A stretch of 44,544 nucleotides of DNA from Chthoniobacterales bacterium (GTDB taxonomy: Bacteria > Verrucomicrobiota > Verrucomicrobiia > Chthoniobacterales > UBA10450): positions 1 to 44,544 of the forward strand of contig JAICWQ010000005.1 in assembly GCA_025934755.1 (NCBI GenBank), in the 5' to 3' direction. The position numbers and the translations under genes were made by a program. A model generated the notes under the pieces. The model did not search any database and was not told the DNA's origin. It was given only the letters and a program-made list of their open reading frames with translations. Below, one piece after another: positions 1-44,544 of this stretch (position 1 is its first letter; every line of letters begins with the position of its first letter).

Positions 1-853
1 GAATGAACGCGATCTTGTTGTCAAGCTGCCATGGGACGTAATCGCTCGGCCCAATATGAATGTTTTCGTCGGCGAGACGCTCGTTCATGACCGATTGCAC
101 AGCTTCCGTCTTGGAAGTCTTCTTGGAACTGAGCCGGGTCCGGCTGAGCATGTTGAGGAAATCGGTGTTGCCACCGGTGTTGAGCTGATAAGTGCGCTCG
201 ACTTTTACCCCGCGTTTCCGGAAAAGATCGACAATGGTGCGATGCAGCACAGTGGCGCCGAGCTGCGATTTAATGTCGTCGCCAACGATCGGGAGATTTT
301 TGTCGGCAAAACGTTTCGCCCAGGCGGGATCGCTGGCAATGAAAACCGGGATGTTATTCACAAAGCCGACTCCGGCTTCGAGCGCGCAACTCGCGTAAAA
401 CTTCGCCGCTTCTTCCGAGCCGACCGGGAGATAATTTACCATGATCTCGGTCGCTGAGTCCTTCAGCTCGGAGATGATTTGCTCGCGGGTGGACTCTTTC
501 TCGAGCGGCAAAAATGTGCGAAGGGGGTCGTGATCGGCCATATGCGGCGCGAAACTGTCCATGACCACTCCCATCTTCACGATCGCGCCGGTGAGGCTGA
601 CTTTGTCGCAGAAAATGTGAGTGCAATTTGGGGGTGAAAAAATGGCTTTGGAGACATCGAGCCCGACTTTGCGGCGGTCGATATCGAAGGCAGCGACGAC
701 CTCGACGTCGCCGGGCCGGTAGGACCCGATTTGCTTGTGCATGAGGCCTACGGCGTTGCCGTTGGTGGCGGAGCCGCGATAAAAATTGATCCCCTGGACG
801 AGTGAGCTTGCACAATTGCCCACTCCAACGATGGCGACACGGATTTTTCTCAT
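1..853 (-). CDS. ino1: Inositol-3-phosphate synthase (MIPS), C-terminus cut by window edge
   Basis: Reverse-strand translation from ATG at 851-853: MRKIRVAIVGVGNCASSLVQGINFYRG...GLMHKQIGSYRPGDVEVVAAFDIDRRKVGLDV...MVNYLPVGSEEAAKFYASCALEAGVGFVNNIPVFIASDPAWAKRF; typical bacterial/archaeal MIPS motifs. Open through base 1, so absent from the ORF track. Confidence 0.93.
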   Translation of the reverse strand, partial: MRKIRVAIVGVGNCASSLVQGINFYRGSATNGNAVGLMHKQIGSYRPGDVEVVAAFDIDRRKVGLDVSKAIFSPPNCTHIFCDKVSLTGAIVKMGVVMDSFAPHMADHDPLRTFLPLEKESTREQIISELKDSATEIMVNYLPVGSEEAAKFYASCALEAGVGFVNNIPVFIASDPAWAKRFADKNLPIVGDDIKSQLGATVLHRTIVDLFRKRGVKVERTYQLNTGGNTDFLNMLSRTRLSSKKTSKTEAVQSVMNERLADENIHIGPSDYVPWQLDNKIAFI

Positions 854-983
854 GGGAAGGAAATCCTACCCGGAGCCCTGGGCTACGGGCAAGATGCAAT
901 GTAGCAGGTTTAAAGCATTAAGGTTAAGGTGGGCAGTGGATTGTCAGGTTTCACCGGAGGAGAAACCACGACCCGATTAAGGC

Positions 984-2432
984 GTGGAAAGTGCCGTAGA
1001 CAGAGCTAGCATGCAAGCATTTTCGAGGATGTTCGTTAGGACAAAACACGCCGCCTGCTTGATAATGATTCTCGGGGCCAACCTGGCCCCCGGGCTCTCC
1101 CCAATAACGCACGCGGAGCCACCCACTTATACAATCGAGCAGGGTGTGGCCCTGGCCGACAGCCAAAATCCCGACATTCTGATTGCCCGCAAGAAATTGG
1201 AAGCAGCGCGCGGAGGATTGGTCGAGGCCCGATCCGGTTACCTGCCCTCCGTCGTCTCTACAGGCTTCGCGGACAAACGCCAAACCCAGACGACCACTGA
1301 CCTGCGGAATGAGGACTACAACGCCTCGATCCGGGCCCTGGAAAACGTTTATACCGGCGGCGCCGTTTCGAACCAGGTCGCAATCGCACAACTGATGATC
1401 GAAAAACAACGATGCGACTTGGAGGAAGTCCGCAACAAAGTGGCGATGGATGTGCGGATCGGGTTTTACGATCTTCTGCTGAATCGGGCCAAAGTGCGGG
1501 TCCGCGAGAATTCGGTGCGAGTCCTAAACGAAGAAGTCAAGACCCAGGAGGAGCGGTTGAAGGCGGGAATTGTTGGAACCTTGAATGTTCGGCGGGCTCA
1601 GGTCGCGCTGGCCAATGAGCAACCGGAGTTGGCCAACGCCAAGACCGAGCTGGGCAATTCCTATCTTCGGTTGGGCGAACTTTTCGGGGTCGATTATCGC
1701 AAACAAGCGAACCAATTCGGGTTCGAAGTCGCCGGACAATTGCAATACGCCGCGCTTCATCCGGATTTGAACGAAAGTCTCGGCCGGGCTGACGCCAAAC
1801 GCGGCGAGATCAAAGCCCGGCAGCTCGACGTTGAGATCGAAGATCGACAATATCTGGTCGACCGCAGCGAACTGCGTCCGCACGTTCAACTTTTTTCCGG
1901 CTACGAAGTTTACAGCGAGCGCGACCCGAACGTCGGCCCGGAATTCAACCATGGGTATCTGGTTGGGGTAAACGCGACCTGGCATTTGTTCGACGGTTTC
2001 GCGACGAAAGGTCGAATGCAGGCCACGCATGCCCGCCGGGAAGCTGCGATGCAAGCTCTCGAGGCGGCGCGGCGATCCGTCGCGTCCGAAGTCCGGAGCG
2101 CGTTTCTCGATCTTCAGCAATCCGACAATGTGCTGGAGTCGGAAACCAAAAATGTTCAGACCGCCGACGAGTCGCTCGAAATCACGAAATCGAATCTCGC
2201 AGCCGGTCTGGGGACACAGCTCGATATTTTACAGGCGGCGGCCGACGTGACACGGACAAGGACGACGCGGCTGAGCGCAATCTATCTGCACAATGTGGCG
2301 CTGGCCCGCCTGGCCCGCGCCTGCGGCAGCACCCCCGACGCACTCGATTTCGCCTCGAACCGTTCGAGGAAACGAAACGAGCAACAAGCAGTGGATGTGG
2401 CGCGGCCGCCGGCAAAGATCACCACCCGATGA
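984..2432 (+). CDS. TolC-family outer membrane efflux protein (true start possibly ATG 1011 or 1029)
   Basis: 482 aa; signal-peptide-like N-terminus MFVRTKHAACLIMILGANLAPGLSPITHA; TolC repeats (GVALADSQNPDILIARKKLEAARGGLVEARSGYLPSV; AGLGTQLDILQAAADVTRTRT). Confidence 0.88.
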   Translation: MESAVDRASMQAFSRMFVRTKHAACLIMILGANLAPGLSPITHAEPPTYTIEQGVALADSQNPDILIARKKLEAARGGLVEARSGYLPSVVSTGFADKRQTQTTTDLRNEDYNASIRALENVYTGGAVSNQVAIAQLMIEKQRCDLEEVRNKVAMDVRIGFYDLLLNRAKVRVRENSVRVLNEEVKTQEERLKAGIVGTLNVRRAQVALANEQPELANAKTELGNSYLRLGELFGVDYRKQANQFGFEVAGQLQYAALHPDLNESLGRADAKRGEIKARQLDVEIEDRQYLVDRSELRPHVQLFSGYEVYSERDPNVGPEFNHGYLVGVNATWHLFDGFATKGRMQATHARREAAMQALEAARRSVASEVRSAFLDLQQSDNVLESETKNVQTADESLEITKSNLAAGLGTQLDILQAAADVTRTRTTRLSAIYLHNVALARLARACGSTPDALDFASNRSRKRNEQQAVDVARPPAKITTR

Positions 2433-3736
2433 GGCTTCGATTCAGCATCGCGGTTTTGTGGTTGTCGATTTTATCAGCGGCGCCTGCGATTACTCTCGAC
2501 GAAACACTCAAAGCAACGCTCGACAACAATCCAGCGATTCAGCAGGCGAAATTAAAACTCGAGCAGGCGGCAGGGCGCCGGCTCGTTTTTCGATCAGTGA
2601 TTTGGCCGAGCGTGAGATTAAATGTGCCGGGGGGTGTGCAAGGCGGAGATCGCGCAGGCAGCACCACGACTAAACTTTTCGGATTCGTGCGCGGTTCGTT
2701 GACTCAGCCTCTGGTGGACGCTTCGATTCCGCACTCGCTCCGCCGGGGCGATATCGAGGTCTTGATCGCTGAACAACAACTCAACCTCGCAGTCGAAGAA
2801 CAGCTCCACGCCGCGAGGGTGGCATTTTATTCCGCCGTGTATCAGCGGGAACTGCGGTCGCTTCGTGAAAAACAGCGGTCGCATCTGGACGAAAACGTCG
2901 CCAGTCAAAGCGACCGCTACAATGCCGGCCTGGTCGATCGAAGCGCGTTTACCACCGCAACAGTCGAAGCGCGCGGGCTAGACCCGATGGTGGAAGAGGC
3001 GCAACGCAGTTATGCAGGGGCCCAATTGCAACTTGGACAGGCGATGGCGGCCGATCTGAAATCGGGCGCGCCGCTGCCGGAACCGCAGGGCGAATTGACC
3101 TTCGCCACCGTCGAGGTCGATTTGAACAAGGAAATCAATACTGCGCTCGAGCAGCGGACCGATATCAAACTTGCGCGGCTCCTGGTTCGCGCCGCCAATG
3201 AAGACGAGCGCATCATTGCGGCCGGATATTATCCGTCGGCCACCGGCAGCTTTACCGGCGATTATATTCCGGTCCATGGAATTCATCGCGAAGGATCCAC
3301 GAGCCGGAACCAGGATTTTGTCGGGTCGGAAATTCGGGAAGGCGCGGCCTACACCTGGCAGGTGATTGATACTGGCAAAGTGGGTGGGGCGGTTCTAAAA
3401 GCGCGCTCGGCCAGGGAAATTAACGAGCTCGAGTTGAAAAAGCTGGAAGCGAACGTCGGCCAACAACTGTCCCGCATACGCAACCAGCTTGCCGGACTCG
3501 CTGAGCGTCACAATGCGCTCATCGCCGGAGCTACTAACGCCGAGCAGGCTGCCGTCGCGGTTCAGCAAAATCTCGGGAGCGGCCTCGCTTCCCAACTCGA
3601 ATACCGGGTGGCCGAGAGCAGTTATTTGAAAACGCAGAGCGGGCTCCTGGAAGCGAGCTATTTGCAAAACGTGGCCCTGGCCGAATGGGACCGGGCCACC
3701 GGACGCTATTTTCAATTTTCGGAAGATATGCGTTAG
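2429..3736 (+). CDS. Second TolC-family outer membrane efflux protein
   Basis: 435 aa; ITLDETLKATLDNNPAIQQAKLKLEQAAGRR..., SGLASQLEYRVAESSYLKTQSGLLEASYLQNVALAEWDRATGRYF; overlaps the previous gene's stop by 4 nt (ATGA). Confidence 0.87.
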   Translation: MRLRFSIAVLWLSILSAAPAITLDETLKATLDNNPAIQQAKLKLEQAAGRRLVFRSVIWPSVRLNVPGGVQGGDRAGSTTTKLFGFVRGSLTQPLVDASIPHSLRRGDIEVLIAEQQLNLAVEEQLHAARVAFYSAVYQRELRSLREKQRSHLDENVASQSDRYNAGLVDRSAFTTATVEARGLDPMVEEAQRSYAGAQLQLGQAMAADLKSGAPLPEPQGELTFATVEVDLNKEINTALEQRTDIKLARLLVRAANEDERIIAAGYYPSATGSFTGDYIPVHGIHREGSTSRNQDFVGSEIREGAAYTWQVIDTGKVGGAVLKARSAREINELELKKLEANVGQQLSRIRNQLAGLAERHNALIAGATNAEQAAVAVQQNLGSGLASQLEYRVAESSYLKTQSGLLEASYLQNVALAEWDRATGRYFQFSEDMR

Positions 3737-3745
3737 TTCCAGTTC

Positions 3746-4894
3746 TTGAAAGTTCCCGAATCCAGACGGCTTTTGGCCGTTGCGGTCGTGCTGCTGATCC
3801 TGATTTGCGGTGCCGCTTATTATTTTTTCATGCCGGTGGCGGAAGTCGCCGTTGTCCGGCGCGGAACTGCCATCTCCGCCGTTTATGGAACGGTGCGGAT
3901 CGAGCCGGCATTTGTGGTCCACGTGCGCGCCCAGAATTCCGGGTTCATCCAACTGGCCGAGGAGTTTTCCGCCGGGCGGGGCGCGATCGGCAAGAGCGTG
4001 ACCAAGGGACAGTTGCTCGCCACAATCGCCGATGAGGCGACCGCGCGACAATTGAAACAGGCGCGAACGGATCTCAAGGCAGCGATCGAGCGCGCAAAAT
4101 TGCCTTTGCCATCGGAAGAACCGCTCAAGGCCGCGGAAGATAATTTGCGCAGACTCGAACAAGTCGTCGCAACCGGCAACGTGCCGGCGGTTGATTACGA
4201 AAGGGCCAAGAGCGAAGTGAATCGTTTGCGCGCTCAACGCGATAACGAGCGGATCGAGCGGGATCGCAACTTGCAGGCGCTCGACGAAGGGCAAAAGAAA
4301 TTGGAGTCCCAATTGCGCGCATCAGAAATCCGCGCCCCGATGGACGGCCTCCTCAGCGCGGTTCTGACCATCGATGGGGAGCTGGTGAACGAAGGAGGTC
4401 AGCTTTTCACGGTTTCGTCGCAGAAGACGTTCGTGCGCGGTGAAGTAAACGAGGAAGACGTCGGCGAAGTGAAACCCGGGATGAAAGCGAAAGTGCAGCT
4501 CTATGCCTATCGCAACACCGTCTTTGAAGCGAAAGTCTCCTCGATTCAACCGGCGGCCGATCCCGACACCCAACGCTACACCGTTATCCTGGAGATGGAA
4601 AAGCCGCCGGACAATTTGATGGCCGGCATGACCGGCGAAATGAACATCATTACCGGCACGCACGAGAACGCGTTGCTCGTGCCAACCCGCGCCGTTCTGG
4701 TCGATCAAGCGCTGGTGATAAAACGTGGGCTTGTCCAAAAACGAACAATCAAAGTTGGTTTCCGGACACTCGACGTCAGCGAAGCATTAAGTGGCGTTTC
4801 GGCCGGAGATCGCATCGTTGTTTCAGACCAGGACCGGCTCCACAACGGACAGCCAGTGCGACAACGCCGAGTCGAATTTTCTCCGAAACCGTGA
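3746..4894 (+). CDS. HlyD/RND-type periplasmic adaptor (membrane fusion) protein
   Basis: 382 aa; N-terminal TM, coiled coil, SEIRAPMDGLLSAVLTIDGELVNEGGQLFTV lipoyl-like motif; TTG start in the ORF track. Confidence 0.88.
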   Translation: MKVPESRRLLAVAVVLLILICGAAYYFFMPVAEVAVVRRGTAISAVYGTVRIEPAFVVHVRAQNSGFIQLAEEFSAGRGAIGKSVTKGQLLATIADEATARQLKQARTDLKAAIERAKLPLPSEEPLKAAEDNLRRLEQVVATGNVPAVDYERAKSEVNRLRAQRDNERIERDRNLQALDEGQKKLESQLRASEIRAPMDGLLSAVLTIDGELVNEGGQLFTVSSQKTFVRGEVNEEDVGEVKPGMKAKVQLYAYRNTVFEAKVSSIQPAADPDTQRYTVILEMEKPPDNLMAGMTGEMNIITGTHENALLVPTRAVLVDQALVIKRGLVQKRTIKVGFRTLDVSEALSGVSAGDRIVVSDQDRLHNGQPVRQRRVEFSPKP

Positions 4895-6129
4895 GCGCCT
4901 CGCTCTACATTGCGTTGCGTTTTGCCACGCATCGCAAACGCGCCCTCCTGCTCAGCCTCGTCGGAGTTGTTTTCGGGGTCGGCATTTTCATCTGCACCCA
5001 GGCCCAAACCCAGGGGTTCCTGCAGTTTTTTATCGATTCCACCATCGGCAGCAATGGCGCACTCACCTTGCGGTCCCGATTTCAACCGCGTTATGAGGGA
5101 CTGGTGGTTCCGACGAAAAACGTCAACGCTCTCCCCGCGCGGCGCAATTATTTCGAAGGCATTCACGACGTCAGCGAAATTATGCGGGTAAGCCGGCAAT
5201 TTTCCAACGTGGTCGCGTGCTCACCGGTGCTTCGCGGTAATGTCAGCGCCCGGTCGGGATTCGAGACCACCACAGTGGAGCTTTTCGGAATTGACCCGCC
5301 CTCCCACCTGCGCACGACCGACCTGGCCAAACAAATCATCGATGGCAAATTTGATGATTTTACTAACAACACCAGTTCGGTGATTCTCGGCTATAAACTG
5401 GCCGACCAGCTCGAGGTCGGGTGCGGCGATTCAATCCAATTGCTTTCGCCAAGCGGCGAGTATTGGCGTTTCATCGTCGCGGCCATCGCGCGCAGCGGAG
5501 TCGGCGCGATCGATTCCACGCGGGTGTACGCCCAAACCCGCGTCGCTCAGCGGCTGCTCAAGAAACCGTATCAAGCGTCCATGATCATCTATAAACTGCG
5601 CGACCCGGATCGTGCTCCGGCGCTGGCGACGCATTTCGAGACTTTATTTCAACATTCGTCGCAAAGCTGGCAGGAGCGCGAGGAATCGACTCTGCAATTG
5701 TTCATCATGCTTCGCTTATCGGCCGCGATCACGGTCTCGCTGATGATTCTTTTGGCCGGTTTCGGAATTTTCAACGTCCTGACCATGTCCGTGCTTTCCA
5801 AGGTCAGGGAGATCGCAATTTTACGCTCGATGGGCTATCGCCAAGTTGATATCTCGGCGATTTTTCTCTGGCAAGGAGCTCTCATTGCGACAGTCGGCTC
5901 ATTGATCGGCTGTTTTTTGGGCGCATTACTGACCTGGATCATTTCCAAGGTTCCGATTCACATCCGCGGTTTGCTCTACACCAATCATTTTTTGGTGGTG
6001 TGGGACTGGCGACATTATTTTTGGGCAACGGTCCTTGCCGGGATTGCCGTGTTCATCGCCAGCTATGTTCCGGCCAAACGCGCGGCCCTGTTGCAACCCG
6101 TGGATACGTTGCGGGGATCGAGTTTATGA
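4891..6129 (+). CDS. ABC transporter permease, MacB/FtsX-DevC type
   Basis: 412 aa; N-terminal TM, large periplasmic domain, C-terminal FtsX domain (ILLAGFGIFNVLTMSVLSKVREIAILRSMGYRQ); GTG start overlapping the adaptor stop (GTGA). Confidence 0.9.
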   Translation: MSASLYIALRFATHRKRALLLSLVGVVFGVGIFICTQAQTQGFLQFFIDSTIGSNGALTLRSRFQPRYEGLVVPTKNVNALPARRNYFEGIHDVSEIMRVSRQFSNVVACSPVLRGNVSARSGFETTTVELFGIDPPSHLRTTDLAKQIIDGKFDDFTNNTSSVILGYKLADQLEVGCGDSIQLLSPSGEYWRFIVAAIARSGVGAIDSTRVYAQTRVAQRLLKKPYQASMIIYKLRDPDRAPALATHFETLFQHSSQSWQEREESTLQLFIMLRLSAAITVSLMILLAGFGIFNVLTMSVLSKVREIAILRSMGYRQVDISAIFLWQGALIATVGSLIGCFLGALLTWIISKVPIHIRGLLYTNHFLVVWDWRHYFWATVLAGIAVFIASYVPAKRAALLQPVDTLRGSSL

Positions 6130-6190
6130 ACGGCCTCACTCATTTGTTAATAACGGCTTACTCGTTAGCCCGCAGCCTTGGCGGAGGCCG

Positions 6191-6904
6191 ATGAAGGGCG
6201 ACATTTCACTCAGCTGCCGGGATCTCGAGCGTTTCCTCGGGGAAGAGGAAGAGCGGGTGCATGCTCTGCGCGGGGTGTCCCTGAATGTAGAAACCGGAAG
6301 CCTGCACGCGGTGGTCGGCCCGTCCGGCTGCGGCAAGAGCACTTTGCTTTACATCCTGGGTCTGCTTGATGTGCCTGACGCCGGTTCGGTGGAAGTTGGC
6401 TCGACCCTGATCTCGGGTTTGACTGATGAAGAGCTGGCCCGACGGCGAAACGAACTAATTGGTTTCATTTTCCAATTTCACTTTCTAATGGAGGACTTCA
6501 CCGCGCACGAAAACGTGATGATCCCGATGCGCCGCCTCGGTCAAATGAGCGATGAGGAAATGGCCGATCGGGCCGCTGATTTATTGAAGGCGGTAGCTCT
6601 GGGCAATAAATTGCGACGTCAAAGCCGTCATCTTTCCGGAGGCGAACAACAACGGGTGGCGATCGCCCGCGCCTTGGCGAACGATCCGCAAGTGATTCTG
6701 GCGGATGAACCGACGGGAAATCTCGACACCGACAATTCGCAGCGAGCCTTTGAGCTGCTGTCAAACATTGTGCGCGAGCGTGAGAAGGCTCTTTTGCTCG
6801 TCACCCACAACCGCTTCATTGCTGACGCCTGTGATTGGGTCCACGAAATGAAAGACGGCCGCATCATCGCCAGCCACCCGCACGGAGAGCGAATTTCAGT
6901 GTGA
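6191..6904 (+). CDS. ABC transporter ATP-binding protein (LolD/MacB/DevA type)
   Basis: Walker A GPSGCGKST, signature LSGGEQQRVAIARALANDPQVILADEPTGNLD; ATG 6191 preferred over the long upstream extension that overlaps the permease out of frame. Confidence 0.93.
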   Translation: MKGDISLSCRDLERFLGEEEERVHALRGVSLNVETGSLHAVVGPSGCGKSTLLYILGLLDVPDAGSVEVGSTLISGLTDEELARRRNELIGFIFQFHFLMEDFTAHENVMIPMRRLGQMSDEEMADRAADLLKAVALGNKLRRQSRHLSGGEQQRVAIARALANDPQVILADEPTGNLDTDNSQRAFELLSNIVREREKALLLVTHNRFIADACDWVHEMKDGRIIASHPHGERISV

Positions 6905-8089
6905 CGGCAGGCTTGCGCCACCCGGTTGAAGATAAGCGAGAAGTTTCTCGATGTAATCGGACCAGGAACGGAATTTTCGGGCGCGAGCTTCAGCCGAAAG
7001 TCGCGAATATGATTGTCGGTCCTCCAACAAACTCTTAACGCCGTTAGCGAGGGCGGCACTTTGTGTTTGGTCGACAATCAAGCAACCGCCACCACGGGCG
7101 ATCTCGCCCAAGGCACCGTTTCCGCCGCAAACGCATGGTTTGCCATGCCAGAGACTCTCGGCAATCGGCAGACCGAACCCTTCCATCAATGACGGGTAAA
7201 CCGTGAAGATGCATTCGCGATAAACCGCGTGCAGCGTCTTATCGTCGACATGCTTTAACCAAAGCAGCGACCGGCCTTTTGATCTCAGTGCCCGAATCTT
7301 CCTCGATACGGAAAAATTCCCGGCCCAGGCCCCGACCAGCTTCAATTCAAATTCAAGGCCACTTGCCCATAACCGCTCAGCTGCATCCAAGAGCGCGAGA
7401 TGATTCTTGCGGGGGACGAACGTGCTAACACAAAGCACAACCTTCGATTTCGCACCAGCATCTGAAGAAACTCGTTCACGATCATCGAATTCCAGGGGCC
7501 AGCCTTCGACGAATGTTTCCGGCATCTTACGAATTCCGAATTCCTTCCAAAAGGCAATGAGATCGTCCCGCGACTGCTCCGAAATGCAAATGACACAATC
7601 GAACGCGGCCAGCGCTTTCAGATACTCGCGAAACTTCTTCGTGGTTTGCTTTCCATGCATCCCGAGCCGCTCCATCGCAGCATCATGAAAAATGACAACC
7701 GACCGGACCCCGGTTTTGCGAATCAGCTCCGGCAGCCGGCGCCGGCGCGAATCCCCGAAATGATCCGGCACAAGAAAAACGTCGCCGGGCGTGACCTCGC
7801 TTGAAAGATCGACACGTTTGCGACGAATAAGCCGCCGCAGTTCACCGGGAAGTTTTTCACCACGAAATTCCGGCAGAGCAACGGGGCGGCCGTATCCTTT
7901 AAACGGCGTCCTGAGATAAACCGACTCAGTGTTGCCCAGCCGATGGTAAAAATGGCCAAGCCGACTCCAACAAAGCGGTGTAACCGAAACGCGCTGCTCA
8001 AGCTCCGCGAAAAGACGCCGGGTCGTCCGCTGCATTCCGGTGTTTCGAGGCGACCGGCAGGAATTGGTTACATCGATAAAGATATTCAT
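6896..8089 (-). CDS. Glycosyltransferase family 1/4-like (GT-B)
   Basis: MNIFIDVTNSCRSPRNTGMQRTTRRLFAEL..., VSTFVPRKNHLALLDAAERL, YPSLMEGFGLPIAESLWHGKPCVCG GT4 motif. Confidence 0.87.
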   Translation of the reverse strand: MNIFIDVTNSCRSPRNTGMQRTTRRLFAELEQRVSVTPLCWSRLGHFYHRLGNTESVYLRTPFKGYGRPVALPEFRGEKLPGELRRLIRRKRVDLSSEVTPGDVFLVPDHFGDSRRRRLPELIRKTGVRSVVIFHDAAMERLGMHGKQTTKKFREYLKALAAFDCVICISEQSRDDLIAFWKEFGIRKMPETFVEGWPLEFDDRERVSSDAGAKSKVVLCVSTFVPRKNHLALLDAAERLWASGLEFELKLVGAWAGNFSVSRKIRALRSKGRSLLWLKHVDDKTLHAVYRECIFTVYPSLMEGFGLPIAESLWHGKPCVCGGNGALGEIARGGGCLIVDQTQSAALANGVKSLLEDRQSYSRLSAEARARKFRSWSDYIEKLLAYLQPGGASLPSH

Positions 8090-9552
8090 GGCCCGGGAAC
8101 CTGCCAGCACACGAACTGGCCCCGCGTTAGTTCCACCGCCACAGTGGGATAAAGCTCCTTCACCAGCGGAAAGTCACCTGTCGTAGAGACGCCAATCAGC
8201 GGAGGCCTGGGCGGATTCGAACGAATCTGGTCGCGAGTCAGCTTGGTTATGTGATACCTGGCGTTGCCGTGAAAGAGATAAAACGAATCCCAGAGTAAAT
8301 CGTTTCCAGGCTCAATCGCCTTGATCAGAATCGTTTTCGCGCTGGCCTGCTGGAGCTCGCCCAGTTTTGCTGCGACAGCTTTCTCGTCCGCGACATCGCG
8401 TCTTCTTTTCACCAGATGAATGTTGGCATGAACGAAACCCGCGGTCAGTAAGACGACCAGGGCCACAATCGCGACAGTGCGAACGGGCGCGGGCCTCCTC
8501 AAAAAGCGATAAAGGACAAACGCCAGCAAAAAACAGAGCGAGGGGACGACCGGGATCGCATAACGAATGTGGCGAAAATTCGAAACAATCGCCAGCACGA
8601 GGAAGGCGAAAGCGACAAACGCGATTTCGATCACTTGACGCGACGGCCGTATCTTTCTTGAAAACAAAACCACGACGAGGGCGATCAATGAGAGAAAGCC
8701 ACAAAGACCGCCGGGATGCAGACTCATCGACTTTAGAATTTCAAGATAGGGTCGCCGGCCCAACTCAGTCGGGCCAAGCCAGACAACAACTTCCTGGTGA
8801 AACTCCGCCCGTAGCGGCATTTCATATTTAATCAGCTGCAACAATGGCCAGATCGACATCAGCCCAATCGACAGTATCAGGCCCGGAACAAGCCAAACCA
8901 GTCCGCGCCGGAGATTCGCGCGCTCGTCCTTGTTCGTTAGCCGAAAGATAAGAATGAGAACCCAAATCAAAAACGGGACCGGCATTTTCTGCAAACTGCC
9001 AAGCCAGCACGCGATGGCGACGGCCAGCCACCAGATTGGCTTTTTTCGGGCCAGCTCCGCAAATGCGATTGCCAAAAGCGTGAAAAACGCGAGGCCGATG
9101 TCGAGTAGGCCGCGAGCAGCTTCGGTCGAAAAAAGGGGAGACGAAATCAAGATCGCGACCGCGAGTGGCGCCAACCACGGCTCATCCGGCGTGATCAAAA
9201 ATACAAGCCAGCCAAGAACACCAGCGGTGAGAACGCCATAAAGCAGAGGCCAAATCCGGACAGCGACAGCATGATTTTTAAATCGGGGAAGGGTCAGGCT
9301 GGTCAGCCAGTATTGAAGCGGCGGTTTCTCGAACGAATGATCGAAATTGTAATGAACAACCCCGCGCTCACCCGTGATCAACATTTCGCGGCTGCGCTCC
9401 GCGGTGAGCAATTCGTCCGTGCTCCACATTGTCCCGTAAGGCATTTCCAATCCGAGCCAGACGGCAAAAATAAAGATAATGAGCGCGGTGACTACAGTCG
9501 CGCGGACGCGTTGGCGGTCGGAATCAGCGGTGGCGGCGGGATTGGCATCCAT
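8086..9552 (-). CDS. Glycosyltransferase family 39 / ArnT-PMT-like integral membrane protein
   Basis: 488 aa multi-TM; WSTDELLTAERSREMLITGERGVVHYNFDHSFEKPPLQYWLTSLTL matches the ArnT/PMT loop-1 signature; 4-nt overlap with the downstream GT. Confidence 0.85.
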   Translation of the reverse strand: MDANPAATADSDRQRVRATVVTALIIFIFAVWLGLEMPYGTMWSTDELLTAERSREMLITGERGVVHYNFDHSFEKPPLQYWLTSLTLPRFKNHAVAVRIWPLLYGVLTAGVLGWLVFLITPDEPWLAPLAVAILISSPLFSTEAARGLLDIGLAFFTLLAIAFAELARKKPIWWLAVAIACWLGSLQKMPVPFLIWVLILIFRLTNKDERANLRRGLVWLVPGLILSIGLMSIWPLLQLIKYEMPLRAEFHQEVVVWLGPTELGRRPYLEILKSMSLHPGGLCGFLSLIALVVVLFSRKIRPSRQVIEIAFVAFAFLVLAIVSNFRHIRYAIPVVPSLCFLLAFVLYRFLRRPAPVRTVAIVALVVLLTAGFVHANIHLVKRRRDVADEKAVAAKLGELQQASAKTILIKAIEPGNDLLWDSFYLFHGNARYHITKLTRDQIRSNPPRPPLIGVSTTGDFPLVKELYPTVAVELTRGQFVCWQVPGP

Positions 9553-9610
9553 GGCGAAAACAATTCGTGCAACTGACCCTATGGAACTTTAATCTGCGAG
9601 TGAAAACAAA

Positions 9611-10414
9611 ATGAAAAGGCTTTTCCTGACTGGTGCCAGTTCCGGCATCGGGCTGGCCATTGCGAAAGCGCTGAACGCGCGCGGGGACGAAGTTTGGGGA
9701 ACGTCCCGGGACCCTGGTCGTGTCCCCCAACTACCGCGTCTTCACCCTGTGCGACTCGATTTGTCCGATCCCAATTCAATCGACCAATCGTTCAAGACCG
9801 CATTGTCCGAGGCGGGACATTTCGACGTGGTAATTAACAATGCGGGCAGCGGTCATTTTGGCGCCGCGGAACACCTGTCGGAAGCGGAGATTCAGAGCCA
9901 ATTTCAAATTTTGGTGTTCGGCCAGCTTCAATTGATGCGCCTGGCGATGGCCGAGATGCGTGAGCGAGGGCACGGACTAATTATCAACGTCACCTCCCTG
10001 GCGTCATCGCTGCCGGTTCCGTTCATGGCGGCTTACAACGCAGCCAAAGCTGCCCTGGCGGCCTACACCATGTCGCTCCAACTCGAACTGCCGGATTCGA
10101 ATGTGCGCATCGTCGATCTTCAGCCGGCGGATATTTCAACTGGATTCAATGACGCCGTTCCGAAAAATGTCGATCATGACGCGCGCTACCAGGAGCAGGT
10201 GGCGAAAACGTGGTCCGCGGTGGAGCGCAATATGAAGAATGCGCCGCCGCCGGAGCTCGTCGCGAAACATGCGCTTCGATTGATCGATTCAACGAACCCG
10301 CCACCCCGGATCATCGTCGGTGACGCTTTTCAATCCAAAGTTGCGCCGCTCATTTTTCGTTTTCTGCCGCAGCGGATTCGGGTTTGGGGTCTGAAGATGT
10401 ATTACGGGATTTGA
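9611..10414 (+). CDS. SDR-family oxidoreductase (candidate 3-ketosphinganine reductase by context only)
   Basis: TGASSGIGLAIAKAL Rossmann motif, NNAG, catalytic YNAAK. Confidence 0.88.
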   Translation: MKRLFLTGASSGIGLAIAKALNARGDEVWGTSRDPGRVPQLPRLHPVRLDLSDPNSIDQSFKTALSEAGHFDVVINNAGSGHFGAAEHLSEAEIQSQFQILVFGQLQLMRLAMAEMRERGHGLIINVTSLASSLPVPFMAAYNAAKAALAAYTMSLQLELPDSNVRIVDLQPADISTGFNDAVPKNVDHDARYQEQVAKTWSAVERNMKNAPPPELVAKHALRLIDSTNPPPRIIVGDAFQSKVAPLIFRFLPQRIRVWGLKMYYGI

Positions 10415-11360
10415 TTCCGGCCCGATTCGGCAAAAAGGAACGGATCCAGACCCGAATCACCGGCAAGGAAAGAATCCGCCGGGAAAAGAATGCGGTCCAA
10501 CTGTCGCGAAAGTAATTTATCACTTCGGTATTGCTTCGAACCGTGCCGTTCGGTACGTCGCACAGCGCCATCGTACCCTTTTGGGCTCGAGCGGCGCGCA
10601 TCATCGCCGACCCGGGCACGACAAACTTTTTGACGCCACCTCGATCCAGGCAGCCACTAATCCAGATATCGTCCATGTAGAATGCGCTTTTCGGGGCGCC
10701 AGTATAATCCCACAACGTGGAATCGAAGAACCGCGGCTGAACCAGATAGCTTGCAGTGCCGGTAACAACCGCGACTGCTTTCGGCTCGCGAATCTGATTG
10801 GCGCGAATAATTTTCGGCAGAAACCAGACAAGGCTATGCGGTATCAATGCGCCACGGAAACAAAGGGCGGCGTCTGGAAGTTGAGCATGGTAATGCAGAT
10901 ATGTTTCCAACGCATCGCTCGGATAGATGCGGTCGTCATCAACAACCATAATCAACGTATCGCCACGACCGGCCGCCAACTCCTCCTGAATAACTGGAAT
11001 GAACTTGGTTGCCGGTCCCCAGTCCTGCTGGCAGCGCAAAATGCGGACACGCTGAATTTTCTCGAGATAACCCGGCACAACATATTCCTTTTGCTGACGA
11101 TTCGAAAACGCAGGGACGACAACGACGATTTCGTCTGGGGGGCGCGTCTGTTCCAGCAGACAACGCAGAGTGGGTTCGAGGTTGTCAATCCGATCCGGCA
11201 GCGTTGAAAGACAAACGATGACGCGACCTGGGCGCGTTGAGGAGGAATTGGATAACTGCCGCCGAATGAATCGTGCTTGCTGCCGCCCAAAAAGTAGCGA
11301 GTAGACAATCTCGGCTGTCCCACTCACCATTTCCTCCGATTTTCGTATGAACCGGCCCAT
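10350..11360 (-). CDS. GT2-like glycosyltransferase, atypical family
   Basis: VIVCLSTLPDRIDNLEPTLRCLLEQTRPPDEIVVVVPAF...QDWGPATKFIPVI...LIMVVDDDRIYPSDAL; DDD motif plus GPATK. Confidence 0.7.
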   Translation of the reverse strand: MGRFIRKSEEMVSGTAEIVYSLLFGRQQARFIRRQLSNSSSTRPGRVIVCLSTLPDRIDNLEPTLRCLLEQTRPPDEIVVVVPAFSNRQQKEYVVPGYLEKIQRVRILRCQQDWGPATKFIPVIQEELAAGRGDTLIMVVDDDRIYPSDALETYLHYHAQLPDAALCFRGALIPHSLVWFLPKIIRANQIREPKAVAVVTGTASYLVQPRFFDSTLWDYTGAPKSAFYMDDIWISGCLDRGGVKKFVVPGSAMMRAARAQKGTMALCDVPNGTVRSNTEVINYFRDSWTAFFSRRILSLPVIRVWIRSFLPNRAGIKSRNTSSDPKPESAAAENEK

Positions 11361-11388
11361 GACCTCTCGGAACTATACCGAAAATATG

Positions 11389-12150
11389 AAAAAGCCGATT
11401 TCCGATGCGGTCGTTCTTATGGCTGGATCCGGTTCGCGGCTCGCCGCAGGCGGCCACGTTTTGCCGAAGCCGCTGATTCAAATCGCAGGCCGCGCGGTTT
11501 TTTCCTACCTGATCGACGCTCTGCAACGAGCTGGGATCGAAACGGTCCACGTCGTCACCGGTCGCAACAGCGACACGCTCTTGAAGGGACTCGATCCGTT
11601 AATTCCACACGAAATAAAACTGCACCCGATTCACAACCCCGAGTGGCAAAAACAAAATGGGATTTCAGTTTTGGCCGCGAGATCGCATGTCCCGACGCCT
11701 TTTTTTTTGACCATGGGCGACCATTTGTTCCAACCATCGATTATCGAAATTCTGCTGCGCGAAGCGATATTGACCGAATTCAATGTGGCGATCGATCGGA
11801 AATTAAATTCCATTTTCGATCTCGAAGACGCGATGAAAGTGCAAACCTCGGGCGACCGCATCGTAAAAATCGGAAAAGATTTACGTAGTTACGACGCCAT
11901 CGACACCGGTGCCTTTGTCTGCCCGCCCAGTTTTTTCGATTACCTCGAGCGCGCCAAGCGGGGCGGTGATTGCAGTCTGGCTGATGGCGTAGCCGCGATG
12001 ATCAACGACCGAAAGGTTCTCCCCATCGATATCGGGGAGGCCTGGTGGCAGGACATCGACACGCCCGAAATGTTGGCGGCAGCTAAAAAAACCCTCGGCG
12101 GATCACACCAACTTCCGATACCCGGTCCGGCCGCGCCACGAAAGAATTAA
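11389..12150 (+). CDS. Nucleotidyltransferase, inositol-1-phosphate cytidylyltransferase (IPCT)-like
   Basis: AVVLMAGSGSRL...LPKPLIQIAGRAVFSYLIDAL; PFFLTMGDHLFQPSIIE; GDRIVKIGKDLRSYDAIDTGAFVCPPSFFD; WWQDIDTPEML. These match the remembered IPCT domain of archaeal IPCT-DIPPS. Start 11389 (MKKPISD) preferred over 11347. Confidence 0.78.
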   Translation, partial: KKPISDAVVLMAGSGSRLAAGGHVLPKPLIQIAGRAVFSYLIDALQRAGIETVHVVTGRNSDTLLKGLDPLIPHEIKLHPIHNPEWQKQNGISVLAARSHVPTPFFLTMGDHLFQPSIIEILLREAILTEFNVAIDRKLNSIFDLEDAMKVQTSGDRIVKIGKDLRSYDAIDTGAFVCPPSFFDYLERAKRGGDCSLADGVAAMINDRKVLPIDIGEAWWQDIDTPEMLAAAKKTLGGSHQLPIPGPAAPRKN

Positions 12151-13281
12151 GGTTCCGACAGCGTAAAAAAACAGAAGATGCAAAACCCAACGGGCCAGTC
12201 CCGCCGCAATCGCAACCAGAAAAATAAAGAACGCCACGTCTCTTTTTGTTAATTCGAATCCCAACGAGGTCAAACGATCACCGAAAAATCGGCCGCCTGA
12301 GCGCCGCAACCGATCGTCATCCTGTGTGAAAACCACTGCCGCGGGTCCGCGGCGAAGAAGATCGAGAACGTGGTCTGGTCCTAGCCGTAAACCAATAAAC
12401 ACGCACGCCAGAACGCCTTCGCTTAGAAAGGCCCACTGGCCAGCGGAGCCCTGATGAGGACTGCGGAACAGACCAAACCCGAGCCCGATCGAAAATAGCA
12501 AGAGTGCGATCAAATCTCCAATCGCATCGATACCGGGCCCTTTCTCAGAATCCAAATATTTCGCGCGCGCGATTTCCCCGTCGCAGCCATCGAGAATGCT
12601 GTGGACGTTAAACAGGAGGGCGCCGACAACGAATCCGAAATAGCTACCGCGGATGAGGAACAGAAAACCGATCACCGGAAAAGCGGTGATCAAGATTGTC
12701 CAGAAGTTTGGCGTAATCGGCGTTTTAACAAGGAACTGACTGACCGCCCGGGAAATCGGACGATTCAGATAACGCGATACGAAACCGTCTCGCGATTTGC
12801 CACTTCCCCGGAGGAGCCAACGTTCCGCGGATGGAATTTCCCTGGAATTGACAAGGTATTGCCAGCCATCACTGTCAAAATGAACGGGCGAAACTTCAAT
12901 CTGTTGCCAAAGTTTCGTCCAAACAGCCGACTCATCGCCAAGCCCCGGATCGAACTCGAGCGAAATCGCCTCGCGCAGTAATTGCTCGACCCCGGTCCGT
13001 TTCACCAATAAGCGGGTATTAAGCAAACGCTGGCTCGCCCCTACGCTGATACCCTCGACAAACTGGCAGCGGGTCAATCGCGGATGATCAGGTTGCCAGC
13101 GTTCGGCGACCGCGATCCCCGGTTGCCAGAAAATCACAATCTCGATTTTGCGCTGGCTTGAAATCGAACGAGCGAATTCATCCATTGCCAGGGTCAGACG
13201 ATCGAGCTGGCGCAGCCCGGCGACTTCCCAATTGGCCGATTCGTCTGCCAGAATAATGACACGATCGAAACTCGGGATCAT
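12103..13281 (-). CDS. CDP-alcohol phosphotransferase, DIPP-synthase-like, with about 160-aa N-terminal extension
   Basis: Intact catalytic motif DGCDGEIARAKYLDSEKGPGIDAIGD (DGx2ARx8Gx3Dx3D); GSGKSRDGFVSRYLNRPISR linker resembles the IPCT-DIPPS interdomain region. Confidence 0.83.
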   Translation of the reverse strand: MIPSFDRVIILADESANWEVAGLRQLDRLTLAMDEFARSISSQRKIEIVIFWQPGIAVAERWQPDHPRLTRCQFVEGISVGASQRLLNTRLLVKRTGVEQLLREAISLEFDPGLGDESAVWTKLWQQIEVSPVHFDSDGWQYLVNSREIPSAERWLLRGSGKSRDGFVSRYLNRPISRAVSQFLVKTPITPNFWTILITAFPVIGFLFLIRGSYFGFVVGALLFNVHSILDGCDGEIARAKYLDSEKGPGIDAIGDLIALLLFSIGLGFGLFRSPHQGSAGQWAFLSEGVLACVFIGLRLGPDHVLDLLRRGPAAVVFTQDDDRLRRSGGRFFGDRLTSLGFELTKRDVAFFIFLVAIAAGLARWVLHLLFFYAVGTLILSWRGRTGYRKLV

Positions 13282-14408
13282 GAATGAATTGGCCGGCGAT
13301 AAATCCGATAGGTCTTGTAACGCTTCGCGCCCATCGCTTCGATGAAGCGATTCACCATCACGTTGTCCTCCAGCGTCATGCTGAGTTCACCGGTAAATCC
13401 GAGTGAAAAAGCCTTATCCATTAACCGGAGGACAAGCATCTCGGCGATGCCGGCTCGGCGATAATCTTTAACCACGCCGAGCGCAATCAGCCGCCCGGTC
13501 CGGGCCTTCTTGAGATGATAAAGCAATTTCAGCAACCCAATTGGCAAACCAAATGTGGTTAGGCGACCATTTATCTTCCGCAAAGCCACGTTGACATCCG
13601 GCACACCAATTACGAACCCAATCGGGCGGTCGCCAACTTCCGCGATGAGAGTCGCGTCCGGCACGATCAATGGCTTGAGTTCGTGTGCCATGTGTTCGGC
13701 TTCGGCTTCGGTGAATGGGACGAATCCCCAATTTTTTTCCCAAGCCTGGTTGTAAACGTCCCGGATCCGCTGCCCCTCGGCGGCAATCTGCTTCAGATCG
13801 ATCGAACGGATCGTGACTTTCTCCTTGCGCGCGCGCGCTTCCGCGATTTTTCGCAGCCGCGCCGCTGGCTCGGGGTATTCCGAGAACCACCAGGCATACC
13901 AGTCTTTCGCTTTGGAAAATCCGCAGCCTTCAATCAAAGGCCCGTAATACGGCGGATTGTGCGAGGTTAATAGGGTTGGTGGATACTGGAATCCGTCGAT
14001 CAGGAGACCACAGACATAGTTGGTGGAATAATCGATTGGGCCCAGCACCTCGTTTCGGCCTTTTTCCCGAAGCCAGCCGCTGGCTGCTTGAAATAAAGCC
14101 TCGGCCACGTCGTGATCATCGATCGATTCGAACAAACCAAAGCAACCGACATTCGTTTCGTGAAGCGCGTTATAATTCGGGTCGTCGCTGGCCATGATCC
14201 GGCCGACAATTTTCCCATCCCGTCTGGCGAGAAATAATGCAGCGTCGCCGTGGCCATAAAACGGATGCTTCTCTCGATTGAGAAAGCCTTTCCGCTCGAG
14301 GATCAACGGCGGCACCCAGGCCGGATCGTTCCGATAAATTTGCCATTGAAATTTTATGAACGCATTGCGGTCGGCGGCCGAGTCGACCTGTGAAACTTGA
14401 ACAGACAT
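13278..14408 (-). CDS. GNAT-like N-acyltransferase (candidate bacterial ceramide synthase by context)
   Basis: MSVQVSQVDSAADRNAFIKFQWQIYRNDPAWVPPLILERKGFLNREKHPFYGHGDAALFLARRDGKIVGRIMASDD...; C-terminal GVVKDYRRAGIAEMLVLRLMDKA acyl-CoA-binding-like motif. ATG at 14406-14408 overlaps the upstream stop (TAATG). Confidence 0.75.
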   Translation of the reverse strand: MSVQVSQVDSAADRNAFIKFQWQIYRNDPAWVPPLILERKGFLNREKHPFYGHGDAALFLARRDGKIVGRIMASDDPNYNALHETNVGCFGLFESIDDHDVAEALFQAASGWLREKGRNEVLGPIDYSTNYVCGLLIDGFQYPPTLLTSHNPPYYGPLIEGCGFSKAKDWYAWWFSEYPEPAARLRKIAEARARKEKVTIRSIDLKQIAAEGQRIRDVYNQAWEKNWGFVPFTEAEAEHMAHELKPLIVPDATLIAEVGDRPIGFVIGVPDVNVALRKINGRLTTFGLPIGLLKLLYHLKKARTGRLIALGVVKDYRRAGIAEMLVLRLMDKAFSLGFTGELSMTLEDNVMVNRFIEAMGAKRYKTYRIYRRPIHS

Positions 14409-15352
14409 TAACTGACTGCAGTGGCCGCTTTCGGCTGGATGATGTCTTCGACTAACGACTGCGACATATTCTCCTGGCGGACAATCAGAAAGAGAAGCAG
14501 CAGATTTAGAACGCTGACTTCGAGCCAGAAAAACAACGACGGCCGATCGATGATCAGGAAAAGGAAAAGAAAGAACATCCGGGTATTTGTCATCAACAAT
14601 CCCCACCACCGCAACATTGGCCGCGCATTTTCCCGATAATGCCGACGCAAATCCGCTGGCACCTCCGCCGGAAATTCATGTTCGGCGACGTCACGCAAAC
14701 GACGCAGCCGTGGCGAGAGGACCTCCTGTTGCCAGGTAAAGTTGATGTAAAGGGCAAGCAGGAACTTCTGCCACGGATCCGTTAGCCAACGCAAAGTCCT
14801 GAACTCACACCGCAAGGCGGCAGACGAATCCCAATCCGCGCGAGAGCGACCCTTAACAAAAAACAAATAGGCGTTTCGAAAGTAATCCGCGGACGCCCCC
14901 TGGGCAGCGTGACTAAGTCCAGCGGCGAGGACGAGGACGGCAATAGACGGTGATGCACCTTCGGCCAGGCAACGCAATCCGAGATGCACATAGATGCTCA
15001 GGAAAATCAGATGATCGAATAGACTATCGATCACTCTCCCGGTTCGGCTTTTTCGATTTAGCAACCGAGCGAGCTGGCCGTCCGCATTATCGAGCAAATT
15101 GGCAAAAACATGAAGGACCATCCCGATAATGTTGATGCGCAAGTCCCGATAGAAATACAAATGGCCGGCGAATATCCCGCAAATCCCGCCGAACACAGTT
15201 ACCGTGACCGGCGTCAGTTTTAGTCGGGCACAGAACCGGGCTAACTGAAACGCAACCCGGCGATAGAATAATAGGTCGAGAACCCCCTCAACGTCACGGG
15301 CCTTGTAAGTGTCCTCCAAGGCAGAAGTTGTCAATTGAAGCTGCTCGGACAT
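14408..15352 (-). CDS. CDP-alcohol phosphotransferase family protein
   Basis: DNADGQLARLLNRKSRTGRVIDSLFD = intact DGx2ARx8Gx3Dx3D motif; multi-TM; start MSEQLQLTTS. Confidence 0.85.
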   Translation of the reverse strand: MSEQLQLTTSALEDTYKARDVEGVLDLLFYRRVAFQLARFCARLKLTPVTVTVFGGICGIFAGHLYFYRDLRINIIGMVLHVFANLLDNADGQLARLLNRKSRTGRVIDSLFDHLIFLSIYVHLGLRCLAEGASPSIAVLVLAAGLSHAAQGASADYFRNAYLFFVKGRSRADWDSSAALRCEFRTLRWLTDPWQKFLLALYINFTWQQEVLSPRLRRLRDVAEHEFPAEVPADLRRHYRENARPMLRWWGLLMTNTRMFFLFLFLIIDRPSLFFWLEVSVLNLLLLFLIVRQENMSQSLVEDIIQPKAATAVS

Positions 15353-15375
15353 TCGAAAAGCCGCCGCCAGTCGCC

Positions 15376-16692
15376 TCACGCGCTCTTCAGGGCAGCCGGA
15401 GCCAGAGTATCCGCAAGGATATTCAATGCTTCGTCGAGATCGGCACGGGTATGTTTTGCGGTAACGCACGCGCGGAAACACACACGATTAAGCGGGACCG
15501 CCGGATAATCGACAGGAGCGACCCACAACCCGCGACGCCTCAACTCATGCCCGACCTGGTACAATCGGCCACGGTCTCCAATCACGATCGGCATGATATA
15601 AGTAGTGGAACTTCCGGTATCAATCTCCAGACTGCGGAGTTGAGAATGAAAATATTCAGCATTCTCCCAAAGTTGTTTTCGTAATTCTGTCTGGCGCCGG
15701 CCGATTTCCAGGGCTTTCAGAATCGCAGCCACGACCACTGGCGGCAATGCACAGGAATAAACGTAGGGATGGGCGTAAAAGCGGAGGTACTGAATTGTTT
15801 CCCTTGAGCCTGCCACAAATCCGCCGAGGGCGCCGAAGGCTTTTGAAAATGTGCCGTAGATCAATGGAATGCGGTCCTCTACTCCAAACTTTTCCGCCGC
15901 GCCTCGGCCGTTCTCTCCACAGGCGAGCATCGAGTGGGCTTCGTCCACGAACACACTCGCGCCATGAGACTGCGCAATGTCCATCAGTTCCTTGAGATTA
16001 CCGAAATCACCGTCCATGGAATAAATGCCTTCGAGAATCACCAGTCGTCGTCGTCCTTGATGACGACTGAGCGCGACATCCAGGGAAGCGGGGTCGTTGT
16101 GCTCGAACTTCTCGGTCCGGCAGCGTGATAAAATTGCGCCGTCGCGCAAACTCAGGTGCGATCGATTGTCGAGGATCGCGACATCGGATTTGCGAAGAAG
16201 CCCGGAGATCGTGCCAAGCGCGCCGCCAAAGCCGCTATTGAAAAGCATGGCGTCTTCGCGACCTAAAAACTCTGCGACGGCCCGCTCCAGCTCGCGATGA
16301 AGATCGGTCATCCCGGACAACATCGGGGCGCCGCAGGCGCCGACCCCGTATTCGCGCAAGCCATCATGGGCCGCGGCGACTACATCGGGATGATTTGCGA
16401 GACCGAGGTAGTTATACGAACAAAGGTTGATAACCGACTGCGGTTTACCGTCGTATTCGATCGTGGTGCGCGCGTCGGCTGTGGAAAGCATTTGCGGCTC
16501 ATATAATTCACTGGCTCGCCCGCTATCGCGCACCCATTTGGAAAACGTGGGCGGAGCCTGGAGAGGATCCTGCGTTTCTTTCGCCAGGAAGTTGCTGAGA
16601 CTGAGTTTGAACGGATCTTCGTCCATTGCCTTATGTAGCGCCCCGTCGGGAAGCCCGTAGCCGGTCCCCCGCAGAGTTGCATATCGGGGCAA
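15376..16692 (-). CDS. spt: PLP-dependent alpha-oxoamine synthase, likely serine palmitoyltransferase (SPT); start may be ATG near 16626
   Basis: INLCSYNYLGLANHPDVV; EGIYSMDGDFGNLKELMDIAQSHGASVFVDEAHSM; PLP-lysine region IYGTFSKAFGALGGFVAG. SPT rather than BioF/KBL inferred from DEGS/FA2H neighbours. Confidence 0.85.
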   Translation of the reverse strand: MPRYATLRGTGYGLPDGALHKAMDEDPFKLSLSNFLAKETQDPLQAPPTFSKWVRDSGRASELYEPQMLSTADARTTIEYDGKPQSVINLCSYNYLGLANHPDVVAAAHDGLREYGVGACGAPMLSGMTDLHRELERAVAEFLGREDAMLFNSGFGGALGTISGLLRKSDVAILDNRSHLSLRDGAILSRCRTEKFEHNDPASLDVALSRHQGRRRLVILEGIYSMDGDFGNLKELMDIAQSHGASVFVDEAHSMLACGENGRGAAEKFGVEDRIPLIYGTFSKAFGALGGFVAGSRETIQYLRFYAHPYVYSCALPPVVVAAILKALEIGRRQTELRKQLWENAEYFHSQLRSLEIDTGSSTTYIMPIVIGDRGRLYQVGHELRRRGLWVAPVDYPAVPLNRVCFRACVTAKHTRADLDEALNILADTLAPAALKSA

Positions 16693-16769
16693 CTACTCTA
16701 GCGAGTCTGGCCTCAAGGACAACCTTTAAGTGAGGCTCCCCGGTCGAGGCGTTGGCGGAGAAATTTGGG

Positions 16770-17381
16770 CTATTTTCGGGTCGTCTTGAAGACGTAATCC
16801 CAAAGAGGCGAACTTACCCCGTAGCCGGCGTGATCGTCCTGATAATGGTGCCGCAGGTGATACTGTTTCAGCCACCTCCAGACTCCGCGCTTCATGGAAA
16901 AATGGTGGGTCGCGTAATGGATTGTGTCGTAACAAACATAACCAAACCCGAAGCCGGCCAGCGCGGCCGGGGCGAACCGGCCCAGAGTGAGGATAAACAC
17001 GACATAGAAAACCACCGCCAACGGCACGCTGATTATCGGCGGCATAACCAATCGGGTCGCATCATTGGGATAATCATGATGCACTCCATGCATGATGAAG
17101 TGAAGCATCTTGCCCACGCGCGTTTTCGGTTCGTAGTGAAAAACGTAGCGATGAATGACGTATTCCAGGAGTGTCCAGGTCAGGACGCCGATCACGAAAA
17201 ATCCGAGCACGGTCAGGAACGACAAACCTTTCCGCACGAACGCGAGGTAAAGCATTAAGGCAATAATCGGCCCGTAAAGAATTAGCGGGGTCGCAGGATG
17301 CACATGGGAAAAAAATTCCATGAAGTTGCTCTCAAACATCCGGACCGTTTGGTTTTTGTTAGAAACGAACAACTTCTCCAT
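16770..17381 (-). CDS. Fatty acid hydroxylase of the sterol-desaturase superfamily, FA2H/Scs7-like
   Basis: HRYVFHYEP...MLHFIMHGVHHDYPNDATRLVMPP...GYVCYDTIHYATHHFSMKRGVWRWLKQYHLRHHYQDDHAGYGVSSPLWDYVFKT; all His clusters present; ATG 17379-17381 lies 8 nt after the upstream stop. Confidence 0.88.
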   Translation of the reverse strand: MEKLFVSNKNQTVRMFESNFMEFFSHVHPATPLILYGPIIALMLYLAFVRKGLSFLTVLGFFVIGVLTWTLLEYVIHRYVFHYEPKTRVGKMLHFIMHGVHHDYPNDATRLVMPPIISVPLAVVFYVVFILTLGRFAPAALAGFGFGYVCYDTIHYATHHFSMKRGVWRWLKQYHLRHHYQDDHAGYGVSSPLWDYVFKTTRK

Positions 17382-17388
17382 GACGGTG

Positions 17389-18417
17389 TTAAGCCTTAAC
17401 AACTTCCGGCTCAGAATAGAGGGTATCGGCATTCGACGGACTGACTGCGACAATGTTCCGGCTCGCGGCTGATTCCCTGGTTCGTTCGATCCTCGAAAAC
17501 AGAGTGTAGCGCTTGTCGAAAATGAATTGGAAAAGGAGACGGGTCCACGAGGAATGGAACTTGAGATTATCGTAAAACTCCGGCGCCATTGCCTTGAGTT
17601 TCGGTAAATTATTCCAGGGAATAGACGGCAGATCGTGGTGTTCGTTGTGGTAACCCATGTTCAGGCACAACCGATTGATCGGGCCGTAGTAACTGTAAGT
17701 CTCCTGATTGGGATCGTTTGTATAATGCTCCTGGACCCAGCGCGCGCCTACCGGGTGCAGACCGATCGAAAAGAAAAACGAAAATGCGAGGTAGAGAAAT
17801 CCTGCCCACCCGCAGAAATATACCACGGCCACATCGTAGGCCGCCGCGCAAACAAGATTAAGAACGAACCACCGGTCGCGCATGGTAATCGCCTTTAGGC
17901 GGGGGGGCCGGGTGAGCTGGAAAAAAGGAAAGAGCATCAACCAAAGCGCTTTTCGGTACCAAACATTGCCAACCAGCCGCGCTTCCCAATGATTGGCGAG
18001 GTCGGCGTCGTGCTCGTAATCGCCCTGGTGGGAATGATGTTTTAAATGATAAACCCGGAACCCCATCGCTCCCGGCGCGAGATTGGGCAGGTCCGCCAGG
18101 ATCGCGACGAAAATATTCCAGCTCCTTCGCCGAAAGATGAGGTTATGCGTTGCATCGTGGATGATGACGTAGTTGGCGTGGTTGGCGAAGGCGCCGACGA
18201 AGTAGGCGACAAAAAAACTGAGCCACCAATAATGAAAACCGAGCCGGCCCATCAAGTCAGCGATTGATGTTTGTAAGACGACAATCCCAAGCGCGATCGC
18301 AGCCGTCCAGCGATTGCGCACCATTAGCTGGCGTATTTCGGGGTGAGCCTTGATTAGTGCCCGGGCCCGCCCCGGATGGGGCTGATCGATTTCAGATTGG
18401 TAAAAAGCGTCGCGCAT
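17389..18417 (-). CDS. Membrane fatty acid desaturase, sphingolipid Delta4-desaturase (DES1/DEGS)-like
   Basis: N-terminal IDQPHPGRARALIKAHPEIRQLM; His boxes HDATH, HLKHH, HNEHH; GLHPVGARWVQEHY, QETYSYYGPINRLCLNMGYHNEHHDLPSIPWNNLPKLKAMAPEFYDNL match DEGS1 signature blocks. Confidence 0.9.
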   Translation of the reverse strand: MRDAFYQSEIDQPHPGRARALIKAHPEIRQLMVRNRWTAAIALGIVVLQTSIADLMGRLGFHYWWLSFFVAYFVGAFANHANYVIIHDATHNLIFRRRSWNIFVAILADLPNLAPGAMGFRVYHLKHHSHQGDYEHDADLANHWEARLVGNVWYRKALWLMLFPFFQLTRPPRLKAITMRDRWFVLNLVCAAAYDVAVVYFCGWAGFLYLAFSFFFSIGLHPVGARWVQEHYTNDPNQETYSYYGPINRLCLNMGYHNEHHDLPSIPWNNLPKLKAMAPEFYDNLKFHSSWTRLLFQFIFDKRYTLFSRIERTRESAASRNIVAVSPSNADTLYSEPEVVKA

Positions 18418-18476
18418 TGAGCTTGAGGGAGTCTAATGGAATCCCGAACTCCTTTCAACGCTTTGACCGCGCCGGA

Positions 18477-19199
18477 CTAACGCCAAAAACGGAGGAGCCA
18501 CGGCTTGATCACCGACTCAAAGATTATCTGACGAGACATTTTGGACTGCCCTTGGCGCCGGTCGACAAAGGTGATTGGGACTTCGGCGATCCGGAGGCCC
18601 GCTCGGTGGGCGCGAAAGGTCGTCTCGACCAAAAAAGCGTAGCCTTCCGCCGCGTTCGGGATTTCGAGGAGAATTTCCAGAGCGCGACGAGTGTAACAAC
18701 GAAACCCGCTCGTGCTGTCGAAGACTTTTAAACCGGTAATCGCGCGAACGTATCGATTAGCAAATCGGCTCATCAATCGACGACGCCACGGCCAGTTGGC
18801 AACGCTGCCGCCAACGCAGTAACGCGATCCGATGACGACATCCGCGCCCCGCGTGGCTTCAATTAATTGAGGCAGGATAACCGGATCGTGCGAAAAGTCG
18901 GCGTCAAGTTGGACTAACCGGCCGTATTCGCGGTCAACCGCCGTTCGATAACCTTCGAGGAGGCTGCGCCCATAACCGCGGTCCGATTTCCGGCGAAGAA
19001 CGGCAAAGCGTGGATGGACCGCAAACAATTCTTCGGCGTGATCAGCGGTTTGGTCCGGCGAATTGTCGTCGATCAGCAAGACATCGGCGTTCGGCGCGAC
19101 ATTCAATAGCTGTGGAATGAGGGCGGCGACATTTTCCCGTTCGTTGTAGGTCGGGACAACAATGAGCGTGCGATCAGCCTCCATTAGTCCTGGGGGCAA
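18477..19199 (-). CDS. Polyprenol-phosphate mannosyltransferase / DPM1-like GT2
   Basis: LIVVPTYNERENVAALIPQLL...LLIDDNSPDQTAD...RLVQLDADFSHDP...VIGSRYCVGGSVANWPWRRRLMSRFANRYVR...DSTSGFRCYTRRALE. Confidence 0.9.
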   Translation of the reverse strand: MPPGLMEADRTLIVVPTYNERENVAALIPQLLNVAPNADVLLIDDNSPDQTADHAEELFAVHPRFAVLRRKSDRGYGRSLLEGYRTAVDREYGRLVQLDADFSHDPVILPQLIEATRGADVVIGSRYCVGGSVANWPWRRRLMSRFANRYVRAITGLKVFDSTSGFRCYTRRALEILLEIPNAAEGYAFLVETTFRAHRAGLRIAEVPITFVDRRQGQSKMSRQIIFESVIKPWLLRFWR

Positions 19200-19248
19200 A
19201 CCTATACTTCATTCCCTTGAGCTGGAGGAAGTCTTATCTTTGGACGCA

Positions 19249-19965
19249 TTAGTACCGCAGCTCGATGGCTGCATTGACGCCAAGGGCATCAGCCCCATAG
19301 TCGCGAGCCGCAAAGAAGCCGGTGGAGAGGTGTTGATCCAACGCCCCAACCGCGACACTCCAACGAGAATTTACTTCGTAGCGCAATCCGGCGCCCAATA
19401 GGTAGCTCAGCGTCGCGTCAGATTGCATAGACTTGTAGATCTTTCGCGAATCGGACTTTCCAATCCCTCCACGAAGCTCGAGGTATGGAATTAACCGCGC
19501 TCCGGGCTGAACGAAATTATATCGGAAGCCTCCGGCCGCGCCGACGAAATACGATTCGGGCCCGTGGACGATCGCTGTGGCGATAGGGCCGATACTAACT
19601 TCAAGATTGCCGCGGAGGAACAGTGGCCCGGCCGCCTCAGTCAAGCGATAGCGCGCGGAAAGAATCTCAGTAAGGAATTTGTAATTTCGGAAGTTCTTTT
19701 TGTGCGGGTGCAGAGCTGCAACAAACCATGGGCTTTCAATGTTTTCGAAAGCGTATATGGACTCGATGCTGAACGACCACCTGGTCCATTCTTTCGGACG
19801 CCCGTCGCAGGTATCTATTGAAAGCTTGTCCGAATTCTCATCAAGTGTTCCCACGGCAGTGCCTTTGGGCGTGGGGCTCGTGCTCGACTGCGAGAATGCA
19901 AGATGCGACCAACCAATCAGCAAGGCGGCAGTAAGGGACAAATTGCGGAGTTTGCTAACGAACAT
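19249..19965 (-). CDS. Predicted outer-membrane beta-barrel protein (possibly acyloxyacyl hydrolase/PagL-like)
   Basis: 238 aa, signal peptide, alternating beta-strand pattern, C-terminal ...NAAIELRY aromatic end. Confidence 0.5.
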   Translation of the reverse strand: MFVSKLRNLSLTAALLIGWSHLAFSQSSTSPTPKGTAVGTLDENSDKLSIDTCDGRPKEWTRWSFSIESIYAFENIESPWFVAALHPHKKNFRNYKFLTEILSARYRLTEAAGPLFLRGNLEVSIGPIATAIVHGPESYFVGAAGGFRYNFVQPGARLIPYLELRGGIGKSDSRKIYKSMQSDATLSYLLGAGLRYEVNSRWSVAVGALDQHLSTGFFAARDYGADALGVNAAIELRY

Positions 19966-20113
19966 ACGGCTCTCTTTCCCGAATGTTTTTCCCGTGCGAG
20001 CCTGCTCGCAGTGGTCTCAAAATTTCGTTCGCGCAGTGATAAGCAAAACCGCGAAGCTACACGAGTCTTTTCGTGTCCTCAGGCAAAGCGTGCATTCATC
20101 TATGGAAATAAGC

Positions 20114-20189
20114 TGGCGACCCTAACGGGATTCGAACCCGTGTTACCGCCGTGAAAGGGCGATGTCCTAGGCCTCTGGACGATAGGGTC
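20114..20189 (-). tRNA. tRNA-Glu (anticodon TTC), CCA encoded
   Basis: Reverse complement GACCCTATCGTCCAGAGGCCTAGGACATCGCCCTTTCACGGCGGTAACACGGGTTCGAATCCCGTTAGGGTCGCCA folds as a cloverleaf; anticodon loop CTTTCAC; GGTTCGAATCC T-arm. Confidence 0.96.
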
Positions 20190-20243
20190 AATGAAGCTGC
20201 CCAATATTCCATTCGTTGGCGACAAGGCAACCTGCCCTGATTG

Positions 20244-21533
20244 CTATTGAGCTTTGGTAAGATGGAGGACCTTTCGGGCGGTGCGCGCAGTTGCTCCCCG
20301 ATGGATTTCCAAAACTTGGCGGGCGTTGGCCACGATTTTTTCTCGCTCGTCCGGATTGGCCAGGAGATGGGCCATGGCTCGCCGCAGTTCCGTTGCGGAA
20401 TTGATTTGAACCGCGCCGCCGCGGCTCACCAGCGAGCTCGCCAGCGGTCCAAAGTTCTCCATGTGTGGACCGAACAATACCGGTTTGCCAGCCAGGATCG
20501 CCTCGGCGGGATTTTGTCCTCCGTGCGCCAGCAAACTTTTGCCAACGAACACGATGGTGGCAGCTGCATACCAATGCCGCAATTCACCGGTCGTATCGAT
20601 CAGCAGACAATTCAGAAACGGATCGACCGCCGGCGGCTGGCTCCGCCGCGCGATTTGGAATTCCATTTCTTTAAGCTCCCGCTCGACATCGCCCGTCCGC
20701 TCGGTATGGCGTGGCGCCATCACGAGGAGGAGGTCGACGAAATCGCGCCGCAGGGCGCGAAATACCTCACCCAGAATTTTCTCTTCACCGGCGTGAGTGC
20801 TGCCACCGAAGATCACGGTGCGATTTTCGACCCCGAACCCCGCAAGAACGGTGCGGGCCAGTTGCGGATCGATGGGCATGTCCTCAGGATCATACTTGAT
20901 GCTGCCGACGTGGATGATCCTTGCCCCGTCGACCCCGAGCGCCTTCCATTTCTCAACGTCGTCCGCGTTTTGAACACAAACCAAATCGAGCAGCTCGAAA
21001 GTTGGAGCGATCAACCGTCGAAACATTCGGAATCTTTTCTCCGAACGGGGCGACAACCGGGCGTTGACCAGCGCGATCGGAATCTTTCGGTCTTTCGCTT
21101 CGGCCACCATGTTTGGCCACACTTCGGCTTCAACCAGAAGAATCTTTGTTGGCCTGATCGCCTCGAACGCTGCCCGCATGATCGGCCAAAAATCGAGCGG
21201 ACTGTACATCACATCGATCCAGTCCGTGGCATTATGATTAGCGAAGGCAAAGCCGGTGGTTGTGGTCGTCGTCAGCACAAAATGCTGGTCCGGTTCCAGC
21301 GTTCGCATCTGCTCCGCCAGCTTCAGCGCAATCATCACTTCGCCGACACTGACTGCGTGCAGCCAGATTGGTTTCTTCCAGTAAAGCCGCGCCCGCAAAT
21401 GCCGATCGTAAATCCCAAGGCGCTCCCCGAACTTCTCCCGGTAACCGCCGCGCCGGAACATCTTGACCAGGTATCCGGGTAAAAAGAGGAAGAGCCCGAT
21501 CGGCCAAAGCAGATTGTAGATAAAACGAATCAC
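20244..21533 (-). CDS. waaA: 3-deoxy-D-manno-octulosonic acid (Kdo) transferase
   Basis: RFIYNLLWPIGLFLFLPGYLVKMFRRGGYREKFGERLGIY; IWLHAVSVGEVMIALKLAEQM; FGGSTHAGEEKILGEVFRAL; GTG start at 21531-21533 overlapping the rsmD stop (TAGTG). Confidence 0.92.
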   Translation of the reverse strand: MIRFIYNLLWPIGLFLFLPGYLVKMFRRGGYREKFGERLGIYDRHLRARLYWKKPIWLHAVSVGEVMIALKLAEQMRTLEPDQHFVLTTTTTTGFAFANHNATDWIDVMYSPLDFWPIMRAAFEAIRPTKILLVEAEVWPNMVAEAKDRKIPIALVNARLSPRSEKRFRMFRRLIAPTFELLDLVCVQNADDVEKWKALGVDGARIIHVGSIKYDPEDMPIDPQLARTVLAGFGVENRTVIFGGSTHAGEEKILGEVFRALRRDFVDLLLVMAPRHTERTGDVERELKEMEFQIARRSQPPAVDPFLNCLLIDTTGELRHWYAAATIVFVGKSLLAHGGQNPAEAILAGKPVLFGPHMENFGPLASSLVSRGGAVQINSATELRRAMAHLLANPDEREKIVANARQVLEIHRGATARTARKVLHLTKAQ

Positions 21534-22108
21534 TAAATTGGAGATTGCGGATTGCGGATTCCGGAAAGGAAAAGGACTTCGGTGGAACCGTAAGTCTTCC
21601 TCCGGATCAATTGCCAAGAGTTAGTTGGCGGAATCTTTTCACTGGGTCGTTTTTCGAGCACAAAAATCCCGTCCGGCTCGATGAGTGCCGGCAATGTCGG
21701 GTTGCTCAAAAGTTTGTCGGTAAAACGCTCACCGGATTCCATTTTCTCGTAAGGCGGATCGGCAAAGATAAGCCGAAATCTTCCGCCATCGCCGGAGGCA
21801 TTTTTCAGAAACCGAAAGACGTCGGCATTACGAACTCGCCCCGGAAGATTCGTTTTCCCGAGGTTTTTCTCGATTGCGGCCATTGACTGCCGATCTTCGT
21901 CGACAAAAAGGGCGGATTCGGCGCCGCGACTAAGGGCCTCGATACCAAGCGCACCGGTACCGGCGAACAAGTCCAGGACCCGAGCCCCAATTACCACGTC
22001 TCCAAGACTGGAAAAAATGGCCGCTTTCACCCGATCCATGGTTGGCCGAACACCGGTTTTCGGTGAAATAAGTTGAATGCCGCCGGCGCGGCCGGCGATT
22101 ACTCTCAT
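21533..22108 (-). CDS. rsmD: 16S rRNA (guanine(966)-N(2))-methyltransferase RsmD
   Basis: MRVIAGRAGGIQLISPKTGVRPTMDRVKAAIFSSLG...VLDLFAGTGALGIEALSRGA...LIFADPPYE. Confidence 0.92.
   Translation of the reverse strand: MRVIAGRAGGIQLISPKTGVRPTMDRVKAAIFSSLGDVVIGARVLDLFAGTGALGIEALSRGAESALFVDEDRQSMAAIEKNLGKTNLPGRVRNADVFRFLKNASGDGGRFRLIFADPPYEKMESGERFTDKLLSNPTLPALIEPDGIFVLEKRPSEKIPPTNSWQLIRRKTYGSTEVLFLSGIRNPQSPI
21540..21565. repeat. Short heptamer tandem repeat (GATTGCG)n, degenerate
   Basis: ggagattgcggattgcggattccgg; about 3 units within the rsmD 3' end, encoding the tail GIRNPQSPI. Confidence 0.7.
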
Positions 22109-23652
22109 GGCGAACCGCCGGGGCCAGGCGTGAGCGTTGGCGAAGTTTGATCGGGCGCTGGCGGTGCCGGCGTCTCCTGATTGGCCTTCACTCCCTTTTT
22201 CTTTTTCGGTTTATCGCTTTTCCCGCCGCCAAAGAAACTGTTGACCAGGTCCTTTAGATCGTGTCCGACCACTTTTTCAATCAAGTTCGTTTTCGGTCGG
22301 TCCAGTGTTCCGGTGACTTCGAAATCAACCGCCCAATATCCGGGGTCGTCGGTAGGCTGAAAGTTTGCTCGCATCGGTTTAAATAACTGCGATCGAATTT
22401 TCTCGTTGATAGCGAGGCGCGATTTTAGACGCAGTTTCCCGCGAAAACTAATCGTTCCAGTCGCGGAAAGTCTGATATTTGCGGATCGCAAATTAAGTTG
22501 ATCCACGTTCACAACACCCGGAGACAGACGGTATTTGGCATCAGCCTGTTCCAGGTGCAGCTGGGTCAACTCTTCGATTTGAAAAATCTGACCTAACGCA
22601 ACCAGCAGATCGTATTGTCGCAACTGGCCGTCGTGCAAGACAACTTCCCCGGCGCCGGTCAGCGCATCCGGATCCGTTGTTTTTCCGTCGGCCTCAAGCG
22701 TGCCTTCAAGTTTTCCCTGAAGAACGCCGCTTGGACCTCCCGCTTCGGCGATAACCTGGTCCGCCTGAACGCCGCGAAATTTCATCTCGACGTGAAAAGG
22801 CGACTCATCGCTTTCCGGTTGAATCGAAAATTTACCTGAAATGTCGCCACTGCCGACGTGAGCTGAAATTTGGGCGAGATTCAGCCCGTCGGCGTCATAC
22901 CGCACCGGCGATTTCAACTGCTCCAGGAAAAACCGGTCGCGCAAGGAGACTTTAACAACCCGCGCATTTCCATGTAGCGCGGAAGCGTTGGTCACGCTTG
23001 CTCGAAATCCGACGCCTTCGAAATTCGCGACCAGCCCATTGGAACGATCAAGAAATCGAAAATTTCCGTCGACCAGACTGATCTTGTGGATTTCCGATGC
23101 GAACTCGGCGGCTGATTTCAATTTACTCTCAGGCCGAACCTTTAACGGAATGGTCGAGGAGGGCGAGGCGGATTCAACCGGTTGCGATTCGCCTACCTTT
23201 TCTTGAGGAGGAGCGGCTTCGGGAGCGGGAGTTTCGGTGCTCTTCCTTTCCGGATGTCGTTCCACTCGCAAATCCGGCAATTTCCATTTCCCGGCCGAAT
23301 TCTGTGGCCAGACTACGTTGGGCCTGACCAACGAAACTTCTTTGAAGACCAATCGATTAGAAAACAGAGAGAAGAACGAGATTCGCAGCCCGAAATTTTC
23401 GGCCTCCAAGAAATTTGCGCCAGCTTCCGGCCCTTGAGCGATCTTAATACCACTTAGTTTTACCCCGCTCCAGGGCGTTACACTTACTCGTCCAATATTC
23501 AAATTTGCGCCGAAGCGCTGTCGGAGTTCGCGCTGAATCCGGGCTTGTGTCCCTTGCGATTGCACATACAAGTTCACCGCAAGCAGGGCCACCGTCCCCA
23601 GGATCAGCAGTCCCCCAATTAGAATCAGGATCAGGCGGCCCAGTTTTTGCAC
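22105..23652 (-). CDS. AsmA-like / YhdP-TamB-type envelope protein
   Basis: N-terminal TM, RFGANLNIGRVSVTPWSGVKLSGIKI, LEGTLEADGKTTDPDALTGAGEVVLHDGQLRQYDLL, low-complexity C-terminus. Confidence 0.78.
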   Translation of the reverse strand: MQKLGRLILILIGGLLILGTVALLAVNLYVQSQGTQARIQRELRQRFGANLNIGRVSVTPWSGVKLSGIKIAQGPEAGANFLEAENFGLRISFFSLFSNRLVFKEVSLVRPNVVWPQNSAGKWKLPDLRVERHPERKSTETPAPEAAPPQEKVGESQPVESASPSSTIPLKVRPESKLKSAAEFASEIHKISLVDGNFRFLDRSNGLVANFEGVGFRASVTNASALHGNARVVKVSLRDRFFLEQLKSPVRYDADGLNLAQISAHVGSGDISGKFSIQPESDESPFHVEMKFRGVQADQVIAEAGGPSGVLQGKLEGTLEADGKTTDPDALTGAGEVVLHDGQLRQYDLLVALGQIFQIEELTQLHLEQADAKYRLSPGVVNVDQLNLRSANIRLSATGTISFRGKLRLKSRLAINEKIRSQLFKPMRANFQPTDDPGYWAVDFEVTGTLDRPKTNLIEKVVGHDLKDLVNSFFGGGKSDKPKKKKGVKANQETPAPPAPDQTSPTLTPGPGGSP

Positions 23653-23707
23653 CGGAAGACGTTACGCAGCGCATGTTTGAAGAAAAGATGAAAGCAGGAC
23701 AGCCGGG

Positions 23708-24568
23708 ATGAGCCGGACGCTCATTATCTTGAATCCGGCGGCGCGCAGCGAGCGAGCGCAGCGTTTCCGGTCCCGCGTCGAATCGCTTGCCCAAAACTGT
23801 GTCGTATGCGCCACAACCCATATCGGCGAAGCCGAATCAATGGCCCGACGCGGGGTCCATGAAGGGTTCGAGAAAATAGTGGCCGCGGGAGGAGATGGCA
23901 CAATCAACGAAGTCGTTAACGGCCTGGCCGGTTCCCGAGCCACTCTCGGTTTGCTGCCGATTGGGACAATGAACGTTTTTGCAACCGAGCTTGGCCTCCC
24001 GGTGCACGATCTCGAAGGCTGCTGGAATATCGTGCAAGGCCAGCATACCCGGACGGTCGATCTCCCGAAAGCCAACCAAAAATTCTTTGTTCAACTGGCG
24101 GGCGTCGGACTTGATGCCCAGGTGGTAAAAGAGACCAGCAGCCAGCTGAAGCGCAACTTTGGACCCCTGAGTTATCTGGTCTCCGCCGCGCAAATTGCCG
24201 CGCGCCAACCGCCGCGGTTATTCATTCAATCGGAAGACGCATTGATTGACGAAGGGTCGTTCGTTCTTGTGGGAAACGGGCGTTTGTACGGCGGTCCGTT
24301 TCCATTCTTCAAACACGCCGCGCTCGATGACGGCCTTTTCGATGTAGTTGTGTTCAAGCGCCTGGGTTACCTTGAAATCATCAAGTACCTCCAGGACGTC
24401 GTATTCAGCTCCGAAATCCGAGTGCCCGAAGTCGAATATTTCCAGACCCGCCAGCTCCGCGTGGAAAGCGATCAAACTGTGCCGGTCGAGCTCGACGGCG
24501 AATTAGTGGGAAATTGCCCGGTAGAATTTTCCCTGCAACAGCGGTTCCTCCGCGTTCTCACCCCTTAG
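23708..24568 (+). CDS. Diacylglycerol-kinase-family lipid kinase (YegS/BmrU/sphingosine-kinase superfamily)
   Basis: LIILNPAARSERAQRFRSRV...VAAGGDGTINEVVNGLAGSRATLGLLPIGTMNVFATELGLP (DAGK catalytic motif). Confidence 0.9.
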   Translation: MSRTLIILNPAARSERAQRFRSRVESLAQNCVVCATTHIGEAESMARRGVHEGFEKIVAAGGDGTINEVVNGLAGSRATLGLLPIGTMNVFATELGLPVHDLEGCWNIVQGQHTRTVDLPKANQKFFVQLAGVGLDAQVVKETSSQLKRNFGPLSYLVSAAQIAARQPPRLFIQSEDALIDEGSFVLVGNGRLYGGPFPFFKHAALDDGLFDVVVFKRLGYLEIIKYLQDVVFSSEIRVPEVEYFQTRQLRVESDQTVPVELDGELVGNCPVEFSLQQRFLRVLTP

Positions 24569-24607
24569 CAGGCTGAGATCGTCAATTCTGCTGACAATGA
24601 AATCGCA

Positions 24608-25447
24608 TTGCGATACCCTCTTCGGGTGCGGTTGTCGCGGGATAAACGATCGGCCATCGGGCGGCCATGGTCGCAAAAGAGGCGCCTTGTTTTACTGACT
24701 CTGGTCAGTGTGAGTGCCGGAGCATTCGTGTTCCAATTATTTCTGGAGACGGCGCAACCTGGATTCGTTCGGGACTATCTCGCCTTGAGTAATCGCGGGC
24801 TTCTCGATGCATATTCGTGGCAATTCATCACTGCGCCGCTCCTTCATGGAAATCCGTGGCATTTTCTCGGGAACATTCTCGTCCTCTATTTTCTCGGCCG
24901 CGACATCGAATCGATTCTGGGACAACGACATTTTTTTTATTTGTTTCTCACGGGCGCTTTTGCCGGTGAGCTAGGGCATTTGTTCCTGATGCCGCCGGAA
25001 ACGGCTTTGTATGGAGCCAGCGGCGGAATTGCCGCTGTCCTCATTGCCTACGCCACGATCCTGCCAGAGCTAGAGCTGGTCACCTGCCAATCCCGATTTT
25101 TGACAGTGCGCGTTAAGGCGAAACACCTCGCCGTCGCAGTGATGTTTTTGAGCGTGGTAATGGTGGTGGTAGACCGCCACGGCGCGCTGACCCACAGCGC
25201 GATACCGGGAGGAGTGGTTGCAGGCTGGCTCTACGTTCATCTTCTGGGATTTGGCCATCCATCATGGTTTGAGAGAAAGTTGTGGCAACGCCGCGCTGTG
25301 GCCCGGCGGATTGATCGAATGAGTTTCGACGAATTCGTCGAGATTGAAGTTGATCCCCTGCTGGACAAGATTTCCCGCGACGGAATCGGCAGTCTGAGTC
25401 GAGCCGAGCGACGCATCCTGGCTCGGGTCGGCCAAAAAGCCGGCTGA
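24608..25447 (+). CDS. Rhomboid-family intramembrane serine protease
   Basis: LLHGNPWHFLGNILVLYFLGRDIESILGQRHFFYLFLTGAFAGELGHL...ALYGASGGIAAVL (GASGG catalytic Ser) and a TM6 His in THSAIPGGVVAGW. Confidence 0.85.
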   Translation: MRYPLRVRLSRDKRSAIGRPWSQKRRLVLLTLVSVSAGAFVFQLFLETAQPGFVRDYLALSNRGLLDAYSWQFITAPLLHGNPWHFLGNILVLYFLGRDIESILGQRHFFYLFLTGAFAGELGHLFLMPPETALYGASGGIAAVLIAYATILPELELVTCQSRFLTVRVKAKHLAVAVMFLSVVMVVVDRHGALTHSAIPGGVVAGWLYVHLLGFGHPSWFERKLWQRRAVARRIDRMSFDEFVEIEVDPLLDKISRDGIGSLSRAERRILARVGQKAG

Positions 25448-25514
25448 TTGTTCGCGGGAATCCTGCAGCGCGATCGATTAGAAATTGCCCCGGTTTCGCG
25501 GCATCTTCCGCGTA

Positions 25515-28232
25515 ATGGAAAGCACTGACTGGATCGGAAAGAAGACGGCCGGATCGTTCCATCCCGCGCAGGTCAAGGCGGCGCTGATCCAAATAAACGA
25601 AGTCTGGCCGGCGGATTATCCTCCGCTGCGGGCGCTCGTCGAAAATTTTCCGCCCGGAGAAAAAGCTCTACTCCATCTTCTTGCCTTCTCCAGCATCTCG
25701 GTAACCCGCATCGTCCGTTATCCCGAGCTGTTAGTCTGGCTTGCCGAGCCTGAAACTTGCACTCGTGGGCGAGGCCGCGCCGAAATGACGGGCGCTCTTG
25801 ACGGACTCGCTAATGAAAATATTTCGGCGGACAACTTTCGGGCTTTGCGGCGCTGGAAAAGCCAGGAGATGACCCGGATCGCCCTGCGGGAAGTGACAAA
25901 CGCGGCCGATCTCGAAGAAACAACTGCCGAATTGTCACAAGTTGCCGAGATTTGCATTGGCGAAGTGTTCGCTCACTGGAATTCCAGACTGCGTGAATCG
26001 GCCGGCTCGCCGGCTGCCGAGTTCGCAGTCCTGGCCCTGGGAAAGTTGGGGGGACGCGAATTAAACCACAGCTCCGACGTCGATTTGATCTTTCTCTACA
26101 CTGAAGAAGGCGAAATTTCGCCACGGCTGTCAAATCATCAATGGTTCAACCGATTGGCCGAGAAAATCCTGGAAACATTTACGACACCCCACGCCGAAGG
26201 GGGCCTCTTCCGAGTCGATCTTCGACTGCGCCCAGAAGGATCGGCCGGTCCGCTCGCACGCTCTCTCGAAAGCATGGAAAATTATTACGCGGGATTCGGT
26301 GAAACCTGGGAGCGTATCGCCTTGATCAAAGCGCGGGGCATCGCCGGCAGTCGTGAGCTCGCCTATGAATTCCTGCGTCAACATCAACCGTTCGTCTATC
26401 CGCGCAGTCCTACACCGGACCTGCTTAACGAAATTGCCGGTATCAAGCGCCGGATCGAACACGATGCCGCCGAAGATCTGGAGCGGGATGTCAAACTCGG
26501 CCGGGGCGGAATTCGTGAAATTGAGTTCGTGGTCCAGACCCTCCAATTCATTCATGGCGGCCGTCATGCCTTTCTCCAGGAGACAAATACCCTGCGCGCG
26601 TTGGCAGAATTGGGCCGGCTTGAGCTCATTGAGCACGCCGAAGTCCTCGATCTCGACCGGGCCTATCGCTTCCTTCGCCGGGTCGAGCACCGTTTGCAAA
26701 TCGAAGCGGAACACCAAACCCATACCGTACCACGCGATTCGTCTGCGGTGGAAATGCTGGCCCACAGTCTCGGTTTTGAATCGAGTAGAAAGTTCAACGC
26801 GCAGTTGCGAGATACAATGCACAGAGTCCGATCGGTTTTTGATCGGGTTATCAGCGCCCGCTCCCCGGAAACCGCGCAACTCGATTTAACAGACTTTAAA
26901 GATGAAAAGGCCGCCGTCCGATCGCTAAGCGATTTGTTAAAACCAACTTCGGCATCGCACATCGCCCCGCGGACAAAGCAAATTTTTGCAAAACTACGGC
27001 CTGCGCTGCTTGCTCAAATCGGAAAAACGGCCGACCCGGATGCGACTCTGAACCAATTCGTTCGCTTCGTACAGGCCTATGGTTTGCGAGGCTTACTTTT
27101 TGAATTACTCGCCACTAATCCAACGTTGCTTGAACTTGTAACGAAGACTTTTGATCGAAGTCGATTTGCCGCCGACTTGTTGATTCGCCGGCCCCAGCTG
27201 CTTGAGGAAATCACCCGGGACAAGAGCTTTAACCGTCCACGTTCCATTGCGGAACATTTTGCTCGGCTTCGCTCCTTCGGAGCCACCGCGATCAATTTGG
27301 AGCCCGTCCGGGCCTACCGGCAACGGCAGACCTTGCGAATCATCATGCGTGACGTTCTCGGCGTCGCTAAATCGTCCACAATATTCTCGGAACTATCCGA
27401 TCTGGCCGAAGCGTGCGTCTGTTTCACAAACCAACTCCTCGGCGGGGACGATCTGACCATTATCGCGTTGGGGAAATTTGGCGGACGCGAATTAAATTAC
27501 GGGGCGGACCTCGATATAATTTTTATCGGTGACGATAGTCGCCCGGCCCAAAACTTGATCACCGCTGTTACCCAGCCCAGCGCGGAAGGAATGATTGCGT
27601 CGCTGGATGCACGCCTCCGCCCTGATGGCGAGAAAGGCGCGCTGGTTGCGCCGCTGGCTGCATATGAATCGTATTATCGAGAGCGAGCTCAGTTATGGGA
27701 AATCCAGGCCCTGACCCGAGCACGGCCGATTACCGGGCCGTCGCAGGGCGCGTATCTCGAGAACATCCGACCGATTTGGCACAAGGTCGGCCAACAATCC
27801 GATCTCTTCCCGAAGATTGACGGGATGCTTGAGCGGATTCATCGCGAGCGTGGAAGCAGCTCCGGATTTCTCGACTTCAAAACCGGAATTGGCGGAATGA
27901 TTGAAGCCGAATTTCTAGTTCAGGCTTTGCAAATGCGGAGTGGGATTTGGGAGACCAACTTCGAATCGGCAGTTGGGCGTTTAGTTGAGGATGGCGCGAT
28001 CTCGACGGTCGATGCTCGCCGACTTATCGAGAGTTACAATTTCCTCCGGAGCATCGAAACAGCTCTGCGTCGATTTGAAAACAAGAATGTCGCGGGCTTA
28101 CCCGCGGCCCCGGAAGAGCAGGCAAAATTATCGAAATGGCTCGGCTACAAAGCAGCCGACACTTTTGGAAGTGAATACGACGCGGTACGCCAGACGATTC
28201 ACGCGCTCTATGAGCGGTACCTCAAATCGTAA
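25515..28232 (+). CDS. glnE: Bifunctional glutamine synthetase adenylyltransferase/deadenylyltransferase
   Basis: Two nucleotidyltransferase modules: LALGKLGGRELNHSSDVDLIFLY and IALGKFGGRELNYGADLDIIFIG; GRGGIREIEFVVQTLQ and GGMIEAEFLVQALQ. Confidence 0.95.
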   Translation: MESTDWIGKKTAGSFHPAQVKAALIQINEVWPADYPPLRALVENFPPGEKALLHLLAFSSISVTRIVRYPELLVWLAEPETCTRGRGRAEMTGALDGLANENISADNFRALRRWKSQEMTRIALREVTNAADLEETTAELSQVAEICIGEVFAHWNSRLRESAGSPAAEFAVLALGKLGGRELNHSSDVDLIFLYTEEGEISPRLSNHQWFNRLAEKILETFTTPHAEGGLFRVDLRLRPEGSAGPLARSLESMENYYAGFGETWERIALIKARGIAGSRELAYEFLRQHQPFVYPRSPTPDLLNEIAGIKRRIEHDAAEDLERDVKLGRGGIREIEFVVQTLQFIHGGRHAFLQETNTLRALAELGRLELIEHAEVLDLDRAYRFLRRVEHRLQIEAEHQTHTVPRDSSAVEMLAHSLGFESSRKFNAQLRDTMHRVRSVFDRVISARSPETAQLDLTDFKDEKAAVRSLSDLLKPTSASHIAPRTKQIFAKLRPALLAQIGKTADPDATLNQFVRFVQAYGLRGLLFELLATNPTLLELVTKTFDRSRFAADLLIRRPQLLEEITRDKSFNRPRSIAEHFARLRSFGATAINLEPVRAYRQRQTLRIIMRDVLGVAKSSTIFSELSDLAEACVCFTNQLLGGDDLTIIALGKFGGRELNYGADLDIIFIGDDSRPAQNLITAVTQPSAEGMIASLDARLRPDGEKGALVAPLAAYESYYRERAQLWEIQALTRARPITGPSQGAYLENIRPIWHKVGQQSDLFPKIDGMLERIHRERGSSSGFLDFKTGIGGMIEAEFLVQALQMRSGIWETNFESAVGRLVEDGAISTVDARRLIESYNFLRSIETALRRFENKNVAGLPAAPEEQAKLSKWLGYKAADTFGSEYDAVRQTIHALYERYLKS

Positions 28233-28237
28233 ATCAA

Positions 28238-28759
28238 TTAAACGCTCACCAGCAACTTTGCGAGCTCGCGCAGGATCAAGAACGTTGCAACCATTCCGCC
28301 CAGAATGACGAGGATCACCACTCCGAAAATCAAGATGACGAAAATCTTGTCCCCTTTGGTGGAGCGATGCGGCGTATCGAGATGTGCCCGAATCAATTCG
28401 TAATTGCGGGTATTGGCGGTGAACCAGAACGCGAAAACCGAGCCGACAACTGGAACGATTCCCACAAGCTCGTTGATCAGAACGTTGAGGGCCATGCGAC
28501 TGAGTAAAATCTTGGGCACGCCGCGCCGAATGCCGTAGGCCAGGACCGACACGGAAACCAGGGCGGCGGCAATATCGCCAAATCCAGGAATAAGATCGAT
28601 AATGGGATTTAGCCCGAGCTGTTTCTTCAATCCAGGAATCCGGATTAACCGGTCCATCAGGACCGAGACGAATTTGAACACAGATTCGAGGGAACTGCGC
28701 CGCTGCCGTTGTTCCTCCGGAGGAAGCAACTCCCATTCAACGTCCGCCGCCTTGTTCAT
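28238..28759 (-). CDS. DUF4112 domain-containing membrane protein
   Basis: LMDRLIRIPGLKKQLGLNPIIDLIPGFGDIAAALVSVSVLAYGIRRGVP...NVLINELVGIVPVVGSVFAFWF; start MNKAADVEW. Confidence 0.82.
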   Translation of the reverse strand: MNKAADVEWELLPPEEQRQRRSSLESVFKFVSVLMDRLIRIPGLKKQLGLNPIIDLIPGFGDIAAALVSVSVLAYGIRRGVPKILLSRMALNVLINELVGIVPVVGSVFAFWFTANTRNYELIRAHLDTPHRSTKGDKIFVILIFGVVILVILGGMVATFLILRELAKLLVSV

Positions 28760-28902
28760 ACTGTTGGGTGCCGTAACAATTAACCCCCGCTCTGGCCAGA
28801 GGTCACGCGAGAGTTCCTTCCAGCCGGCTAATTTCGAGGAAACGCCGGCCCGCGCATGGATAAAACGCGCGAACAACAGCTCCGACCCGAGCTCGCAGCG
28901 TC

Positions 28903-30255
28903 TCAGCCCGGAATCTCTTTCAACATCTGCACGTTCGTCGGAAACTTTTTCACGAACATCAGCAGGCGTTGAATCGCCTCTTCCGGCTTATGGCCGGCAA
29001 GGCCGCGTCGAATCAAATTGATCTTTTCGAGCTCCCACGGCTGCAGAAGCAACTCTTCCCGCCGCGTTCCGGAAAGGAAGATGTCGATCGCTGGATAGAT
29101 TCGCTGGTCGCTGATTTTCCGATCGAGGACCATTTCCATGTTCCCGGTACCCTTGAATTCCTGGAAAATCAGTTCGTCCATTCGGCTGCCGGTTTCGATC
29201 AGGGCGGTAGCCACGATGGTGAGCGAGCCCGCCTCCTCGGTGTTGCGGGCGGCGGCGAAGATTTTTCTCGGAATTTCCATTGCGCGAGCATCGATACCGC
29301 CGCTCATGGTCCGGCCGCCACCGGACATTGCATTGTTAAACGCGCGGGCAGTTCGGGTAATCGAATCGAGCAAAATGAAAACGTGCTGACCGGCTTCCAC
29401 CAAACGTTTAGCCCGCTCGATGGCGAGCTGAGCGATCCGGGTATGACTCTTGATGTCGCTATCGTTTGAGCTGGCAATGATTTCCGCTTTCGGATGCGAG
29501 CGTTTGAAATCAGTGACCTCTTCCGGCCGTTCATCAACCAGAAGAATAATCAGCTTCATCTCGGGGTGATTTTTCGTCACCGCATCGGCGATGTGATGGA
29601 GCAAAGTGGTCTTGCCGGTGCGGGGCGGCGCGACAATTAAGCCGCGCTGGCCCATGCCAAGCGGGGTCATCAAATCCATGACCCGGGTCGTGTAACGATC
29701 GGGAACGGTCTCGAGCTTGATTCGCTTGTTCGGATTGATCGTGGTCAGCTCTTCGAATGGGCGCAGTCCCTGATATTTCGGCGGATCCTCGCCGTTAATC
29801 GTGAGAAGTTTGATTAGCTGTGGTCCGCGATTTCCTCGACGGGTTTCGCCATAAATCCACATACCGTCACGGAGAGCGAAGCGCCGCACGATTTCCGGGG
29901 TGACGAAAATGTCCTGCGGAGTTTGAACGAAATTACGCTTCGGATCGCGCAGAAACCCGAAGCCTTTGCCTGAGATCTCGATGATACCTTCACCAAATTC
30001 CGGTTCACGCTCCGCTTGTTCGCCTTCGGGGGCGCCCTCTAAAGTTTCGGTGCCAACGGGATCGCCACTGCCGGAACCGGGTCCGTCAGCGCGCGGTTCG
30101 TTGTAGGGCTCGTTGAAATTATCGTTTCGGTCGCCACGATTGTAATAGCGGCGCCGTCCATAACGGCGGCGCCCACGAGGGCGACGTTGCTCGGATGGAG
30201 CGGACGTTGATCCGGTGTCCAGCGGCGGCGGCTGGTTTTGGTTTTCTTCGTTCAT
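28903..30255 (-). CDS. rho: Transcription termination factor Rho
   Basis: GLIVAPPRTGKTTLLHHIADAV, LLVDERPEEVTDF, RGG-rich N-terminal extension RRPRGRRRYGRRRYYNRGDRNDN. Confidence 0.96.
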   Translation of the reverse strand: MNEENQNQPPPLDTGSTSAPSEQRRPRGRRRYGRRRYYNRGDRNDNFNEPYNEPRADGPGSGSGDPVGTETLEGAPEGEQAEREPEFGEGIIEISGKGFGFLRDPKRNFVQTPQDIFVTPEIVRRFALRDGMWIYGETRRGNRGPQLIKLLTINGEDPPKYQGLRPFEELTTINPNKRIKLETVPDRYTTRVMDLMTPLGMGQRGLIVAPPRTGKTTLLHHIADAVTKNHPEMKLIILLVDERPEEVTDFKRSHPKAEIIASSNDSDIKSHTRIAQLAIERAKRLVEAGQHVFILLDSITRTARAFNNAMSGGGRTMSGGIDARAMEIPRKIFAAARNTEEAGSLTIVATALIETGSRMDELIFQEFKGTGNMEMVLDRKISDQRIYPAIDIFLSGTRREELLLQPWELEKINLIRRGLAGHKPEEAIQRLLMFVKKFPTNVQMLKEIPG

Positions 30256-30327
30256 AACTTTGCAAAAAGGCAGATCGTTCGCCGCGGCGAGCGGACCGCC
30301 AATTTTCAGCGGAAGGAAATTACTTTT

Positions 30328-31083
30328 TCAGACTGGCAACTTGGCCAGCATTTCGTCGGGGATATCTAGATTTGAATAGACGTTCTGAACGTCATCATCG
30401 TCTTCGAGGGCATCACACAAGCGCAGCACCTGCCGGACCACGTCCTCATCGGCCAGCGGCACAGTTGTATCAGGGATGAAGGTAAACTTTTGCCCATCAG
30501 TCGTAACATTCGCTTTCTTGAGTGCATCAGCTACAGCGTAGAGCCGATCGTGCGAGGTGGTTATAAGATACTGATCTTCCTCAGTTGTCAACTCTTCAGC
30601 CCCAGCCTCCAAAGCAACTTCCAGAAGGCGATCTTCGTCGATTGCATTGCGTGGAACCACGATCTGGCCCTTCTTGTGAAACATATATGAAACACTGCCG
30701 GCCGATCCGAGGTTGCCGTTATTTTTAGTGAAAATGCTTCGGACCTCCGCAGCGGTGCGGTTCTTGTTGTCGGTGGCCGCCTCCACAATGATGGCCACGC
30801 CCGCCGGCCCATAGCCCTCGTAGATGATTTCTTCGTAGTTCGCTGCCTCTGCTCCTTCGCCCGTACCGCGTTTGATGGCGCGCTCAATGTTGTCGTTCGG
30901 CATGCTTTGGGCGCGGGCCGCTTGAATCGCGCTGCGCAGCCGGGGATTGCCAGCCGGATCGCCCCCGCCCGTTTTCGCCGCGATGCTGATCTCCTTCGAG
31001 AACTTGCTAAAGATCCGCCCGCGTTTCGCGTCGATCGCGCCTTTGAACCGCTTGACCTTCGACCATTTGCTATGCCCCGCCAT
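30328..31083 (-). CDS. YebC/PmpR-family regulator/translation factor
   Basis: MAGHSKWSKVKRFKGAIDAKRGRIFSKFSKEISIAAKTGGGDPAGNPRLRSAIQAARAQSMPNDNIERAIKRG. Confidence 0.96.
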   Translation of the reverse strand: MAGHSKWSKVKRFKGAIDAKRGRIFSKFSKEISIAAKTGGGDPAGNPRLRSAIQAARAQSMPNDNIERAIKRGTGEGAEAANYEEIIYEGYGPAGVAIIVEAATDNKNRTAAEVRSIFTKNNGNLGSAGSVSYMFHKKGQIVVPRNAIDEDRLLEVALEAGAEELTTEEDQYLITTSHDRLYAVADALKKANVTTDGQKFTFIPDTTVPLADEDVVRQVLRLCDALEDDDDVQNVYSNLDIPDEMLAKLPV

Positions 31084-31203
31084 ATCGGGTTTTCAGATAA
31101 AGATTTCCTGACGAGTAAGATTCCAAGAGCACGCCGCGAACTGCGGACGTGGAGAAATTACCAAGCGCTATTCAAGCCGGGGCCGGGCACTTTGTCAATC
31201 CAA

Positions 31204-33015
31204 CTAAGCGGCCCGGTTGGCTGCCCGTTTGCGGGCGGTTGCGTCAAGAATATGCTTCCGAAGCCGCAATGATTTTGGGGTCGCTTCGACGTACTCGTCG
31301 ACGTCGATGTACTCCAGCGCGCGTTCAACGCTCATCCGCAAAGGCGTTTCCAATTGAATCCCCTTGCCTTCTCCCTGGCTGCGCATGTTGGTCAGATGTT
31401 TTGCTTTGCACGGGTTCACCGGCAAGTCGTCGGGGCGCGCATTTTCGCCCACGATCATCCCTTCGTAGACGTCTTCCTGCGGCCCGATAAACAAACGGCC
31501 GCGTTCCTGAATGCTGTTGAGTGCGTAAGCGGTGCTGATGCCGCCTTCCATGGAAACGAGAACCCCGCGACCGCGATTGGCGAGCTCGCCCTTGAACGGG
31601 GCGTATTCCCGGAACAGATGGCTCATCAAGCCTTCGCCGCGGGTCAGGTTGATTAAATCTGTCTCCAAACCAATCAGCCCTCGGGTGGGAATAATCGCCT
31701 CAATCGAAACGCGAGCACCGTGGTGATGAACCCCGGTAACGTCGGCTTTGCGATTGGCTAGAGATTGCAAAACGTCGCCCAGGCTATCCTTCGGCAGATC
31801 GACGTAGAGATTTTCAAGGGGCTCAAGCAGGTTGCCCAAATCATCCCGATGGAAGATGACTTCCGGGCGCGAAACCATCATCTCGTAGCCTTCGCGCCGC
31901 ATCTGCTCGACCAGGATGGCAATTTGCATTTCTCCACGAGCGTGAATTTCGAAAGCACCCGCGGTATCGGTATCATTGACCTGTAACGACACGTTTGCGC
32001 GCGTCTCCCGCTGCAAGCGGTCCTTCAAATGGCGCGCCGTAACAAATTTGCCTTCGCGACCGGCGAATGGAGAATCGTTTACCAAAATCCGCATCCGAAT
32101 CGTCGGCGGATCGATATCGACAAAGGAGAGCGGTTTCCGCTCTTCCGAATCGGTCAAAGTTTCGCCAATGCGAATTTCTTCGAAAGCAGTAAGCCCGATG
32201 ATATCGCCGGCCGACGCCTCTTTGATCTGAACCTGTTCGAGGCCGGAATAGGTAAAAATCGCGGTGACGGTCGCGCGCTCCGGCGCGCCATCATGATGAA
32301 GGCAAACTAGAGAATCTCCGACGCGAACCTGGCCGCTGACAATTCGTCCCAGGGCGATTCGCCCGAGGTAATCGCTGTAATCGAGATTCGAAACGAGCAT
32401 TTGAAAGAAGGGATCGTTTGAGATCTCGGGAGCGGGGACCGATTCGACAATAGTTTCAAAGAGGGGCGTCATGTTCTCGCTCTTATCGGTCAAGTTTCGT
32501 TTGGCAAAACCTTCCTTCGCGCTGGCATAGACAATCGGAAAATCGAGCTGCTCGTTAGTGGCCTTTAGTTCGACAAAGAGATCGAACACCAGATCGAGAA
32601 CTTCGTGCGGGCGGGCGTGCTCCCGGTCAATCTTGTTAATGACGACGATCGGTTTGAGATGGTTTTCGAAGGCCTTGCGGAGGACGAATCGGGTCTGCGC
32701 TTGGGGCCCGTCGTGAGCGTCGACCACCAGCAAAACGCCGTCGACCATCTTCATGATGCGCTCTACTTCGCCTCCGAAATCGGCATGACCTGGAGTGTCG
32801 ACGATATTGATGCGATATCCGTTCCATTGGAATGCGGCGTTCTTCGCCCGGATGGTGATACCTTTTTCGCGTTCGAGGTCCATCGAATCCATCACTCTCT
32901 CGTCAACCTTTTGGTTCTCCCGAAACGTGCCCGACTGACGCAGGAGCTGGTCAACCAGGGTTGTCTTACCGTGGTCGACGTGCGCGATTATAGCGATATT
33001 GCGGATTTTTTGCAT
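31204..33015 (-). CDS. typA: Translational GTPase TypA/BipA
   Basis: IRNIAIIAHVDHGKTTLVDQLLRQSGTF..., VDTPGHADFGGEVERIM, FREYAPFKGELANRGRGVLVSMEGG. Confidence 0.96.
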   Translation of the reverse strand: MQKIRNIAIIAHVDHGKTTLVDQLLRQSGTFRENQKVDERVMDSMDLEREKGITIRAKNAAFQWNGYRINIVDTPGHADFGGEVERIMKMVDGVLLVVDAHDGPQAQTRFVLRKAFENHLKPIVVINKIDREHARPHEVLDLVFDLFVELKATNEQLDFPIVYASAKEGFAKRNLTDKSENMTPLFETIVESVPAPEISNDPFFQMLVSNLDYSDYLGRIALGRIVSGQVRVGDSLVCLHHDGAPERATVTAIFTYSGLEQVQIKEASAGDIIGLTAFEEIRIGETLTDSEERKPLSFVDIDPPTIRMRILVNDSPFAGREGKFVTARHLKDRLQRETRANVSLQVNDTDTAGAFEIHARGEMQIAILVEQMRREGYEMMVSRPEVIFHRDDLGNLLEPLENLYVDLPKDSLGDVLQSLANRKADVTGVHHHGARVSIEAIIPTRGLIGLETDLINLTRGEGLMSHLFREYAPFKGELANRGRGVLVSMEGGISTAYALNSIQERGRLFIGPQEDVYEGMIVGENARPDDLPVNPCKAKHLTNMRSQGEGKGIQLETPLRMSVERALEYIDVDEYVEATPKSLRLRKHILDATARKRAANRAA

Positions 33016-33124
33016 GGATCAGTCCTGTGGGGGCCAAAGGAAGCGCGGAATATGCCGCGTACGGCGCAGAAATCAACCCTTGAGCCGGAACAGGTGCGGC
33101 CTTGGGAGTTAGGCGCAAAAGCAA

Positions 33125-33156
33125 AATGGGCGGGACAGCTTCCTGTCCCGCCCATT
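33125..33156 (-). terminator. Intrinsic terminator of the beta-propeller gene
   Basis: Perfect 14-bp stem AATGGGCGGGACAG-cttc-CTGTCCCGCCCATT; on the minus strand it is followed by TTGCTTTTGC. Confidence 0.8.
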
Positions 33157-33175
33157 CGTAATTAACCGTTAGCCC

Positions 33176-36100
33176 TTAGTAGAGAGGCAGTGTCCAGACG
33201 CTGAGGCCGTGGGTCGCCGCGTATAGCACGCGCGCGTTCGGATTGATCGACAGATGCGGTACTTCGACGATCGGCATTCCGATTCCCGCGATGTCCCATT
33301 GTTGGGTGCCGGCCTTCATTCGGAACACAGCAAAGTCCGAACTGGTGTACAAGTCTCCGGTCAGCGGATCAAACACCACCGAGGTCAGCGGAATATCCGG
33401 CAGATTGAAGGAGATGTTTGTAAACGTAGCCGTGCCAGCACCGCTCCAGCTCACGCTGAATACGTGCCCGGGCTGACTTGGCGTAGACGCGCTATACCCC
33501 GAGTAAGTTACCCATGCATGGAAAGTATTGACTGGATCGACTGCGACTCCGGTTACGACGCGTGAAGGATCAGGCGTAGTGCCAGGGACATTATGTGGAT
33601 CCAAGCGGTTCCAGGTAACGCTGGCCGCCGGACCGTCCACGTTCGTGCTGATGAATAAACGAGCACCGGTTGTGCCGGCCCAAGCGACGTTGGTGTTGCT
33701 GGTCGTTCGCTCAATTACGTTGACGTCTCCGCCCGTGCGGTCGGCGCCATAGAACGTGCCGATCAAGGATCCCGAGGTGTTAGAACCAGCCGGGCCGCCC
33801 AGACGGACAAAGTCGCCGCATCCGGGTTGAGCCGCTGAGGTTGTGAACTCAGGACAATTCGCTTCGAGGAACGCCTGATTTCCGCCCCAATCCTGGGTTC
33901 GCCAGACACCGAAGGAACCTTCGAAGATGGTGCCGGCTGCGCCAGGGTTCGGATCAGCAATGATTGGAGGATAAAACAGCGCGCCTTCGGGACTGTTTTC
34001 CATTGGTGAGCCGATAATTACCCACTTAGTCGGGTCTCCGTTCTGGAAGTTGGCGTCATGGGCTTGGCCGGTGAACGTATTGAAACGCAGGAACGAATTG
34101 TTCCGGTTGAATCCGGTCTGGCCGCCATCGCCATAGATTTCCTGGTTCCAGGTAGACGAACCGAACGTTTGATACGTTCCGTTGTCCTGCGTTCCACCCT
34201 GAACGTTGAACTGGTTTTGGTAGGAAAACGACACGCTGTTAAACTGCAGGGTGGAAAGCCCCGCGTTCATACCAGTGAAGATGGTAGTGGGGACACCGCA
34301 TACCGTCGGAGCAGGACACGGAGGCGATCCCAAGAGCAAGGCGCACTGAGAGGCGTTGCCCGTCCCTGCTGGATAGGTGCGCGATCCGCACTGGCCCGAG
34401 ATATCGCTCAGGGTGCCACTGGATCTGACAATTCCGCCGTCCGAACCTTCAAAGAAGAGGAACGGGCTTCCAGGAACCGTGAGGAGGGCGTGCTGGTCGG
34501 GATGGATCCCGTTCGGTGCGATTGCATTCGGCTGACAGCATGTTCCAGCGGGAGTGCCGTTATTTTGCGCATCCCAGGTTGCGTCAGACCAGAAGACGCC
34601 GTTGCCGGCATCGGTCGCGAAGACAACGCCGCGGCAATCAGAGCCGTGGCCGCACTCGTTGTAAGTAAAGGAACCAGCGACATAAACGATGTCGGGGAAT
34701 CCAGGTGGCGTGTAGATAACGTTGTCATACCAACATTGACCTGTGCAGTAATCGTCGATCGCCTCGTAGGTTTGAAGCGCATTCAGGTCGGTGAAGGTGG
34801 CGGCAGTATTGACATTGTCGCTGCGGAAGACATGCGCAACTGTGCCGCCTTGAGCTGTACCGACATCGCCGCAGCCGGCATACATACGGGTAACGCCGGC
34901 GGCCAGGGGAGGGCCACTCGTGACATCGAATGCGCAACGAGCAACGTTGATCGCATTGGTCGAAGGCGTCTTAATCTGAGTCCAGGTACTGCCGGCATCC
35001 AACGAACGATAGATGCCGCCGCTGGGGGTCGCCGCACCGGGGAAGGCCGCTGCGTAAACAATATTGTGATTGTTAGGATCAAGCTCGACCTCGGTCACAC
35101 CGCGGATCGAAGCCTGCGGATCGCCACCGACGCAGGAGGCCGGGCAGTTGTTACCGCCGTCCCAAATAAAGGTGAAGGTATTGCCGCCGTCGGTTGATTT
35201 AAACAATCCGAACGGAGGACGCGGAACCGGGGGATTCGAGGTCGGACCGCCATAAGTCTCATCGATACCGCGCACACTACGAGCCGAGGAAACGTAAAGG
35301 ACGTTCAGGTTCGTTGGATCGACTACAATGTCGCTGACCGCGCGGCCGAAAAACGCGTTACCGGTGTAGGTACCGTTGCTGCCGCTTCCATTCGAAAACG
35401 TGGTAATCGGGCCGATTTGAGCATTCAAAATTTGCCAGGTGTTACCGCCGTCGGTCGATTTCATAATGCCCAACCCTGCTTCGGAGTCGGCCGAGGCATT
35501 CGGTTCACCCGTGCCTACGTAAAGAATCCCGTTCGCGGTTGCGTTATCGACAAATGTCAATGCGCCAATCGCGTTGCTCATGACGTTCAACCCAGTCAGG
35601 AACTGCCAACTCGGGCTGGCCGCCAAAGCGTTTGTCGTCCTCCAGACACCGCCGCCTGCGGCGCCAATCCAAACCCGGCAAAACGCCGGAGTGCATGCGT
35701 TATGCGTATCGAGCGCCATAGCCGTGATTCGGCCGGATTGAGTGGACTGCGAACCGGTGAAAGTCAGAATATTCGGGTCGATTGCCGTGCTCGGGCCGAT
35801 CAATGACCAGGAGTTAAATCGAGGAGCCTCTGGCTTCCCCTTCTTATTTTTCGCCGTAACCTTGCCGGTCCCACTGGTGCCGGTCGGCTGATTACTCGCC
35901 GAGGAGGCCTGGAACCGCCGCCAACTGACTACGCTGTTCAGCTGTTGGCTGAACGGAGTCTCAGTGAAAGGAAAAGCGCGCATAGCCGCTTGTTCCTCGG
36001 CTGCGGTGGCCGGACTTTGGAAGGAACCATCCTTGTCGGATTTTTCGCTTCCGGAGCCAGCGACGCTGTCCTTCAGAGAGGACTTGACCTTGGCTGTGCC

Positions 36101-36292
36101 GACGTCATGGGTTGCCAGCACGTTTGTTGACGTCGCAACAAACGCGAGTGCCGCTGCTGCGGCAAAGAATGCACAACCGGCGCCGACGCGCAGGTACGTG
36201 AAGATACGACTGGTATTAGTTTTCATGGATTGGGTTAGAGCAGGGGTTTGGTTAATGGCCTGAAGGCTGCCGACTTTGGCATGGGTGGTCAA
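33176..36292 (-). CDS. Large secreted Asp-box/BNR (sortilin-VPS10-like) beta-propeller protein; start may be ATG near 36226
   Basis: 1038 aa; repeated Asp-box-like STDGGNTWQIL, STDGGNTFTFIW, SLDAGSTWTQI; N-terminal hydrophobic signal segment. Confidence 0.75.
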   Translation of the reverse strand: MTTHAKVGSLQAINQTPALTQSMKTNTSRIFTYLRVGAGCAFFAAAAALAFVATSTNVLATHDVGTAKVKSSLKDSVAGSGSEKSDKDGSFQSPATAAEEQAAMRAFPFTETPFSQQLNSVVSWRRFQASSASNQPTGTSGTGKVTAKNKKGKPEAPRFNSWSLIGPSTAIDPNILTFTGSQSTQSGRITAMALDTHNACTPAFCRVWIGAAGGGVWRTTNALAASPSWQFLTGLNVMSNAIGALTFVDNATANGILYVGTGEPNASADSEAGLGIMKSTDGGNTWQILNAQIGPITTFSNGSGSNGTYTGNAFFGRAVSDIVVDPTNLNVLYVSSARSVRGIDETYGGPTSNPPVPRPPFGLFKSTDGGNTFTFIWDGGNNCPASCVGGDPQASIRGVTEVELDPNNHNIVYAAAFPGAATPSGGIYRSLDAGSTWTQIKTPSTNAINVARCAFDVTSGPPLAAGVTRMYAGCGDVGTAQGGTVAHVFRSDNVNTAATFTDLNALQTYEAIDDYCTGQCWYDNVIYTPPGFPDIVYVAGSFTYNECGHGSDCRGVVFATDAGNGVFWSDATWDAQNNGTPAGTCCQPNAIAPNGIHPDQHALLTVPGSPFLFFEGSDGGIVRSSGTLSDISGQCGSRTYPAGTGNASQCALLLGSPPCPAPTVCGVPTTIFTGMNAGLSTLQFNSVSFSYQNQFNVQGGTQDNGTYQTFGSSTWNQEIYGDGGQTGFNRNNSFLRFNTFTGQAHDANFQNGDPTKWVIIGSPMENSPEGALFYPPIIADPNPGAAGTIFEGSFGVWRTQDWGGNQAFLEANCPEFTTSAAQPGCGDFVRLGGPAGSNTSGSLIGTFYGADRTGGDVNVIERTTSNTNVAWAGTTGARLFISTNVDGPAASVTWNRLDPHNVPGTTPDPSRVVTGVAVDPVNTFHAWVTYSGYSASTPSQPGHVFSVSWSGAGTATFTNISFNLPDIPLTSVVFDPLTGDLYTSSDFAVFRMKAGTQQWDIAGIGMPIVEVPHLSINPNARVLYAATHGLSVWTLPLY

Positions 36293-36534
36293 GAAATTAT
36301 TTTACGCTCAAAAAAAAATAATTGGAACCCCCTCAGAACGAGGACTCAACAACTGAGAAAAAAACCGGGAATCGACAACTTAAAAACACGAAAACCGTAA
36401 AATTGCAAAAAAAGACGGCTGTGAGTTCCGGAATCGATATTCTGTTTCCTAAACTGCCAGATCGGGATAAATGACAATTTTGTAATCTCCCTAGCCATCG
36501 ATTTTTAGCCGCGATTTAATGTTCAGAATTGCCC

Positions 36535-36585
36535 AAAAAAGAAAGCCCCTTGAACGGAAAATCCGCTCAAGGGGCTTAACTTTCT
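36535..36585 (-). terminator. Intrinsic terminator downstream of the small secreted ORF
   Basis: GAAAGCCCCTTGA-acGGaaaaTCCgc-TCAAGGGGCTTaaCTTTC stem; on the minus strand it is followed by CTTTCTTTTTTGGGC. Confidence 0.85.
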
Positions 36586-36623
36586 GATGAGGGCTCGCGC
36601 CCTCTGAACCCACCCGACTACGA

Positions 36624-36830
36624 TCAGCAGGGACGGTAGTGCCCGTGGATCCAGTAATGACGATGCCGGCTCCAATGCCCTGGGACCCAGCACCAATAAG
36701 CCCCGCGGGCCCAGTAGCGCGGCCCATAGGTGTAATACGGACGATCGCCCACCTCGACGTTCAGCGAGATTGCATTTGCAAAACCGCTCATCGAAAGCAT
36801 TGCAATTAAAAGTAGTATCAGTTTCTTCAT
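36624..36830 (-). CDS. Small secreted Tyr/Trp/His-rich protein
   Basis: 68 aa MKKLILLLIAMLSMSGFANA (signal peptide) + ISLNVEVGDRPYYTYGPRYWARGAYWCWVPGHWSRHRHYWIHGHYRPC; followed by a strong terminator and preceded by an RBS-like aggagaa (36836-36842, minus strand). Confidence 0.7.
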   Translation of the reverse strand: MKKLILLLIAMLSMSGFANAISLNVEVGDRPYYTYGPRYWARGAYWCWVPGHWSRHRHYWIHGHYRPC

Positions 36831-36902
36831 AAGATTCTCCTGCGTATTTTCTTAGACGGGGCCGAGCCTGCTTTATTTAATGGTCGCAGGGCAAGCAAAA
36901 TG

Positions 36903-38753
36903 TCAGGCCAAAACTGGCTCGGTTGCCGCCGGTTCAACCCATTTCCCATGCTCGCGAATCAAATCCTTCAATTGGTCGACCGCCTCGGCTTCGGGAATAT
37001 TGAACTTCACCGCGGTTTTCCCCACATAAAGGTTTACCTTTCCGGGAGCGCCCCCCACATATCCAAAGTCGGCGTCAGCCATCTCGCCCGGGCCATTCAC
37101 GATGCAGCCCATGATCGCAATTTTCACTCCCTTGAGATGCGAAGTGGCGGCTTTGATTTTCGCCGTGGTCGTTTGGAGATTGAATAATGTCCGGCCACAG
37201 GAGGGACATGCGACGTAGTCTGTCTTGAAAATCCGCGAGCCGGCGGCCTGCAAAATATTGTAGCTCAGGCGCAATGACTGCCCGGGCGCTTCTTCCCCCT
37301 GGACCAAAATCGCGTCGCCGATTCCGTCGCATAACGGGGATCCGATATTGGTGGCGGCAATCAGCAACGTCTCCAGAAAATCCGATTCTTCTTGTTTCCG
37401 TTTTCCGATTTCTGCTTTCCGGTTTACCAATTGATCCTTCAAAAGAATCGGGTGACGATTATCCAAGGTCGCGGCCAGCAAACGAAACGCCGCGATTACC
37501 GGAAGATCAACGTCGTCCCGCACGGTCACTAACTGTGCGGTCCGTTCGGAATTGATTTTGGAAATAGCCGTACTGTCGCGAGGGTCCACTTCAATGACCG
37601 CGGCATCCTCGTAAACAATCTCGGGTTTGTAATCGCCCATCTTATCGATCTTATGGGCGACTTTGTTGTAATTCGTCTTTGGCACGACGACCCGAATCAG
37701 CTCTTCGCCGCCGGCGCCGATCTGTTGTAGCGGAGCTGTGTCAGCGCCGTCTGCCTGGATTCGGCCCTCACAGACCGCCGTTACAGAAATTCTTTCCGTC
37801 GCACGGCGCTGATACGAAAACGGGTCGAAGGAAAGTTGAGAATTGATGGTTGAGAGTTGAGGGTCCGATCGCTTGTCGATCAGTGCGACCAACGCCCTCG
37901 CCACCGGAATTTCGTGCGGGCTGTCTTCGGTGAGCGAAACTCGAATCGTGTCGCCAATTCCATCGGCTAAGAGCGATCCAATTCCAATCGCGCTCTTGAT
38001 CCGCGCGTCTTCGCCTTCGCCGGCTTCGGTCACGCCCAGGTGGACGGGATAATTCCAATCCGGGCCAAGCTCGTTTAATCGCGCGACCAATAATCGATAA
38101 GCCGCAATCATGATTTTTGGATTGCTCGCCTTCATCGAAAACACGAGCGCGTGGTAATCGAGGTCGCGGGCAATCCGGGCGAACTCGAGCGCGCTTTCCA
38201 CCATCCCCAAGGGTGTGTCGCCGTATCTATTTAGAATACGATCGCTCAGCGAGCCGTGGTTGGTCCCGATTCGCATGGCGACATTGCGTTGTTTACAAAG
38301 GGCCACCAGTGGCGTGAAACGTTCCCGGATCCGATTCAGTTCCCCCGCGTACTGTTCCTCGGTGTATTCACGGATCACAAACTTCTTGGAATCGGCATAG
38401 TTGCCCGGATTGATCCGCACTTTGTCGACCCACCTGGCCGCTTCCATGGCCGCGTCCGGTTTAAAATGGATGTCGGCCACGATCGGAACGTTGCATCCCC
38501 GGGCCCGCAGACCCTTCACAATGTTCTCCAGGTTCCGCGAATCTTTCACCGTCGGGGCGGTGATGCGGACGATTTCGCAACCGACATTCGCCAGCTCGAT
38601 CGTCTGCTGAATCGACGCCTCAGTGTCCATCGTATCGCAGGTGATCATCGATTGGAGGCGAATCGGATTGTTCCCACCAATTCCGACTTTTCCCACCCGC
38701 ACTTCACGGGTCGGACGTCGACGGTACTGCAACGGGTTTTCGCAATAGCGCAT
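36903..38753 (-). CDS. ispG: 4-hydroxy-3-methylbut-2-enyl diphosphate synthase, long (plant/chlamydial-type) IspG
   Basis: VGKVGIGGNNPIRLQSMITCDTMDTEASIQQTIEL; C-terminal ACPSCGRTLFNLQ ... IMGCIVNGPGEMADADFGYVG Fe-S motifs; 616 aa. Confidence 0.95.
   Translation of the reverse strand: MRYCENPLQYRRRPTREVRVGKVGIGGNNPIRLQSMITCDTMDTEASIQQTIELANVGCEIVRITAPTVKDSRNLENIVKGLRARGCNVPIVADIHFKPDAAMEAARWVDKVRINPGNYADSKKFVIREYTEEQYAGELNRIRERFTPLVALCKQRNVAMRIGTNHGSLSDRILNRYGDTPLGMVESALEFARIARDLDYHALVFSMKASNPKIMIAAYRLLVARLNELGPDWNYPVHLGVTEAGEGEDARIKSAIGIGSLLADGIGDTIRVSLTEDSPHEIPVARALVALIDKRSDPQLSTINSQLSFDPFSYQRRATERISVTAVCEGRIQADGADTAPLQQIGAGGEELIRVVVPKTNYNKVAHKIDKMGDYKPEIVYEDAAVIEVDPRDSTAISKINSERTAQLVTVRDDVDLPVIAAFRLLAATLDNRHPILLKDQLVNRKAEIGKRKQEESDFLETLLIAATNIGSPLCDGIGDAILVQGEEAPGQSLRLSYNILQAAGSRIFKTDYVACPSCGRTLFNLQTTTAKIKAATSHLKGVKIAIMGCIVNGPGEMADADFGYVGGAPGKVNLYVGKTAVKFNIPEAEAVDQLKDLIREHGKWVEPAATEPVLA
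37395..37422. repeat. Degenerate TTTCCG-based short repeat inside ispG
   Basis: tttccgttttccgatttctgctttccgg; encodes the in-frame NRKAEIGKRKQ insert. Confidence 0.5.
37834..37863. repeat. Degenerate heptamer repeat (GTTGAGA)n inside ispG
   Basis: agttgagaattgatggttgagagttgaggg; encodes in-frame PQLSTINSQLS. Confidence 0.65.
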
Positions 38754-38756
38754 TCG

Positions 38757-39080
38757 TTAGGCCTGGACAGGCTCGACCAAGACGGCCGTGCCGTAGCATA
38801 AAACTTCCGTTACGCCCTGCATGATCTCGGTTGCGTCGTAACGCAAGCCAATGATCGCATTCGCGCCCAGGTCGCGGGCATGCTCCAAACAAAGCTCGAG
38901 GGCATGTTGCCGTGTCTTCTCACAGAGATCGGTCAAGATCGTGATATTGCCGCCGACCAGAGTCTGCAGTCCGGCGCCAATCGTTCCGAAGATCGAACGC
39001 GAGCGCACAATGATCCCCCTCACCACGCCGAAGGTTTTCACAACGCGATAACCGGGCAGCTCAAACGCCGTCGTAGTCAT
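38757..39080 (-). CDS. YbjQ/UPF0145-family protein
   Basis: [82 protein letters not shown]. Confidence 0.9.
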
Positions 39081-39141
39081 GGACGGATTCATAATAATAA
39101 CAAAGTTTACGGCGCGGGAACCGCCGCGCAATCACAAGGCG

Positions 39142-40785
39142 CTAGCGCTGTTTGGCCGGCGCGGTCGACTTGGGCGAAAATCGTGGCGCATCACGGCGAC
39201 CGCCGAAAAGATCTTCCACGTCGAAGAAGGCAATGTAAACCATGAACCCGATAATCACGACTGCGCACGCGGTTTGTACCACTTCAAGGACACGCATGTT
39301 CACTGGGCGCCGCCTAACGGATTCGATCAGCGCCAGGAGGATGTGGCCGCCATCGAGCACCGGAATCGGCAGCAAATTCAAGAGCGCAAGATTCACATTC
39401 AACACGACGCTAAACCAAAGCGCCATTCGCCAACCTTCTTTGCTTTCGAACATCCGATAATAAATCTGCATCATCATCACCGGACCGCTCATGTGTTGCA
39501 GTTTAATGTCGGACTTCGACGACGCGACCGCGCCGACGGTGTTAAAGATCGACATCATCGCCTGGCGGACTTGCTCCATTGGTCTTGGATACTGCAATGC
39601 CGTCACACCGTACTCATCCGGAGTGATCCCCAACTCATCCGCCCATTGAAGTCCGACCCGGGCGACCTTTTCGCCCTGCGGAATCTGCGGCGTCAACGTC
39701 ACATCGAACTGCTTGTCGTCACGAGAGATCGACAACGTCATCGTCTGACCGGCCTGGCGTTTGATGGAATCCGAAACGGCCAGAGTGCTGCGCGCAGGTT
39801 TGCCATTCAGGGCCATGACCAAATCGCCTTTTTCCAACCCGGCGTTCGCCGCGGGACTGTCCTTAAAAACCTGTTCGATCTTCGGATGTCCGGGCTCGAA
39901 CGGCAGGGAAACCTCCGTTCCGTTGCGTCTCACGCCCAGGGTCAGCGGTTCGCTTTGATGATCTCGGATAAACTCGGAGAGCCCGAGCAAGTGATAAATC
40001 CGCTGGCCATTGATCGACAACAGTAAATCGTTAGGCCGCACGCCGGCCCTGGCCGCCGGACTGTCCGGTTCGACGTCATGCACCACCGGAGTTTCTGCCG
40101 GCACAATTCCGATCTCCCGAAATCCTTTTCGCATCCAGGGCTTCGATGGCGGAATGGTCGGCCGGACCTCCACGGTTTTGACCTGGCCGTTTTCTTCGTA
40201 GGCGATCGGAATTTTTTCGCCTTCACTGCTCACGATTCGCCAGGAAATGCTTTCATCGCTCATCCCGCCGAATCGGGTCACGCGATGGCCGTCCACCTCC
40301 AAAATCTTGTCGCCCGATTTCAACCCAGCCTGTTGGGCCGGCGAATCGGGCAAAACGTAGCCGATCGTGGTGGTCGCTTCCGACTCGCTAACCGGACGGC
40401 CAACCATCCAAATGATGACTGCAAAAGCAATCGCGAGCAGAAAGCTGAAGAGCGGGCCGGCAAACGCGACGATGATTTTATCCAGCGCCGAAATCGGCGG
40501 CAATTTCGCGCGATCGACATCCGCTTTGCCTTCAATGATGTCCATCGGCGCGAGTTGCGGCAGGGCGACGAATCCGCCGAAAGGCAATGAGCCTAACGAA
40601 TATTGAACCCCCTTGATCGTCCTTTTCCAAATCGGTTTGCCGAACCAGATTCCGAATTTCTCGATAAAAAGTCCGCGCCAGCGGGCGGCGAGAAAATGGC
40701 CGACCTCGTGGACGACGATGAGCAGATTAAACAGGACGACAACTTCGACCAGAATGAAAGCGACCCGCAATGCGTGAACGATCAT
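39142..40785 (-). CDS. rseP: RIP (site-2) metalloprotease RseP with three PDZ-like repeats
   Basis: HExxH in LIVVHEVGHFLAARW, LDG motif PVLDGGHILLALIE, three PDZ modules. Confidence 0.93.
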   Translation of the reverse strand: MIVHALRVAFILVEVVVLFNLLIVVHEVGHFLAARWRGLFIEKFGIWFGKPIWKRTIKGVQYSLGSLPFGGFVALPQLAPMDIIEGKADVDRAKLPPISALDKIIVAFAGPLFSFLLAIAFAVIIWMVGRPVSESEATTTIGYVLPDSPAQQAGLKSGDKILEVDGHRVTRFGGMSDESISWRIVSSEGEKIPIAYEENGQVKTVEVRPTIPPSKPWMRKGFREIGIVPAETPVVHDVEPDSPAARAGVRPNDLLLSINGQRIYHLLGLSEFIRDHQSEPLTLGVRRNGTEVSLPFEPGHPKIEQVFKDSPAANAGLEKGDLVMALNGKPARSTLAVSDSIKRQAGQTMTLSISRDDKQFDVTLTPQIPQGEKVARVGLQWADELGITPDEYGVTALQYPRPMEQVRQAMMSIFNTVGAVASSKSDIKLQHMSGPVMMMQIYYRMFESKEGWRMALWFSVVLNVNLALLNLLPIPVLDGGHILLALIESVRRRPVNMRVLEVVQTACAVVIIGFMVYIAFFDVEDLFGGRRDAPRFSPKSTAPAKQR

Positions 40786-40800
40786 GAAAAAGCTGGACTT

Positions 40801-41952
40801 TTATTTGCCGACGACCCGACGCGCTTCCTCGCGCGCCCATTTATCGGCGGCCAATATCGCATCGAGATCCGGATGCGCAACGGCCTGATGCCGGTCCATC
40901 ACCTGCGCGACCGTTTGCCAAATTTGCGGGAATCGGAGCTGCCGGTTCAGGAAAGCGGCAACCGCCACCTCGTTGGCTGCGTTCATGACCGCGGGCAGTG
41001 TCCCGCCGGTTTCGCCGGCGCGGCGCGCCAGATTGAGCGCGGGAAAGTCATCGTATCGCGGTGGAAAGAATTCCAACTTCGATAACGTGGAGAAATCGAG
41101 CGGCGGCAATGTATTCGGGACCCGGTCAGGCCAGGTCACGGCGTACTGGATCGGAAAACACATGTTCGAATAACTGAGTTGGGCCAGGGTTGAGCCATCG
41201 GCGAATTCCACCATCGAGTGGACGATACTTTGAGGATGGATCACCACTTCAACCCGATCCATACCAACATTGAACAGCCAGTGCGCTTCGATCATTTCCA
41301 GGCCTTTGTTGAACAGGGTCGCGGAATCGATGGTGATTTTCGGACCCATGTTCCAGGTCGGATGCTTCAAGGCGTCCTCGACCGTGACCCTCCCCAATTC
41401 GCTCGCCCGCGTTTCCCGAAAGGGCCCGCCCGACGCGGTCAGGATGATTCGCCGAACTTCCGATGGCCGGCCGTCGAGACATTGAAAGATAGCGTTGTGC
41501 TCAGAATCAACCGGCAAAATTTTGACGCCGCGTCTTTGCGCCGCGCTGGTTACCGCTTCGCCCGCCATCACCAGGATTTCTTTGCTTGCCACCGCCAGGT
41601 CTTTGCCGGTCTCGATCGCATCCAATGCCGGATGCAATCCGGCGGTGCCGACAATTGCAATCAGCACCATGTCGGCGTCTTCCAGTTTCGCGATTTCGCA
41701 AAGTCCGGCTTCGCCGACTAAAATCCTCGGCTCGTATTCCAGCTTCGATCGCAGGACCTCCATTTTGCGTTCGTCGACCAGACAGATCGCGGGAGCGCGC
41801 GTTTTGTTGGCGGCGACGGCAAGCTTGCTCGCGTTGCTGTTCGCAGCCAATCCCACGATCTCCATCCGCTCCGGGATGTCCTGCGCGACTTTGAGAGTGC
41901 TGTCGCCAATCGAACCGGTCGCGCCCAGCAAGACGACGCGTTTACGTTTCAT
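40801..41952 (-). CDS. dxr: 1-deoxy-D-xylulose-5-phosphate reductoisomerase
   Basis: KRVVLLGATGSIGDSTLKVAQDIPERMEIVGLAAN; ILPVDSEHNAIFQCL; LTASGGPFRE; HPTWNMGPKITIDSATLFNKGLEMIEAHWLF. Confidence 0.97.
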   Translation of the reverse strand: MKRKRVVLLGATGSIGDSTLKVAQDIPERMEIVGLAANSNASKLAVAANKTRAPAICLVDERKMEVLRSKLEYEPRILVGEAGLCEIAKLEDADMVLIAIVGTAGLHPALDAIETGKDLAVASKEILVMAGEAVTSAAQRRGVKILPVDSEHNAIFQCLDGRPSEVRRIILTASGGPFRETRASELGRVTVEDALKHPTWNMGPKITIDSATLFNKGLEMIEAHWLFNVGMDRVEVVIHPQSIVHSMVEFADGSTLAQLSYSNMCFPIQYAVTWPDRVPNTLPPLDFSTLSKLEFFPPRYDDFPALNLARRAGETGGTLPAVMNAANEVAVAAFLNRQLRFPQIWQTVAQVMDRHQAVAHPDLDAILAADKWAREEARRVVGK

Positions 41953-41957
41953 ATTTC

Positions 41958-42413
41958 GACAGAATGAACAGAATTAACAAAATAGAATCAAAGAGAGACT
42001 TTCTCTTTCCTCGATGACCTAAACTTTTTCTTAAACTCTAACCTCTGCGCGCCAAAGTTCAGCAGAACACCTTCTTCGAACGCGGTGGCCGTCAGATAAT
42101 TGACGAGTTGAACTTCGTACATCTTCACCAAGCACTGGGCCGCTTTCAGCTCAACAATCACAGAATCGTTGACCACCAAGTCTGCCGCAAATGCTCCAAC
42201 AACTTGTCCGTCGTAGCGGACGGTGATCTGTCTCTCCGCTTCAACTTTGATGACGCTCTTCCGCAGTTCCAAGATCAACCCGTTCTGGTAAACGGTCACA
42301 AGAAATCCTGGACCGAGTGTTGAATGCACTTTCATCGCTGCGCCAATAATATTTCCGCAGAGATCATAGGTCCGCGCTTCCTCTTCAATTCTGATCATTT
42401 TGTTCATTCTGTC
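41958..42413. repeat. Pair of 17-nt inverted repeats (41958-41974 and 42397-42413) flanking the GxxExxY gene
   Basis: GACAGAATGAACAGAAT on + at 41958; reverse complement of 42397-42413 is GACAGAATGAACAAAAT; 16/17 identical. Confidence 0.75.
41988..42407 (-). CDS. GxxExxY protein
   Basis: IIGAAMKVHSTLGPGFLVTVYQNGLILELRKSVIKVEAERQITVRYDGQVVGAFAADLVVNDSVIVELKAAQCLVKMYEVQLVNYLTAT; typical GxxExxY family (PD-(D/E)XK-like). Confidence 0.9.
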   Translation of the reverse strand: MNKMIRIEEEARTYDLCGNIIGAAMKVHSTLGPGFLVTVYQNGLILELRKSVIKVEAERQITVRYDGQVVGAFAADLVVNDSVIVELKAAQCLVKMYEVQLVNYLTATAFEEGVLLNFGAQRLEFKKKFRSSRKEKVSL

Positions 42414-42422
42414 AGAAATCTA

Positions 42423-43346
42423 TCAGGACACCCGAATCACAAGGCGTAGATAGAAAAACAGAAGGGGCGCGGTAAAAAGCAGGCTGTCAATCAAGTCCAG
42501 CGCGCCGCCGATGCCCGGAAGCAGGTTTCCCGAATCTTTTACGCCCGTGCTCCGCTTGATGATCGATTCGGCGAGATCTCCGATGATTGCTGCGAACCCG
42601 AGTAACAAACCCAGCACCGTCGCATGCGTCCAGGTGAACATCGCCAGATGGCCGGGCATCAACTTGAACAGGGCGAGGCTGCAGAGCAGCGCGAAAAGCA
42701 ACGCCCCGAAAAATCCTTCCCAGGTTTTTTTGGCGCTGATGTGCGGGCTCATCAGATGCCGGCCGATCGCGCTTCCAGTCAAGTACGCCCCCATGTCGCT
42801 GAACTTCGTCACCGCGATCAGATACAAAACATAAAACTGGCCGGTCACGATCCCGTCGGACGCGCGCGGAGTCAGATACAGAATCTTAGTGATGAAATTG
42901 AACAGCCACAGCACGTAGAGCAGGCCGAAGAGGGTATAGGCCATCGTGCGCAACGGTTCGTCGTCGCGAAGACGGGCGAACATCTGCCGGGTAAAGACGG
43001 TGAGCAGAAAGAACAGCAGAACCGCCAGCTCAAAATCGTACGACTCCGCCGGTCCGACCGTTGAGAAATAATGAAAACTTCCGGCGAGCAGGATCGCTCC
43101 GCAGATTAAACCGGTGATCTTGAAATTCGGCAGACGGGCGTGGTCGAGCATCCGATAAAATTCCAGGAGCGCGATCAGTCCAAACGCGCTGATCAAGAAC
43201 CAGAACAGGATTTCGTATCCTGAGAAGGCGATGGCCAATGCGATTGACCACAACACCACCGTGCTGGCGAACCGCAGAATGAAAACAGCTCGCGGAGTCG
43301 CAGCGTGCGACGCGGGTTGCTCAACCGTCACGGGCATGACCTCCAT
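42423..43346 (-). CDS. cdsA: Phosphatidate cytidylyltransferase
   Basis: Multi-TM; KKTWEGFFGALLFALL and GIGGALDLIDSLLFTAPLLFFYL (CdsA signature, D-R/LIDSL region). Confidence 0.9.
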   Translation of the reverse strand: MEVMPVTVEQPASHAATPRAVFILRFASTVVLWSIALAIAFSGYEILFWFLISAFGLIALLEFYRMLDHARLPNFKITGLICGAILLAGSFHYFSTVGPAESYDFELAVLLFFLLTVFTRQMFARLRDDEPLRTMAYTLFGLLYVLWLFNFITKILYLTPRASDGIVTGQFYVLYLIAVTKFSDMGAYLTGSAIGRHLMSPHISAKKTWEGFFGALLFALLCSLALFKLMPGHLAMFTWTHATVLGLLLGFAAIIGDLAESIIKRSTGVKDSGNLLPGIGGALDLIDSLLFTAPLLFFYLRLVIRVS

Positions 43347-43540
43347 TCTTTCCGATCAGACAGAAGTTTGTCCACAGATTACACAAACTTCCGCGGATTT
43401 AGTTCAGCTTCTCGCCCGATTTAATCGGTGTGAATCTGCGAAACTTGTCGCGTCTTAGGCTCTCGACCCGCCGTCGGTTTATGCGTAGGCTGCTTGGCGA
43501 AGACGGATCTGCGGATAGAATTTTAATTGTGCAGAAAACG

Positions 43541-44544
43541 ATGAAAGCCGTGGTGAAGGCGAAAGCCGAGCCGGGACTCTGGCTGCAGGAAGTCCCCGTT
43601 CCCGACGTCGGAGGCGACGATGTTCTGATTCGCGTGCTGAAAACGTCGATCTGCGGGACCGACGTACATATATATAACTGGGACGATTGGGCCCAGAAGA
43701 CCATCCCCGTCCCCATGACCATCGGGCACGAGTTCGTAGGAGTGGTCGATCGGGTCGGTAATCTCGTTAAAGGGTTCGCCAAAGGCGATCTGGTAGTGGG
43801 CGAAGGCCACATCACCTGCGGCCACTGCCGAAATTGCCTGGCCGGCCGGCGGCATCTTTGCCCAAACACCGAAGGGGTGGGCGTCAATCGCTCCGGGGCA
43901 TGGGCCGAGTTCGTGGCCATTCCGCAATCCAATTGCTGGCACGCGGACCCTTCGATTTCGCTCGATGTCCTTTCCTGCTTCGATCCACTCGGCAACGCCG
44001 TTCACACCGCGCTTTCGTTCGACCTGGTCGGCGAAGACGTTCTCATAACCGGGGCCGGACCGATTGGCTGCATGGCGATTCCAATCTGCAAACACGCTGG
44101 CGCGCGGCACGTGGTCATCACTGACGTCAATTCCTACCGGCTCGACCTCGCTTGGAAAATGAAAGTCGATCTGGCGCTCAATGTTCGGACTCAAAAATTG
44201 ACCGATGCGATGAAACAACTCGGGATGAAGGAAGGATTCGATGTCGCTCTCGAAATGTCGGGAAACCCAAAAGCGTTCGAAGACGTGCTACCCAACATGT
44301 TTCACGGCGGGAAAATCGCCCTCCTCGGAATAATGCCCGGCGAGGCCGCGATCGATTGGAATACGATCGTGTTCGATCAACTGACAATCAAAGGAATCTA
44401 CGGCCGCGAGTTTCACGAAACCTGGTACAAAACGACCGCGCTGATCAAGGGCGGCGTGGATATTCGACCGCTCATCACCCATCACTTTCCGTTCACGGAA
44501 TTCAAGGAAGCAATCGAGCTCGCCAAGTCCGGCAACTCCGGCAA
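43541..44544 (+). CDS. tdh: L-threonine 3-dehydrogenase, C-terminus cut by window edge
   Basis: [73 protein letters not shown]...[31 protein letters not shown]; Zn-MDR. Open to the right edge, so absent from the ORF track. Confidence 0.94.

Follow-up and report, generated by a model that had tools for sequence, protein, structure and literature searches.

A bacterial branch of the DES desaturase family and its linkage to ceramide-synthase homologs in a soil Verrucomicrobiota genome and beyond

The sphingolipids described from bacteria are usually dihydro (saturated) forms, and to our knowledge the 4-ene of ceramides is treated as a eukaryotic feature. A bacterial gene resembling the sphingolipid desaturase DES, which in animals and fungi converts dihydroceramide to ceramide, raises the questions of whether its product truly belongs to this family, in which pathway it would operate, and where it came from. 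The window analyzed here, i.e., the whole stretch of DNA under study, is an entire contig of 44.5 kb from a 2.97-Mb genome (98.5% complete, 258 contigs) of a soil bacterium of the Verrucomicrobiota, whose relatives are Verrucomicrobiota of the Spartobacteria/Chthoniobacterales/Udaeobacter type. From sequence comparisons, we consider the gene product to be probably a membrane-integral His-box di-iron enzyme of a bacterial DES branch that operates in a bacterial ceramide pathway specified by the surrounding genes.

The desaturase gene is a single open frame with an ATG start on the minus strand, lying exactly at the coordinates first given for it, and the plus strand of the same interval carries many stops. 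Its product matched the Lipid_DES domain (PF08557) at 30.1 bits (cut-off 23), and FA_desaturase (PF00487) was also above the Pfam cut-off; both domains were matched in 37 of 37 diverse bacterial relatives, the best PF08557 match reaching 6e-18. The catalytic ligands are intact, with all eight box histidines (HxxxH, HxxHH, and HxxHH) invariant across the 37 relatives aligned. The preliminary description had claimed a similarity to DES1 extending beyond the three His boxes into an N-terminal block (IDQPHPGRARALIKAHPEIRQLM) and a C-terminal block (QETYSYYGPINRLCLNMGYHNEHHDLPSIPWNNLPKLKAMAPEFYDNLKFHSSW). This was borne out by the PF08557 score and by the alignment with a spliced fungal DES (34% identity, 327 columns, E=4e-58), which runs end to end with the His boxes in register. 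The supposed specificity of these blocks for DEGS failed for 'YGP.N...N.GYHNEHH', which also occurs, together with a similar N-terminus, in a distant unnamed desaturase family of Pseudomonadota (L140/L141, ~25% identity); hence, the C-terminal block is partly non-exclusive to DES. The L140/L141 family is devoid of ETYSYYG, and on the sequences compared DES is marked more specifically by 'ETYSYYG' and PF08557.

Searches by sequence with the window desaturase found no relative among solved structures, and two scans of viral contigs for desaturase relatives found none. The AlphaFold2 model (pLDDT 87.6, pTM 0.85) is of low confidence only in the stretch that starts at residue 316. Foldseek returned no close solved relative, with AlkB (8f6t; probability 1.00, TM 0.44) and human SCD1 (0.82) ranking behind two chloroplast motor complex subunits (8xqw, 8xks); the predicted fold is that of a membrane desaturase/AlkB, a match that speaks to fold class only. 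Profile, alignment, tree (below), and fold class support membership in the DES/DEGS family. The label 'DEGS1-like Delta4-desaturase' originally given to the gene was thus right as to family and too narrow as to 'DEGS1', the DES1 and DES2 types being inseparable here.

Table 1. Coordinates of the desaturase gene, its sequence features, and the neighboring genes within the window
Feature	Position	Strand	Evidence and remarks
DES-family membrane desaturase	17389..18417	-	342 aa; PF00487 6.4e-29, PF08557 3.2e-7
Lipid_DES N-terminal domain (PF08557)	18316..18414	-	residues 2-34
His box 1, HDATH	18145..18159	-	residues 87-91; both His invariant in 37 relatives
His box 2, HLKHH	18034..18048	-	residues 124-128; three His invariant in 37 relatives
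His box 3, HNEHH	17635..17649	-	residues 257-261; three His invariant in 37 relatives
Scs7/FA2H-like fatty-acid hydroxylase	16770..17453	-	PF04116 1.8e-19; frame overlaps DES 3' end
Serine-palmitoyltransferase-like alpha-oxoamine synthase	15376..16692	-	SPT 3a2b 4e-75, best solved match; start uncertain
CDP-alcohol phosphatidyltransferase-family protein	14408..15481	-	PF01066 7.7e-11; start uncertain; possible head-group transferase
YghO/CC_1154-type bCerS homolog	13278..14609	-	likely start ATG 14408
Second CDP-alcohol phosphatidyltransferase-family protein	12103..13281	-	PF01066 6.9e-8
Nucleotidyltransferase	11347..12150	+	PF12804 1.7e-13; possible maker of CDP-activated head group
Short-chain dehydrogenase	9611..10414	+	candidate 3-ketosphinganine/3-keto-ceramide reductase
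GT2 glycosyltransferase	18477..19199	-	PF00535 3.6e-24; upstream of DES, 59 bp gap

The genes located 3' of the desaturase on the minus strand are, in order, a hydroxylase, a serine palmitoyltransferase (SPT)-like enzyme, a CDP-alcohol transferase, a YghO-type acyltransferase, and a second CDP-alcohol transferase, with small gaps or overlaps and several uncertain start codons. The hydroxylase, whose true start may be an ATG at 17432 or 17381, matches the structures 4zr1 and 4zr0 of Scs7, the yeast ceramide fatty-acid hydroxylase (4.8e-33 and 9.2e-33), and orthologs of FA2H have been reported in myxobacteria (PMC10002949). The acyltransferase shares 36.9% identity over 387 aligned residues (E=3e-81) with YghO of E. 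coli BL21, the counterpart of Caulobacter CC_1154, which is required for dihydroceramide formation (PMC9386255; PMC11324152), and is therefore referred to below as the bacterial ceramide synthase (bCerS) homolog. Among the flanking genes, the nucleotidyltransferase matched NF041135 (6e-36, far below cut-off), and the short-chain dehydrogenase (SDR) matched the KdsR model NF049977 (1.7e-50, 262 of 267 positions) with 172 bits against a cut-off of 400, another SDR model scoring higher; the SDR lies near the cluster in relatives as well. The GT2 gene is an unsure member of the cluster, with few matches near DES in other genomes. Upstream of the cluster, 19249-19965 (minus strand) gives a sub-threshold match to the lipid A 3-O-deacylase PagL (19.9 bits, cut-off 23), and elsewhere in the window a 1038-aa open frame (33176-36292, minus strand) has no Pfam match.

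The distribution of this arrangement was examined by scanning GTDB species genomes with peptide patterns, in which at least 599 stretches matched and at least 560 encoded relatives. The best 80 of these relatives came from Verrucomicrobiota, Bacteroidota, Ignavibacteriota, and Alphaproteobacteria, with one contig each labelled Acidobacteria and Planctomycetaceae, and they include the cultured alphaproteobacterial carriers Methylocapsa, Beijerinckia, and Afipia. Closer to the window, a strong DES homolog (E<1e-80) was present in 18 of 37 same-family genomes, its own included (identity 66-89%), and in none of 21 genomes from other families of the order. Among loci in which DES is flanked by at least 4 kb on either side, bCerS and SPT-like genes were both nearby in 12/13 Pseudomonadota, 7/8 Verrucomicrobiota, the single locus labelled Acidobacteriota, and 2/16 Bacteroidota. 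Counting against the pathway reading, none of the ten Ignavibacteriota loci had both genes near DES, and most of the Bacteroidota loci examined carried DES apart from them. The alphaproteobacterial SPT and bCerS partners are only about 29-36% identical to those of the window; therefore, the linkage to DES was kept, or formed again, over a long divergence. Of 24 Verrucomicrobiota loci, 21 had FAH-like matches in the vicinity of DES.

Individual loci illustrate the same association. The Saprospiraceae locus L101 reads hydroxylase-SPT-bCerS-DES-epimerase with overlapping ORFs, and Methylocapsa acidiphila B2 (L099) carries SPT-bCerS-DES-GT21. Genes of the GT21 family were observed close to DES in Alphaproteobacteria (L099:11061-12191, with PF13506 at 5.9e-49, and L182:13191-14261), hinting at glycosylated unsaturated ceramides. 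Beyond the immediate neighborhoods, a strong match of the SPT/alpha-oxoamine synthase (AOS) type was found in all 29 genomes tested from DES loci, and the genomes G457, G462, G852, G958, G1030, and G954 hold adjacent SPT-like and bCerS genes elsewhere than at DES. In a Pseudomonadota sample of 299 genomes, bCerS was found in 26 and DES in four, all four lying within the 26 (hypergeometric p ~5e-5; ~5e-4 without the genome that centered the search), values that are only indicative because the genomes are partly related. The same comparison is uninformative in Bacteroidota, in which a bCerS-like match is near universal (288/299 genomes). Together, the gene neighborhoods in separate phyla independently support a predicted sphingolipid function for DES, and the location of a DES relative inside a ceramide cluster therefore suggests that some bacteria probably make 'eukaryote-style' unsaturated sphingolipids.

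From these gene contents we infer the substrate, the regiochemistry, the order of steps, the electron donor, and the head group of a possible pathway. The SPT-like enzyme would condense serine with an acyl thioester, its product would be N-acylated by the YghO-type bCerS, a reductase would reduce the 3-keto group, and the Scs7/FA2H-like enzyme would 2-hydroxylate the acyl chain. The window DES would most likely desaturate the long-chain base of a bacterial dihydroceramide, using O2 and two electrons to introduce a 4,5 double bond: a di-iron centre held by the box histidines may activate O2 and take hydrogen from C4 and then from C5, leaving the 4-ene, a course established for DES1. The CDP-alcohol transferases would act last, adding a phospho-head group. 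The Caulobacter pathway has Spt and bCerS in the cytoplasm and CerR in the periplasm (PMC11087976); if the layout were the same here, a desaturase facing the cytoplasm would encounter 3-keto-dihydroceramide that is still to be reduced. In the reductase candidate of the window, a short SDR, no signal peptide is obvious by eye, so this step might take place in the cytoplasm instead. An inositol head group, to which the nucleotidyltransferase and the CDP-alcohol transferases pointed, as did an alternative inositol cluster (PMC9246714), is disfavored because myo-inositol-phosphate synthase (PF07994) was matched in none of six genomes, the window's own included, and was matched in the control genomes.

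The main rival to desaturation is C4-hydroxylation, in which the enzyme would be a sphinganine/dihydroceramide C4-hydroxylase, or a bifunctional enzyme of the DES2 type, yielding phytoceramide instead of mainly 4-ene ceramide. DES2 belongs to this family and has been described as a Delta4-desaturase/C4-monooxygenase (PMC13161914), and the sequence analyzed gives nothing to separate the two activities. The cluster already includes a hydroxylase of another family, the Scs7/FA2H-like protein; its expected target is the acyl chain. We regard C4-hydroxylation as the less likely outcome, though one to be taken seriously, and Delta4-desaturation as the preferred reading.

A second alternative, which we hold to be improbable, concerns the substrate: if the alpha-oxoamine synthase of the cluster is not an SPT, the desaturase could act on another sphingolipid-like amino lipid, such as a capnine-type sulfonolipid or one built on another amino-acid base. 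The window synthase indeed falls below all curated NCBIfam cut-offs for SPT and other models, with bioF nominally the best, and its best E. coli match is KBL, both points counting against the pathway reading; it is also matched by the structure of a cysteate fatty acyltransferase. Its matches to SPT structures are stronger (256 vs 198 bits), and the motifs GTFSK and DEAHS are like those of E. coli SPT and unlike GTLGK/DDSHA of E. coli KBL or VTFGK/DDAHG of BioF. The linked SPT of Saprospiraceae L101 passes the curated NCBI cut-off (647 vs 640). In an AOS tree the clades were resolved, and the placement of SPT versus KBL/BioF was not separated because the reference branches are long.

Still less probable is an ordinary desaturase/hydroxylase of acyl lipids, carotenoids, or small molecules bearing its His boxes by family resemblance only. 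NCBIfam models for CrtR, GntB, and CrtW did give weak matches to the window DES (9e-7 to 1e-4, far below cut-offs), and 'GYHNEHH' is shared with the distant L140/L141 family. Against this stand the presence of PF08557 in all relatives, the separation of DES from L140/L141 in the tree, and the linkage to ceramide synthase in several phyla, a context that contradicts an ordinary desaturase; the two sampled genomes of the L140/L141 family gave no bCerS match.

To address the origin of the gene, two trees were compared. Searching 390 Verrucomicrobiota genomes for PF08557 had yielded four bacterial genes and one intron-bearing contig (L022; contig C10 of assembly G398, 13 kb), on which a DES gene carries a single 74-bp intron; we read it as fungal contamination of that assembly, and its spliced product (325 aa) is our sole tool-verified eukaryotic reference. 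The first tree (80 rows) also included sequences that we take to be fly and Arabidopsis DES, whose placement is a lead and not a test. In it, these sequences, together with the fungal DES, joined the Bacteroidota L169/L179 at 100/100, and this eukaryote-type group was placed among other Bacteroidota DES. The second tree was built with the fly and Arabidopsis sequences removed, four outgroup rows, and the one verified eukaryotic row, and there the fungal DES still joined L169/L179 (100/99). The DES family separated from the outgroups in both trees. The window DES grouped with DES, including the fungal one, apart from L140/L141 (100/100 in the second tree), in keeping with the proposed placement in the DEGS clade.

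Within the family, both trees place the window copy in a distinct bacterial branch with good support, outside the eukaryotic branch. Being deep in that branch, it is not a recent eukaryotic gene; of the origins suggested earlier, horizontal acquisition from eukaryotes is therefore not supported in the form of a recent event, the fungal DES joining a different set of sequences, from Bacteroidota, as described. Assembly contamination or a recent gift from a eukaryote, to which L022 lends precedent by showing eukaryotic DES contigs in bacterial assemblies, is contradicted by tree and context to the point of being negligible, since the window gene is intronless, homologs recur across its family, and its contig has even GC and carries the bacterial housekeeping genes kdtA, glnE, rho, typA, and dxr. 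Placing the fungal lineage outside every bacterial DES was rejected by the AU test (p=0.021), with the caveat of a long fungal branch; a fungal plus L169-type branch sister to all other bacterial DES was not rejected (p=0.335). Clearly eukaryote-like DES were observed in the Bacteroidota L169, L170, L171, and L179 (genomes G958, G1030, G852, and G954), the first three with 40-42% identity to fungal DES and all grouping with it (100/99); this lineage could be either a donor to eukaryotes or a recipient from them. We tentatively propose, as a possibility rather than an expectation, that the DES family is bacterial in origin and diversified beside SPT and YghO-type ceramide synthases, that the eukaryotic Delta4-desaturase came from a Bacteroidota-like donor, and that these bacteria independently make hydroxylated, 4-unsaturated ceramides.

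In the open-licence literature searched we found no description of a bacterial Delta4-sphingolipid desaturase, which is weak evidence of its absence from the literature. The kind of enzyme is already known; a broad bacterial DES branch tied to bacterial ceramide clusters appears to be new, and that branch is probably long-established. If DES is indeed widespread in bacterial ceramide clusters, eukaryote-type ceramides may be among the lipids of soil and freshwater bacteria, which the cultured carriers Methylocapsa, Beijerinckia, and Afipia would allow to be tested directly. The branch also bears on the source of the eukaryotic enzyme, and it offers bacterial homologs of an enzyme that had no match among solved structures in our sequence searches.

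Compared with the known systems, the window DES shares with eukaryotic DEGS1/DES1 and DES2 both PF08557 and PF00487, the three His boxes, the 'QETYSYYG' block, and an end-to-end alignment. It differs in being only 34% identical to the fungal DES, in its separate bacterial branch, and in its location in a bacterial operon whose ceramide synthase is bacterial and non-homologous to the eukaryotic one. Relative to yeast Scs7 and mammalian FA2H, the accompanying hydroxylase is short (227 aa), its Scs7 match spanning the hydroxylase part only. With the Caulobacter and E. coli BL21 pathway (Spt, CerR, and bCerS; PMC11324152, PMC9386255, PMC11087976) the window shares a YghO-type bCerS (37%) and an SPT-like enzyme, the latter divergent. 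The Caulobacter and E. coli BL21 clusters, as described in those papers, are without a DES-family desaturase, whereas the window adds to this core both DES and an Scs7-like hydroxylase.
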